The notes below the pieces were generated by a model, which saw only the letters and a list, made by a program, of their open reading frames with translations, was not told the DNA's origin and did no database searches. The position numbers were made by a program, and so were the translations under genes. Below, piece by piece: positions 1-64,000 of a stretch of DNA of 64,000 bases (within the stretch, counting starts at the first letter, position 1; each line of letters opens with the position of its first letter). The stretch comes from Acidobacteriota bacterium. GTDB taxonomy: Bacteria > Acidobacteriota > Vicinamibacteria > Vicinamibacterales > CAVVIG01. The stretch is taken from NCBI GenBank assembly GCA_016195265.1, contig JACPZW010000085.1:1-64000 (forward strand). Direction: 5' to 3'.

Positions 1-384
1 ATCGTCATGGAGCCGAACGACTACCAGACGTGGCTGAGCGGCGGCGCGCCGGAAGGATCGCTCGCGACGACCGGCGCGAAACTGTTCACGGACCTCGCGT
101 GCAACACGTGCCACCGGCCGGACGCGCAGGGGCGCGGGCCGGTGCTCGACGGATTGTTCGGGAAAACGGTATCGCTGCAGAGCGGCGAGACCGTGACGGT
201 CGATGAAGCGTACGTGCGCGAATCGATTCTGACGCCGGCCGCGAAGATCACGCGCGGCTTCCAGCCGATCATGCCGACGTTCCAGGGCATCGTGTCCGAG
301 GAACAGCTCCTCGCGCTCGTCGAGTACGTGAAATCACTGAAAGCGCTTCCTGTCGTCAGCGGCGCGGAAACGCAGGCCCGATAG
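1..384 (+). CDS. coxB: Cytochrome c oxidase subunit II, C-terminal fused cytochrome c domain (5' truncated by window edge)
   Basis: Open from base 1 in frame; CNTCH heme c motif; directly upstream of subunit I. Confidence 0.8.
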
Positions 385-389
385 ATTTT

Positions 390-1998
<1,609 letters not shown>

Positions 1999-2006
<8 letters not shown>

Positions 2007-2655
2007 TATCCACGCGCACCCGGCGCTCGCGCATCACTTCGACAGCCTCGAGGAGCAGAAAGAGGCGGCCACGCTCGGGATGTGGGTGTTCCTGGTCACC
2101 GAAGTGCTGTTCTTCGGCGGGATCTTCGCAACCTACGCGATCTACCGCAGCTGGTATCCGGAGGCGTTCGCCGCGGCGAGCCACGAGCTGGACGTTACGC
2201 TCGGCACGATCAACACCGCCGTGCTGATCACGAGCTCGCTGACGATGGCGCTCGCGGTGCACGCGGCGCAGCTGGGCCGGCGCACGAAGGTGATGGTGTT
2301 TCTCGTGCTCACGATGGCGCTCGGCGGCGTGTTCCTCGGCATCAAGGGCGTCGAGTACTACCACAAGTTCACCGAGCACCTGATTCCCGGACCCGGATTC
2401 CAGTTCGAGAAGGAGCACCTGCGCCACGCGCAGATCTTCTTCTCGCTGTACTTCATGATGACCGGCCTCCACGCGCTCCACATGATCATCGGATTCGGGA
2501 TCATGCTGGTGATGCTGTGGTGGGCGTGGCGCGGGACGATTACGAAGGAGTACTACAGCCCGATCGAAATCAGCGGCCTGTACTGGCACTTCGTCGATAT
2601 CGTGTGGATTTTCCTGTTCCCGCTGCTCTACCTGATCGGGCGGCACGCACACTGA
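1999..2655 (+). CDS. ctaE: Cytochrome c oxidase subunit III family
   Basis: [24 protein letters not shown] and C-terminal [18 protein letters not shown]; overlaps ctaD by 8 nt. Confidence 0.95.
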
Positions 2656-2661
2656 GGGCTG

Positions 2662-2955
2662 ATGGCTGAGCACATCGTTCCCACGCGCGTCTACTACACG
2701 ATCTTCGCGATCCTCATGCTCTGCACCTACCTCACCGTGCGGATCGCGTTCTTCGATCTCGGACCGCTGAACGTCGTCGCCGCGCTCACGATCGCCGTCC
2801 TCAAGGCCACGCTCGTGGTGCTGTTCTTCATGCACGTGAAGTACAGCACGAAGCTGACGTGGGCCGTCGTCCTCGGCAGCGTTTTCTGGCTCGGGATCCT
2901 CCTCGCGCTGACGATGAGCGATTACCTGACGCGCGCGTGGCGCACGTACGGATAA
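2662..2955 (+). CDS. Cytochrome C oxidase subunit IV family protein
   Basis: Small 3-TM protein with FFMHVKYSTKLTW, following subunit III. Confidence 0.85.
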   Translation: MAEHIVPTRVYYTIFAILMLCTYLTVRIAFFDLGPLNVVAALTIAVLKATLVVLFFMHVKYSTKLTWAVVLGSVFWLGILLALTMSDYLTRAWRTYG

Positions 2956-2973
2956 CGCCGGTACGGGTGATAT

Positions 2974-3032
2974 GTAGGCCGGCTCCTTTTGGAGCCGGCG
3001 CGATCAGGCGGGTCCAAAAGGACCCGCCCTAC
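2974..3032. repeat. REP/BIME-like inverted pair (GTAGGCCGGCTCC-TTTT-GGAGCCGGC ... AGGCGGGTCC-AAAA-GGACCCGCCCTAC)
   Basis: Two perfect short hairpins with GTAG/CTAC outer ends; recurs through the window. Confidence 0.9.
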
Positions 3033-3087
3033 TCGTCGGCTGCCTGCGCAAGCGTGCCAAGGAGTTCTGGCATACTGAGGCACCCCA

Positions 3088-4635
3088 GTGTCCGAGCCTC
3101 GACCGACGCCTGAAGAAAACGTCGCGCTGCTCGAAAAGGCACAGCAGGTGGCCCACGTCGGCAGCTGGGTCGCCGAGCTGGACGGATCCGACCGTCTCAG
3201 CTGGTCTCCGGAAACGTACCGCATTTTTGGCGTGACGCCCGGCCTGTTCGCAGGCACCTCCGAAGCGTTTCTTTCCCTGGTCCACCACGCGGACCGTGAC
3301 GCCGTGCGCGCGGCGAGCGCCGCGGCGGTGGACGAGGCCCGGCCGTACGACATCGACCACCGCATCGTCCGTGCCGACGGCACGGTGCGCTGGGTCCACG
3401 AGCAGGCCGACATCGTGCGCAACGCGAACGGGCGACCGGTCCGCATGATCGGCGTCGTGCAGGACATCACCGAGCGCCGCGATCTCGAGGAACAGTTCCG
3501 CCAGGCCCAGAAGATGGAGGCGATCGGCCGCCTCGCCGGTGGCATCGCGCACGATCTGAACAACGCGCTGACCGCCATCGCCGGCTACGCGGATCTGGCG
3601 CTCGGTGAGATCTCGGTCAACCATCCGGCGCGCACCGACGTCGAGGAGATCAAGCGCGGGGCCGAGCGGGCCGCATCAGTGACGGCGCAGCTGCTCGCGT
3701 TCAGCCGCAAACAGCTCATCGCGTCGCGGGTGTTCGACCTGAACGAAACGGTGATGGCGATCGCGCGCCTGCTCTCGCGCCTGCTGGGCGCGGACATCGA
3801 CGTCCGCACGACGCTCGCCGCGTCGCTGCCGCCGATCGTCGGCGATCCCGGCCAGGTCGAGCAGGCGATCATCAACCTCGCCGTCAACGCGCGCGACGCC
3901 ATGCCGGCCGGCGGACGGCTCGACCTAACGACGTCGCTCGACGATCTCGACGACGCGTTCGCGCGGGCGCACGTGCCGATGACGCCGGGGCGCTACGTCG
4001 CGCTGCACGTCGCCGACACGGGCCACGGCATGTCGCGCGACACGCAGGCGCGCATCTTCGAGCCGTTCTTCACGACGAAGGACGTCGGCAAGGGGACGGG
4101 GCTCGGTCTGTCGATGGTCTACGGCACGCTGAAGCAGATCGGCGGCTTCGTCTTCGTGGACAGCGAGATCGATCGCGGCACCACGTTCCACCTCTACTTT
4201 CCGCCCGCGGTAGGACAGCCGTGCGCGCCGCCGCCCGAGCCCGATCCGCAGCGATCGAAGCGGGGCGCGGAAACCGTCATGGTCGTGGAAGACGAACCCG
4301 CGGTCAGGAATTTCGTCGCGTCCGCGCTGCGCAACGAAGGGTATCGACTGGTGCTGGCCGGGTCGGCCGAAGAAGCCGCGCGGGTGTCGGCGGCCCTTGA
4401 CGGTCCGATCAATCTGCTGCTGACCGACGCCATCATGCCCGGCAAGAGCGGCATCGAGCTCGCCAGCGCGATGGTCGCGGCGCGGCCCGGCCTGCCCGTC
4501 ATCATCATGTCGGGCTACACGAAGGAGACGCTCAGCGTGAGCGGCCTCAAGGATCCCGTCAACCTGCTGCGCAAGCCGTTCTCGCCGACCGAGCTGCGCC
4601 AGCGCATTCGCGCGGCGCTCGGGCATCAGATGTAG
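3088..4635 (+). CDS. Hybrid PAS-histidine kinase with C-terminal receiver domain
   Basis: PAS, GGIAHDLNNALTAIAGYADL (HisKA), HATPase G boxes, REC domain with MVVEDEPAVRNF; GTG start. Confidence 0.9.
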   Translation: MSEPRPTPEENVALLEKAQQVAHVGSWVAELDGSDRLSWSPETYRIFGVTPGLFAGTSEAFLSLVHHADRDAVRAASAAAVDEARPYDIDHRIVRADGTVRWVHEQADIVRNANGRPVRMIGVVQDITERRDLEEQFRQAQKMEAIGRLAGGIAHDLNNALTAIAGYADLALGEISVNHPARTDVEEIKRGAERAASVTAQLLAFSRKQLIASRVFDLNETVMAIARLLSRLLGADIDVRTTLAASLPPIVGDPGQVEQAIINLAVNARDAMPAGGRLDLTTSLDDLDDAFARAHVPMTPGRYVALHVADTGHGMSRDTQARIFEPFFTTKDVGKGTGLGLSMVYGTLKQIGGFVFVDSEIDRGTTFHLYFPPAVGQPCAPPPEPDPQRSKRGAETVMVVEDEPAVRNFVASALRNEGYRLVLAGSAEEAARVSAALDGPINLLLTDAIMPGKSGIELASAMVAARPGLPVIIMSGYTKETLSVSGLKDPVNLLRKPFSPTELRQRIRAALGHQM

Positions 4636-4647
4636 ACATGCCGATCT

Positions 4648-4783
4648 GTAGGGCGGGTCCTTTGGGACCCGCCTGACCGTGCCGGGTCCAAAGGACCCGG
4701 CCTACTGATCATCGCGACCGCCGGGTCCAAAGGACCCGGCCTACTGATCATCGCGACCGCCGGGTCCGAAGGACCCGGCCTAC
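4648..4783. repeat. REP-like array: four hairpins, last two in a 39-bp tandem period
   Basis: tgatcatcgcgaccgccgggtccRaaggacccggcctac occurs twice in tandem after a BIME pair. Confidence 0.9.
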
Positions 4784-4786
4784 ATA

Positions 4787-5419
4787 TCACCGGAGCGGCT
4801 TCAACCCCGGCGTCACACCCGGCGGCAGTGGCGTCCGCGCCGTGTTCAGCACCATCGCCAGCATCGTGTAGTACCCGCTGATCCCCATCGCGTCGACGAC
4901 GCCCTGCTCACCGACGCTGGCGACCGCGCGCGCGTACGTCGCATCGCCGACGGCCTGCGTCCGCGCGATCTCGTCGCACAACGTGAAGAGCGCGTCCTCG
5001 TTCTCCGTCATGGCCGCCGGACGGCGGCCCTCCGCGAGCGCCGCGATGACGTCGGCGCGCACGCCGGCCTGGCGCGCCAGCGGTTCGTGCGCGTTCCACT
5101 CGTACTGCTGCGTCCATCGCCGCGCGGTCAGCAGGATCACGAACTCGCTGAGCCGTGGCGGCAGCGCGCTCTTGTACCGCAGGTAGTCGCCCATCGCGCG
5201 CGCGCGGTTCATCAGTTCGGGGCTGCGCAGTAGCGGCACGAACGGACCCGAGATGTCCACCGAACGCGCGGCTTTGAAGTCGGCCACCGCCTGCTTCTGC
5301 GCGTCCGTCAGTTGTCCCGCGGGAATCGGCGGCAGGCGATCCTGTGCGTCCGCCCGGCCGACCATGGCCGCCATGACGATAATCACCAGCCCCCCCATCG
5401 CCAGCATCATCTTTCGCAT
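4787..5419 (-). CDS. Carboxymuconolactone decarboxylase family protein, exported
   Basis: N-terminal signal peptide; LPPRLSEFVILLTARRWTQQYEWNAHEPLARQAGV; start trimmed from the longer ORF 4787..6616. Confidence 0.8.
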   Translation of the reverse strand: MRKMMLAMGGLVIIVMAAMVGRADAQDRLPPIPAGQLTDAQKQAVADFKAARSVDISGPFVPLLRSPELMNRARAMGDYLRYKSALPPRLSEFVILLTARRWTQQYEWNAHEPLARQAGVRADVIAALAEGRRPAAMTENEDALFTLCDEIARTQAVGDATYARAVASVGEQGVVDAMGISGYYTMLAMVLNTARTPLPPGVTPGLKPLR

Positions 5420-5461
5420 CCGTGCCTCCGCATGTCCTGACATCCTCGCACAGTTGATAAT

Positions 5462-8299
5462 GTGAGGCGCGTGATACGACTGCGCCCGCTGACGCCGTTC
5501 CTGCTCAACCTCGCCATCGCCGCGGCAGCCCGCCTGATCCTGCCGGTGACGCTTGCCGACGGCGGCGAGCGTTATCTGTACTACATGATGAGCCTGTTCT
5601 TCCCGTACGCGAGCTGTCCCAGCTTTCACTGCTTCCGGTTCGTGCCGCCGCTGCTCGTGTCGCTCCTCCCGCTGCAGATCGTCGACGCGTTCATCGTCAC
5701 CGGAGTGTTGTGCCAGGTCGCGGCAGGGACGCTGCTCTGGCACATCGCCGGGCGTTTGGGCGGCTCGCGCCAAGTGGCCTTCCTGGCGACCGCCCTTTTC
5801 TGGACGTTCTGGGGACCGCTGCCGGCGCTGCGCGATCCGATGTTGATCGCTGATCCGGTCCAGGCGCTGTGGGTCATCGCGGGATTGTTTCTCCTGATCG
5901 AGCGCCGCTATGCCGCCGCGCTTCCGGTGCTGGTCGTCGGCGCCGGCGTGAAGGAGAGCGTGGTGCTCGTCCCGTGCGTCTATGCCGCGTTCCTGATTCT
6001 GTCGGGCGAAAGCGTCCGCGGACGACTGTTGTGGATCGCCGGGCTCATCGGCGCGCCGTTGCTGGCCTGGGCGCTCGCGCGAAGAGGTCTGATCGCCTCG
6101 TTCGACTACCTGCCGGCCGGCGCGGCCTCGACGTCTGGACCCGTCGTTCCCAACACGGGTCTGGCCGTGCTGTGGCCGACGATCGGCTATTGGTTCAGTC
6201 TGCTCGGCCCCTGGCCTCACAACGCCGTCATCGCGGCGCTTTACGTGTTCACCGCATTTGGCGCCGGCTGGATTTTCGGCATCCTCGGTCTGGCGTCGGC
6301 GAACCGGCGGCAACGCGCGCTTGTCGCGGCTGCCTCGCCCGCGATTCTGTTCCTGTGCATGTACCAGGAGCCGCATCGCGCCATCACGTCGTACCCGTTC
6401 GCCATGGCGATTCCGGCCGCGTTGTATCTCGCGCCGCTGCCCGCGCCGCTCGTCGCCGCCGTGCTGGTCGTGAACGCCGCGTTCACCCTTCGCATGAGCG
6501 CGACCGTGTCGTGGCTGCCGCGCATGCCGATCCTGATGGCGCTGCTTCTGGCGCTCACGGCGTGCTGCGTATGGTGGCGATGGCGCGACGCGCGGTCGCC
6601 GCGCAACGATCATCACGGGCGCGTGACGCCGGCCACGCCGGAATCACCCGGCGGGTGGTGGACCGCGACGAGCGTAGTCGCCGTGGCGGTGTTGCTGATA
6701 GGCGTGATCGGCCGCGATCTGCTCGCCGCGCGGTCCGCGATGCCATCGACGCTCGCCGTGCCACCCTCCGGCATGATCGCCGTGGACGAAGCCGGCGCGC
6801 CTGGACTCGCCCTCGCGCCTGACGAAACGCGGATCGTCTTCACGGGGAGTCGCGGAGATCCCGGCGCCAGACAGCTCTGGCTCACGTCCATCGGATCGAC
6901 GGCGTCCGAACCGATCCCCGGCACCGAAAACGCGACGGCGCCGTTCTGGTCGCCCGACGGACGAGCCGTCGGATTCTTTGCGGGCGGCCAGTTGAAGCGA
7001 ATCGATCTGGGCTCGGGAAGCGTGCGCGTGCTCGCCGACGCGCCGGCGTCGCACGGCGGCACGTGGTCACCGCGGGGGACGATCCTTTTTGCCGCTGGAT
7101 CCGAGTCGCCCATTCAACAGGTGCCCGACGCCGGCGGTCCGGCGACGCCGGCGACCGCGTTCGATCGCGCACAGCCTCGCGCGTCGCACCGGTGGCCGCA
7201 AATCCTCCCCGACGGCGAACACTTTCTTTTCACGGAAGTCGGACCCGCACTCGGCGAGGGCGCGCTGCGACTGGGGACGATCGGATCGCGGGAGAGCCGT
7301 CGGCTCCTGAAGGACGCGTACGGCGGGTTCTACGTGAAACCCGGCCTCGTGTTCTTCGCCCGGGAAAACGCCGTCCGCGTCCAGCCCTTCGACCTGCGCC
7401 GGCGGACGATGTTCCCGACCGACCATGCGACGTCGCTGCCCATTGCTGCGTCGTCCGCGTTCAGCCGCATCGCGATGACTGCCACCGCGCGCGCGATGGC
7501 GTTCGCCGGGCCCGATGCATCACGGGCGGACGCGCCGGCGCCCGCGCAGGCGCGCTGGTACGATCGCGCCGGCCGTCCAATCGACCGCGCGGCCGATCCC
7601 GACGCCATAGGCCGCGTCGAATCGCCGGACGGCAGACAGATCGCCCTGACGGTCCGGCCGACGGACACCGGACTGTGGGAGATTCGCGCGCAGCCCGCCG
7701 GCGGCGGCGCCGGTCGCACCCTCGTCGCGAACCTGCCGGCCGCGACGACGCCGACGAGCTGGTCGGCTGACGGCCGAATCCTGCTGTACCAAACCGTGTA
7801 TGGCGACGCGCCGGGCGTGTGGGCCGTGCCGATCGCCGGCGGCCCACCCGAGCGGCTGTTTCGCGACGCGCCGCTCGCCACGCAGGCGCAGTTCTCGCCG
7901 GACGGCAAGTGGATCGCGTACAGCGCCGTCGACCGAAAGCGCGGCGACGTGCGCCAGGTGTACGTCGAACCGTACCCGCCGACCGGCGACCGGTGGACGG
8001 TGTCCCCGGACGCCGGCGACCAGCCGCGCTGGCGTGGGGACGGACGCGAGATCGCGTTCGTGGTCTCGAATCGATTGATGACGGCCACGACGGTCGATAC
8101 ACGGGGCGGCTTCCACATGGACGGTCCGCGGACGCTGTTCGAGACCCGCGTGGCGCGCGTCGTCGACGGCCGGTATCAGTACGCGATGGCCCCCGATGGT
8201 CAGCGCTTCCTCGTCAACGCCGTCACCGGACCGGTACCGGCAGTCTCCGTCACGGTGATGACCAACTGGACGCGCGCGCTGCGGTTGGTCGACAAGTAG
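5462..8299 (+). CDS. N-terminal polytopic membrane domain fused to C-terminal TolB/WD40-like beta-propeller
   Basis: About 10 hydrophobic segments then repeated WSPDGR / FSPDGKWIAYS propeller motifs; GTG start. Confidence 0.75.
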   Translation: MRRVIRLRPLTPFLLNLAIAAAARLILPVTLADGGERYLYYMMSLFFPYASCPSFHCFRFVPPLLVSLLPLQIVDAFIVTGVLCQVAAGTLLWHIAGRLGGSRQVAFLATALFWTFWGPLPALRDPMLIADPVQALWVIAGLFLLIERRYAAALPVLVVGAGVKESVVLVPCVYAAFLILSGESVRGRLLWIAGLIGAPLLAWALARRGLIASFDYLPAGAASTSGPVVPNTGLAVLWPTIGYWFSLLGPWPHNAVIAALYVFTAFGAGWIFGILGLASANRRQRALVAAASPAILFLCMYQEPHRAITSYPFAMAIPAALYLAPLPAPLVAAVLVVNAAFTLRMSATVSWLPRMPILMALLLALTACCVWWRWRDARSPRNDHHGRVTPATPESPGGWWTATSVVAVAVLLIGVIGRDLLAARSAMPSTLAVPPSGMIAVDEAGAPGLALAPDETRIVFTGSRGDPGARQLWLTSIGSTASEPIPGTENATAPFWSPDGRAVGFFAGGQLKRIDLGSGSVRVLADAPASHGGTWSPRGTILFAAGSESPIQQVPDAGGPATPATAFDRAQPRASHRWPQILPDGEHFLFTEVGPALGEGALRLGTIGSRESRRLLKDAYGGFYVKPGLVFFARENAVRVQPFDLRRRTMFPTDHATSLPIAASSAFSRIAMTATARAMAFAGPDASRADAPAPAQARWYDRAGRPIDRAADPDAIGRVESPDGRQIALTVRPTDTGLWEIRAQPAGGGAGRTLVANLPAATTPTSWSADGRILLYQTVYGDAPGVWAVPIAGGPPERLFRDAPLATQAQFSPDGKWIAYSAVDRKRGDVRQVYVEPYPPTGDRWTVSPDAGDQPRWRGDGREIAFVVSNRLMTATTVDTRGGFHMDGPRTLFETRVARVVDGRYQYAMAPDGQRFLVNAVTGPVPAVSVTVMTNWTRALRLVDK

Positions 8300-8372
8300 G
8301 CCGTGTCCTTTTCACCTTCGCGGAATGCTTCGGCGGACCGCCGTAGGCTTGGCGGGGGCGGTCGGACCCGGC
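8296..8372. repeat. Degenerate REP with expanded apical loop carrying a second hairpin
   Basis: gtaggccgtgtccttt...accgccgtaggcttggcgggggcggtcggacccggc. Confidence 0.65.
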
Positions 8373-8407
8373 GAATTGGTTGACGCGCCGCGAAGCCGCA
8401 GACTACT

Positions 8408-9436
8408 GTGAATCGCCCGATGAAAATTGCGTTGATCGGTTTTGGGTACTGGGGACCGAACTACGCGCGCGTGCTGCACGATCTGCCCGGCGTCGAGCTG
8501 ACGGCCGCCTGCGATCGGCGCGCCGATCGGCTCGCGCAGATCCGCGAGCGCTACCCCGCCGTCGATGCCGTCGCATCGGTCGCCGAGGTGCTCGACCGCC
8601 CCGACATCGAGGCCGTCGTCGTCGCCACCCCGGCGTCCACGCAGTGCGACATCGTCCGCGTCGCGCTCGAGAGCGGGCGCCACGTCCTTGTTGAGAAACC
8701 CATGGCGCTCGACGCCGCCGACTGCGACGCGCTGGCTGATCTGGCGGACTCGATGAAGTGCGTGCTCATGGTCGGCTACACGTTTCTGTACAACGCCGGC
8801 GTGAGGAAGATGAAGGAATGGATGGCGCCAGCGGCGTTCGGCCAGGCGTACTACCTGCACGCCACGCGCACGAACCTCGGACCGATCCGCCAGGACGTGA
8901 GCGCCGTCTGGGATCTCGCGCCGCACGACGTGGCGATCTTCAGCTACCTGCTCGGCGAACAGCCGCTGTGGGCCTCTGCGATCGGCACGCGCGTGCTGAA
9001 GAACGATCGAGAGGACATCGCGTTCGCCACGCTCGGCTATAAGAATGATGTCGTCGGCAACATCCACGTCAGCTGGGCGGATCCGAACAAGGTCCGCGAG
9101 GTCGTCGCCGTCGGCAGCCTCCGGCGCGTCGTGTTCGACGATCTCAACGACGTCGAGCGCGTGCGCGTCTTCGAGCGCGGCGTGTCGGCGGCGGAGGCCG
9201 TCGCCGACACGTTCGGCGAGTTCAAGCTGCTCGTGCGCGACGGCGACATCATCAGCCCGAAGGTCGAACCGAGCGAGCCGCTCAAGACCCAGTGTCTGGC
9301 GTTCGTGGACGCCATCGCGACCGGCAAGACGCCGCTCGCCAGCGGGCGCTTCGGCGGCGGCGTGATTCGGGCGCTTGCCGCAATCGAGAAGTCGATGCGC
9401 AGCCGCGGGGCTGCCGTCGAGGTGACTGGTAGGTGA
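8408..9436 (+). CDS. Gfo/Idh/MocA family oxidoreductase
   Basis: IGFGYWGPNYARVLHD Rossmann motif; HVLVEKPMALDAADCDAL; alternative ATG at 8420. Confidence 0.92.
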   Translation: MNRPMKIALIGFGYWGPNYARVLHDLPGVELTAACDRRADRLAQIRERYPAVDAVASVAEVLDRPDIEAVVVATPASTQCDIVRVALESGRHVLVEKPMALDAADCDALADLADSMKCVLMVGYTFLYNAGVRKMKEWMAPAAFGQAYYLHATRTNLGPIRQDVSAVWDLAPHDVAIFSYLLGEQPLWASAIGTRVLKNDREDIAFATLGYKNDVVGNIHVSWADPNKVREVVAVGSLRRVVFDDLNDVERVRVFERGVSAAEAVADTFGEFKLLVRDGDIISPKVEPSEPLKTQCLAFVDAIATGKTPLASGRFGGGVIRALAAIEKSMRSRGAAVEVTGR

Positions 9437-9463
9437 CAGGCAGGTGACAGGCAGGTGACAGGC
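9429..9463. repeat. 11-nt direct microrepeat (aggtgacaggc), about 3 copies
   Basis: tggtaggtgacaggcaggtgacaggcaggtgacaggcac. Confidence 0.85.
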
Positions 9464-9477
9464 ACTCGTGATAAACG

Positions 9478-9770
9478 GTGACAAGCCGGCGAACTATTCC
9501 GCCCGGGCGGCCAGGAAGGTTCGGGCCTACACGCCTCGGCCGCGCGTCCCGCATTCGCGCAGGCACGATCATCTATGCCGCCGTGGACATCGGCGAGGAT
9601 TTCGAGACCGGCGCGCATCCTCGGTCCCGTCGGCAAAGTCGAGTGTCCGTTCGGCATCGTCATTCCGTACGACGAGCACGGCCTTGACGTGCGGCGCCGG
9701 CCCGAGTGGACGAGCGTCGCTCCCCTCCCGCGGCCCGTTACCCTTCCCCCGAGGACGCAGCGATAGGCGG
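9478..9770 (+). pseudogene. Remnant of left-handed beta-helix (hexapeptide) acyltransferase
   Basis: IRAGTIIYAAVDIGEDFETGAH resembles the start of WbbJ-type sugar N-acyltransferases, then the frame decays; sits between sugar-modifying genes. Confidence 0.45.
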
Positions 9771-10478
9771 ATGCGCGTCTTAGCCGCCACGTTCGCCTAC
9801 AACGAGGGCGACAAGATCCGGCGAACGCTCGCGCGCCACCCGAGCCCGCGCGCGTACGATCTGCTCGTCTTCGACGATGGATCGAGGGATCGCGCGCTGG
9901 AGGGCATCGATCCGACAGTCATCGTGCTGCGGAACGAGACCAACCGCGGCATCGGCTCGGCGATGAAGGACGTCTTTCAGTACGCGATCGACAAGCAGTA
10001 CGACGTCCTCGTCATCCAGGCGGGCAACGACAAGGACGATCCGCTCGAGATTCCGAGACTGCTCGAACCGATCGAGAGCGGCCGCGCGGACTTCGTGCAG
10101 GGATCGCGGTACCTGCGCGGCGGCGGCTTCGGCAACATGCCGGCGTACCGGATGTTCGCGACGAGGGTCGTCCACCCGGGCGTGTTCTCCCTCGCGGCGC
10201 GCAAGCGCGTGACCGAGAGTACCAACGGCTTCCGCGCGTTCAAGGTCGAGTTGCTGCGCGACCCGCGGATCGACTGGCGTCAACCGTGGCTGGACCGGTA
10301 CGAGCTCGAGCCGTACGTGCTGCTGAAGACCATCCGCCTCGGCTACCGGCACTGCGAAGTCCCGGTGACCAAGATCTATCCGAAGCACGATCTCGGCTAC
10401 ACGAAGATGCGCCCGTTTGTCGACTGGTGGAGCATCCTGAAACCCGTCGTCTATCTGGGTCTCGGTCTGAGAAAATAG
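9771..10478 (+). CDS. Glycosyltransferase family 2
   Basis: ATFAYNEGDKIRRTL, LLVFDDGSRDRAL, TNRGIGSAMKDVFQYAI; C-terminal YPKHDLGYTKMRP. Confidence 0.88.
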   Translation: MRVLAATFAYNEGDKIRRTLARHPSPRAYDLLVFDDGSRDRALEGIDPTVIVLRNETNRGIGSAMKDVFQYAIDKQYDVLVIQAGNDKDDPLEIPRLLEPIESGRADFVQGSRYLRGGGFGNMPAYRMFATRVVHPGVFSLAARKRVTESTNGFRAFKVELLRDPRIDWRQPWLDRYELEPYVLLKTIRLGYRHCEVPVTKIYPKHDLGYTKMRPFVDWWSILKPVVYLGLGLRK

Positions 10479-10483
10479 AGGGA

Positions 10484-11593
10484 ATGGCCACTCTCACGAA
10501 AGTTCCGTTCGTCGATCTCAAAGCACAACGTGACTCCATTCAGGCGGAGGTTGACGCGGCCGTCCTGAACGTCTTCGACAAAGGAGATTTCATTCTCGGC
10601 GCGGCGGTCGAGAAGTTCGAGGCGGATTACGCCGCGTACATCGGCGCGAAGCACGCGATCGGCGTCGGCACCGGGCTCGCCGCGATCGAGATCGCGCTGC
10701 GCGCGTACGGCGTCGGACCGGGCGACGAAGTGATCACGGCCGCCAACACATTCATCGCGACGGTCCTCGCAATCACGGCCGTCGGCGCGACACCGGTGTT
10801 CGTGGACATGGACGGCGAGCGCTACACGATCGATCCGGCCGCGATCTCCGCGGCCATCACGCCGAAGACGCGCGCGATCGTGCCGGTCCATCTCTACGGC
10901 CAAACGGCCGATCTCGACGGCGTCCTCGCGGTCGCGCGCCGCCACAATCTCCTGGTTATCGAAGACGCGGCGCAGGCGCACGGCGCGAAGTACAGGGGGA
11001 CGCGCGTCGGCACGTTCGGGCACGCCGCCGCGTTCAGCTTCTATCCCGCAAAGAATCTCGGCGCGTATGGCGACGGTGGAATGATCACCACGAATGACGA
11101 TGCCGCGGCGGCGAAGATGCGGCTGCTCGGCAACTACGGTCAGCGTGTGAAGTATTACCATTCGATCACCGGGACCAACTCGCGGCTCGACACGGCGCAG
11201 GCCGCGGTCCTCGGCGTGAAGCTGCCGCGTCTCGACGGCTGGAACGCGGCGCGCCGGCGTCACGCCTCGGCGTACAGCGGGCGATTGAAGAACATCGTGC
11301 ACACGCCCGCGCCCGCCGCGGACGCGGAGCACATCTTTCATCTCTACGTGATCGAAACCGAGCGCCGCGACGCGAGGCGCGAGGCGCTGAAGCAACGCGG
11401 CGTCGACACCGGCATCCACTATCCCGTGCCGGCGCACCTGCAGGAATGCGTCGCGTACCTCGGCTACAAGCTGGGGACCTTCCCCGTCACCGAGGCCGCG
11501 GCCGGGCGGATTCTCTCCCTGCCGATGTATGCAGAGCTGAGCGACGCGCAGATCGACTATGTGTGCGACGCCGTCGCGGATGTTCTAAAGTAG
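10484..11593 (+). CDS. DegT/DnrJ/EryC1/StrS family aminotransferase
   Basis: VPFVDLKAQ, EDAAQAHGAKYRGTRVGTFGHAAAFSFYPAKNLGAYGDGGMI (PLP lysine motif). Confidence 0.95.
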   Translation: MATLTKVPFVDLKAQRDSIQAEVDAAVLNVFDKGDFILGAAVEKFEADYAAYIGAKHAIGVGTGLAAIEIALRAYGVGPGDEVITAANTFIATVLAITAVGATPVFVDMDGERYTIDPAAISAAITPKTRAIVPVHLYGQTADLDGVLAVARRHNLLVIEDAAQAHGAKYRGTRVGTFGHAAAFSFYPAKNLGAYGDGGMITTNDDAAAAKMRLLGNYGQRVKYYHSITGTNSRLDTAQAAVLGVKLPRLDGWNAARRRHASAYSGRLKNIVHTPAPAADAEHIFHLYVIETERRDARREALKQRGVDTGIHYPVPAHLQECVAYLGYKLGTFPVTEAAAGRILSLPMYAELSDAQIDYVCDAVADVLK

Positions 11594-11602
11594 GCGCACC
11601 AC

Positions 11603-11755
11603 GTAGGCCGGGTCCTTGGAGCCCAAGTAGGCCGGGTCCTTCTGGACCCGGCTGACCGGCGGGTCCGAAAGGACCCGCCCTACAATTCGCGACCGGCGGG
11701 TCCGAAAGGACCCGCCCTACAATTCGACAGGCGGGTCCAATTGGACCCGCCCTAC
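11603..11755. repeat. REP-like array of at least four hairpins
   Basis: gtaggccgggtccttctggacccggc and repeated cggcgggtccgaaaggacccgccctacaattcg. Confidence 0.9.
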
Positions 11756-11764
11756 TGGACACAA

Positions 11765-14176
11765 ATGGGAAACCTACTGGGCGACTTCCGCTACGCGCTC
11801 CGGTCGCTGCTGCGCCAGCCGACGTTCACGGCCGTCGCCGTACTGACTCTGGTGCTCGGCATCGGCATGAACACGGCGATCTTCAGCGTCATCAAGGCGG
11901 TGCTGCTGAACCAGCTGCCGTATCAGGATCCCGATCGTCTCGTCGTCTTGTGGGAGCAGAGCCCGACGGGCGCGACCGATCTCGTCGCGCCGCTCACCTA
12001 CGTGGACTGGAAGAACGAGTCGAAGGCGCTGCAGTCGCTGGCGGCGTACCGCAGCCTGCGCTACGCGTTCGCCGGCGACGGTCAGCCGCTCGACGTGCCG
12101 AGCGTTCGTGCGACGCCCAACGTCTTCTCGCTCCTGCGCGCGACCCCGCTGCTCGGCCGCGCGTTCCTGCAGGAAGAGGGCGAGCCGGGCGCGGACCACG
12201 TCGCGATTCTCAGCCAGGCGTTCTGGGAACGGCACTTCGGCGGATCGCCGAGCGTGATCGGCCGCAAGATCCAGCTCGACGCGCAGCCCTACACCGTCGT
12301 CGGCGTGATGCCGGCCGTGTTCGATTTCCCGCCGAGCGGCAACATCGACGTCTGGACCCCACTCAGCTTCGATCCCAACGATCAGCACGGCCGGTCCAGA
12401 AAGGCGCGGTCGCTGAACGTCGTCGGCCGCCTTGCTGACGGCACGTCGTTCGAGCAGGCGCAGCGCGAGATGACGCTCGTCGCCAGCCGGCTCGCGACGA
12501 CGTATCCGGACAGCAACGCCGGATGGGGCGCCCGGGTGATCGCGGCGCAGGAGCAGCTCGTGACGACGGTGCGTCCAGCGCTCGCGCTGATTTCGGCGGC
12601 GGTCGGATTTCTGCTGCTCATCGTCTGCGCGAACGTCGCGAATTTGATCCTCGCGCGGCTCTCGTCGCGCCAGACCGAGATTGCGGTGCGCGCCGCGCTC
12701 GGCGCCGGACGCTGGCAGCTCGTGCGTCAGGTGATGGCGGAGAGCTTCCTGCTCGCCGGCATCGGCGGCACGCTCGGTTTGTTCGTCGCGTGGGCTGGCG
12801 TGCGCTTCGTCCACGCGCTGCCAGAAGGCAGCCTGCCCCGCATGAACGACGTCCGCCTCGACGGCGGCGTGCTGCTCTTCGCGCTCGGCATTTCGGTGAT
12901 GGTCGCGCTGATCTTCGGTCTCGTCCCGGCGCTGCAGGCGTCGCGCAGCGGGATGCGCGACACGATGCGCGCGTTCTCCGGCACGACGAACAGGAGCGCC
13001 GGCACGCGGCTGCTCGGCGCGCTCGTTGTCGTAGAAGTCGCGCTCGCGCTGACGCTGCTCGTGGCGGCCGGTTTGATGACGCGGAGCTTCGCGCAGCTGA
13101 TGCGCGTCTCGCCGGGCTTCGAGCCCAACAATCTGCTCGCCGTCCAGATCTACCTGCCGACGACGAAGTACAAGAACGCCGTCGAGCGGACGCGTTTCTA
13201 TATGGATGCGCTGCACCGCGTCGGCGCGCTGCCGGGCGTGACGTCGGCCGCGGGCGTCAGCGCGCTGCCGATGTATCCCGTCGGCATCGACTACGCGCTG
13301 CCGTTCACGATCGACGGCCAGGCGCCGCCGACCAACGGCGAGGAGCCGCGCGCCGACATCCGCGTTGCGTCGCCCGGCTACTTCGAGACGATGAAGATGG
13401 CGCTGCGCAAGGGCCGCTTCATCAACGATCACGATTTGCCCGGGCTGCCGGGCGTCGTCGTGATCAACGAGACGATGGCGCGGCGGTATTTCGGCGGCGA
13501 GGATCCGATCGGGAAGATCGTCCGCAATCCGCACGGCAGGGGCGAGGTCGTCGGCGTCGTCGGCGACGTGAAGCATTACGGGCTGGATGGCGGTCCGCGC
13601 GCGGAGCTGTTCATGCCGGCGTGGCAGCAGCCGCTGAACGGCATGGCGCTGGTCGTGCGGACGACGGCCGATCCCAAGTCGTACGTGGAATCGATTCGTC
13701 GCGAGATCCTCGCGGTCGACGCCGAGCAGCCGATTTTCGATGTGAGCACAATGGTGGACGTCGTCTCGCGGTCTGTCTTCCTGCCGCGCATCAGCATGGT
13801 GCTGCTGGGCGCGTTCGCCGTCTCGGCGCTGCTGCTCGCGGTTGTCGGGATCTACGGCGTCGTGTCGTACTCGGTAACGCAGCGGACGCGCGAGCTCGGC
13901 GTGCGGATGGCGCTCGGCGCGGACGCGGGCGCGACGCTGCGGCTCGTCCTCGGACGCAGCATGATGCTGGTCGGCGGCGGGGCCGCACTCGGCATCGTGC
14001 TCTCGGTCGCGGTCACGCGCGCGATGGGCGTGCTGCTGTACAACATCAGCCCGTTCGATCCGGTCGTCTTCGCCGGCGTCTCGGCGCTGCTCGTCGCGGC
14101 GGGCCTCGTCGCGAGCATCGTTCCCGCGCTCCGTGCAACGCGCGTCGATCCGATCGTCGCCCTCCGCGTACCGTAG
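11765..14176 (+). CDS. ABC transporter permease, ADOP type (MacB-PCD/FtsX repeats)
   Basis: [48 protein letters not shown]; two FtsX segments; upstream TTG at 11741 lies inside a REP. Confidence 0.95.
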
Positions 14177-14302
14177 GCCGAAATCGCGCGGCTCTTCGTC
14201 GTTGCGGCGTCCCTCGAGAGACCTTTTCGATGTCGGCGTAACGCCCCTCGGAAGGTGCTAATATCCGCCGGCCGTCAAGTGAAGTCAGACGCACAGAGGT
14301 AA

Positions 14303-14788
14303 GTGATGAGCCAACGAACAAATGCTCTTGCCGATCGCCTCGAACAAGGGGCTCGCGCCCTCGCCAGCTTCGCGAGTGCCGTCACGGACGCGCAGTGGCA
14401 GACCCGGGTTCCGAAGGACGGGCGCAAGGTCGGCGTCGTCGTGCATCACGTCGCGAGCGTTTACCCGCTGGAGATCCAATTGGCACAGGCGCTGGCCCAG
14501 GGGCAGCCCGTGGCGGGCGTGACCTGGAATGCCGTCCACGAGATGAATGCCGGGCACGCCAAGGAGAACGACGCCGTCACGAAAGAAACGGCGCTGGAGT
14601 TGCTCCGGCGCAACAGCGCGGCTGCCGCGGCTGCAATCCGCGCGCTCAGCGATGAAGAGCTCGATCGGGCGGCTCCGGTGTCGCTCAACGCCGATGCCCC
14701 GCTCACGTGCCAGTTCATGCTCGAGGATCACGCCGTCCGGCACAGTTATCACCACCTCGCGCGTATACGGGAGGCGCTGAAGCCGTAG
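14303..14788 (+). CDS. DinB-like family protein
   Basis: VVVHHVASVYPLEI ... QFMLEDHAVRHSYHHLARIREAL histidine pattern. Confidence 0.65.
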   Translation: MMSQRTNALADRLEQGARALASFASAVTDAQWQTRVPKDGRKVGVVVHHVASVYPLEIQLAQALAQGQPVAGVTWNAVHEMNAGHAKENDAVTKETALELLRRNSAAAAAAIRALSDEELDRAAPVSLNADAPLTCQFMLEDHAVRHSYHHLARIREALKP

Positions 14789-14812
14789 GCTGGAGGTGCG
14801 CGCCGCACCTCC
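14785..14812. repeat. REP-like hairpin, GTAG-GCT-GGAGGTGCG-CGC-CGCACCTCC
   Basis: Perfect palindrome preceded by GTAG; TAG is the stop codon of the DinB-like gene. Confidence 0.7.
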
Positions 14813-14821
14813 GATCGACCA

Positions 14822-15886
14822 ATGAATCGCCGCCAGGTGCTCCGCGCACTGTTGATCGCGATGGCGCCGTCGCCCGCGATCGCTGCGAGGGCTTCGGTCT
14901 CGACCCTGCTGGGCGACGGTCAGCCAGGCTATTCGGATCAGCAGGTCAACAATCCTTACGGGCTCCTCATCGGACCTGACCGGGCGCTGTACTTCTGTGA
15001 TCTCGACAACCAGCGGATTCGACGATTCGATTTCAAGACGCGTCGGACGGCGACCGTCGCTGGCAACGGAGAGAAGGCGTACGCCGGCGACGGCGGACCG
15101 GCGACCGCTGGATCGCTGAACATGCCGCACGAGATTCAGTTCGACGGGCGCGGCAACCTGTACATCGCCGAGCGCGACAATCACGTGATCCGGAAGGTCG
15201 ACGCGAAGACCGGCGTCCTCTCGACGCTGGCCGGCACCGGCGTGGCCGGTTTCTCCGGCGACGGCGGACCCGCGTCGCGCGCGCGGTTGCGCCAGCCGCA
15301 CAGCATCGCGATCGACGCGCGCGGCCGGCTGCTCATTTGCGACATCGGCAACCACCGCATCCGGCAGGTCGATCTCGCGACCGGCACGATCGACGCCTTC
15401 GCGGGCACCGGCGAGAGGCAGGCGACGCCTGATGGCGCGTCACTGAAAGGTACGCCGCTGAACGGACCGCGCACGATCGCCCTCGACGCCGACGGCAACC
15501 TCTATCTCGCGCTTCGCGAAGGCAACGCGATCCATCGCATCGATCGAAAAACAGAAACGATCCATCACGTCGCGGGCACAGGCGAGCAGGGTTACTCGGG
15601 CGACGGCGGACCTGCAAAGCGCGCGACGCTCGGCGGGCCGAAAGGCCTCGCCCATGCGCGCGGACGGCTGTTCGTCGCCGATACGGAGAATCACGTCATC
15701 CGTCGCATCGATCTGAAGAGCGGCGTCATCACGACCGTGCTCGGCACCGGTCAGCGCGGCGACGGTCCGGAGACGGATCCGCAGCGCTGCAAGCTGTCAC
15801 GCCCGCATGGCCTCTTCGCCAACGGCAGCCTTCTTTATGTCGGTGACAGCGAGGCCCACCGCATTCGCGTGCTGAGGCAGGCGTGA
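14822..15886 (+). CDS. NHL-repeat beta-propeller protein, exported
   Basis: Repeated GTGVAGFSGDGGPA / NHRIRQVDLATG blades. Confidence 0.88.
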   Translation: MNRRQVLRALLIAMAPSPAIAARASVSTLLGDGQPGYSDQQVNNPYGLLIGPDRALYFCDLDNQRIRRFDFKTRRTATVAGNGEKAYAGDGGPATAGSLNMPHEIQFDGRGNLYIAERDNHVIRKVDAKTGVLSTLAGTGVAGFSGDGGPASRARLRQPHSIAIDARGRLLICDIGNHRIRQVDLATGTIDAFAGTGERQATPDGASLKGTPLNGPRTIALDADGNLYLALREGNAIHRIDRKTETIHHVAGTGEQGYSGDGGPAKRATLGGPKGLAHARGRLFVADTENHVIRRIDLKSGVITTVLGTGQRGDGPETDPQRCKLSRPHGLFANGSLLYVGDSEAHRIRVLRQA

Positions 15887-16566
15887 TGCGTTGGTCGCGC
15901 CTCGCGGCGTGCGTTCTTCTGGTCTGCGCCGCCGGTTGCTCACGCCCGCTGGTCAACTCGGATTGCGAATGGCCGCGCACCGAACGGCTGCGAAATCTCA
16001 ACGACAATGCCCTCTTCGCAGAGGATCTGGCGATTCGCTACGCCGACGCGCATCGAGGCCGCCGATCAGGCCATTTCGTGGACTGGGACCAGTACGACGG
16101 TGCGCGCGAGACCTGCATGGCCACGCTCTTCGCCGTCGTGGCTGACGCGCACCATGTGACGCCCGCGCGCGTGCGCGAAGCCCTCACACATCGCGGCGTC
16201 GCCTTCGATGGTGTTGTCCTGCTGTCGTTTCTCGCGATGTACGTGTTCGTCGTCAGCCGCGTCGTCCGTCGTATCTTTCGCAGCGCGCCGGACCATCCCG
16301 CGTTCGTCCTGTCCGCTGTCGTCATCGCGTCGATTGTCCTCAGTGTGCTCGGCGTCGCCTTCCTTCATATCTGGGCGGGCGCGGCGGAAGTCTTTCGCGT
16401 CGGCAATCAGCACGTCAGCTATCGCGGCGAGCGGGTCCCCTGGCGGGCGTTCATGCCGCACCTGTTCGCAGCCGGCGTCATCGTGGTGTGGGCGACCGCC
16501 GCGAGACACTATCGTGTCGTCGCCGGCGGCGAGCCAACGCCGGAGGTCACCTCGCTCTTGGATTAG
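15883..16566 (+). CDS. Membrane lipoprotein, hypothetical
   Basis: LLVCAAGC lipobox and three TM segments; 4-nt overlap with the preceding CDS. Confidence 0.65.
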   Translation: MMRWSRLAACVLLVCAAGCSRPLVNSDCEWPRTERLRNLNDNALFAEDLAIRYADAHRGRRSGHFVDWDQYDGARETCMATLFAVVADAHHVTPARVREALTHRGVAFDGVVLLSFLAMYVFVVSRVVRRIFRSAPDHPAFVLSAVVIASIVLSVLGVAFLHIWAGAAEVFRVGNQHVSYRGERVPWRAFMPHLFAAGVIVVWATAARHYRVVAGGEPTPEVTSLLD

Positions 16567-16592
16567 TCGCCGTATCGTGAGAGCATCCGCAC

Positions 16593-17375
16593 ATGCGGCC
16601 CATGCTCACGAAGACGCTCGGCTTTCTTGCAGCCGGCGTACTGCTCGTCACCGCGCCGGTTCGCGCGGATGAGATTAAGGTCGTCACGTCCGGCGCGTTC
16701 ACCGCAGCGTATCTGGAACTCACGCCGGCCTTCGAGCGCGCGTCGCACCACACCATCACGACGGTGTACGGCGCGTCGATGGGCAGCACGCCCACCTCCA
16801 TTCCCAATCGCCTCGAACGCGGCGAGCCGCTCGACGTCGTGATCCTCGCCGACACCGCGCTCGACGCGCTGATTAAGGCGGGCAAGGTCGTCGCGGGCAG
16901 CCGCGTGGATCTCGTGCGGTCGCGCATCGGCATGGCCGTCCGCACAGGCGCGCCGAAACCCGACATCAGCACCGTCGCCGCGCTCACGCGCGCGCTGCTC
17001 CAGGCGAAGTCCGTCGCGTTCTCCGACAGCGCGAGCGGCGTCTACATTTCGACCGAGCTGCTCCAGCGCCTCGGCATCGCCGACCGCGTGATGCCCAAGA
17101 GCAAGCGGATCCAGAGCGAGCCCGTCGGCGCCGTCGTCGCGCGCGGCGAGGCCGAGATCGGCTTCCAGCAAATCAGCGAGCTGCTGCCGGAAAAAGGCAT
17201 CGACGTCGTCGGACCGCTGCCGGCGGACGTCCAGAAGATCACGGTGTTTTCGGCCGGCATCGTCGCCGGCGCGAAGGCGCCGGACGCCGCGCGCGCGCTG
17301 ATCGCCTATCTCGCGTCGCCGGCCGCCGCCGCGGCAATCGCGAAAGCCGGCCTCGAGCCCGCACACGCCCGGTGA
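16593..17375 (+). CDS. Periplasmic substrate-binding protein (ModA-like)
   Basis: Signal peptide; IKVVTSGAFTAAYLELTPAFERAS, GEPLDVVILADTALDALIKAGKV. Confidence 0.85.
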   Translation: MRPMLTKTLGFLAAGVLLVTAPVRADEIKVVTSGAFTAAYLELTPAFERASHHTITTVYGASMGSTPTSIPNRLERGEPLDVVILADTALDALIKAGKVVAGSRVDLVRSRIGMAVRTGAPKPDISTVAALTRALLQAKSVAFSDSASGVYISTELLQRLGIADRVMPKSKRIQSEPVGAVVARGEAEIGFQQISELLPEKGIDVVGPLPADVQKITVFSAGIVAGAKAPDAARALIAYLASPAAAAAIAKAGLEPAHAR

Positions 17376-17884
17376 CATCCACGCGCGCGCGGGTGACGCT
17401 GACCGACGCGACGAAAAAGGACGTGGCAGCCATCGTCGCGCTGCAGACGGCCACCGCCCAGCGCTTGACCGCGGATTTCGGCAACGGTCACTGGTCGCAC
17501 CTTCCGACCGAGCGCGGCGTGCTGCAGTCGATGCGCGAATCGCGCGTGTTCGTCGCGCGCGGCCCCTCCGGCATCATCGCCACGCTGCGGCTCACAACGA
17601 AGAAGCCGTGGGCGATCGAACGGTCGTACTTCACCGTCGTGTCGCGGCCGCTCTACCTGCTGGACATGGCGGTGGACGTGACGATGCAGCGAGAAGGAAT
17701 CGGACGCCAGTGCATGGAAGAGGCGGCGCGCATCGCGCGCGAGTGGCCGGGCGACGCGATTCGGCTCGACGCGTACGACTCGCCCGCCGGCGCCGGCCCG
17801 TTCTACGCCAAGTGCGGCTATCAGCCGAAAGGCGCGGTCACCTATCGTATCGTGCCGCTCCTCTACTACGAGCTCCTGTTGTAG
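17372..17884 (+). CDS. GNAT family N-acetyltransferase
   Basis: YLLDMAVDVTMQREGIGRQCMEEAARIAREWPGDAIRLDAYDSPAGAGPFYAKCGY. Confidence 0.85.
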   Translation: MTSTRARVTLTDATKKDVAAIVALQTATAQRLTADFGNGHWSHLPTERGVLQSMRESRVFVARGPSGIIATLRLTTKKPWAIERSYFTVVSRPLYLLDMAVDVTMQREGIGRQCMEEAARIAREWPGDAIRLDAYDSPAGAGPFYAKCGYQPKGAVTYRIVPLLYYELLL

Positions 17885-17905
17885 TCTGTGCCGCGTGACT
17901 GGCCG

Positions 17906-18084
17906 ATGCCGCCGAGGCTCCTGACGCTCCTGCTTGCCCTCGCCGCGCAGCCGCCGCGGCAGATCGACGCTACGCTGCTCGACAATCCGTTCCTGCGCGT
18001 CCATCTCGTCACGCTGAACGACGTCAACCACTACCAAATGTGGGCACGACGGAAAGCCTGACGATTCTGATTGAACTGAAGTAA
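17906..18084 (+). pseudogene. Remnant of a small exported cupin-like protein with internal deletion
   Basis: MPPRLLTLLLALAAQPPRQIDATLLDNPFLRVHLVTLNDVNHYQMW in one frame, then (G)TTESLTILIELK* in another. Confidence 0.4.
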
Positions 18085-18168
18085 TCGCTCGGCTGAAGCC
18101 TCGCGCTACTGGACCCCGCATCGCGCTACACTAAGCCGCTGTTTTTGCTCTTGTTCCAAGGAGAACGT

Positions 18169-19766
18169 ATGAGGATTCTGCGCGCGGCGTTGTTCGCCGT
18201 CACCATCGCCATCCTGGTCGCGATTCAGATCCCAGCGTCCGCGGCGCCTCCGGCGGCGCCGGCCGCCCTGGCAGCATCGACCTCGTGCGAGAACCTCGCG
18301 TCGCTCGCGCCGCCGCACGCGACGATTAATTCCGCGGAGCCCGTGGCTGCCGGTGCATTCGTTGCGCCAGCCGCCGGCCGCGGCGGCCCGGCTGGAGGAC
18401 GAGCGGGACGTGGCGGCGGCCCGCCCGCGAATCCGTACGCGAACGTGCCCGCGTTCTGCCGCGTGTCGGCTACGCTGAAGCCGAGCCCCGATTCGGACAT
18501 CAAAGCTGAAGTCTGGCTGCCCGCGTCAGGATGGAACGGCAAGTATCAAGCGGTTGGCGGCGGCGGCTGGGCCGGCGTGATTTCGTACACGGCGATGGCC
18601 GCGGCGGTGACCGCGGGCTACGCCACGGCGAGCACGGACACGGGCCACACCGGCGGCACCGCCGACTTCGCGCTCGGCCATCCCGAGAAGCTGGTCGACT
18701 TCGGCTACCGCGCGATTCACGAGACGACTGTGTTCGCCAAGCCGGTCGTGGACGCGTTCTACGGCAGCGCGCCGGAGATTTCGTTCTTCAACGGCTGCTC
18801 GACCGGCGGACGTCAGGCGATCACCGAAGCGCAGCGCTATCCGGCTGACTTCGACGCCATCGTCGCGGGCGCGTCCGCGTGGGATGGCATGCGCATGCAC
18901 GCGGTGCGCGTCGGCTTCACGAAGCTCGTGACGAGGAACGCCGACGGCGTGATTCCGCCGAGCAAGTTCCCGATGATCCACAACGCGGTGCTCGACGCGT
19001 GCGACGCGCTCGACGGCGTGAAGGACGGCGTCATCGAGAATCCGCTGCAGTGCCACTTCGACTACGCGAAGCTCGCGTGCAAGGGCGCCGACGGTCCGGA
19101 CTGCCTGACGCAGGGACAGGTCGAGTCGGCGAAGGCGTTGACGTCGCCGATGACGGACACAAAGACCGGCAGGGTGGTCGACGAGCGTCATCTCTGGCCG
19201 GGCTCGGAACTGGGCTGGGCGACGCTGGGCGGCGCCGAGCCGCTCGGATTGTCGGTGTCCGGGCTCGCGAACATTCTCTTCAAGGATCCGAAGTGGGATT
19301 GGCGCACGTTCGAGATCGCCAAGGGATACGAGGAAGCCGCGAAAGCGGACGGCGGCGCGCTGTTCTCCGGCGATCCGAACCTGAAGCCGTTCTTCGATCA
19401 CGGCGGCAAGCTGCTGATGTATCACGGCTGGAGGATCAGCAGGTCACGCCGCAGATGAGCACGATCTACTACGACAAAGTCCTGAAGAAGGTCGGCAAGG
19501 ACGCGGCCGCGAAAGGCATCGCGCTCTTCATGGTGCCGGGAATGAATCACTGCCAGGGCGGCGCCGGCGCGGACACGTTCGACAAGATGGGCGCGATCGA
19601 ACAGTGGGTCGCGTCCGGCAGCGCGCCGAAGCAGATTGTCGCGTCGCATCTGACCGCCGGCAAGGTCGATCGCACGCGTCCGCTGTGCCCATTCCCGCAG
19701 GTCGCGAAGTACAAGGGCGCCGGGAGCACGGACGAGGCGTCGAATTTCTCGTGCGCGATGCCGTAG
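18169..19766 (+). pseudogene. Tannase/feruloyl esterase family protein, frameshifted near 19432
   Basis: FNGCSTGGRQAITEAQRYPADFDAIVAGASAWDG (GCSxGG motif); reading continues as DQQVTPQMSTIYYDKV...VPGMNHCQGGAGADTFD in the next frame. Confidence 0.8.
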
Positions 19767-19774
19767 AGGAATTG

Positions 19775-19838
19775 TAGGGCGGGTCCTTTTGGACCCGCCT
19801 GATCTGACTCATGCCGGGTCCGAAAGGACCCGGCCTAC
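19775..19838. repeat. REP/BIME-like inverted pair
   Basis: gtagggcgggtccttttggacccgcctgatc...gccgggtccgaaaggacccggcctac. Confidence 0.9.
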
Positions 19839-21691
19839 TGATCAGGAATTCGCCAGCTGTAGCCGAAGTGGTACGCGGTACCGACGAGCGGTTGCAGCTG
19901 GCGGTTGGCCGAACGGCCGACGGTCCAGTCCCACCTCTGTTCCGCGTCCCGATACTCGAGATCAACCGGCGGATCGTTCCTGAACGAATAGATGCGGCCG
20001 ATCGGGCGTCCGCCATCGCGAATCGTGCACACGACGCGCGCGCCTTCGGCGACGAGGCGATCGACCGACGGTCGCACGAATCCATCGCGATCGCGGCCGT
20101 CGACGAACTCGACGTAGTAGTCGAATCGATCGACGCCGTACGCCCTGTAGAACGCCTCAGGCGCCCGCGGCGTCCCGAACTGATCCTTGCCGAAGTCCAG
20201 CAGATGATTCGGATCCGGCGGCGCCAGCGATCCGCCGTAGCTCAGGCCGTAGTAGAACTCCCCAAAGTGCCCGAGCGCCGTCAGCGTCGTCAGATGAAAC
20301 ACGAACGGCAGGTGCGCATTGGCGTCTGACGCCGACCGCACGTAGTACGCCGCCGCCTTCGTCGCACGGCACGCGCTCATGTTCAGATCGGAGCCCATCT
20401 CGTGCGTCAACTGCTCCGGGAGCAGGCCGGCGCGGGCAGCGGAGGCGAACGCGACCGCGTGGGCCTGTCGGGCCATCGCCACGGCGAGCGCGAGCAGCAG
20501 CGCGAGCGCCAATCCACCGCGCGCCACCCGCGGCAGACGATCGGCCAGCGCGACGCGGCCTTCGGCGATCGCGGTGATCGTCCACGCGACGAGGAACAGC
20601 GACGGCACGGCGAGCGGCGACGCGTTGAGCCACGTCGCCTCCGGCACGTGACCGACCGCAATCAACCCCGTCACGTAGCGGAGAACGCCGTACGACGCGA
20701 GCAGCCACCACGCGGCGAGCGCGCCCACCGCGCGGCCGCGCAGGCCCTCGACGGCTGCGAGCGCGCACGCGAGCGTCACGCCGATCCACGCGCCGCGTAA
20801 CGGAAAGTACCAGTCCACCGCGCGCGTCCACGCCGCCCACGCGGCGCTCGGCGGCCCGAGACCGCCCTGCCCTCCGCGCAGCAGCACGTAGCCGATCATC
20901 GTGAGATCGGTGCCGCGCCGTTTCGCGGCGACGCCGATGAGCACGTCGAAGGCGACGCCGAGCGCGAAGATCGCGAATCCTGCGAGGAAGACGCGATCGC
21001 GTGTGAGCCGCCGCAGTCGATCGGCGAGGCCATCGCCGGCGGTCAGCACGAGCCCGAGGACCGCCACGATCGGCAGCATGATGAAGCCGTCGGTCAGCGA
21101 GATGAATCCGGCGAGCGCGACGAACGTCGCGATCCACGCCGCGCGGCGCGTGCGCATCGCGCGCGTCTCGGCGATGAACAGCAGCACGAGGAGCAGCGGC
21201 GTCCACGTCAGCCGGCCCCATCCGCTCTTCGACACGAAGACGAAGTACGGCGAGACGAGCACGAGGATCGCGAACGTCCAGCCCGTCGCCGCGCTTTCGA
21301 GCACGACCGCGCCGAACCACACGCCGGCGATCGCCAGGCCGATGTTCGTCACGCCGCTCGCCGTGAACAACAGGCGCTCGGAGATCGGCAGGTGCAGAAG
21401 CCTGAGGGCGCCGGACGTCAGGTAGTAGAAGGAGGTGTCTCCCAGGCCGTGCTGGGAGATGAACATCGACTGCAGGAAGTTGTAGCGGACGCCGTCGCCC
21501 CAGCGAGCGATATCCAGCAGCGGGAGCGCGTGCAGGCGGAGGCCCGGCATGATCTCGGACATTTCGTCCGGGGAGCGGCAGAGCGCGTCCATGAGATCCG
21601 TGAAGCGGAAATAGAGGCCCAGCGCCGCCGCCAGCACCGTGAGCACCGCAACCGCGCGCCGCCAACCCGACCGCCGCACCGAAACTCCCAC
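19835..21691 (-). CDS. Polytopic membrane protein, possible GT-C-like
   Basis: About 10 hydrophobic helices; GTG start; TAG stop lies in the adjacent REP. Confidence 0.6.
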   Translation of the reverse strand: MGVSVRRSGWRRAVAVLTVLAAALGLYFRFTDLMDALCRSPDEMSEIMPGLRLHALPLLDIARWGDGVRYNFLQSMFISQHGLGDTSFYYLTSGALRLLHLPISERLLFTASGVTNIGLAIAGVWFGAVVLESAATGWTFAILVLVSPYFVFVSKSGWGRLTWTPLLLVLLFIAETRAMRTRRAAWIATFVALAGFISLTDGFIMLPIVAVLGLVLTAGDGLADRLRRLTRDRVFLAGFAIFALGVAFDVLIGVAAKRRGTDLTMIGYVLLRGGQGGLGPPSAAWAAWTRAVDWYFPLRGAWIGVTLACALAAVEGLRGRAVGALAAWWLLASYGVLRYVTGLIAVGHVPEATWLNASPLAVPSLFLVAWTITAIAEGRVALADRLPRVARGGLALALLLALAVAMARQAHAVAFASAARAGLLPEQLTHEMGSDLNMSACRATKAAAYYVRSASDANAHLPFVFHLTTLTALGHFGEFYYGLSYGGSLAPPDPNHLLDFGKDQFGTPRAPEAFYRAYGVDRFDYYVEFVDGRDRDGFVRPSVDRLVAEGARVVCTIRDGGRPIGRIYSFRNDPPVDLEYRDAEQRWDWTVGRSANRQLQPLVGTAYHFGYSWRIPDQ

Positions 21692-21735
21692 GCCGGGGAA
21701 GATTGTGCAAGAATCTGCGAACGAATGCGAGGCGC

Positions 21736-23982
21736 ATGATGAAACACACATTGACGGCCGGCGTTGGCGTCGTCTTAGCGGGAGCGAGCGTGGCGGCGGG
21801 CCTGGCGGCGGGCCGGATGACGCCGGCATCCAGAGTCGAGATCAAGACACTCTCCACGGCCGCCACGCGCGTGACCGGCGGCGACGTCCTCGTGCAGGTC
21901 ACTGCGCCGGCAGGCACCTCCACGAAAATGACCGTCGGCGAACGTGATGTGAGCAATGCGTTCCGCGCCGGCGCCTCGTCGACGGCTCGCGTCGGATTGA
22001 TAACGGGCCTTGCGAACGGGAAGAACGTCGTCGAGGTGCGCTCGAAGGCCGGCGGTCCGCCGGACGCGTCTCTGACGATCACGAACTACCCGATCACCGG
22101 CCCGGTCTTCTCCGGGCCGCAGATTCAGCCGTTCATCTGTCAGACCGACACGTTCAAGCTGCCCGACGGCACGACGCTCGGTCCGCCGCTCGACGCGAAC
22201 TGCTCGGCGAAGACCGTCGTGCAGTACGTCTATCGCACGACCGGGACGCCGCCGGCGTTCAAGCCGCTGACGACGCTGGCCTCCGTGACGCTGCCCCCGG
22301 ATCTCGCCACGACAACGACCAGCGCCGGCGCGACCGTGAACTTCATCGTCCGCGTGGAGACGGGCACGATGAACCGCGCGATTTATCAGAATGCGATTCT
22401 TCACGATCCGACCGTCGACGCGCCGGTGTCGCCGTTCTCGCCGCCGAAGGGCTGGAACAAACATCTGGTCGCCATTCACGGCGCCGGCTGCCCTGGCGGC
22501 TGGTACATCCAGGGCGGCGCGATGGGCACGTCGCCGCTCGACGCCGCGCGGCTGGGCGAAGGCGACGCGCTGTTTGTCAGCACGCTGAATCATCCGACCA
22601 ACAGCTGCAACGCGATCGTCGCCGGCGAGACGGCGATGATGGGCAAGGAGCACTTCATCGAGACCTTCGGCATGCCGGCGTACACGATCAGCACCGGTTC
22701 GTCCGGCGGCGCCTACACGAGCCTGCAGCTCGCGGACGCGTTCCCCGGTCTCTTCGACGGCGTCAGCATCGCCGCGACGTTCCCCGATGCGCTGTCCATC
22801 GCGCTCGCCGGTCTCGACGCGCATCTGCTGACGCACTATTTCGCGTCTCTCCCTACCGGCCCCACCAGCCCTACCAGCCCCACCCGCCCAGCGTTCACCG
22901 ACGCGCAAAAACTCGCGATCACGGGCTACTCGACGATCAAGGCGTTCGTGGACGCGGCGAACCAATCGCAGCGGACCGATCCCGTGCCGAATCGCGCGGA
23001 CATCGAGGGCTATCAGTCGGCGCGCTGGAATGCGGTCGTGCCGGAGAACCTGCGGTACGACCCGATGAACAACCCGCGTGGCGCGCGGCCGACCGTCTTC
23101 GACGTGGCGCGCAACGTCTACGGCACGAACACCGCGACCGGTTTCGCGCTGCGGCCGTACGACAACGTCGGCGTCCAGTACGGGCTGCACGCGCTCAACC
23201 GCGGCGCGATCACGTCGGCGCAGTTCCTCGATTTGAACGAACGGATCGGCGGCGTCGATCAGGATTCGAACTACATCGCGTCGCGCACGATCGGCGACGC
23301 GGGCGCGATCGCGCGGACGTATCAGAGCGGACTGCTGCTGAGCGGCAAGGGCGGCCTCGCGTCGATTCCGATCGTCGACAACGCGACGTCGAACGAAGCC
23401 GGCGGCTATCACTACGGCTGGTTTCACTACGCGCTGCGTGAGCGGCTGAGTCAGGCGAACGGCAACTCCGACAACCTGGTGATGTGGCGCAGCACCGTGG
23501 CGGCCGATGCGAAGGCGATGTTCGACACGTGGATGGCCGCGTACGCCGCCGACACGTCGAACGATCCGCAGCGGACGAAAGTCCTGCGCGCGAAGCCGGC
23601 GAACGCCGTCGAAGGCTGTTACGACAAGTCCACGCCGCCGGTGTTCATGGCCGAACACCTCGTTTTCACCAGCCAGCCGACGACGAAATGCTCCGCGCTC
23701 TATCCGGTGTACTCGAACACGCGGACTGAAGCCGGCGGATCCGTGGCGGGTAACGTGCTGAAGTGCCGGTTGAAGCCCATCGATCCAAAAGACTATAAAG
23801 TAACGTTCTCGGCCGACGAGCGCGCCCGCCTCAACAAGATCTTCTCCGGTGGCGTCTGCGACTGGTCGAAGCCTGGCGTGAACCAGGCGCCCGTGGTGGC
23901 GTGGCCGTCGGTCGGCCCGTCGCCGGAACATCTGTTGATCGACGGCGCCAAGACGACGACATCACCGGGGAGCCCGCTTTGA
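21736..23982 (+). CDS. DUF6351-like exported protein (alpha/beta-hydrolase-like)
   Basis: Signal peptide; LTITNYPITGPVFSGPQIQPFICQT; STGSSGGAYTSLQLADAFPGLFDG. Confidence 0.65.
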   Translation: MMKHTLTAGVGVVLAGASVAAGLAAGRMTPASRVEIKTLSTAATRVTGGDVLVQVTAPAGTSTKMTVGERDVSNAFRAGASSTARVGLITGLANGKNVVEVRSKAGGPPDASLTITNYPITGPVFSGPQIQPFICQTDTFKLPDGTTLGPPLDANCSAKTVVQYVYRTTGTPPAFKPLTTLASVTLPPDLATTTTSAGATVNFIVRVETGTMNRAIYQNAILHDPTVDAPVSPFSPPKGWNKHLVAIHGAGCPGGWYIQGGAMGTSPLDAARLGEGDALFVSTLNHPTNSCNAIVAGETAMMGKEHFIETFGMPAYTISTGSSGGAYTSLQLADAFPGLFDGVSIAATFPDALSIALAGLDAHLLTHYFASLPTGPTSPTSPTRPAFTDAQKLAITGYSTIKAFVDAANQSQRTDPVPNRADIEGYQSARWNAVVPENLRYDPMNNPRGARPTVFDVARNVYGTNTATGFALRPYDNVGVQYGLHALNRGAITSAQFLDLNERIGGVDQDSNYIASRTIGDAGAIARTYQSGLLLSGKGGLASIPIVDNATSNEAGGYHYGWFHYALRERLSQANGNSDNLVMWRSTVAADAKAMFDTWMAAYAADTSNDPQRTKVLRAKPANAVEGCYDKSTPPVFMAEHLVFTSQPTTKCSALYPVYSNTRTEAGGSVAGNVLKCRLKPIDPKDYKVTFSADERARLNKIFSGGVCDWSKPGVNQAPVVAWPSVGPSPEHLLIDGAKTTTSPGSPL

Positions 23983-24017
23983 GAGGATTGTCACGATTGT
24001 CGCGATCTTTGCCCCCG

Positions 24018-24599
24018 ATGCCGGGTCCAAAAGGACCCGGCCTACATCTGCCGGAAGGACCCGGCCTGCATCTGCTGGCGCTCGCGCTGCTGGTCGGCGC
24101 CGGCTGCATCGCCCTCGTCGCGGCCGAACAGCGCATCACCACCAATCCGCGGCCTGATGAAGATCTCAAGCGGCTGTTCCCCAGCGCCGCGGCCTTCTCG
24201 GCGCTCGGCGGCGATCCGCTGCACTTCACGGCGTACGCGGCGGATCCGAAAGCGAATCCGCCGGCGCCGAAGCTCGGCATCGCGTTCTGGACGACGGATC
24301 TCGTGCCGTACGAGCACGGCTACCACGGTCCGATTCACATCCTCGTCGGCATGGATCCGAAAGCGACAATCGTCGGCGTCGTCGTGGACTACGACTCGGA
24401 GCCGTACGGGTACTTCTCGGTCGAGCCGCCGAAGTTCGCGGCGCAGTTCAAGGGCAAGACGATCAACGATGCGTTCCGGGTCGGCGTGGACGTGGACGCC
24501 GTGTCGCGCGCCTCGCTCAGCATCAACAGCGCGACCCGCGCGATCCGCGACAGCTCGCGCATGGTCGCGAAGTCGCTGCTGCCCGAACTCACGAAGTAG
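24018..24599 (+). CDS. FMN-binding domain protein (NosR/RnfG-like, covalent-flavin family)
   Basis: HILVGMDPKATIVGVVVDYDSEPYGYFSVEPPKFAAQFKGK; flavinylation-like SRAS; start codon lies in REP sequence. Confidence 0.75.
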   Translation: MPGPKGPGLHLPEGPGLHLLALALLVGAGCIALVAAEQRITTNPRPDEDLKRLFPSAAAFSALGGDPLHFTAYAADPKANPPAPKLGIAFWTTDLVPYEHGYHGPIHILVGMDPKATIVGVVVDYDSEPYGYFSVEPPKFAAQFKGKTINDAFRVGVDVDAVSRASLSINSATRAIRDSSRMVAKSLLPELTK

Positions 24600-24608
24600 C
24601 GTGAACCA

Positions 24609-25451
24609 GTGGACCCGGCGGCGGCAGAAAGCTGGCGCGAGATCCTCGGTCCGCAGGCGGCCGAGCTCGGGCTGCTCACCGCGTTTCTTGTCCTCGCGCT
24701 CGTCAGCTTCTTCCGCAAGAGCGTCCCGCTGAAATACGCGACGATGGCCGCGTCGGTCGGCTATCTGGGCTTCGTCAAAAGCCGGCTCGTCTCGGTCGTG
24801 GACATCTTCGGCCTGCTGTCCCGGGACCTGCCGATCTTCAAATACAACGTCGCGTGGTACGTGCTCTCGGTCTTCACGATCGCGTCGACCGTCCTGTGGG
24901 GACGGCTGTACTGCGGGCGCATCTGCGCGTTCGGGTCGATGACGCAGATCATGGACGCCGTCATCCCGGAGAAGATCCGGTTCGACGTCCCGGTCGCGCT
25001 CGAACGCCGCGCGGCGTGGATCAAGTACGGCTTGCTCGGCGCCGTCATCGTGTACTTTCTCGCGACGCGCGATCTGCTGATCTACCGCTTCGTGGAGCCG
25101 TTCTGGATGTTCAGCCTGTTCGGGACGCCCGTGATGTGGGCCGGCCTCGGCGCGCTGCTGCTCGCGACGGTCTTCGTCCGGAATCTCTACTGCCGGTTCC
25201 TGTGTCCCGTCGGCGCGCTGCTCGGCCTGATCTCAAACCTCACGGTGTTCAAGATCAAGCGTTGGTCCGAGTGCAACACGTGCAAGATCTGCGAGAAGAC
25301 GTGCGAGTGGGGCGCGATTCGCGGACCGCTGATCGTCAAGACCGAATGCGTCCGCTGCGACGACTGCGAGCGTCTCTACCTCGATCAGCAGAAGTGCCCG
25401 CACTGGATTATCCTGCGCCGTAAGAGCGAAAAGCTGTTCGTGTCCTCGTAG
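24609..25451 (+). CDS. NosR/NapH-like membrane 4Fe-4S protein
   Basis: TM helices; GRLYCGRICAFGSMTQ, NLYCRFLCPVGALLGL, CNTCKICEKTCEWGAI and a second Cys cluster. Confidence 0.88.
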   Translation: MDPAAAESWREILGPQAAELGLLTAFLVLALVSFFRKSVPLKYATMAASVGYLGFVKSRLVSVVDIFGLLSRDLPIFKYNVAWYVLSVFTIASTVLWGRLYCGRICAFGSMTQIMDAVIPEKIRFDVPVALERRAAWIKYGLLGAVIVYFLATRDLLIYRFVEPFWMFSLFGTPVMWAGLGALLLATVFVRNLYCRFLCPVGALLGLISNLTVFKIKRWSECNTCKICEKTCEWGAIRGPLIVKTECVRCDDCERLYLDQQKCPHWIILRRKSEKLFVSS

Positions 25452-25531
25452 GCCGGGTGTCCTCGTAGGCCTCGTAGGCCGGGTCCTTTCGGACCCGGCA
25501 TCGACGGCGGGTCCAAAAGGACCCGCCCTAC
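25448..25531. repeat. REP-like cluster (partial copies plus inverted pair)
   Basis: gtaggccgggtgtcctcgtaggcctcgtaggccgggtcctttcggacccggc...ggcgggtccaaaaggacccgccctac. Confidence 0.9.
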
Positions 25532-25535
25532 TCAT

Positions 25536-26612
25536 TCATGGAGCCTCAGTCGGCGACGCCACGAGGACGAAGCGACTCTTCAACGCCGCAGAAACCAGGA
25601 CGTTGTTGTTCGCGCCCACAATCACTCCAGCAACGCCGACGCCGGCGACGCCGGGAAGGCGTTCGATCAACGCCATGCCGGCCTCAGGTCCGAGGATGAA
25701 GACACCTTTGGCGAGCGCGTCGGCAATGACGGCGCGATCGGTGACGAGCGTCACACTCCGGCACAAGCGTGCCGGCTGACCGGCACTGAGGTCGAGGATG
25801 TGGTGATACCGGACGCCGTCCTTGACGAAGAAGCGCTCGTAGTCTCCCGATGTGCTGAACGTCGCATCGCTCAATTCGACCGTCGCGAATGGTGTGTGCT
25901 CGCCTCGCGGATCGGCGATGCCGAGTTTCCACGGGCGATCGCCGTGACGGCCGCCCGCGTACATGTCGCCGCCGGCCTGGATCATGAAGTCGCGCAGTCC
26001 GCGGTCGCGGAAGATCTTCACGGCGTGATCGACGGCGTAGCCCTTGCCGATGCCGCCGAGGTGGATGCGCATACCCTTCCGCTTCAGCATGACCGTGCCC
26101 GCGGTCTCGTCGATCTGAATCTGGCGGTAGTCGACGAGCGGCAGACGGCGGCGGATCGCGTCGGCTGACGGGATCGAGTCGTCTTGATCCTGATCGAACT
26201 TCCAGAGGTCGGCGAGCGGACCGAACGTGACGTCGAAGCGGCCGCCCGTCCAGTCGCTGACCTGCTGCGCGATGCGCAGGACGTCGCGCACGTCGCGATC
26301 GACCGCGACCGCGCGCTCGCCCGCCGCCGCGTTGACGCGGAGCACGTCGCTATCGGCCTTCCACACGCTCATCAGCGCGTCGAGGCGATCGAATTCCCGG
26401 AACACCGCGTCGAACGCCGACTGCGCGGCCGCCGGATCCGCGGTCCACGCGCTGAGGCGCAGCCCGGATCCCATCGCCAGGCCCGCGCGCTCGACGAGCG
26501 CCGCGCGCGTGGACGCTGCCTGGGTCTCCGGAGCCGGACTGGGCCGCCGGCATGCGCAGACCACTGCGGCGACGCCCGCCATGGCTATCGCTGTTATCCG
26601 CAGGTGCCTCAT
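25536..26612 (-). CDS. apbE: FAD:protein FMN transferase (ApbE family), lipoprotein
   Basis: MRIHLGGIGKGYAVDHAV, DFMIQAGGDMYAGG, FSTSGDYERFF, YHHILDLSAG. Confidence 0.93.
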   Translation of the reverse strand: MRHLRITAIAMAGVAAVVCACRRPSPAPETQAASTRAALVERAGLAMGSGLRLSAWTADPAAAQSAFDAVFREFDRLDALMSVWKADSDVLRVNAAAGERAVAVDRDVRDVLRIAQQVSDWTGGRFDVTFGPLADLWKFDQDQDDSIPSADAIRRRLPLVDYRQIQIDETAGTVMLKRKGMRIHLGGIGKGYAVDHAVKIFRDRGLRDFMIQAGGDMYAGGRHGDRPWKLGIADPRGEHTPFATVELSDATFSTSGDYERFFVKDGVRYHHILDLSAGQPARLCRSVTLVTDRAVIADALAKGVFILGPEAGMALIERLPGVAGVGVAGVIVGANNNVLVSAALKSRFVLVASPTEAP

Positions 26613-26747
26613 TTTCTCTGCCGGTCCATACCCGTAGGTTATCAGCGTCAGGCACAGGATCTTGGATCTAAGCCGGCGATGTGCCTATATTTGATGTTCA
26701 TTCTCACTGGCGGTAGTGCGTCGAATAGCAACGTGTAACAGTCATAG

Positions 26748-28952
<2,205 letters not shown>

Positions 28953-28961
28953 TCTGCGGAT

Positions 28962-28988
28962 GTAGGGCGGGTCCTTTCGGACCCGCCT
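28962..28988. repeat. Single REP-like hairpin
   Basis: gtagggcgggtcctttcggacccgcc. Confidence 0.88.
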
Positions 28989-28995
28989 GACCCTG

Positions 28996-29028
28996 GGCGC
29001 GGGCTGGAAACGGCCCGCGCCTTTTTCT
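28996..29028 (+). terminator. Rho-independent terminator downstream of katG
   Basis: GGCGCGGGC-tggaaacg-GCCCGCGCC-TTTTTCTT. Confidence 0.85.
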
Positions 29029-29056
29029 TGACATGTCATTTTAGTTTCATCTAAAG
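29028..29056 (+). promoter_or_regulatory. Putative promoter/operator of the arsR-like gene
   Basis: TTGACA, 17-nt spacer, CTAAAG; overlapping inverted repeat TTTAG-tttcat-CTAAA 8 nt before the GTG start. Confidence 0.45.
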
Positions 29057-29063
29057 TGTTCTC

Positions 29064-29414
29064 GTGGAGCACGCGCACCTCGCCGCCATCGCCTCCCCAC
29101 GCCGCCGCGAAATCCTGCGGCTCGTCTGGAGCAGGGAGATGGCCGCCGGCGACATCGCCGCCGCCATGCCGGACGTCACCTTCGGCGCCGTCTCGCTCCA
29201 GCTCCGCGCGCTGCAGGACGCCGGCCTCGTCGTCTGCCGGCCCGACCAGAAGAACCGTTTCTACAAGGCGAAGCGCGACGCGCTGGGGCCCGTCGGGAGA
29301 TCGCTCGAGCGGATGTGGGACGACGCGCTCTGGCGCCTGAAACTGGCCGCGCAACTCGAAGCGTCGCGCCGCGGACCGGCGCCGCGCCGGAAGCATCACA
29401 CACCGAAGCACTGA
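29064..29414 (+). CDS. ArsR-family winged-helix transcriptional regulator
   Basis: SPRRREILRLVWSREMAAGDIAAAMPDVTFGAVSLQLRALQDAGLV; GTG start. Confidence 0.88.
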   Translation: MEHAHLAAIASPRRREILRLVWSREMAAGDIAAAMPDVTFGAVSLQLRALQDAGLVVCRPDQKNRFYKAKRDALGPVGRSLERMWDDALWRLKLAAQLEASRRGPAPRRKHHTPKH

Positions 29415-29428
29415 GAGAGAGGACAGAG

Positions 29429-30214
29429 ATGACTGGTACGTCTTCGTTGCCCGCGCTCCCCCATCGCCTCGATCGCACGATCGTGATCGAGGCGCCGCGC
29501 GATGTCGTCTTTCGTTTCTTCACCGACGAGAAACGCTGGGCCGCGTGGTGGGGCGCCGGATCGACGATCGATCCGAAGCCGGGCGGTCACGTGTTGATCC
29601 GCTATCCCGACGGCACGGAAGTCGTCGGCGAAGTGCTGGACGTCGACGCGCCTGAGCGCATCGCGTTCACGTACGGGTACGCGTCCGGCAAGATGATTCC
29701 GCCCGGCGGCTCGCGCGTGACGATTCGACTCGAAGCGGACTCGCGCGGCACGCGCCTGCACCTCCTGCACGAATTCGCGGACGCCGCCGTGCGCGATATG
29801 CACGTGCAGGGCTGGCGCTACCAGCTGTCCGTGTTCGCGAACGTCGTCGCCAACGAACTGCACTCCAGCGCGGCGACGGCGGTCGATGCCTGGTTCACTG
29901 CGTGGGCTGAGACCGACGCGGCGAAGCGGCGCGCCCGCTTGTCCGCGATCGCCGTGCCCAGCCTGCGTTTCCGCGATCGCTTCAGCCTCATCGACGGCGT
30001 CGACGAATTGAACGATCAGATAGGCGCCTCGCAGCGCTTCATGCCGGGCATCCGGATGGAACGGCGCGGCGACGTCCGCCAGTGTCAGGGCACCGTGCTC
30101 GCCGAGTGGGCCGCCCTGTCGAATGACAATCAGGAGCGCGGGCGCGGGACGAACGTGTACTCGTTCGGCCCGACCGGCAAGATTGAATCGGTGATCGGAT
30201 TTTGGACCTCGTAG
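29429..30214 (+). CDS. SRPBCC/AHSA1 domain protein with C-terminal SnoaL/NTF2-like domain
   Basis: RTIVIEAPRDVVFRFFTDEKRWAAWWGAGSTIDPKPGGHVLI; second domain starts near VDAWFTAWAETDAAKR. Confidence 0.78.
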   Translation: MTGTSSLPALPHRLDRTIVIEAPRDVVFRFFTDEKRWAAWWGAGSTIDPKPGGHVLIRYPDGTEVVGEVLDVDAPERIAFTYGYASGKMIPPGGSRVTIRLEADSRGTRLHLLHEFADAAVRDMHVQGWRYQLSVFANVVANELHSSAATAVDAWFTAWAETDAAKRRARLSAIAVPSLRFRDRFSLIDGVDELNDQIGASQRFMPGIRMERRGDVRQCQGTVLAEWAALSNDNQERGRGTNVYSFGPTGKIESVIGFWTS

Positions 30215-30218
30215 CCCA

Positions 30219-30276
30219 GTAGGGCGGCTCCTTTCGGAGCCGCCTGATCAGCCGGGTCCAAAAGGACCCGGCCTAC
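30219..30276. repeat. REP/BIME-like inverted pair with CGGCTCC/GGAGCCG stem variant
   Basis: gtagggcggctcctttcggagccgcctgatcagccgggtccaaaaggacccggcctac. Confidence 0.9.
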
Positions 30277-30301
30277 ATCCGTGGCCGCTATAATCCGCGC
30301 G

Positions 30302-31021
30302 ATGCTGCGTCTGGCGTCGGCAATCGTCGGCCTCGCCATCTTCGCGCAAGGCGCGTCTCCGGCGGCGCAATTCGACGCGCTGTACGCCGACATCCGCGAC
30401 CAACACATTTCGCGTGACGCTGCGCGGGCGAAAGTCCGCGAGCTCCTTCCGCAGATCAAACAGGATTTCTACGCGCGCGGCGGCAAGGACGCGGCGAAGG
30501 ACGCGTGGCGATTTCCCGTCGCGGGCTACGCGGCGAATTCGATCGGCGGCACCAACGGCAGCGGGTACTTGCCGAACGGCTACGACTGGTTCGACGGCTA
30601 CAAGAGCAAGGGCCACCCCGGCCACGACATCTTCATCCGCGATCGCAATCAGGACGAACTGGACGATGGGACGGGTAAGCCCGTCAATGTCCTGAGCATC
30701 TCGAGCGGAATCGTCGTCGCGTATTCGCCGGACTGGAAGGCGGACAGCATTCTGCGGGGCGGGCGCTACCTTTATGTATATGACCCGTCACAGAACGGGA
30801 TCTTCTACTACGCGCACCAGCGCAGCCTGCTGGTGAAGCCGGGCGACATCGTCTCGCCCGGTCAGGTGATTGCGACCGTCGGTCGATCGGGACGCAACGC
30901 CGCCGCGCCCAGATCGCCGACGCATCTGCACGTGATGTTTCTCATGGTTGACGACGGCGACTATCCCACGCCGCGCGACATCTATCAGGATCTGGCGCGC
31001 GTTGGTCGGAGAGCCAAGTAG
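30302..31021 (+). CDS. M23-family metallopeptidase, exported
   Basis: GHPGHDIF, SSGIVVAYSPDW, SPTHLHVMF. Confidence 0.85.
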   Translation: MLRLASAIVGLAIFAQGASPAAQFDALYADIRDQHISRDAARAKVRELLPQIKQDFYARGGKDAAKDAWRFPVAGYAANSIGGTNGSGYLPNGYDWFDGYKSKGHPGHDIFIRDRNQDELDDGTGKPVNVLSISSGIVVAYSPDWKADSILRGGRYLYVYDPSQNGIFYYAHQRSLLVKPGDIVSPGQVIATVGRSGRNAAAPRSPTHLHVMFLMVDDGDYPTPRDIYQDLARVGRRAK

Positions 31022-31077
31022 GGCGGGTCCTTCTGGACCCGCCTGATTCGTGCCGGATCCGAAAGGACCCGGCCTAC
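31018..31077. repeat. REP/BIME-like inverted pair
   Basis: gtagggcgggtccttctggacccgcctgattcgtgccggatccgaaaggacccggcctac; provides the M23 gene stop codon. Confidence 0.9.
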
Positions 31078-31078
31078 A

Positions 31079-32197
31079 TCAGCGTCTGACGAACTTCTGG
31101 ACGCGGCGGCCGTTGCCGACTTCGGCCGTGAAGACATTGCCCTTCGAATCGACCGCGACGTTGTGGAGAAAGATGAACTCGCCGGCGTAGCGGCCGATCC
31201 GTCCGAAGCTGCCGACTTCGTTCAGCGTCCGCCGATCGTAGATGTGGACCTTGCCGTTGCCGGCGTCGGCGAGAAACAGGTACTCCTGCCGCGCGTCCGG
31301 TGAAAACGCGACCGAGAACGACGTGCCGAGTAGCTTCGTCTTCCGTTCGACGAAGATCTCGCGCTGAAACGTGCCGTCGATTGTGAAGACCTGCATCCGG
31401 TTGTTCGTGCGATCCGCCACGTAGACAAGTCCATCGTCCGAGACGCGGACGCCGTGGACGAGATTGAACTGCTGCGGTCCCGGTCCGTCATCCGCCAGCC
31501 GGTTCGGCGCGCTGTCGTCAGGCACGTTGCCGTACGCGCCCCACATGCGCTTGAACGTCCCGGTGTCCGCGTCGAGCACGATGACGCGGCGGTTGACGTA
31601 GCCGTCGGCGACGAAGACTTCGTTCGTCTTCGGGTAGACGTAGATGTCCGCCGCGTTGTTGAAGTTGTTCGTGTCGAGGCTGCCCTTGCTCTGGCCGCGA
31701 TGGCCGATCTGCATGAGGAACTTGCCGGCGGCCGTGAACTTCAGAATCTGATTTTCGGTCCGCTCGCGCAGCCGCGGCCCGCCCGCCGACGAGATCCATA
31801 CGTTGCCTTTGTAGTCGACGTGGATCGTGTGCTCGTCCTTCGGCCATTCGTAGCCCTGGCCCTCGCCGCCCCAACCTTGTATATAGTTGCCGGCCGCGTC
31901 GAACTCCATCACGGGCGGCGGCGCCGTGCAGCACACGGCCTCGGGATTCTTCGCTTTCTCATCATCATTGAGCGACCACGGCCGCTGGATGATCCACACG
32001 TGATCGCGCGCGTCGACGGCGAGGCCGGACACCTGACCGAGAATCCACTGCTTCGGGATCTTCGGCCACATCGGATCGACCTGGAAGGACGGTGCCGGCT
32101 TCGGCTGCGCCCGTGCCACGCGTTCCAGCGCGCGTTCTGCCACGATGAGACCGCTCAGCACCATCCCCAGCGCCAGGATTCCCGACGTCCGCTTCAT
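31079..32197 (-). CDS. NHL-repeat / six-bladed beta-propeller exported protein
   Basis: ILGQVSGLAVDARDHVWIIQRP, PQQFNLVHGVRVSDDGLVYVADRTNNRMQVF. Confidence 0.88.
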   Translation of the reverse strand: MKRTSGILALGMVLSGLIVAERALERVARAQPKPAPSFQVDPMWPKIPKQWILGQVSGLAVDARDHVWIIQRPWSLNDDEKAKNPEAVCCTAPPPVMEFDAAGNYIQGWGGEGQGYEWPKDEHTIHVDYKGNVWISSAGGPRLRERTENQILKFTAAGKFLMQIGHRGQSKGSLDTNNFNNAADIYVYPKTNEVFVADGYVNRRVIVLDADTGTFKRMWGAYGNVPDDSAPNRLADDGPGPQQFNLVHGVRVSDDGLVYVADRTNNRMQVFTIDGTFQREIFVERKTKLLGTSFSVAFSPDARQEYLFLADAGNGKVHIYDRRTLNEVGSFGRIGRYAGEFIFLHNVAVDSKGNVFTAEVGNGRRVQKFVRR

Positions 32198-32213
32198 TCA
32201 AGACCTCTCAATC

Positions 32214-32293
32214 AGGCGGGTCCGACCGCCTCCGCCAAGGCTACGGCGAGTACGTAGGCCGGGTCCTTTTGGACCCGGCGCGACCCGCCCTAC
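32214..32293. repeat. Nested REP: one hairpin interrupted by further REP-type hairpins
   Basis: aggcgggtcc[gaccgcctccgccaaggctacggcgagtacgtaggccgggtccttttggacccggcgcg]acccgccctac. Confidence 0.8.
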
Positions 32294-32319
32294 GATACAC
32301 TCTCGCGTCGAGGAGACCC

Positions 32320-33537
32320 ATGCGCTCGAACATATTTGTCGCCGTCACGTGCGGCCTCATCTTCACGCTCGCTCCGTCCACGTTCGCGCAGCGCGGTGGC
32401 GCCGCCGCCGCGCCCGCGCAGGCCGATGCGCCGCCCGATCCGATTAAGATGATGGTCGATCGGCTCGACCTCGAAAAATACAAGGCGACGATCAAAGGCC
32501 TGACGCAGTTCGGCGATCGCCGTCAGGGTACGTCGCGCAATCGCGCGGCCGTCGATTGGATCGAGGCGCAGCTCAAGAGCTACGGCTGCCCGACCGATCG
32601 CATCAAATACGAGTTCAACCCGCCGCCGCCGAATCCGAACGCAGGCGGACGCGGAGGACGCGGCGGTCTGGCGCAGGGTGGCGGCAAGCCGCGTGGCAAC
32701 CGGATCCCAACCGGCGTCAACACGGATCCGATGAAGCAGCCCGACGAGAAGCTGCGCCTGCTCAACATGGAGCCCACGACACCCGGTCCGCGTGAAGAGG
32801 TCTACTGCACCAAAGTCGGCGCGACGCATCCGGAAGAGATGTACATCGTCAGCGGCCACATGGACGGCCACGGCTGGGGCGAGGCGGCGAACGACGACGG
32901 CTCCGGCACGGCGCTCGTGATGGAGCTGGCGCGCATCTTCAGCAGCCCGGACGTCGTGACCGATCACACGATCCGCTTCGCGCTGTGGAACAACGAAGAG
33001 ACCGGCACCAACGGCGCGCGCGCGTACATCGCGCAGCGCCAGGCGCTGCAGGGGAAAGAGGATCCGCCGGGATCGGGCAAGTATCCAGAGCCGAAGTGGC
33101 TCGGCATGGTCCAGCACGACATCATGCTGTTCGATCACGGCATGCCGCTGCCCGACGGCACGATGCGCAAGGAGCAGCGGCTCGAGGCCGACGTCAACAT
33201 CGAGTTCCAGGTCGCGTCGAAGATGGCTGCGGAGTCCATGGCGCTGGCGTGGAAGTTCGAGGTCGCGAACGAGAAGTACGCGACGGATTATCCGGCCACA
33301 GTCAGCAGCCACATGACCAACACCGACTCGGGGCCGTTCCAGGACATCATCCCGTCCATCAGCCTGCGCGAGAACGAGCGCGGCACGCAGATCGGCAACG
33401 GCTGGGATCCGCAGTGGCACCAGCCGACGGATCTCTACAGCACGTACGACGACAAGGATTTCCGTCTCGGCCTCAACGCCGCGCAGACGACGCTCGGCGC
33501 CGTCGCGACGCTGACGGGTGCGACATTGAAAAAGTAG
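32320..33537 (+). CDS. M28-family metallopeptidase, exported
   Basis: SGHMDGHGWGEAANDDGSGTALVMELARI, WNNEETGTNGARAY. Confidence 0.92.
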   Translation: MRSNIFVAVTCGLIFTLAPSTFAQRGGAAAAPAQADAPPDPIKMMVDRLDLEKYKATIKGLTQFGDRRQGTSRNRAAVDWIEAQLKSYGCPTDRIKYEFNPPPPNPNAGGRGGRGGLAQGGGKPRGNRIPTGVNTDPMKQPDEKLRLLNMEPTTPGPREEVYCTKVGATHPEEMYIVSGHMDGHGWGEAANDDGSGTALVMELARIFSSPDVVTDHTIRFALWNNEETGTNGARAYIAQRQALQGKEDPPGSGKYPEPKWLGMVQHDIMLFDHGMPLPDGTMRKEQRLEADVNIEFQVASKMAAESMALAWKFEVANEKYATDYPATVSSHMTNTDSGPFQDIIPSISLRENERGTQIGNGWDPQWHQPTDLYSTYDDKDFRLGLNAAQTTLGAVATLTGATLKK

Positions 33538-33592
33538 GGCGGGTCCTTTTGGACCCGCCTGGTTGTGCCGGGTTCGAAAGGACCCGGCCTAC
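33534..33592. repeat. REP/BIME-like inverted pair
   Basis: gtagggcgggtccttttggacccgcctggttgtgccgggttcgaaaggacccggcctac; contains the M28 stop codon. Confidence 0.9.
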
Positions 33593-33607
33593 TCGTCAGA
33601 GGATCTA

Positions 33608-35221
33608 ATGAAACGCATCGCACTGATCGCGCTCGCCATCGTCGCCGCACTCGCGCTGCCGGAAGCGCAGACCGAGAAGCTGGACTTCGCCACGATCGGC
33701 CGCATCAAGGACGAAGGCCTCAATCGCTCGCAGGTGATGGACCACATCTCCTGGCTGAGTGACGTTTACGGCCCGCGCCTCACGGGCTCGCCCGCGATTC
33801 AGCAGGCCAGCGAGTGGGCGATGAAGAAGTTCACCGAGTGGGGCCTCGCGAACGTCCACCAGGAGCGATGGAAGTTCGGCAAGGGCTGGTCGCTCGTCAA
33901 GCTGAACGTGACGATGGTCGAGCCGCAGGTGCAGCCGGTCATCGCGTACCCGAAGGAGTGGTCGTCCGGCACGAAGGGACCGGTCACCGCGGACGTCGTG
34001 CGCGTGAACATCCGCACCGAGGCGGACTTCGCGCGCTACCGCGGTCAACTGCGCGGCAAGATCGCCCTGACGCAGCCGGCCCGCGTCGTACGAATGTACG
34101 AAGGGCCGAACATCCTGCGGATGGACGACAAGTGGACGGCCGAGGCCGAGACCACGCCCGTGCCGGCGCCGGCCACGGGGCGCGGAGCCGGCGGCGGCCG
34201 CGGCGCCGCGCAGGAGTTCCGGCAGAAGCTCGAAGACTTCTACGTCGCCGAGGGTGTCGTCGCGACGTTCGATCGCGGCAGCGACAGCGACATGGCGGCG
34301 GCCGGCAGCGATCTCACCTGGCAGCAGCAGCATCCCGACGGCGGCACCGTGTTTCCCGGCGGCAGCTACGCGCGCGACGAGAACGCCGGCAAGAACGTCC
34401 CCGGCCTGACGCTCGCGGTCGAGCACTACAACCGCATGATGCGCGTGCTGGACAAGAACGTGCCGGTGAAGGTCGAGCTGAACGTCGAGACGAAGTTCTA
34501 CGATGAAGCCACGATGAACGGCTTCAACACGATCGCGGAGATCCCGGGCACGGACCTCGCGTCGGAGGTGGTGCTGCTCGGCGCGCACTTCGATTCGCAT
34601 CCCTACGCGACCGGCGCGACCGACAACGCGACCGGCAGCGCGGCGATGATGGAAGTAATGCGGATCATCAAGACGCTCGGCATCAAACCGCGGCGGACGA
34701 TTCGCGTAGCGCTCTGGGGCGGCGAGGAAGAGGGCCTGCTGGGCTCTCGCGCGTACGTGCGCGATCACTATGCCGACGTCGAGACGATGGCGCTGAAGCC
34801 CGAGCACGCGAAGCTGGCGGCGTATTTCAATTCCGACAACGGCACCGGCCGGGTGCGCGGCGTGTGGATGCAAGGCAACCTGGCCGTGCGTCCGATCTTC
34901 GAGCAGTGGATCGCGCCGCTGCGGGATCTCGGCGTGACGATCCTCGGTCCGCGGTCGGTGACGTCCACCGATCATCTGTCGCTCGACAACGTCGGGCTGC
35001 CGGCGTTTCAGTTCGTCGTCGATCGACTCGAGTACAACTCGCGCACGCACCACTCGAACATGGACACGTTCGATCGCGTTCAACGCGACGACATGGTGCA
35101 GCAGGCGGCCGTCATAGCGGTCTTCGCGTACGAGGCCGCGATGTGCGACGAAAAACTGCCGCGCAAGGCGCTTCCCGCGCCGCAGCGCGGCCGCGGCACG
35201 AACCCGTCGGCTGATCGGTAG
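33608..35221 (+). CDS. M28-family metallopeptidase, exported
   Basis: GAHFDSHPYATGATDNATGSAAMMEVMRI, WGGEEEGLLGSRAYV. Confidence 0.93.
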   Translation: MKRIALIALAIVAALALPEAQTEKLDFATIGRIKDEGLNRSQVMDHISWLSDVYGPRLTGSPAIQQASEWAMKKFTEWGLANVHQERWKFGKGWSLVKLNVTMVEPQVQPVIAYPKEWSSGTKGPVTADVVRVNIRTEADFARYRGQLRGKIALTQPARVVRMYEGPNILRMDDKWTAEAETTPVPAPATGRGAGGGRGAAQEFRQKLEDFYVAEGVVATFDRGSDSDMAAAGSDLTWQQQHPDGGTVFPGGSYARDENAGKNVPGLTLAVEHYNRMMRVLDKNVPVKVELNVETKFYDEATMNGFNTIAEIPGTDLASEVVLLGAHFDSHPYATGATDNATGSAAMMEVMRIIKTLGIKPRRTIRVALWGGEEEGLLGSRAYVRDHYADVETMALKPEHAKLAAYFNSDNGTGRVRGVWMQGNLAVRPIFEQWIAPLRDLGVTILGPRSVTSTDHLSLDNVGLPAFQFVVDRLEYNSRTHHSNMDTFDRVQRDDMVQQAAVIAVFAYEAAMCDEKLPRKALPAPQRGRGTNPSADR

Positions 35222-35236
35222 TCGGCGCAGTGATCT

Positions 35237-35370
35237 GTAGGGCGGGTCCTTCCGGACCCGCCTGTAGGGCAGGGCCTTTGCATTGATGTGTAGGGCGGGT
35301 CCTTTTGGACCCGCCTGTAGGGCGGGGCCTTTGCGTTGATGTGTAGGGCGGGTCCTTTCGGACCCGCCTG
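35237..35370. repeat. REP tandem array, 53-bp period, about 2.5 copies
   Basis: gtagggcgggtcc starts at 35237, 35290 and 35343. Confidence 0.92.
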
Positions 35371-35385
35371 ATCCGTAGGTTCCCG

Positions 35386-36776
35386 ATGTTCGACTCAATT
35401 CTTCAAGATATCCGCTACGCGCTGAGGTTGCTTCGCCTCAATCCCGGCTTCGCCGCCGTCGCGATCCTCTCGCTGGCGCTCGGCTCTGGCGCGAACACTG
35501 CGATCTTCCAGCTCCTCGACGCCGTTCGTCTCCGCACGCTTCCAGTCATTGCACCAGAGCAGCTCGTCGAGATTCGCGTCGACGACATGACTCACGCCAG
35601 GGGGACGTGGATGCGCGATGCCGCGCTGACCAATCCGCTCTGGGAGAAGATCCGAGAGCACCAGGACGCGTTCGCCGGTCTGTTCGCCTGGGCGGATGAG
35701 TCCCTCGACGTCTCGTCGAGCGGTGAGGTGAAGAAAGCGGACGGACTGTGGGTGAGCGGTGACTTCTTCGGTGTGCTGGGAGTGCGGCCCATGCTTGGCC
35801 GTGTGTTCACGGCTGGAGATGATCGCCGTGGCTGCGGGCAAGGCACGGGCGTGGTGATCAGCTCACCGGTGGGAATTGGAACAACCGAATGTGGATGGAG
35901 GGCTCAGACGCGAGTCGCGCGCGCGTCGCGTTCAGGAACATGATCGGCACCGGGTACTTCCGCACGTTGAGGGCGACTGTGATCGAGGGGCGCGAGTTCA
36001 CGGAGCAGGACGAGACGCCGTCGTCTTTGAAGGTTGCCGTGGTCAACGAAGCGTTTGCGCGAGATTTCGCGTTGGGACCCCGCGCGCTCGGCCAGCATGT
36101 GCGGTTGGAGGCCACTCCATTCGAGCCCAGCACCGCGTACGAGATCGTGGGCCTCGTGAAGAACATGAAGTATCGCGACCTGCGGGAAGACTTCCGACCC
36201 GTCGTGTTCCTGCCCCTGTCGCAGGCGGCGCTTCGGAGACCTGGCGGCCAGCTCGTGATTCGGTCCGGCGCTTCAACCAATGTGCTGGTTTCATCGCTGC
36301 GGAGCGCGTTTGAAGGCATGAGCCCGGAGATGCGCTACTCGTTTCGCGTCTTCGATGCGGTCGTGCAGGAATCGCTGCTGCGGGAACGGCTGATGGCCGC
36401 GCTCTCCGGCCCATTCGGCGCGCTCGCCCTCGTGTTGACGGCGCTCGGACTCTACGGCGTCATCTCGTATACAGTCGCCCAGCGCACGCACGAGATCGGC
36501 ATCCGGATCGCGCTGGGTGCGGAACGCAACAGCGTCATCGCGCTCATCCTGCGTGAGGCAGCCACAGTGCTCGTGCTCGGCTTGTGTGCCGGCACACTCC
36601 TCACACTCGCCGCAGGCCGGGCAGCCTCCGCGTTGCTGTTTGGCTTGGAGCCGCACGACCTGCTGTCTCTGACAATCGCCGGATTGTCCCTGGCGCTCGT
36701 CGCGGCCGGCGCAAGTTATCTCCCGGCTCGACGTGCGGCGAGCGTCGACCCGGTCGTCGCGCTACGGCAGGACTGA
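35386..36776 (+). pseudogene. ADOP-type ABC transporter permease with internal out-of-frame deletion near 35860
   Basis: MFDSILQDIRYALRLLRLNPGFAAVAILSLALGSGANTAIF...VLGVRPMLGRVFTAGDD then SPVGNWNNRMWMEGSD...ALSGPFGALALVLTALGLYGVISYTV in another frame. Confidence 0.82.
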
Positions 36777-36936
36777 GGCAGCGGCCTTTGCATGCACGTG
36801 GCAAGTTCTGCCAACACGAAGTTGAGCCGTTGCGGCAGATTCTGCATCCTCGGGTACTCCATCCGCCGGATTCCTGAGCAATTCCGCGTCATCCCATGTG
36901 GCATGCCGTTCGCTCCTGACGCGCTAGAATGAGCGC

Positions 36937-37536
36937 ATGCCCGGCCCTGGGAGTCCTGGGAGCGATGAAATGAAACCCGCGGGTTCCGGCGTGAAGCTCA
37001 CCTACGACGACTACGTGCTGTTCCCCGAAGACGGACAGCGGCACGAGTTGATCGACGGGGAGCATTTCGTGACTCCAGCGCCAAATCTCAAGCACCAGGC
37101 CGTCTCCGGAAATGTGTTCGGGATGATCTGGTCGTTCCTTCAGCGCGAGCCGATTGGACGCGCCTTCAGCGCACCGCTCGACGTCATCTTCTCGCACTTC
37201 GATGTGGTAGAACCGGACGTCCTGTACATCTCTCACGAGCGCTTCGCGCAACTCGAGCCGTCGCAGTGGGTGAAAGGCGCGCCGAACCTCGTCGTCGAGA
37301 TCGGGTCCCCGTCCACGCGCAGGCGCGACGAGACGATCAAGCGCCGGCTGTACGAGAAGTTCGGCGTCGAGGAGTACTGGGTGATCGATCCGGAGATCGA
37401 CACCATCAAAGTCTATCGCCGCGTGAACGAGCGCTACGAACGGACTGTGGAACTCTCGCTCGAACATGGCGACGTGCTCACGACCCCCTTGCTCCCCGGC
37501 CTGAATCTGCCTCTCTCGACCATCTTCCAAGACTGA
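36937..37536 (+). CDS. Uma2-family (DUF820) endonuclease-like protein
   Basis: LTYDDYVLFPEDGQRHELIDGEHFVTPAP, VVEPDVLYIS, APNLVVEIGSPSTRRRDETIKRRLYEKFGVEEYWVIDPE. Confidence 0.93.
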   Translation: MPGPGSPGSDEMKPAGSGVKLTYDDYVLFPEDGQRHELIDGEHFVTPAPNLKHQAVSGNVFGMIWSFLQREPIGRAFSAPLDVIFSHFDVVEPDVLYISHERFAQLEPSQWVKGAPNLVVEIGSPSTRRRDETIKRRLYEKFGVEEYWVIDPEIDTIKVYRRVNERYERTVELSLEHGDVLTTPLLPGLNLPLSTIFQD

Positions 37537-37576
37537 TCGATCGCGACGCGCGTCTAACCTCATCGGAGGACATGCA

Positions 37577-37822
37577 ATGACTCTGCGCATTCGCATCGTC
37601 GTGGCCGCCGTGTGGATTGGGTCGCTCGCGCTCGTGGGCTCGCTCGCGTCCGCGCAGGCGCGCCGCGCCGAGCCGGCCGCCGTGATTTCCGGCGCTGACA
37701 TCGGGTTCCGGCCTGAAGGCTGGCAGGGAAAAGCGCGAACAGGCACCTGGTTGGTCCGGATCGACGGGCAATGGGTCGAGGCCGCAGGCGCGCCGAAGGT
37801 CTCACCCGTGACGACACGTTGA
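37577..37822 (+). CDS. Small exported hypothetical protein
   Basis: Signal peptide; FRPEGWQGKARTGTWLVRIDGQWVEA. Confidence 0.55.
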   Translation: MTLRIRIVVAAVWIGSLALVGSLASAQARRAEPAAVISGADIGFRPEGWQGKARTGTWLVRIDGQWVEAAGAPKVSPVTTR

Positions 37823-37848
37823 GGCGGGTCCGAAAGGACCCGCCCTAC
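37822..37848. repeat. Single REP-like hairpin
   Basis: aggcgggtccgaaaggacccgccctac. Confidence 0.88.
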
Positions 37849-38007
37849 ATTTCAACGACGTCATGGCTCTACTCTAGTTTTTCCAGGCGCGTGGTTTCAC
37901 AGAATCTGACGTCGCTCGGCGGACAGCCCATTGACCGATGCGGACAATGGGTTGGCCGCATGATCTTTCTACTTGATCGGTCTCCGGCCATCGCGCAGCA
38001 TGCGCCG

Positions 38008-39213
38008 ATGAAGTATCGAACGCTCGCGACGGCCGTCCTGTTTCTGTTCGCCGCGTCCGCGACCGCCACGGCGCAGACCGCGGCCATCCGGAAGCCGCGC
38101 ATTGGCGACTGCACCCTCACGGTCGCGATCACGAGTCCGCCGGAACATGGCTGGCTGAAGATCCAGCTCAATCTCGAGAGCGTGGCGCAGAAGCGGCTCG
38201 ACCATTCCTCGACGAAGGTACCGGTGCGATTAAAGGGGCCGTTGGTCGACGCCGATCGCCTGCGGGCGGCCATCGTCGTTGACGGCCAGCCGATCGGTCC
38301 ATGGTCGGAGTTCATCGAGCCTGAAGAGGGCACCGGCGTTCCCGAATGCGCCGGCGAAGATCCGGCGCCGGATCAGCGTGACGCTTTTTCACCGTCAGGC
38401 TACGTCGGCACCGCGTACGACAACTTCGCGCCGCCAAGCTACCGCGGCTACAGCGCTGTGAACCCTGCGGACGCGGGCACCACGTGGAGCCGGTTGATCA
38501 CGGGGCTGGACCTCGAAGGTCGTGTGCTGGGCAAGCCGGAGAACCAGGTGCAATTGTGGCTCTTCGGCGAGACGGTGTACGGCGTCCGCAGCCAGAGCGT
38601 CGATTGCGCATCCGACCAGGCCAAGGACGTCTGTTCGCCCGCGAAGAATCCGGCGAACGCCGCCAACTACATCCTGGCTCATGCCACGAGTCTCGAGTTC
38701 TACTTTGGCCCCCGCCTCGAGCTCTTCACGTTTCAGAGCCACACACCGTTCCCGGGCAAGCTGTACGTGGACCTGCGCATCGGCTACGTGGCGCTCTCGA
38801 AAGACGACGTGTCCACGATTACCGCGTCGCATCACCTCGCCGGAGGACTGCTCGCGCCGGCCGGCAAGTTCGAGCGCAGTTTCATCGAAGCCGGCATCGG
38901 CAAGACCGACGCGCTCGTCGCGGCGCCGCCCTTGACGTCAGGGACGCCGACCACGGCGACGGCGACGGTGACGACGACAACGGCCGTGGTGACAGTGGTC
39001 ACGGCCCCCAACACCGGCTTCTTCAACAACTGGAATCGCTTCAAGCTCGACGGGTATCTGACGTTCTCGTCGCCAGGCCCGATAAGATTCCTCACGCGTT
39101 CGGAGCGCATGTTTGTCGAGTTCTACGTCGACCGGGCGACCAACAACAGCGATCCAAGCGCCGTCCAGACCTTCGTCGGCGTCGAGTACGACATCAGCAA
39201 GCTGTTCAAATGA
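38008..39213 (+). CDS. Exported hypothetical protein
   Basis: Signal peptide MKYRTLATAVLFLFAASATATAQ; ATGA overlap with the next gene. Confidence 0.65.
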   Translation: MKYRTLATAVLFLFAASATATAQTAAIRKPRIGDCTLTVAITSPPEHGWLKIQLNLESVAQKRLDHSSTKVPVRLKGPLVDADRLRAAIVVDGQPIGPWSEFIEPEEGTGVPECAGEDPAPDQRDAFSPSGYVGTAYDNFAPPSYRGYSAVNPADAGTTWSRLITGLDLEGRVLGKPENQVQLWLFGETVYGVRSQSVDCASDQAKDVCSPAKNPANAANYILAHATSLEFYFGPRLELFTFQSHTPFPGKLYVDLRIGYVALSKDDVSTITASHHLAGGLLAPAGKFERSFIEAGIGKTDALVAAPPLTSGTPTTATATVTTTTAVVTVVTAPNTGFFNNWNRFKLDGYLTFSSPGPIRFLTRSERMFVEFYVDRATNNSDPSAVQTFVGVEYDISKLFK

Positions 39214-40979
39214 CGACGCGCCTGCATCTTCACGCGTACGTGCTCGCGGGCGCGTGCGTGCTGCTGTCCGGATCGCAGCCCGCGGCCCAGCGCACGTGCC
39301 CGGCCTGTTTCATCACGCGCTTCTGGGAAGTGCCCACCGACGAATGGACCGGGAAGATCGCCGAGCCGTTTCTGGCGCCGGAAATGGCGCCGCGGTACGC
39401 CGGCAAGCTGCGGACGACCGACTTCGGCGTCGCCTTCTCCGGCGGCGGCACGCGATCGGCGACGGCGACGATGGGCCAGCTGCGCGGTCTGCGCCGCAAC
39501 GGATGGCTGTCACGCGTGAAGTACATGACCGCGGTGTCCGGCGGCGCCTGGGCGGCGATTCCGTACACATATCTCGATGCGGACCAGCCGGTGGATGGAT
39601 TTCTCGACCTGTATCAGGATCCGTCCTCGCTCGACAAGGTCGCGCTCGACTACGTCACGCCGCGTTCGCTGGCCGCGAGTATCGGCAATTCGGGCCTGTT
39701 TTCGTCAGGACTGAAAGAGGCGTTCAACATCGGGCGGCAGAAGCTGCTGTCCGATCAGTTCAACAAATACGTCGACCTCGCGCGCAAAGGGCTCGCGGCG
39801 ACGAGCGGCACGCCGCTCGCGGATCCCGCGCGCATCGACAAGACCTACGCGCACATGATCGGCAGCGTGTTCGTCGCGCCGCACGTCAGCCACGGCACGA
39901 CGGACAATTTCGCGTGGGACGACGAGACCGTGACCGAATTCAACGCGCGCAACCCGCCGCTCGCGGGCGTGCATTTCGTCACGGTCGCGAAGGACCGGCC
40001 GTTCCTGATCGTCGAGGGCACGCTCATCCATCAGCATGACGCGTACGAATTCCCGCGGCTCGCGCCAGTGGAGATCACGCCGCTTTACATGGGCGTGCGC
40101 CAGCAGTACACCGGCAAGGTCGGCGGAACGTACGTGTGGCCGTGGGCGTACGACAGCGCGACGGTGCGCGACGAGCGCCCTCCCTTCGTCAGCGTGACGA
40201 CTGATCCCGTGACACGCGCGATGACGCTGGCGGACGTCGCCGGCACCGTGGGCGCCGCGCCGGAGCTCGGCACGATCGTCCTCAAGCAGATCAACGCGCT
40301 CACCGACTTCTTTCCGAAATTCAACCACTTCGCCGTCAGAGAGGGCCACGCGACGGCGATGAGCCGGCTGGTCTCGCACGGCGACGGTGGAGGCGTGGAC
40401 AACCTCGGCCTCATGCCGCTCCTCGCGCGCCGCGTGCACAACATCATGGTGTTCATCAACACCGACACGAGTGATTTCAGGAGGAACGACGATCTCGAAT
40501 CGCTGTTCCGCGAGATCGACATCTTCAGCGGCGGCGGCGACCGCGCGATGATTCACGTCTTCGACAAGGATCGCTATGAGGAGGTGAAATCTCACTTCGC
40601 GGCGAGCGCCGCCAAAGGAGACGCGCTCGTCTACTGCGGCACCAACTGGACCGTTCACGAGAACGAGTTGTTCAACGTGCGTGGATACACCGGACTGAAC
40701 ATCTGCTTCTTCTACAACGCCATGTCGGCCAACTGGATGTCCCAACTGCCAGCCGAGACCCGGCGGCTGCTCGAGCATCGGGACAAGGACGCCAAGGAGT
40801 TCGACGATTTCCCGTGGTATCGCACGTTCGGACAGGACAAGTTCCGCCTCATCAAGCTGGACGCGCGCCAGGTGAACATGCTGTCGAATCTCACCGCCTG
40901 GACCGTGGCCAATCCCGTCTCCGTCACGGAAGTCCTCCGCGCGATGGGCGATACGCTGCCCGCACCACAACATCCGTAG
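39210..40979 (+). CDS. Patatin/cPLA2-like phospholipase, exported
   Basis: FGVAFSGGGTRSATATMGQLRGL and MTAVSGGAWAAIPY; later GDGGGVDNLGLMPLLARRV. Confidence 0.75.
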   Translation: MTTRLHLHAYVLAGACVLLSGSQPAAQRTCPACFITRFWEVPTDEWTGKIAEPFLAPEMAPRYAGKLRTTDFGVAFSGGGTRSATATMGQLRGLRRNGWLSRVKYMTAVSGGAWAAIPYTYLDADQPVDGFLDLYQDPSSLDKVALDYVTPRSLAASIGNSGLFSSGLKEAFNIGRQKLLSDQFNKYVDLARKGLAATSGTPLADPARIDKTYAHMIGSVFVAPHVSHGTTDNFAWDDETVTEFNARNPPLAGVHFVTVAKDRPFLIVEGTLIHQHDAYEFPRLAPVEITPLYMGVRQQYTGKVGGTYVWPWAYDSATVRDERPPFVSVTTDPVTRAMTLADVAGTVGAAPELGTIVLKQINALTDFFPKFNHFAVREGHATAMSRLVSHGDGGGVDNLGLMPLLARRVHNIMVFINTDTSDFRRNDDLESLFREIDIFSGGGDRAMIHVFDKDRYEEVKSHFAASAAKGDALVYCGTNWTVHENELFNVRGYTGLNICFFYNAMSANWMSQLPAETRRLLEHRDKDAKEFDDFPWYRTFGQDKFRLIKLDARQVNMLSNLTAWTVANPVSVTEVLRAMGDTLPAPQHP

Positions 40980-40986
40980 CGTTTTC

Positions 40987-41015
40987 TCCTCCGTGTCCTC
41001 TGTGTCCTCCGTGGT
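40987..41015. repeat. Short tandem octamer-like repeat (ctccgtgtcctctgtgtcctccgtgg)
   Basis: Same motif as the arms of the 47178-47500 palindrome. Confidence 0.75.
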
Positions 41016-41132
41016 GCACCTCCCGTAACCGAACAGCCGGCGTCGCGGATCCGGACACATGCGCGGCATTCATCGTTTGAATGCAGCGATTTCCGAACGA
41101 ATCACGTCAAAGCATTGGCTAGAATGTTGCTC

Positions 41133-41155
41133 CGCGAGGCTGAAAGCCTCGCGCG
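41133..41155. repeat. Short hairpin gcgaggctgaaagcctcgcgc
   Basis: GCGAGGCT-gaa-AGCCTCGC; related to 18090-18110 ggctgaagcctcgcgctac. Confidence 0.6.
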
Positions 41156-41174
41156 ACGAATTGGATGAGCACCA

Positions 41175-43619
41175 ATGACAAGTGATGTGAAGTTCGCGCT
41201 GCGGTCGCTGATGCGGGTCAAGGGGCTCGCCATGACGGTCGTGCTGACGCTCGCCCTCGGCATCGGCGCCAACGCCGCCATCTTCAGCATCGTCCGCGGC
41301 GTGCTGCTGCGCCCGCTCGTCAACAAGGACGAGGCGCACCTCGTCTATATCCGCCAGAGTGCGCCAGGCGTCGGCACGGAGAACACGGCGTTTTCCGTTC
41401 CCGAGATCGACGATCTGCGCGCCGGCTTGAAAAACGTCACGGGTCTTTGCGGCTTTTCGACGATCGGATTCACGATGGTCGGCCTCGGCGATCCACAGCA
41501 GGTGCGCGCGGGCGTGGTCGACGGCGCGTACTTCGACACCATGGGCCTGCACCCGGTACTGGGACGGTTGATCAACGCGGGCGACGATGGGCCGAGCGCG
41601 GCGGGCGTGGCGGTCCTCACGCATCGCTTCTGGTCGACGACGCTTCACGCGGATCCGGGCGTCATCGGCAAACAGATTCGTCTCGGCGCGCGGTCGGCGA
41701 CGGTCATCGGTGTCCTTGAGCCGTCGGTCCCCTATCCCTCCGAAACGGAGCTGATCGCGAACGTTGTGACGAGCCCGCATCACTTGTCCGCGACGATGGT
41801 CACGGGCCGCGAGCACCGGATGACGGAAGTCTTCGGCCGCCTCGCGCCGGGCACGGAACTGGACCAGGCGCGCGCGGAGCTGGCGACCGTGTACGGCGGC
41901 ATGGTCCAGTCGCACCCCGAGTCGTATCAGAAGAAGGCGAACTTCACGATCAACGCGGTGCGGCTGCGCGATCAGATCACGTCGAAGGCGCGCACGGTGC
42001 TGCTCGTGCTGCTGGCGGCGTCGGGTTTGATGTTCATCATCGCGTGCTCGAACGTCGCGAACCTGATCCTCGCGCGGACCGTGCGTCGCGAGTCGGAGCT
42101 CGCCGTCAGGACGGCTCTCGGCGCATCGACTAGCGCGTTGCGTCGAACGCTGCTGGCGGAGTCGCTCGTGTTGTGCGGCGCGGGCGGACTGCTCGGCGTG
42201 GCAATCGCGCAGCCGATGGTGACCGTGCTTTCGCGCTACGCGGCGCGCTTCTCGGTGCGCGCGCTCGATCTGCAGCTCGACTGGACGATGATCGCGGTCG
42301 GCGTTGGCCTGGCGCTGGCGTCGGCGGTCCTGCTCGCGTTCGTGCCGCGCCTGCCCTCGACCGATTCGACGAACGGCCTCGGCCTCGCCAACGGCAGTCC
42401 GCGGACGACGGGCACGGCGAATCGCAAGCTGCGCGCGTTCGCCGTCGTGCAGGTGGCCGCGTGCTTCATGCTGCTCGCCGGCGCCGGCATGCTGCTGCGC
42501 ACGCTGATGACGCTGCAGGCGTCGAATCCGGGCTTCGAAACGCGGAGTGTGCTGGCGATCAACGTGCCGGTGATGTCGTACGGGAAGACGGGCGACCAGA
42601 TTCGCGAGTTTTACCGCGAGATGCGGCGGCGCGTGACCGACATTCCTGGCGTCGCGCAGGTGGCCATCGGCGGCGCAGTGCCGTGGCGCGACCTCGGCAA
42701 CTTCGGTCAGGGTCTCGCGTTCACGGTCGAAGGGTGGAGGCGCGGCAAGGACGAGGACGACCCGCACGGCAAGTCGCGGTCGATTTCGCCGGGCTTCTTC
42801 GCGGCGCTCAACATCCCGATTCTGGAAGGGCGCGATTTCACGGACGCCGATCGCAACAGCACGGAAAGCGTGGTGATCGTCAGCGCCGCGCTGGCGCAGC
42901 GGCTCTTTCCCGGCCAGAGCGTGCTGAACCGCCACTTGAACTGGACCGATCCGGTCATCAAGTTCATCGGCGTGAGCGCGGAGCCGCGACGCATCGTCGG
43001 CATCGCCGCGGACATCAACGACGAGCAGATCGGCGGCGCGCCGACGATGATCATCTACCAGCCGTTCGAGCAGGCCACCGGCGGCGGGCGGCTGTTCGTC
43101 CACGCGCGGACGGATCCGTACGCGCTCGTGCCGCTGATCACGAAGACCGTGCGCGACATGGCGGCCGACCAGCCGATCGAGCGCGCGGCGACGCTCGAAG
43201 ACGTGCGCGCCGAAGTGCTGTCGCCGAACCGGCTGAACACGATCGTCTTCGGCGGTTTCGCGGCGGTCGCGCTGGCGATTTCGATCGTGGGCGTCGCGGG
43301 CGTGCTCGCGTTTTCCGTCAGCGCACGCATGCGCGAATTCGGGATCCGGATGGCGATCGGCTCGCAGCCGCGCGCGATTCTCACGAGCGTGCTGAAGGAA
43401 GGCGCGTGGATGGCCGGGCTGGGCGTCGTGTGCGGGGCCGTCGGCGGATTCGCGATGTCGCGCGTGATTGGCAGCATGATCAGTGATGTTCAGCTGCCGG
43501 GGCCGCTGCCGACGATCGGCGCCGCGCTCGTGCTGCTCGGCGCGGCTATCGTCGCCGCGGTGTGGCCGGCCGCGCGGGCCGCGCGGGTCGACGTCGTCCA
43601 GGCGTTGCGCGCCGAGTAG
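41175..43619 (+). CDS. ABC transporter permease, ADOP type
   Basis: VKFALRSLMRVKGLAMTVVLTLALGIGANAAIFSIVRGVLLRPL; two FtsX segments. Confidence 0.95.
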   Translation: MTSDVKFALRSLMRVKGLAMTVVLTLALGIGANAAIFSIVRGVLLRPLVNKDEAHLVYIRQSAPGVGTENTAFSVPEIDDLRAGLKNVTGLCGFSTIGFTMVGLGDPQQVRAGVVDGAYFDTMGLHPVLGRLINAGDDGPSAAGVAVLTHRFWSTTLHADPGVIGKQIRLGARSATVIGVLEPSVPYPSETELIANVVTSPHHLSATMVTGREHRMTEVFGRLAPGTELDQARAELATVYGGMVQSHPESYQKKANFTINAVRLRDQITSKARTVLLVLLAASGLMFIIACSNVANLILARTVRRESELAVRTALGASTSALRRTLLAESLVLCGAGGLLGVAIAQPMVTVLSRYAARFSVRALDLQLDWTMIAVGVGLALASAVLLAFVPRLPSTDSTNGLGLANGSPRTTGTANRKLRAFAVVQVAACFMLLAGAGMLLRTLMTLQASNPGFETRSVLAINVPVMSYGKTGDQIREFYREMRRRVTDIPGVAQVAIGGAVPWRDLGNFGQGLAFTVEGWRRGKDEDDPHGKSRSISPGFFAALNIPILEGRDFTDADRNSTESVVIVSAALAQRLFPGQSVLNRHLNWTDPVIKFIGVSAEPRRIVGIAADINDEQIGGAPTMIIYQPFEQATGGGRLFVHARTDPYALVPLITKTVRDMAADQPIERAATLEDVRAEVLSPNRLNTIVFGGFAAVALAISIVGVAGVLAFSVSARMREFGIRMAIGSQPRAILTSVLKEGAWMAGLGVVCGAVGGFAMSRVIGSMISDVQLPGPLPTIGAALVLLGAAIVAAVWPAARAARVDVVQALRAE

Positions 43620-43648
43620 CCGCCACTTTCTTCCGCGGTCTCGTTGGC

Positions 43649-43761
43649 GTCCGGCTTTAGCCGGACCTCGGGCGGTGTGGCGTCCGGCTTCCCGCCTGCG
43701 CCCGGCTTCGGCGTGGCCCGCCATAGCGCAACGCGCGGAGGCGGCAGCCGGACGGCGCTAC
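43649..43761. repeat. Second GTAG-ended repeat family: short gtccggctttagccggac hairpin plus 80-nt element
   Basis: gtccggctt...agccggacggcgctac; 80-nt part recurs at 44705 with 4 differences by eye. Confidence 0.85.
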
Positions 43762-43772
43762 AATTCGAGTAG

Positions 43773-44030
43773 ATGCCTGATTCGCGAGACGCGCCTCGCG
43801 CCGACACGAGCAAGATATCCGGCCGCGACTCAGCCACCGGCCTGTCGTGGGCACTCGAGTCTCCCGAGCAGCACTGGGCCGAGCACGACGCGCGCCAGCT
43901 CGCGTACTGGCGCACTCGATCGCCGGAAGAGCGCCTCGCGCAAGCAGCGGAGTACCGCTGGCGCCGGCACGGCGATATTCCGGAGCCGGCGGTCTGGACC
44001 TGGCGCTTCCTGCCGCCAGGCGAGCAGTAG
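43773..44030 (+). CDS. Small protein paired with a nucleotidyltransferase
   Basis: EQHWAEHDARQLAYWRTRSPEERLAQAAEYRWRRHGDIPEP; stop abuts the ATG of the NTase. Confidence 0.6.
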   Translation: MPDSRDAPRADTSKISGRDSATGLSWALESPEQHWAEHDARQLAYWRTRSPEERLAQAAEYRWRRHGDIPEPAVWTWRFLPPGEQ

Positions 44031-44519
44031 ATGGTGGCAGCGCGGCCGCCGTCTCCTTCCTTCGTGCGCCTGTGCGAGTGTCTCAACCACGCCAGCGTCG
44101 AATTCGTCGTCGTCGGAAGTGAGGCCGTGGCGTTCCACGGCGTGCCCCGCTATAGCCTCGACTTCGACATCTTCGTGCGCTCCACGAGGGTGAACCTGTT
44201 TCGGGTGAAAGCCGGGCTCGATATGTTCGGCTTTGCCGATCTTACGAAGACGCTGGATCCTGAAGTGTGGGCACGGACGCGCCATACGCTGCGGCTGGGA
44301 GAGCCGCCGCTGCAGATCGATGTGCTCCTGCAGTTGAGCGGCGTGGAATATGAAGCGGTCGGGCGTTCGGCCATCGCCGGCAGCTACGGCGACGTGCGGG
44401 TGCGGTTCATGGCACGCGCGGATTTGATCGTCAACAAGCGCGCCGCCGGCCGCGCGAAGGATCTGGCGGACGTCGAGGCGCTCGAGTCCGCATCAGGGAC
44501 TGCCGAAGGCGAAGAGTAG
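44031..44519 (+). CDS. Nucleotidyltransferase-like protein (DUF6036/AbiEii-like)
   Basis: LNHASVEFVVVGSEAVAFHGVPRYSLDFDIFVR; RADLIVNKRAAGRAKDLADVEAL. Confidence 0.75.
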   Translation: MVAARPPSPSFVRLCECLNHASVEFVVVGSEAVAFHGVPRYSLDFDIFVRSTRVNLFRVKAGLDMFGFADLTKTLDPEVWARTRHTLRLGEPPLQIDVLLQLSGVEYEAVGRSAIAGSYGDVRVRFMARADLIVNKRAAGRAKDLADVEALESASGTAEGEE

Positions 44520-44536
44520 TACGGTTCGGACGGCGG

Positions 44537-44944
44537 CTATCGTCGCCGCGGTTTGGCCCGCGGTGCTTTCCTTGACCGCCGTAGCCTTGGCGTAGGCGGT
44601 TTCGGCGCCGTCTTTTTCGCCGGAGTCTTTTTCGCCGTCGCCTTGCGGCGCGCCACCTGCTTCGGCTTCGCGGCGTTCGGCGCGGCGTCAGTCGGCTGCG
44701 TGGCGTCCGGCTTCCCGCCTGCGCCAGGCTTCGGCGTGGCGCGCCGTAGCGCAACGCGCGGAGGCGGCAGCCGTACCGGCTCGTCCACGGAAATCCCCTT
44801 CGCCCGCCTCTCGATACGCGACGGATCGAGCACGTCGAGCAGACCGTCGTAGACTTCCTTCGCCCTGGAATCCGGAACTCCGCTCGCGATCCGCTCGCGC
44901 AGGTAGTTCGTGGCGGCGAGGATGTTCAGGTGCTGCCAGTTCAC
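44537..44944 (-). CDS. Hypothetical protein with Lys/Arg/Pro/Ala-rich tail containing in-frame repeat sequence
   Basis: N-terminal MNWQHLNILAATNYLRERIASGVPDSRAKEVYDGLLDVLDPSRIER; then repeat-encoded RLPPPRVALRRATPKPGAGGKPD. Confidence 0.5.
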   Translation of the reverse strand: MNWQHLNILAATNYLRERIASGVPDSRAKEVYDGLLDVLDPSRIERRAKGISVDEPVRLPPPRVALRRATPKPGAGGKPDATQPTDAAPNAAKPKQVARRKATAKKTPAKKTAPKPPTPRLRRSRKAPRAKPRRR

Positions 44945-45033
44945 GCGGTTGACTGTAACCCAAGTCGTCCTCTAGACGACGCGCCGCCCATGGCACGGCC
45001 TCTCTTTTTCGAACATGCGGGCGGCTACCGATG

Positions 45034-45231
45034 CTACGGCCTCAGGCGCGGACCGTGCAGTCGGCGAGCCCCCCAGAGCGCCCGAACGATAACGTGCTGT
45101 TCGTCGAACGTGTAGTAGAGATGACAGGCGACGAAGACCTCGACGTGGATCCTGTTCTCGAGCCACCACTGCTTCTCGCGTTTGACGTGCCTGCGCGCCG
45201 TCGCCGTGAATCGAACGCGGCGCGGCGTCAA
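45034..45231 (-). pseudogene. ParE-type toxin with internal in-frame deletion
   Basis: VRFTATARRHVKREKQWWLENRIHVEVF joined directly to VACHLYYTFDEQHVIVRALWGARR; only 65 aa. Confidence 0.65.
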
Positions 45232-45452
45232 CGCGATCTGAGGTCTTTCAGGATTTCTTCAGCGTCGATAAGGCGACCGGTGGCCACATCTGCATCGGAC
45301 TCGCGCAGGGCTTCGTGCAGTGCGGTCCGATCGGCATCATCGAGCCAGTCGCCTGGATCGAGCGCCAGGAGCTGCATTTCGGTGCCCTCGGGCAAGTCCG
45401 TCGGCTCGTCGACCACGAGTCGGCCGGCGTGGACGCGCGCCTTGATCGTCAT
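45228..45452 (-). CDS. Antitoxin of a ParE-like TA module
   Basis: MTIKARVHAGRLVVDEPTDLPEGTEMQLLAL...AEEILKDLRSR; 4-nt overlap with toxin. Confidence 0.75.
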   Translation of the reverse strand: MTIKARVHAGRLVVDEPTDLPEGTEMQLLALDPGDWLDDADRTALHEALRESDADVATGRLIDAEEILKDLRSR

Positions 45453-45470
45453 GCGAAGAAGCGCAACACC

Positions 45471-45791
45471 CTACACGCGGACGATCAATCCGCGGCCGGC
45501 GAATCCCGTAAGACGATCCAGGCTGTCGAGAAACGCCGCGTACAGCGGCGGCGTCCCGCGCAGGCTCCAGAGCACGAAGACGACGTCGAGCTTCGCGAGA
45601 AACGCCGGATCCCTGAACGCCTTGCCGTCGCCGACGACGGCGCGGACGCCGAGCGTGACTTGCATGTACAGATGATTGAACCACTTCAACCCATCGTCGT
45701 CCGGCAGCGTCGACGCGATGTCGCTCATCATCGAGACGACATCGTCGATCGACCGTGCGGGGCGACGGTTCAGAATGTCGGCGAGCGTCAT
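45471..45791 (-). CDS. DUF5995-like protein, apparently C-terminally truncated
   Basis: SIDDVVSMMSDIASTLPDDDGLKWFNHLYMQVTLGV...FRDPAFLAKLDVVF then divergent short tail. Confidence 0.4.
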   Translation of the reverse strand: MTLADILNRRPARSIDDVVSMMSDIASTLPDDDGLKWFNHLYMQVTLGVRAVVGDGKAFRDPAFLAKLDVVFVLWSLRGTPPLYAAFLDSLDRLTGFAGRGLIVRV

Positions 45792-45819
45792 CGATCAGTT
45801 CAGCCCTCAGCCCTCAGCC

Positions 45820-47130
45820 CTATCCAGGCAATCCGTTCCGCGCAACCTTCTGCATCGCCTCGACGAAGTAATCGATCTCCTCGAGCGGCGTGTAGATGTT
45901 CGGTGTGATGCGCAGCCCGCGATAGCTGAGGCTCGGCGTCTTGATGTTCTCGTGCCCGACGCCCGTGACGATGATGCGGTTCTTGTCCCAGAGGTGCGTC
46001 GAGAGCTTGTTCGTGTCGACACCGTCGATCGACACGACGGCGAGGCCCCACGTCTGCCCGGCGTCGAGGCTCGAGTGGATCTTGATGCGCGGGACGTCCT
46101 TCAATTGGTTCGCCCAGCGCAGCGTGAGGTAGCGCAGACGCGCGGCCTTACGCTCGATGCCGATCGCCTGCTGAAACGCGATCGCCTCGTTGATCGCCGC
46201 CTTCGTCGCCGCGGGACTCGTGCCGATCTCCTCGAACTTGCGGACGTCGTGGTCGGCGCGCTCGGGCGCCGCCTGCAGCGGCCACGTGCCCGCGATGCGA
46301 TCACGCCGCACGTACAGCAGCCCGGTGCCCGTCGGCGCCAGCAGCCACTTGTGCAGGCTCACGCCGTAGAAATCCATCTCGAGATCGCGCAGCTTGAACG
46401 GGAAGTGCGCGAGCGCGTGCGCGCCGTCGACGATCGTCGTGATGCCGCGCGAGCGCGCGAGGCGGCTGAGCTCGCGCACGGGGAACAGCTGTCCCGTCTG
46501 ATTGGTGATGTGGCAGAAGTGCAGGGCCTTCGTCTGCGGCGTGATCGCCTTCGTAAACCTGTCGAGCAGATCCGCCTGCGTCGTCGGGCACGGGAAGTCC
46601 AGCCGCGTCACTTTGATCTTGTCGCGCCGCGCGCGCTGGTCCCAGGTCGTCAGCATGCGGCCGTAGTCCTGTTCGGTGGTGATGATCTCGTCGCCGGGCT
46701 TGAGGTCGAGGCCGTTCTGCGCAATCTGCAGCGACTCGCTCGCGTTGCGCGTGATGGCGAGCTCTTCAGGGTCGGCGCCGAATTCCGCGCCGAGCCGGCG
46801 ACGCACGGTCTCGATGTTCCGCTCGATCAGGCCGCGGTGATACACCGGCGCCTGATTCGAGGAATCGAGGTAGCGCTTGTACGCCTCGTGGACCACCGTC
46901 GGGCTGGGACACGAATTGCCGTTGTTCAGGTTGATGAGCGTGCGGTCCAGCGTGAACGCGAACTGGATCTCGCGCCAGTACGTTTCATCGGCCGCGACCT
47001 CGTCCGGGGACCGGCTTTCGACGGCCGCCGTCGCCGCCGCCACCTCTTCGATGCCGTAGTTGTTGCGCGCGGCAAACGCCGCACCCGTGGCCACGCCGGC
47101 CAGCTTCAGAACAGAACGTCGACTCCACAT
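45820..47130 (-). CDS. Class V aminotransferase-fold PLP-dependent protein with Tat-like signal
   Basis: MWSRRSVLKLAG; HFCHITNQTGQLFPVRELSRLARSRGITTIVDGAHALAHFPFKLRDLEMDFYGVSLHKWLLAPTGTGLLYV. Confidence 0.92.
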   Translation of the reverse strand: MWSRRSVLKLAGVATGAAFAARNNYGIEEVAAATAAVESRSPDEVAADETYWREIQFAFTLDRTLINLNNGNSCPSPTVVHEAYKRYLDSSNQAPVYHRGLIERNIETVRRRLGAEFGADPEELAITRNASESLQIAQNGLDLKPGDEIITTEQDYGRMLTTWDQRARRDKIKVTRLDFPCPTTQADLLDRFTKAITPQTKALHFCHITNQTGQLFPVRELSRLARSRGITTIVDGAHALAHFPFKLRDLEMDFYGVSLHKWLLAPTGTGLLYVRRDRIAGTWPLQAAPERADHDVRKFEEIGTSPAATKAAINEAIAFQQAIGIERKAARLRYLTLRWANQLKDVPRIKIHSSLDAGQTWGLAVVSIDGVDTNKLSTHLWDKNRIIVTGVGHENIKTPSLSYRGLRITPNIYTPLEEIDYFVEAMQKVARNGLPG

Positions 47131-47177
47131 GGCGAACCTCCTGTGTCGTGCGCAGTGTAATACCTTGACGGACGGAT

Positions 47178-47500
47178 AACCACAGAGGACACGGAGGACA
47201 CGGAGAAGAGGTGAATAGCCACAGAGACACGGAGACACAGAGGTGTTCGACGCGGGCGGCCTGCCGAGCAGGCCGCGATGATCGGCCGGACGCCGGTGCG
47301 CAAAACGACAAGGGGCCGGGATGCAGTTGTCGCTTGCGCGCCGGCGTCCGGCCGACCGACGCCGCTTCGCGGCGCCGCGTCGAACACGACTGCCTGTGAT
47401 TCCGATCTCCGTGCCTCTGTGACTCTGTGGCCCATTCCCTCTGTGTTCCTCCGTGTCTCGGTGGCGAATTTCCCTCCGTGTCCTCCGTGTCCCCGTGGTT
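47178..47500. repeat. Long interrupted quasi-palindrome (about 320 bp)
   Basis: aaccacagaggacacggaggacacggag/ctccgtgtcctccgtgtccccgtggtt; gtgttcgacgcgg/ccgcgtcgaacac; ggccggacgccggtgcgcaa/ttgcgcgccggcgtccggcc. Confidence 0.85.
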
Positions 47501-47526
47501 AACTATTGGCCCATCAGGAGCACCTC

Positions 47527-47991
47527 ATGGCGAAGAAGCCACAGAAGAAGGCGCCACGCCAATCGAGACGGCCGCGAACAAAGCCGAAGCCGGCGGTGCG
47601 CTCGGCGACGCCGCGTCACGAATTCACGCGCGGCCTCTACGGCTGGATCACGCACACCGACCTCGCGAGCGCCGATCCATCGGCCACGAAGGTCTGGTGC
47701 GGGAAGGTCCTCGGCTGGACGTTCCGGCCGAGCATGCCGATGCCGGGCGGCGGCGAAGTACATCTCTTCGCGTACTCCGAGAAGGGCGGCGGCGGGATTC
47801 GACCGAACAATCCGCCCGAGATTCCGGGCAGCATCCCGTACGTCCACGTCGCTGACGCGCAGGCCGCGTTCGATCTGGCACTAAGAGAAGGCGCGGAGGA
47901 GATGCTGTCGCCGACGCGCGTGATGGAAGGCGTGACCGTCGCGATCGTCCGCGCGCCCGGTGGCGTCCCGATCGGCTTCTCGGGGCCATAA
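47527..47991 (+). CDS. VOC (glyoxalase/bleomycin-resistance) family protein
   Basis: GWITHTDLASADPSATKVWCGKVLGWTF; SIPYVHVADAQAAFDLALREGAEEM. Confidence 0.85.
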   Translation: MAKKPQKKAPRQSRRPRTKPKPAVRSATPRHEFTRGLYGWITHTDLASADPSATKVWCGKVLGWTFRPSMPMPGGGEVHLFAYSEKGGGGIRPNNPPEIPGSIPYVHVADAQAAFDLALREGAEEMLSPTRVMEGVTVAIVRAPGGVPIGFSGP

Positions 47992-47996
47992 TCAAT

Positions 47997-49211
47997 ATGA
48001 ACACGCGCGCGATCATCATTGCGTTCGTCGCGTCGGTCGCGGCCGCCGCGGCCGGCAACTCGACACCAGCTCGTTTTCAGCCGGCACAACGAGCGACGCT
48101 CAGCCGCGCGCCGTTCGGCCGCATGGCCGACGGCACCGCAGTCGAGATCTTTACGCTCACGAGCGGCGCGGGCATGGACGTGCGGACGATGCCGTACGGC
48201 GCCGGCATCGTGTCGATTCGCGTGCCGGACCGCAATGGCGCCGTCGCCGATGTCGTCCTCGGCTTCGACACGCTCGACGAGTACGTGACGAAGAACCGCT
48301 TCTTCGGCGTCGTCGCCGGCCGCTACGGGAACAGGATCGCGCAAGGACGCTTCACGCTCGACGGCACGACGTACACGCTCGCGACGAACAACGGCGTCAA
48401 TCACCTCCACGGCGGCGTGAAGGGCTTCGACAAGGTCGTCTGGAGCGCCACGCCGTTCGAACGCGCCGGGACCGTGGGCGTCGTTTACAGTCACACGAGC
48501 CCGGACGGCGACGAAGGGTACCCCGGCGAGCTGCGCGTCCGCGTGACGTACTCGTTGTCATCGTCGAACGCGTTGACCGTTGACTACGACGCGACGACGA
48601 CCAAACCGACGCCAATCAACCTGACGCAGCACACGTACTTCAACCTAGCTGGTGACGGCAGCGGCGACATCCTCGGTCATCAGGTGACGATCGACGCCGA
48701 TCGCTTCACGCCCGTGGGTGCGACGCTAATTCCAACGGGTGAGCTCGCGCCGGTCGCCGACACGCCATTCGACTTCCGGCGGCCGATCGCCGTCGGTGCA
48801 CGTATCGGCGCGGATGATCCGCAGTTGAAGGCGGGAAACGGGTACGACCACAACTTCGTGTTGAACAAGACATCGGGCGGGTCCAGAGGGCCCGCCCCAC
48901 GTACCGTCGGACCACGCGGGTCCACGGGAAGCGCTCCGCTCCCGCAGCACGCCGCGCGCGTCGTCCATCCCGGGAGCGGCCGCACGCTGGACGTCTCGAC
49001 GAGCGAGCCCGGCGTCCAGTTCTACACGGCAAACTCTCTCAACGCCGTCGCTGGAAAATCCGGACACGTCTATCAGCAATACGCCGGGCTGTGTCTCGAG
49101 ACGCAGCACTTCCCCGATTCGCCGAATCATCCGGACTTCCCGTCGTCGATTCTGCGGCCCGGCGAGCGCTTTCAGTCGCGGACGGTGTTTGCGTTCGGCG
49201 TGACCAGGTGA
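47997..49211 (+). CDS. Aldose 1-epimerase family protein, exported, with in-frame repeat insertion
   Basis: FFGVVAGRYGNRIAQGRFTLDG, NGVNHLHGGVKGFDKVVW, NLTQHTYFNLAG; insert near 48870-48952. Confidence 0.92.
   Translation: MNTRAIIIAFVASVAAAAAGNSTPARFQPAQRATLSRAPFGRMADGTAVEIFTLTSGAGMDVRTMPYGAGIVSIRVPDRNGAVADVVLGFDTLDEYVTKNRFFGVVAGRYGNRIAQGRFTLDGTTYTLATNNGVNHLHGGVKGFDKVVWSATPFERAGTVGVVYSHTSPDGDEGYPGELRVRVTYSLSSSNALTVDYDATTTKPTPINLTQHTYFNLAGDGSGDILGHQVTIDADRFTPVGATLIPTGELAPVADTPFDFRRPIAVGARIGADDPQLKAGNGYDHNFVLNKTSGGSRGPAPRTVGPRGSTGSAPLPQHAARVVHPGSGRTLDVSTSEPGVQFYTANSLNAVAGKSGHVYQQYAGLCLETQHFPDSPNHPDFPSSILRPGERFQSRTVFAFGVTR
48870..48952. repeat. REP-derived in-frame insertion within the aldose epimerase gene
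   Basis: gggcgggtccagagggcccgccccac followed by Gly/Pro/Ser-rich coding. Confidence 0.65.
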
Positions 49212-49235
49212 TCCGCAGCGCCCTGCTCCGAGTCC

Positions 49236-49304
49236 GCAGGGCGGGTCCTTTCGGACCCGCCTGATCATGCCGGGTCCAACCGCCTCCGCGAAGGCTATGG
49301 CGGC
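49236..49304. repeat. REP pair, second member interrupted by the internal hairpin
   Basis: gggcgggtcctttcggacccgcctgatcatgccgggtccaaccgcctccgcgaaggctatggcgg. Confidence 0.8.
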
Positions 49305-49437
49305 CACGACGCAACGTGTTCGCCCGTGCCAAGGGCGAAGTTCGCGCACTTGAAGAAACCCAGCAGCAGCAGGAGGAAGGGCAGGCTTGAACAGCATGGA
49401 GGACTGTGTCGTCGCTCGACACTGAAAGGGCTACGTT

Positions 49438-49464
49438 GGCGGGTCCGAAAGGACCCGGCCTACT
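49438..49464. repeat. Single REP-like hairpin with mismatched arms (GGCGGGTCC / GGACCCGGC)
   Basis: ttggcgggtccgaaaggacccggcctact. Confidence 0.8.
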
Positions 49465-49467
49465 TGG

Positions 49468-50925
49468 TCACTTCGCCGCGGCGGGCACGGCTTTCAGGAA
49501 TTCGGCGTACGGTGCGATCGCCCCGTGAATCGGCACAATCCGATCGATCTTGAGGTCGTGTCTTTTGATGTTCTCGAGCAGATTCGCGGTATATGGGTTC
49601 ACCGCGGATCCCGGGCTGAATACGTCGGCCTCCACGAGCAGACGTTCCTTCGGGAAGTATGCCATCAGGAGTGTGTCAGCGTGCGGACTGCCGGTGATGC
49701 GGTAGAGATTGACCGTCATCGCGCCGTCCTTCAGCACCATCTCCTCATCAACGGTCTCGATCTTCAGCGGCTTCGGGTTCTTCGCGAGCGCGTCGAGCAC
49801 GATCGAGTGCGATCGCGAGATCGCATCCTGATAGAACGCCGCATTCGCCTTCTGTGTGATGACCGTCAGGCCCTCGGAGACCGCCGCGCGAATGCCGCCG
49901 GAATGGTCGAAATGATGATGCGTGTTGACGACCGTCGTCAGCGGCTTGTCCGGCCGGAGCTCCTTCGCCTTTGCGATCACCGCGAGCGCGCGTGTGTCGT
50001 GCTGCGGCGTCTCGATCAGCGTCAGGTGATCCGCGAACTCCACGAGCACGCTGTGATGCGACTGGCCGGCGAGGAACCACACGCCCTTCGCGATCTCCTG
50101 CGCCGACACGACTGCGGGCGGCGGACCGGTGATCGGTGCGGCCGACGTCGCGGCTTGCGGCGCCGCCAGGTCACCCGCGTCGCCATCGACCAGCTGCTTC
50201 GATACCGTGATGTCCGCCGTCGTCCAGCGATCCGTCTTCGTCGTGAGGTGCGCCGGCAGCTTCAGGCCGTTGACGTCCTGGTAGTCGGCGAAGGTCGTCT
50301 CGATGGCGACGTCGCCCAGGTTGAGGTTGTCCGTCATCGACACGACGCGCGTCGGCAGTTTCGTGGCGATGTCGATCGCGAGCGTGAACTTGAGGCCGTT
50401 GGCGAGCGCGGCGTCGACGATGCGCTCCTTGTCGTGGGTGCGGGGGTTGGAGAGGATCGTTGCCGCGTCCATCGCGGCGCGGACGATCGTGAGCGGATGG
50501 TGATAGACATCCGCGCGCCGATCGTTGGCGGCGGCGTTCGCGACGCGCGTCGCCGTGCCGTTCGGCGCGACGTTGTAGCCGACGCTGCCGTCGATGCCGA
50601 GCACCTGCGCCTGCGGCGGCTGGCCCTGGAAGTACGTGAAGGTCGGCGTGCGCGTCTGCTCGATGCGCATCCGGCCGCCGGCGACGTCGATCGCGCGCTT
50701 GTAGTGGGCGAGCGTGAACGCCTGCCCTGTTGCATCGGGCGTCATGTCCTGGCCGAGGTTGCCGTTGGTCCCGGTGCCTTCCATGACGATCGTCCTGACG
50801 GCCTGCACGCGCACGCGTCCGCCGAGTGCGTCCGCGGCGTCGTTGACGATCTGCTGCTCGGGCGGCGCCTGCGCGCAGGCGCTAAGGGTCGCTGCGGCGA
50901 AGATGGCGAGCCATGATGTCTTCAT
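49468..50925 (-). CDS. MBL-fold metallo-hydrolase, exported
   Basis: TTVVNTHHHFDHSGGIRAAVSEGL; signal peptide MKTSWLAIFAAATLSACAQ; trimmed from longer ORF. Confidence 0.9.
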   Translation of the reverse strand: MKTSWLAIFAAATLSACAQAPPEQQIVNDAADALGGRVRVQAVRTIVMEGTGTNGNLGQDMTPDATGQAFTLAHYKRAIDVAGGRMRIEQTRTPTFTYFQGQPPQAQVLGIDGSVGYNVAPNGTATRVANAAANDRRADVYHHPLTIVRAAMDAATILSNPRTHDKERIVDAALANGLKFTLAIDIATKLPTRVVSMTDNLNLGDVAIETTFADYQDVNGLKLPAHLTTKTDRWTTADITVSKQLVDGDAGDLAAPQAATSAAPITGPPPAVVSAQEIAKGVWFLAGQSHHSVLVEFADHLTLIETPQHDTRALAVIAKAKELRPDKPLTTVVNTHHHFDHSGGIRAAVSEGLTVITQKANAAFYQDAISRSHSIVLDALAKNPKPLKIETVDEEMVLKDGAMTVNLYRITGSPHADTLLMAYFPKERLLVEADVFSPGSAVNPYTANLLENIKRHDLKIDRIVPIHGAIAPYAEFLKAVPAAAK

Positions 50926-50941
50926 ATGAACTCCTGCCAAG

Positions 50942-50964
50942 GTCCGCCTGAAGGCGGACACTAC
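50942..50964. repeat. GTAG-ended hairpin family gtccgcctgaaggcggac-actac
   Basis: Perfect arms GTCCGCCT/AGGCGGAC with CTAC end. Confidence 0.75.
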
Positions 50965-51535
50965 CGATCCGGTCTGAGCGGCGCAAGACCCGCGGCGCTC
51001 GCCGAGCGGTTGAACGCCGGCACGTCCTGATCCATGACGCGACTGAACTCCGTTCTGGCGGCCGAACGGTCGCAGTCGATCCCTTCCAACACCTCGAGCC
51101 GCGTGATGTCGTTCAGGATGAACAGCCCGCGGCCGTATGTCGAGATGACGACGTCGTGCGCGAGCTTCGGCACGACGATCCATGTGACCGGCGCCGCCGG
51201 CAGGCCGTCCTTGAACTGCGTCCAGCGCCCGCCATCGTCCAGCGAGTAGAAGAAGCCGTGACCCGTGCCCGCGAACAGCATGCCGCGGCGATTCGGATTC
51301 TCGGCGATCGACAGCGCGTAGGACAGCGGATGCCGTGCCGGCAGGCTCGCTGATCTTCCTCCACGTCTGCCCGAAGTCCATCGTCTTGTAGAGAAATGGT
51401 TCGCGGTTGTCGACCAGATGGAAATCGATCGCGACGTACGCCGTGCCCGGATCGAAATGCGACGGCTCGATCTTTCGCACCGTCCCCCATGCCGGGAGGC
51501 CGGAAATGTTCTTCGTCACGTCGTTCCAGCGCCCG
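50961..51535 (-). pseudogene. Fragment of BNR/sortilin-like propeller protein, frameshifted near 51345
   Basis: WNDVTKNISGLPAWGTVRKIEPSHFDPGTAYVAIDFHLVDNREPFLYKTMDFGQTWRKIS, then MLFAGTGHGFFYSLDDGGRWTQFKDGLPAAPVTWIVVPKLAHDVVISTYGRGLFIL in another frame. Confidence 0.65.
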
Positions 51536-51539
51536 CCGC

Positions 51540-51776
51540 CGTTACGAGTTCCCCGCTTTAGCCCAAGCCGTCTGCGACGCTCATCACTGGGAGTTGAGCC
51601 AGACTCGTTTCTACACTGGTATTCCGGACAGTTCCGACAACCCATTCTGGAATCACTTCTGGGCTGGCAAGTTGCTCCATCTCAGCCGCCAGGGCGTCCA
51701 CGTGTTCAGCCGTTCGCTTCGCTATCGCAACAAGACGGTCAAGCTGCCGGACGGCTCGATGTACGCTTTTCTCACG
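51540..51776 (+). pseudogene. Truncated NYN-domain protein fragment
   Basis: QAVCDAHHWELSQTRFYTGIPDSSDNPFWNHFWAGKLLHLSRQGVHVFSRSLRYRNKTVKLPDGSMYAFL; similarity ends at a repeat. Confidence 0.6.
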
Positions 51777-51828
51777 GTCCGACTGAAGTCGGACACGAGG
51801 AAGCCGGGTCCAAAAGGACCCGGCCTAC
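51777..51828. repeat. Two repeat families back to back: gtccgactgaagtcggac and gccgggtccaaaaggacccggcctac
   Basis: Both perfect hairpins. Confidence 0.88.
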
Positions 51829-51861
51829 TTCCTCACTTCCTCACATCCTCACATCCGATCG

Positions 51862-54795
51862 CTAGAAATTCACCGCCACCCCGACCCTCATGATCCGCGG
51901 CGACACGAATGCCTGTGGATACAGGTACGTGTTGCCCACGGCGTTGTTCAGCCCGGTGATCGTGTAGGCGTTCGTCAGATTGTAGATGTCAAACTGCGGG
52001 GCGATCCGGCGCTGGCCGAACTTGAAGGAACGGGAGAAGCGCAGGTCGACGAGCGTCACGTCCGGCAGCCGCTCGGCGCCTCGTTCGCTGAGCAGGACTG
52101 TCTGCGTGGACCGCGTCAGCGCGACGCCCGTTGCCGCCGCCGCTGCGCGGCTCACCGAGTACGTGGAGACGTAGGGGTACCCGTTGTTCGAGACCAGGCT
52201 TCCCGCGACGCTGATATCGTAGGGCAACACATAGCTGCCCGAGAGCCGGAACGCGACCTTCGAGTCGTTGCCGATGATCCCGTTCGAGTACGCCACAAAG
52301 TTGGGATCGTTCAGGTCGCCGCCGGTCGTGCTCGAGATCGTGGCCGACTGGCCACCGGTACTGTTGATGCCTCCCGTGTTCTTGCCGAACGTCAGACCCG
52401 TCACCATCTGCCATCGCTGCGAGAACCGCTTCGCCGCCGTGAACTCGACGCCCTGGTATTTGGTGTCGAGGTACGGCTGGTTGTCGATGACGCTGTTCTG
52501 TAGACCGTTGAACGCCGCCTGCAGGTTGTAGACGGTCACCGAGACCGGCTTGGGCGCGGCAATCGTTCCGCCGGGACCGTTCGGCACGGTGAAGGTGAAC
52601 GGCGTGTACGCGGTCGACGGCACGAGCGTGTTCGTCGTGCCGATCTGATTGCGGTTCGTCCGGTAGTAATACATTACGCCGACGCGCATGTTGCGCACCA
52701 CCTCGCGCTCGACGCCCGCCGTGACTTCATCGGAGTACGGCCAGCTCGGACCGTTCGCGCCGGCGTAGTGCACGCTGAGGCCGGGAAATCCGCTGCATTG
52801 GCTCTGCTGGATCTCGGTCACCTGCGCGACGCCGTCGCCGTTTGGGTCGGTCCAGGGACAGGTTTGCGACGTCGCGCTGAGCGGGTTCACGTTCGTCACG
52901 CGATCGATGCCGACCTGCAGGCCGTAGCGGCTGTAGCTCGCCTTGATCGCCGTGCGGCCGTCCTTGATGGGATCGAAGGACGCGCCGGTGCGCCACACGG
53001 CGATGTTCTGGCTGATCGGCTGTGAGGCGTCGAATGCCTGCGGCCCGACGTACTGCCGCTGCCCGGCGGATTGCGCCGGGAGCATCCCGTTGTTGTGATC
53101 GAACCTGAAGCCGAGATTCAACGTCAGGCTGCCGCCGACCGACCACGCGTCCTGCACGAAGAATCCCGCGAGGTTTTCCTTGTTGATCGAATCGGTGGGC
53201 GTGTTGAATTCGCGCACCGACGTCGGTCGGCCGTTCGTGTAGAGCAGGTACATGTTGCCCTGGACTTCGTACCGGCTCTCGTACGACAGGCGCGCGTACT
53301 GCACGCCGGCCTTCAGCAGGTGATCGCCGCCGAGCCCCGTCGCGTTGTACGTCACCGTGTTGTCGAACTGCAGCCGGGAATTCGGTTGCTCTTCGTGGCG
53401 CGTCGCCGCGTTGTTGAACACGCCCAGCGTCGAATCCTCGACGCGAATGGCGGTCGCGGGCGTGTCCGGCTGATACATGTAGTTCGTCTGGCCGTCCATG
53501 TTGCTGAACGACGACTCGAACACAAGTCTGTTGCGAATACCCGTGTACTTCGCCTGCGTCGACGACGCGGGGTTGGTCTGCACGAGCGCGGCGATGTCCG
53601 GGATGGTGTCGTTCGAATCGCGGCGGTGGCCGCGAATCTTGTTGTTCCAGTTGTACGAGAACGTCCATTTCTGATTGGCCGACGCCGAGAACACGGCCTT
53701 GCCCGAATAGTTCTTCAGCGTGTTGTCGTCGAGCGCTTGCGTCTTGTCGAGGTTCCTGGAGTTGACGAGCTTGTCCACGATCCAGTATCGGTACGAGCCG
53801 TTCACCCACAACCGATCCTTGAGCAGGGCGCCGCCGCCCGCGACATTGAAGTCGTACGTGGTCTTCGTTGGGTTGCCGGGGTACGGCTGCCCGTCGGTCC
53901 CGAGCTTCGGGAACACGCCCGCATCGATGCCGCTCTGCAGGTTGTCGCTCTCGAGGCAACCCGGCGTGGGCGCGGATGGCGTAAGGCAGCCGCTCGAGTA
54001 CGAGTACCGCGCGTCGCCCTTCCACCGGTTGCCGGCGTCCTTGGTCACCATGTTGATCGACAAACCGCCGACCATCACTTCGGCCGGGATCGCCGACGTC
54101 ATGTAGTTCACTTCCTCGAACATCCCCTGGTCGTAGTACAGCATCGTCGCGCCGCCGCCGCCGCCGGGCCAGTTCACCACCGCGCCGTCGATGTTGTAGT
54201 TGACGTCGTTGGTGCTCGACCCATGCGACGACAGCGAGCTCTGCTGAATCGACTGCGTGCCGCCGACGTCGTACGTCGCCACTTGCACGCCGGGAATGAG
54301 CTTCGCGACCGACCAGGGATCGCGGCCCGTCGGCACGCCCTCGAGAATCGCCTGCGTCATCACGGTCTGCTGCACATTCGACTTGATGTCGACGGTCGGC
54401 GATTCGCCGGTGACGATGATGGTCTCGCTGACGCTCCCCACCTCGAGCTTCTCGTTCAGCGTGACGACGAACGACGCGCTGACGAGGATGCCGGCGCGAT
54501 CGACGGTCTTGAATCCCTGCAGCTCGATGCGGACCCGGTACGACCCGGGCGGGAGGCGATCGAACCGGTAACGGCCGCTGCCGTCACTGATCTGGGTCTG
54601 TGTGCCGCCGATCAAAGTGTCTCCCGACAACGACACCGTGACGCCCGGCAGAATCCCGCCGGAGCTGTCCGTGATGACGCCGGTGATCGACCCGCTTTGC
54701 AACTGCGCATGCGCGTCGACAGCCATCAGCGCAGACGACATCAGAGTCAGAAGCAGGAGCCGACGCACAGCCTTCATACGCATCCTCGCTTTCAT
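51862..54795 (-). CDS. TonB-dependent receptor with N-terminal carboxypeptidase-regulatory-like domain (Oar-like)
   Basis: Signal peptide; SITGVITDSSGGILPGVTVSLSG...GSYRVRIELQGFKTVDR; plug and beta-barrel; C-terminal MRVGVAVNF. Confidence 0.95.
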   Translation of the reverse strand: MKARMRMKAVRRLLLLTLMSSALMAVDAHAQLQSGSITGVITDSSGGILPGVTVSLSGDTLIGGTQTQISDGSGRYRFDRLPPGSYRVRIELQGFKTVDRAGILVSASFVVTLNEKLEVGSVSETIIVTGESPTVDIKSNVQQTVMTQAILEGVPTGRDPWSVAKLIPGVQVATYDVGGTQSIQQSSLSSHGSSTNDVNYNIDGAVVNWPGGGGGATMLYYDQGMFEEVNYMTSAIPAEVMVGGLSINMVTKDAGNRWKGDARYSYSSGCLTPSAPTPGCLESDNLQSGIDAGVFPKLGTDGQPYPGNPTKTTYDFNVAGGGALLKDRLWVNGSYRYWIVDKLVNSRNLDKTQALDDNTLKNYSGKAVFSASANQKWTFSYNWNNKIRGHRRDSNDTIPDIAALVQTNPASSTQAKYTGIRNRLVFESSFSNMDGQTNYMYQPDTPATAIRVEDSTLGVFNNAATRHEEQPNSRLQFDNTVTYNATGLGGDHLLKAGVQYARLSYESRYEVQGNMYLLYTNGRPTSVREFNTPTDSINKENLAGFFVQDAWSVGGSLTLNLGFRFDHNNGMLPAQSAGQRQYVGPQAFDASQPISQNIAVWRTGASFDPIKDGRTAIKASYSRYGLQVGIDRVTNVNPLSATSQTCPWTDPNGDGVAQVTEIQQSQCSGFPGLSVHYAGANGPSWPYSDEVTAGVEREVVRNMRVGVMYYYRTNRNQIGTTNTLVPSTAYTPFTFTVPNGPGGTIAAPKPVSVTVYNLQAAFNGLQNSVIDNQPYLDTKYQGVEFTAAKRFSQRWQMVTGLTFGKNTGGINSTGGQSATISSTTGGDLNDPNFVAYSNGIIGNDSKVAFRLSGSYVLPYDISVAGSLVSNNGYPYVSTYSVSRAAAAATGVALTRSTQTVLLSERGAERLPDVTLVDLRFSRSFKFGQRRIAPQFDIYNLTNAYTITGLNNAVGNTYLYPQAFVSPRIMRVGVAVNF

Positions 54796-54853
54796 GGGGC
54801 GGATCAATTGACTCTTCTTGCACCGGTTCGAACCGGGATAGCATACATGAGCG

Positions 54854-55732
54854 ATGAGGCCGGGAAGGGACGTAACTTCGCCTCGCGCGCAGTCCCCTGA
54901 GCGGGAGACGGAGGGCGCGTGGAGCCTGCTGCTCGCGGCCGCGCGCAGCGCCGAACACCTGGCCGAGGCCGAGGCCGTGCCGGCCGGCGATCCGGCGCGG
55001 TCAATCATCGATTTGTATCTGCCGATCTGCCAGGCGCGGACCGATCGGCCGGTGACGGTCGGACATCTCGGACAGAGCCTGGACGGCTTCATCGCCACGC
55101 ACGCCGGCGAATCGCGCTTCGTCACCGGCGCGGAAAACATCCTGCATCTGCACCGCATGCGCGCACTGAGCGATGCGGTCGTCGTCGGCGCGGGGACCGT
55201 TGCCGCCGACGATCCGCAGCTGACCACGCGTCTGGTCCCCGGCCCCAGCCCGCTGCGCGTCGTCCTCGACCCGACGCGGCGCCTCGAGCCGCGGCACAAG
55301 GTGTTCACGGACGAATCCGTGGAAACCCTCTACGTCTGCTCGCGCGCGCTCGTCACGCCTGGAGAGAAGTGCTTCGGCCGCGCGACGATCGTCGGCGTCC
55401 AGAGCAACGCGGATGGTGTGGATCTGGTCGAGCTGCGCCGGCTGCTTCGCGATCGCGGGTGCGCGCGGATTTTCGTCGAGGGCGGCGGCGTGACCGTGTC
55501 CGCGTTCCTCGCGGCGGGCCTGCTCGATCGCCTGCACATCGCGATTGCGCCGCTGCTCATCGGCGACGGCCGGCCGGCGATCCGCATCCCGCCGCCCGCG
55601 GCGCTGAACGAATGCCATCGTCCGCGCTATCGCGTGTTCCGCATGGGCGGCGACGTGCTCTTCGATTGCGAGCTCACGCCGCGAGACGAAACGGCCGGCG
55701 ACGCCCAGCCGGGCCTCACCCGGGTGATTTAG
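54854..55732 (+). CDS. RibD C-terminal / dihydrofolate reductase-like family reductase
   Basis: VTVGHLGQSLDGFIAT, MRALSDAVVVGAGTVAADDPQLTTRLVPGPSPLRVVLDPTRRL, ARIFVEGGGVTVSAFLAAGLLDRLHIAIAPLLIG. Confidence 0.92.
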   Translation: MRPGRDVTSPRAQSPERETEGAWSLLLAAARSAEHLAEAEAVPAGDPARSIIDLYLPICQARTDRPVTVGHLGQSLDGFIATHAGESRFVTGAENILHLHRMRALSDAVVVGAGTVAADDPQLTTRLVPGPSPLRVVLDPTRRLEPRHKVFTDESVETLYVCSRALVTPGEKCFGRATIVGVQSNADGVDLVELRRLLRDRGCARIFVEGGGVTVSAFLAAGLLDRLHIAIAPLLIGDGRPAIRIPPPAALNECHRPRYRVFRMGGDVLFDCELTPRDETAGDAQPGLTRVI

Positions 55733-55736
55733 ATCT

Positions 55737-55908
55737 GTAGGGCGGGTCCTTTTGGACCCGCCACAGTGTTCTAGATCTGTAGGGCGGGTCCTTTGGACCC
55801 GCCACAGCGCTCAGCCGGGTCCGAACCGCTTTCGCCACGGCTACAGCGGTCAAGAAGGACCCGGCCTACTCCCGCAGATCAGTAGGGCGGGTCCTTTCGG
55901 ACCCGCCT
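55737..55908. repeat. REP cluster: two 42-bp-spaced copies, one copy with nested loop hairpin, one further copy
   Basis: agatctgtagggcgggtccttt(t)ggacccgccacag twice; gccgggtccgaaccgctttcgccacggctacagcggtcaagaaggacccggcctac; gtagggcgggtcctttcggacccgcc. Confidence 0.9.
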
Positions 55909-57869
55909 GCCAGCCAAGCCGCCAGATCTTCATGACCGACGATCATCCGCGATCGTCCGGCCGCGACGTGTGCGAGGCGACGCGCACGCCAGTCCGCAAT
56001 CACATCCGCGCGCGCGGGTTCGATCGCGACGGCGGCTCGCGCCCAGCCGTCGATCAACTGCTCCTGCAGGTCGCGCGATTCGGGCGTCAGTTCCCAATCG
56101 CTGCGCTCGCGCCGCACTTCATAGCCACGCTCGGTGAAACAGCGCCCCGCCGCACCCGCTGCGTCGGGCCCGAGCGCGGGCCCGAATCCCTTGTCGGTCC
56201 GCTGATGCCGGTTGACGAGATCGCGGACGAATTCATCGTCGCGTTCGGCCGGCGAGCACTCGATTCGGCCGTCGTACGTCAGTGAGAACAGGACGGCCGA
56301 GCGATTCGCGGCGCACTGCTCCGCCAGCGCGCGGAGCCAGGATTCGGAGACGAGGTCGAGCAGCGCAGACGCCGTCACCAGATGGCGACCCGCGAACACG
56401 TCACCGAGGACCCTGAGATCGGCCGCGTGTGTCTTCGCCGACGGAACGCGCACGGACGCTCGCGCGAGCAGGCTCGGGTCATGGTCCACGAGCAGCCAGT
56501 CCTGCTCGGACGTTGGCAGTCGAGCGATCAGGTACCGCGCATTCGCGCCGGTGCCGGCGCCGAGATCGAGGATGCGCAGCGGCCGCGCCCGCGGCAGCCC
56601 GTCCGCGATCGCGCGCGTCAGCGCAGCGGACCGCGCCGCGGTGTCCGCTGGCTCACGCAGCGCCAGCCAGTCGGCGCTGAAGATGGCGTCGTGGCGGGTC
56701 CGCACGACCCGCCCTGCATCCGCAGTGTCCACGGACAGCGCGGCCGCCATCTTCTCCACCTGCTGATCCCACGTCGGAATTCGATCTCGCGCGAGCTGAG
56801 CGCCATGCGTCAATTGCGCGCGGAGGTTCGCGTCGGTCAGCACGCGTGTCAACGCGGACGCTAATGCGTCTGCATCGCCGGGCGGGACGAGAAGGCCCGC
56901 ATCGCGACCGACGAGTTCTTCGATGCCGCCGGTCGGCGTGCTGATTACCGGCACGCCGTGCGCAAGCGCTTCGGCGACGACCATGCCGTAGCCCTCGTAC
57001 AGCGTCGGCAGGACGAACAGGTCCGCGCGCGCGTACTCGGCGTCGAGCGCGGCGCCGGACATCTCGCCGGCGAATGTCACACGACCTTCGAGTCCGTCGG
57101 CGCGCACCTGCGCGCGCAGCCGCGCGGCCGTCGCCGGATCGCGATCGAGACCGCCGACGCACGTCAGCCGCCACGGAAGATCCCGCAGCATCGCGAGCGC
57201 GCGAAACAAAACGTCGTGACCTTTGCGCGGGGAGAGAGTCGCTACGCACAGCAGACGGAAGTTGGGCGGGTCCTTTGGATATGTAGGGCGGGTCCTTTTG
57301 GACCCGCCGGAGCGATCAGCCGGGTCCGAAAGGACCCGGCCTACTTGGTCCCGATCTACAGGCGGGTCCGAAAGGACCCGCTCTACTGGTCTATCCGTCC
57401 CTGGCTCCACGACGACGATGCGATCGGCGGGAACGTCGTACGCCGCGAGCATGGCCGCCGTCGCGCGACTGGTAACGATGACCTTCCGCGCGCACGCGAG
57501 CGCGCGGCGCTCGCCCGCTTCGAGCGTCGCCGCCAGCGACGCGCTGATGCCGGTCTCGGCCGCAAGCGGATGATGGACGAGCGCGACGAATCGAAGCCGC
57601 CCGGCCTCGCGCTCGACCGCGGCCGGCATGGCGCCGAACGCCAGACCATCGACGAGGACGGTCGCGCCGTCCGCAATTTCGCTGAGGACGCGGGCGGCTC
57701 TGGCGAGCGCGGCCGGCGCCGGCGTGGGAAAGCTGCCGACGATCCCGCGGACCTCGACGGTCCATCCGCGATCGCGCAGCCCGGCGACGATCCGCCGGTC
57801 GTACGCGTAGCCGCCGGTCAGGGTCCGGAGATCGCCTGGAACGATTACGACGAGTGCGGCAGAGCCCAT
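55866..57869 (-). CDS. Glycosyltransferase family 4 fused to class I SAM-dependent methyltransferase, with in-frame REP insertion
   Basis: ADLFVLPTLYEGYGMVVAEALAHGVPVISTPTGGIEELV; LRILDLGAGTGANARYLIARL; REP-coded segment within the GT domain and at the C-terminus. Confidence 0.88.
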   Translation of the reverse strand: MGSAALVVIVPGDLRTLTGGYAYDRRIVAGLRDRGWTVEVRGIVGSFPTPAPAALARAARVLSEIADGATVLVDGLAFGAMPAAVEREAGRLRFVALVHHPLAAETGISASLAATLEAGERRALACARKVIVTSRATAAMLAAYDVPADRIVVVEPGTDRPVERVLSDPPVDRDQVGRVLSDPADRSGGSKRTRPTYPKDPPNFRLLCVATLSPRKGHDVLFRALAMLRDLPWRLTCVGGLDRDPATAARLRAQVRADGLEGRVTFAGEMSGAALDAEYARADLFVLPTLYEGYGMVVAEALAHGVPVISTPTGGIEELVGRDAGLLVPPGDADALASALTRVLTDANLRAQLTHGAQLARDRIPTWDQQVEKMAAALSVDTADAGRVVRTRHDAIFSADWLALREPADTAARSAALTRAIADGLPRARPLRILDLGAGTGANARYLIARLPTSEQDWLLVDHDPSLLARASVRVPSAKTHAADLRVLGDVFAGRHLVTASALLDLVSESWLRALAEQCAANRSAVLFSLTYDGRIECSPAERDDEFVRDLVNRHQRTDKGFGPALGPDAAGAAGRCFTERGYEVRRERSDWELTPESRDLQEQLIDGWARAAVAIEPARADVIADWRARRLAHVAAGRSRMIVGHEDLAAWLAGGSERTRPTDLRE
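57264..57386. repeat. REP array (about 4 hairpins) within the glycosyltransferase coding sequence
   Basis: ttgggcgggtcctttggatatgtagggcgggtccttttggacccgccggagcgatcagccgggtccgaaaggacccggcctac...aggcgggtccgaaaggacccgctctac. Confidence 0.9.
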
Positions 57870-58279
57870 CGCAGGAACGCGTCGGTGATCCGGTCGTCGT
57901 AGGTGGCCGACGCGACGTGCGATTCGTGGAGCGTCACGCGCAGGCTTTCGATCGCGCTCGCCTGGCCGAGATCGCCGCGGCGGATCGCCGCCACCATCCG
58001 GTCGAACACGACGCGCGCGAGAAACTCCGTCGTCGTGTTGTGGCCCTTGAACAGCGGATCCTCGTCGAGGTTGCGGCAGTTCAAGCCTGCGACAATCGTC
58101 TTCAGCGCCCCGGCCGCGCGGCCGATGTCCACGACGATGCCGTCCGCGTCGACCTTCTGCCGGCGGAACTCGACGTCGACGATGAACGTGGCGCCGTGCA
58201 GCTTCTGCGCGGGACCGAAGACCTCGCCTTTGAAGCTGTGCGCCACCATGAAATGATCGCGAACCGTCACGCTGTACAT
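57845..58279 (-). CDS. 6-pyruvoyl-tetrahydropterin synthase / QueD-like protein
   Basis: FMVAHSFKGEVFGPAQKLHGATFIVDVEF; NLDEDPLFKGHNTTTEFLARVVFDRM; LHESHVASATY. Confidence 0.92.
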   Translation of the reverse strand: MYSVTVRDHFMVAHSFKGEVFGPAQKLHGATFIVDVEFRRQKVDADGIVVDIGRAAGALKTIVAGLNCRNLDEDPLFKGHNTTTEFLARVVFDRMVAAIRRGDLGQASAIESLRVTLHESHVASATYDDRITDAFLRWALPHSS

Positions 58280-58319
58280 CGGAACACTCCGGGTCCGCTT
58301 GACGGCGGACACCACAGAT

Positions 58320-59294
58320 TTAGTACTTGATGCGATGGCAAAGTGTATTGCCGGGTGATGCGGCCAGTTCCGCCATCACGCTTGGCAGCGCGTCGAAGTT
58401 GCTCTCGCCGCTGATCAGGACATCGAGCGCCGGGTCCGCGAGTGACGCCAGCGCGAACTGCATCCGCCGCCGCGTGTCCCACCGCGCGCGCTGCGTCGTC
58501 GCGACGTGCCCCACCTGCGACGACTTCACGGTCAGCCGGCGCGCGTGAAATTCTGCGCCGAGCGCGACCGGCACGTTCCGATCGCCGTACCAGCTCATCT
58601 CGATGATCGTCGCCTCGAATCCGGCGGCCCGCAGCGCGACCGCGAGTCCGTCCGGCGACCCGCTCGCATGAATCACCACGTCGGCCTCGCGCGGCGCGGC
58701 GTCCGGCGACGCGAACCGCACGCCGAGCGCGCGCGCGATCGGCGCGCGCTGCGGGTTCACGTCCACGAGCTCGACGTCGCAGCCGTGCACGCGGCCGGCG
58801 AGCCACGCGACGAGGCAGCCGACCGTACCTGCGCCGACGACCACGACGCGATCGCCGACGTGCGGCCGCCCATCCCAGAGTCCGTTGATCGCGGTTTCGA
58901 GATTCGCGGCGAGCACCGCGCGCGCGGGCGGGACGTTGTCTGGCAGCACGTGGACCGCGCCGGCCGGCACGACGTAACGCGTCTGATGCGGGTACAGCGC
59001 GAACACGTGACGGCCCGTCAACTCGCGCGGGCCGCGCTCGACCTGACCGACGCTCGCGTACCCGTACTTCACCGGCGCGGGAAACTCGCCGTCCTGAAAC
59101 GGCGCGCGCATGCGCGTGTGCTCGCTCGGCGGCACGCGGCCCTGAAACACGAGCGCCTCGGTGCCGCGGCTGATGCCGCTGTAGCACGCGCGAACGACGA
59201 CGTCCGCCGGCGACGGGGCGGCGAGCGTCTCGCTGCGAATCTCGCCGCGTCCGGGAGCCGCGATCCAGAAGGCGCGCGCCTGGTCAGGTGCCAC
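58320..59294 (-). CDS. Zinc-binding dehydrogenase (MDR superfamily, BchC-like)
   Basis: GISRGTEALVFQGRVP, VGDRVVVVGAGTVGCLVAWLAG. Confidence 0.9.
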   Translation of the reverse strand: MAPDQARAFWIAAPGRGEIRSETLAAPSPADVVVRACYSGISRGTEALVFQGRVPPSEHTRMRAPFQDGEFPAPVKYGYASVGQVERGPRELTGRHVFALYPHQTRYVVPAGAVHVLPDNVPPARAVLAANLETAINGLWDGRPHVGDRVVVVGAGTVGCLVAWLAGRVHGCDVELVDVNPQRAPIARALGVRFASPDAAPREADVVIHASGSPDGLAVALRAAGFEATIIEMSWYGDRNVPVALGAEFHARRLTVKSSQVGHVATTQRARWDTRRRMQFALASLADPALDVLISGESNFDALPSVMAELAASPGNTLCHRIKY

Positions 59295-59309
59295 GAGTCA
59301 AACGATACA

Positions 59310-61484
59310 ATGAACCTTCTGAAACCTGGCAACCTTGTCACGGCCGTCCGCGCGGCGCTGACCGCCGGCATCGCGGTCGCACTGCTCCAGCCGCACACCG
59401 ATCCCATCGTGTGGACCGTCGTCGCCGCCGCCGTGCTCGTGACGGCGCTCGACGGCGTGGACGGCTGGATCGCGCGGCGCACCGGCACGGTGTCCGCGTT
59501 CGGCGCACGGTTCGACATGGAAGTGGACAGCGCGCTGATCCTCGTTCTCTCGATCCTCGCGTGGCAATACGAGAAAGCCGGGGCGTGGGTGATCCTCTCC
59601 GGACTGCTCCGCTACCTCTTCGTCGCCGCCGGCTGGCAGTGGACGTGGCTCCAGCAGCCGCTCTTCCCCAGCCGCCGGCGTCAGACGATCTGCGTCGTCC
59701 AGGTCGTAGGGTTGATTGCGACGGTCTCGCCGGTCGTCACGCCGCCGACCAGCATCGCGATTGCGGCGACGGCACTGGCCGTGCTCTTTGTTTCATTCGC
59801 TATCGACACGATCTGGCTGATGGGCCGACCAAGGTCGGCCCCTACCGCGGATTTGGGCCGAGCAAGCTCGGCCCCTGCGCCGGATATCGTCGGGCCCGGG
59901 CAGCGCTGGGGGACACTCGCGGTCGCCGTCGCGTTGCTGAACGTGTCGCTCGCGTTCGACAATCTCTGGCCGACACCTGCGATCACGTGGCTTGGGTGTC
60001 TGTCGATCGAGTTCGCCGTCTGCATTCTTCTATTGATCGTCGTGCGCCAATTCGTCGCGCCACCGTCGCGCGCGGCGATCGGCTGGCTGAGCGCGATCTG
60101 GCTGGTGCTGGTCCTCGGCCGGTACGCCGACGTCACCGCGCCCGCACTCTACGGCCGCGACATCAATCTGTACTGGGACCTGCGGTTCATCCCCGACGTG
60201 GCCGCGATGGTGATCCGGGCGGCGCCCGCCTGGCTGATTCTGCTCGCGTGTGTCGTGGCGGCGCTCGTGGTCCTGCTGCTCTATGGGATTCTCCGGGCGG
60301 CGATCGCCCGACTCGCCCGCGCCATGGAGCAGCCGCACGAGCGTCGCGCACTCGCGGTCCTCGCGCTCGCGATGGGCGTGCTCTTCGCCGTCCGGCCCAC
60401 CCCGCCGCTGCAGGACGATCCGCACGTGCTGACGTTCTCCGCACCCGTGACCGCCGTCTACGCGCGGCAGGCGCGGCTCGTCTTCCAGGCCGTCACCGGA
60501 TCGCGCGCGATCGCACCGAGCCCATCGATGGCTTCGGATCTCGCGCTCGTGGACGGCGCGGACGTCTTCCTCATCTTCATCGAGTCGTACGGCGCCGTCA
60601 GCTGGGATCGGCCGGCGTTCGCCGCCTCGCTCGCCGACAGCCGCCGTCAGTTCGACGGCGCCATCCACGCGACGGGACGCGACGTCGTTTCCGCGTTCGT
60701 CGAGTCGCCGACGTTCGGCGGATCGTCGTGGCTGGCGCACATCAGCCTGATGTCCGGCGTCGAAGTCCGCGATCCGGAAACGAACGCGCTGCTGATGACG
60801 AAGCCGCGCGACACGGTGGTCACCGCGTTCAAGCGCCGCGGCTTCCGCACCGTCGCGTTGATGCCCGGGCTGAAACAGCAGTGGCCGGAGGGCGTGTTCT
60901 ACAAGTTCGACGACATCTACAACGCGGACCGGCTGAAATATCGCGGACCCGGGTTCGGCTGGTTCACGATTCCCGATCAGTTTTCGATCGCGAGCCTTGA
61001 CGCCGCCGAGGTGGCGCGGCCGGCGCGCGCGCCGCTCTTCGTGTTCTATCCCACGATCAGCACGCACTTTCCGTTCAGCCCGACGCCGCCGTATCAGCCC
61101 GACTGGCCGCGCGTGCTGACCGCGGATCCGTTCACGGAGGCAGAGGTTGACGACGCGTACTCGACCCAGCCCGACTGGCTGGACTTCGGGCCGGGCTATG
61201 TCGCCGCGCTGACGTACGACTTTGCGGCGATCGGCGGATATCTGACGCGGCGACCCGAGAAAGATGTCGTGATGATTCTGCTCGGCGACCACCAGCCGCC
61301 CGCGGCCGTGAGCCGCGAGGGCGCGCCGTGGGACGTGCCGGTGCACGTCATCGCGAGCCGTCCGGCCGTGCTCGACGCGCTGGTCGCGCGCGGGTTTCAT
61401 CGCGGCCTCTCGCCCGAGCGGCCGACGCTCAGCAAGATGCACGCGTTGCTGCCGACCTTGCTGAGTGCGTTTGGATCGAAGTGA
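59310..61484 (+). CDS. CDP-alcohol phosphatidyltransferase N-terminus fused to a membrane sulfatase-like domain
   Basis: DGVDGWIARRTGTVSAFGARFDMEVDS matches D(x)2DG(x)2AR(x)8G(x)3D(x)3D; sulfatase-like FLIFIESYGAVSW...VMILLGDHQPP. Confidence 0.85.
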   Translation: MNLLKPGNLVTAVRAALTAGIAVALLQPHTDPIVWTVVAAAVLVTALDGVDGWIARRTGTVSAFGARFDMEVDSALILVLSILAWQYEKAGAWVILSGLLRYLFVAAGWQWTWLQQPLFPSRRRQTICVVQVVGLIATVSPVVTPPTSIAIAATALAVLFVSFAIDTIWLMGRPRSAPTADLGRASSAPAPDIVGPGQRWGTLAVAVALLNVSLAFDNLWPTPAITWLGCLSIEFAVCILLLIVVRQFVAPPSRAAIGWLSAIWLVLVLGRYADVTAPALYGRDINLYWDLRFIPDVAAMVIRAAPAWLILLACVVAALVVLLLYGILRAAIARLARAMEQPHERRALAVLALAMGVLFAVRPTPPLQDDPHVLTFSAPVTAVYARQARLVFQAVTGSRAIAPSPSMASDLALVDGADVFLIFIESYGAVSWDRPAFAASLADSRRQFDGAIHATGRDVVSAFVESPTFGGSSWLAHISLMSGVEVRDPETNALLMTKPRDTVVTAFKRRGFRTVALMPGLKQQWPEGVFYKFDDIYNADRLKYRGPGFGWFTIPDQFSIASLDAAEVARPARAPLFVFYPTISTHFPFSPTPPYQPDWPRVLTADPFTEAEVDDAYSTQPDWLDFGPGYVAALTYDFAAIGGYLTRRPEKDVVMILLGDHQPPAAVSREGAPWDVPVHVIASRPAVLDALVARGFHRGLSPERPTLSKMHALLPTLLSAFGSK
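59822..59880. repeat. Two GTAG-family hairpins (gggccgacc-aa-ggtcggccc-ctac; gggccgagc-aa-gctcggccc) at the domain junction
   Basis: Perfect palindromes in frame in the CDS. Confidence 0.85.
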
Positions 61485-61508
61485 GGAGTAGGGCGGGTTG
61501 AGTGACGT

Positions 61509-61566
61509 GTAGGCCGGGTCCTTTCGGACCCGGCATGACCGGCGGGTCCAGAAGGACCCGCCCTAC
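61509..61566. repeat. REP/BIME-like inverted pair
   Basis: gtaggccgggtcctttcggacccggcatgaccggcgggtccagaaggacccgccctac. Confidence 0.9.
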
Positions 61567-62690
61567 ATATCAATAACGAGCGGTTTCGTCGTGACGATGA
61601 CCGACCGCTGCCGCTGCTCGCCGCTGGCGTACTTCAGCAGCAGGGCGTGCGTGCCGAGATCGACGGAGACGTCAACCGGCGTGTCGCCGATCAGCGCGCC
61701 ATCCAGCCACACCTGAGCCGCCGAGTCCGACGTCACGGTCATCGTCGATTTCGGCGGCACAATCGACAGCGGCGCGGTGTCGCCCGGCCTGATCTCGACG
61801 TGCCGCGTGTCCTCGTAGGCCAGCGCGCGATTCTCGATCCGGAGATCGTGCGGCCCGGGCGCGAGCAGCACCTGATGCTTTTCGTCCACGGTGATGGCAC
61901 GGCCTCGCTCGCTGACCGTGACGTCGAAGGGCGAGTACAGCGTCAGCCAGCCAGGGTAGATGGATTCGGCCAGCTCCTGTGAGTCGCCGCCCGCGATCTT
62001 GACGGTTTCTTCCACCGTGCCGTCGGTGTTCTGGAACACCACCGAGTGGGATCCGACGTGGAGATCCTCGATGAGCAGCGGCGTCACGCCCCGCGGCTTG
62101 CCGTCCACGATGACGCGGGCCGGCGCCGGCGCGGCGGTGACGTGCAGCTGTCCCGTCGACGCGCTGATCGCTTTCGCCGGCGGCGGCGTGAGGACGGCGG
62201 CGGCGCGGACCTTCGCCGCCGTCTGCGTCTGCATGGCCGCCTGCCAGTATTCACGCGCGAGCATCGCGACGACGATCAGAGACGTGACGGCCGCGAACGC
62301 CGTGGACATTCGCCAGACGAGCGTGAGCACGGGCGCGGGATTGAATCTGACAGACCGCGCGATCTCCGGCAGCATGCGGAGGGCGTCGATGACGACGGTG
62401 ACCATGTGCGGCGGGGCCTTTGAACCCGCCGCGATGGTGACGTAGGGCGAGTCCTTTGGACCCGCCGCGATGGTGACGTAGGGCGGGTCCTTTGGACCCG
62501 CCGCGATGGTGACGTAGGGCGGGTCCTTTGGACCCGCCGCGACTGCCGGGTCCAGAAGGACCCGGCCTACTTCTACGTCGGCGACGACGGTCCAGGCCGC
62601 GCGGCGCGCGCGCACCCAGCTCGCGGCGGCGTACGCCGCTGCACGCACGTGCGCCCGGCGATTGATCATCACGGGTGACGGCGGCTGCAA
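61563..62690 (-). CDS. PEGA-domain membrane protein with REP tandem inside its N-terminal coding region
   Basis: PARVIVDGKPRGVTPLLIEDLHVGSHSVVFQN; AQVWLDGALIGDTPVDVSVDLGTHAL; TM near LIVVAMLA; (AAGPKDPPYVTI)n. Confidence 0.75.
   Translation of the reverse strand: MQPPSPVMINRRAHVRAAAYAAASWVRARRAAWTVVADVEVGRVLLDPAVAAGPKDPPYVTIAAGPKDPPYVTIAAGPKDSPYVTIAAGSKAPPHMVTVVIDALRMLPEIARSVRFNPAPVLTLVWRMSTAFAAVTSLIVVAMLAREYWQAAMQTQTAAKVRAAAVLTPPPAKAISASTGQLHVTAAPAPARVIVDGKPRGVTPLLIEDLHVGSHSVVFQNTDGTVEETVKIAGGDSQELAESIYPGWLTLYSPFDVTVSERGRAITVDEKHQVLLAPGPHDLRIENRALAYEDTRHVEIRPGDTAPLSIVPPKSTMTVTSDSAAQVWLDGALIGDTPVDVSVDLGTHALLLKYASGEQRQRSVIVTTKPLVIDM
62401..62574. repeat. In-frame REP tandem array, 36-bp period, plus a terminal inverted REP
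   Basis: gtgacgtagggcgRgtcctttggacccgccgcgatg starts at 62437, 62473 and 62509 with a degenerate copy at 62401. Confidence 0.93.
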
Positions 62691-62858
62691 GAGCTAAACC
62701 AGAGACGCTTTTCGCGGATGTTCAATGGCGTGGACGGGCCGCAAAAACCGTGAGACAGAATCGTGATCGCGCTTACAGGATCTGACGCGCAGGAGGTTGC
62801 AACCGGCATGAATCCGGAAGAAAACCGCTGAGGGCCTTGGCGTTGGCCTTGCACTTTC

Positions 62859-64000
62859 ATGAGTGTCATTTCCCCTGAAGCCGTGATCCGCAAGCCCGTC
62901 GAAGACATCAAGCGCGATCACCCCGGCGCCGCCACGGGCGACCTGGACGAGCTGCGCCACGCGCTGACCGCGCGCCTCTCGGCCCTCGAAGCCGCGCTCG
63001 CGGATCCCGGTCAGAGCGCTGTGCTCGAACGCCTGACAATCGATCTCGCGCGCGTCGCGACGGCCGAGGCCGAAGCATCCGCCGCTCAGGCCTGGGCGGA
63101 CGCGGCCGCGAAAGTACGCGACCACGCCGTGACGCTCCGCGAGACCGCAGCGGCGCTGGACGCGGAGCGCGCGTCCACTGCCGCGCTGCAGCGCGATCTC
63201 GGCCGGCTCCGGACGGCCTACGAAGCCGAGTGCGGAACCGTCGCGCAGCTGAGGCGCGATCTGGCCGCCGCCCACACCGCGAGCAAGGGCGAGCGTGACG
63301 CGGCCGCGCAGGCCGCCGCGACGATCGCGCGCCTGCGGCAGGACCTCGACGGCGTCCAGCGCGCGGCCAAGGTCAGAATCGCCGAGCTCGAAGGCGCGTC
63401 GGCGCGCTCCACGGCCGAGTCCAACCGGCACGTTGCGGAAATGGACGCGCTCAAGGCGGAACTCGAGGCGAGCCGCGAGGCCACGGCCGCCGCCGAAGTT
63501 GACGCCCGCGCGCGTTACGACGCGCGGCTCGACAGCGATCGCGCGCAATTCGCAGAGCGCCTCGCGGACGCCCGCGCGCACATCGAGGAGCGCCTCGAGG
63601 AGGCCCGCACGCAGCTTGACGGCCGAGTTGCGAACGCGCAGGCGCCGCTGAACGGGCGCATTTGCGATCTCGAACTCGAGCTCGCGGCGGTTCAGAGCGC
63701 GGCGACGGCGAGAATCGCGGACGTGGAGAAGTCGGCGGACGGCTTCAGAATCGCCGCGGACCGGCTCAGAGACGATGTCGATCGTGCCAGGGGCGACGCG
63801 GACCGCGTCAAGAGCGACGCGGACCGCGTCAAAGAAGTCGCGCACCGCCTGACGGAGGAACTGGAAGCGGCGCGCTCCTCCGCCAGAGCCGCTGAGGCGG
63901 AGGCCGAAGCGCGATACGAACACGCGCGCGAGCAGGCCGACCGGCGCATCCTGGATCTGGAGCTCGAAATCGACGAGCGCAACCGCGAAATCAGGAAGCG
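62859..64000 (+). CDS. Long alanine-rich coiled-coil protein (3' truncated by window edge; absent from supplied ORF track)
   Basis: Stop-free from ATG 62859 to window end: MSVISPEAVIRKPVEDIKRDHPGAATGDLDELRHALTARLSALEAAL...; heptad-like composition. Confidence 0.75.
   Translation, partial: MSVISPEAVIRKPVEDIKRDHPGAATGDLDELRHALTARLSALEAALADPGQSAVLERLTIDLARVATAEAEASAAQAWADAAAKVRDHAVTLRETAAALDAERASTAALQRDLGRLRTAYEAECGTVAQLRRDLAAAHTASKGERDAAAQAAATIARLRQDLDGVQRAAKVRIAELEGASARSTAESNRHVAEMDALKAELEASREATAAAEVDARARYDARLDSDRAQFAERLADARAHIEERLEEARTQLDGRVANAQAPLNGRICDLELELAAVQSAATARIADVEKSADGFRIAADRLRDDVDRARGDADRVKSDADRVKEVAHRLTEELEAARSSARAAEAEAEARYEHAREQADRRILDLELEIDERNREIRK

Follow-up and report, generated by a model that had tools for sequence, protein, structure and literature searches.

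The window, i.e. the whole stretch of 64,000 nucleotides analysed here, carries a minus-strand gene encoding a PEGA-domain membrane protein, whose start at ATG 62669 was picked by a codon-usage gene finder independently of homology and whose match to PF08308 is well above threshold (E 1.2e-13, 51.2 bits against a cut-off of 20.8). An array of REP units is contained in this gene, and the features of the locus, arranged from the 5' to the 3' end of the gene, are:

61563..62669, minus strand: PEGA-domain membrane protein gene, 368 aa; ATG at 62669 (GTG at 62672 possible), TAG stop at 61563-61565
62592..62651, minus strand: conserved N-terminal helix HVRAAAYAAASWVRARRAAW, preceding the array in the gene
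62545..62570, minus strand: single REP with its GTAG tag at 62570; encodes VGRVLLDPA
62514..62538, plus strand: array REP GTAGGGCGGGTCCTTTGGACCCGCC; the minus strand encodes AAGPKDPPYVTI
62478..62502, plus strand: array REP, the same 25-mer as at 62514..62538
62442..62466, plus strand: array REP with one change (GAGTCC)
62410..62430, plus strand: degenerate array REP GGCGGGGCCTTTGAACCCGCC without the GTAG tag; encodes AAGSKAPPH
62431-62441, 62467-62477 and 62503-62513, no strand assigned: 11-nt linker GCGATGGTGAC, three times
62253..62309, minus strand: predicted transmembrane helix MSTAFAAVTSLIVVAMLAR, the hydropathy maximum
62034..62153, minus strand: best PEGA domain stretch (PF08308, residues 180-219 of the 375-aa ORF)
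61509..61566, no strand assigned: inverted REP pair at the 3' end of the PEGA gene, whose GTAG supplies the TAG stop

Orthologs in the family share one layout, namely a helix motif near the N-terminus, a variable linker, a transmembrane helix and PEGA domains, and the array can be assigned to the linker because the conserved helix lies upstream of it and the transmembrane helix and PEGA domains downstream. The 36-bp tandem array was delimited by Tandem Repeats Finder to 62410-62542 (3.7 copies, 95% matches, no indels), which bears out the sequence-only reading, according to which a degenerate copy precedes units of period 36 beginning at 62437, 62473 and 62509. Two further claims made there also hold, that of a repeated minus-strand peptide and that of a period preserving the reading frame: the minus frame through the array reads AAGPKDPPYVTI twice and AAGPKDSPYVTI once, followed by AAGSKAPPHMVTV, and a gain or loss of units leaves the frame intact, each unit being 12 codons long and the array itself free of indels. 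The REP at 62545-62570, which is inverted with respect to the array units and directly adjoins the array, and the REP pair at 61509-61566 had both escaped that reading. As the genome is a draft of 87 contigs, the assembly may misstate the exact number of such near-identical units. CRISPR was ruled out, all three linkers being identical and not distinct spacers, and an Rfam scan of 61000-63200 matched no family.

The repeat of the array is a GTAG-type REP with a cognate RAYT. Exact matches to the pattern of its palindrome, GTAGGSCGGGTCC-loop-GGACCCGSC, number 451 across the genome (i.e. at least 451 copies) versus none for a reversed-pattern control, and the window holds 40 palindrome matches versus a mean of 4.7 in shuffled sequences; the units thus combine a palindrome of 20-40 bp, a GTAG at one end and a high copy number. 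Their distribution was followed, at no more than one mismatch per unit, in a sample of 851 kb composed of the window and about 787 kb of further stretches, which were partly chosen for their REPs, so that its REP density should not be generalised; palindrome matches with two mismatches within genes were mostly due to chance and were excluded. Here, 245 units form 111 clusters, in which closely spaced pairs and larger groups, inverted or in tandem, are common, and 197 of the units are intergenic, though about 90% of the sample was called as coding. The only Y1_Tnp gene of the genome (L069; PF01797, E 2.4e-8) has REP clusters on both sides, with 13 REP cores around the gene, and its product shows the HVH motif as well as the tyrosine of YILANPVRAGL. 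The RAYT of the sister species G001 (L172) is 78% identical and likewise flanked by the same palindrome; none of the further RAYT loci inspected in the family has it on its flanks. The palindrome is present in 451 copies in this genome, 376 in G001 and 8 in the third congener, G002, and in 0 to 33 copies elsewhere in the family. The RAYT presumably mobilises these REPs, a relation suggested by the correlation of copy numbers. Overall, the REP is a selfish-looking hairpin repeat, which is common in this bacterium.

Comparison with the ortholog of G001 indicates how the array may have arisen. The first REP occupies the same position in both orthologs, and an insertion therefore predates the separation of these two species. 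What entered the DNA of the variable linker, between the N-terminal and the transmembrane helix, was a REP and probably a REP pair. Beyond this first REP, the 36-bp array is found here versus a different REP cluster in G001, which is also in frame and has its units about 33 bp apart, as estimated by eye from the sequence. In the lineage studied here, one REP together with about 11 bp of neighbouring DNA would have been duplicated in tandem in steps of 36 bp, and in the sister species the other cluster would have grown instead. Local tandem duplication of a REP with its neighbouring DNA is the probable route of growth, because the linker DNA of the 36-bp unit is found nowhere else in the genome: the pattern CCGCGATGGTGACGTAGG, searched with up to two mismatches, has three matches genome-wide, all of them within the array. 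Across the genome, intergenic REPs often show this type of growth too, with other periods. Such intergenic arrays are also found in the window at 4681-4783 (period 39), 11654-11755 (period 37) and 35227-35370 (period 53), each with its own linker. We considered whether a period divisible by three could serve as evidence of selection, as it occurs in four of the four distinct coding arrays (one of them, in which periods of 57 and 29 were both found, counted once as 57) versus 11 of the 23 intergenic ones, and rejected this, the arrays being too few.

Growth of this kind raises the question of a contingency-like locus, in which the copy number would often change between cells and the length of the linker would tune the reach or the activity of the protein. 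The near-identity of the array units, the different in-frame REP set of the sister species and the variation of linker length across the family (94 residues here, 84 in G001 and 49-123 in most REP-free orthologs, a range which excludes the ortholog L073 with its unreliable helix call) are all in line with this. We nevertheless regard it as improbable: intergenic REPs grow in tandem likewise genome-wide, so that no gene-specific benefit is needed, and what sets the sister species apart is its REP composition, not the copy number of one unit. Furthermore, the on/off frameshift switching of phase-variable loci is absent, as steps of 36 bp cannot toggle the frame.

As to whether the array is translated, the open frame alone proves little: five of the six REP frames are free of stop codons, and among the 85 intergenic REP clusters in the sample 68 likewise have at least one open frame; we therefore discarded it as weak evidence of coding. 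More informative is the region upstream. Alignment with REP-free PEGA orthologs, a check proposed in the sequence-only reading, placed the array in the linker and revealed the helix motif AAAxAxxxWxRxxRxxW in each of the 13 REP-free orthologs whose N-terminus is comparable, including those from other genera; in the PEGA gene, this motif is upstream of the array and in frame with it. Relative to the G001 ortholog, 9 of 12 substitutions in the helix fall on third codon positions (dN 0.10, dS 0.70, dN/dS about 0.15, approximate values given the short segment). Since the helix is conserved in REP-free orthologs and its changes are biased towards synonymous ones, translation most likely starts upstream, at about 62669, and the array appears to be protein-coding, inside the variable linker, which agrees with the earlier proposal that it is in frame within the coding part of the gene as added coding sequence. 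Translation would run through the array, given that five of the six REP frames lack a stop and the period of 36 bp is divisible by three; the G001 ortholog, too, is open through its own REP set, and the linkers of both genes fall within the length range of most REP-free orthologs.

By the same evidence, the alternative start at MVTVVIDALR (ATG 62405), which had also been suggested and which would leave the array as an untranslated leader with the REPs as 5' mRNA hairpins, is very unlikely. This start codon does exist in the present genome, the RNA of the array folds far better than shuffled sequences (-103.9 kcal/mol, z = -8.75), and according to the 2013 REP survey, which advises caution here, many intragenic REPs at N-termini may reflect misannotated starts (PMC3733652). 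But the upstream helix is conserved and under purifying selection, and the ortholog of the same genus, G001, has no start codon at the point matching MVTVV. That mRNA hairpins in the coding region, and not the peptide, are what is kept, for translation pausing or mRNA stability, is hardly credible either: the strong predicted RNA structure of the array would suit it, but this structure is an automatic consequence of the palindrome, coding-region REPs use five different reading frames in unrelated genes, and most orthologs are without REPs.

Based on these data, we consider the array to stem from insertion of a RAYT-associated GTAG-type REP into the coding part of the gene for the PEGA-domain membrane protein, with a probability of about 0.9. 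Translation would read through it and add AAGPKDPPYVTI repeats to a length-tolerant linker. The effect on the protein is most likely near neutral, and selection would mainly purge those insertions which break the frame or the fold.

The PEGA array exemplifies a habit which this REP shows genome-wide: it enters genes and leaves the frame unbroken. In the 851-kb sample with its roughly 90% called coding, 48 of the 245 units lie within called genes, the calls being those of a home-made codon-usage finder and not a standard annotation (its printed minus-strand coordinates are 3 bases too high); REPs are hence strongly depleted in genes, but far from absent. All five stop-free REP frames are used in coding regions, and 19 of 719 called genes terminate on the TAG of a REP. 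Carriers supported by Pfam comprise GuaA, an ABC-2 permease, a MacB/FtsX permease, two GT4 glycosyltransferases, a DUF58 protein and a DEAD-box/MZB helicase. Two of them, located outside the window, are:

L117:1567-3195 (G000:C6): guaA, with two in-frame REPs inside one loop of its glutamine amidotransferase domain
L119:2199-3503 (G000:C37): ABC-2 permease gene, five in-frame REPs, of which four form a tandem array of period 42 bp

In GuaA, the in-frame REPs occupy one loop and number two in this genome, two in G001 and one in G002, and none is recognisable in 15 other family members. The REP stretch is an insertion relative to solved GMP synthases, because the best PDB match, 5tw7, aligns on both sides of it (residues 1-111 and 151-542 of the query) and leaves it unaligned. 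For the ABC-2 permease, the match to the G002 homolog begins only past the REP block. In the window itself, a glycosyltransferase-methyltransferase fusion gene (55866-57869, minus strand) contains three in-frame REPs at 57289-57380, between the two glycosyltransferase lobes, and a further REP close to its 3' end, at 55888. The window also holds a second GTAG-tagged palindrome family, GTAGGGGCCGA-loop-TCGGCCC, with 33 exact pattern matches genome-wide and five in each of the two congeners; its minus-strand palindrome occurs twice at 59821-59885, with a period of 33 bp, in frame in a plus-strand gene with a CDP-alcohol phosphatidyltransferase domain (59310-61484). One may speculate that RAYT-driven REPs are a continuing source of protein sequence in this genus, with loop and linker insertions being kept, growing and shrinking in whole codons, and forming fast-evolving, possibly length-variable parts of ordinary and even of essential proteins; we judge this to be rather unlikely.

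With respect to known systems, RPE-1, one of the Rickettsia palindromic elements (RPE), is longer than the REP described here. As a phenomenon, to which the comparison is confined, RPEs are similar in being palindromic repeats found in frame in many unrelated genes (PMC3733652), whereas our case combines a cognate RAYT with tandem growth. REPINs with their RAYT in Pseudomonas fluorescens (PMC3116915) likewise consist of dispersed inverted REP pairs accompanied by one RAYT gene; typical REPINs are described as extragenic (PMC3116915), whereas about one fifth of the copies in our sampled DNA is within a called gene. The closest counterpart is given by the GTAG REPs described in 2013 in BMC Genomics, together with their transposases, tandem growth including flanking DNA and REP-derived TAG stops (PMC3733652); intragenic copies were reported there from several species, with clusters encoding 43-82 residues in some. 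The repeats studied here share with them the GTAG tag, the short palindrome, the high copy number, the pairs and tandem groups including flanking DNA, the REP-flanked tyrosine transposase, the in-frame copies in unrelated genes and the TAG stops provided by REPs. Unlike those cases, ours offers a comparison within one genus, with one shared insertion and lineage-specific regrowth, and has guaA and the PEGA linker as targets.

Intragenic GTAG-REPs have thus been known since 2013 (PMC3733652), and the array presented here is a new, well-supported example. Owing to the REP-free orthologs and one partly shared insertion, it is a clear case in which a REP is coding sequence rather than part of a misannotated leader, and it passes the main doubt which the 2013 survey raised on N-terminal REPs (PMC3733652). 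With two REP-rich genomes and one containing few copies, the genus is well suited for testing how often REP insertions survive within genes and what effects they have on proteins such as GuaA.
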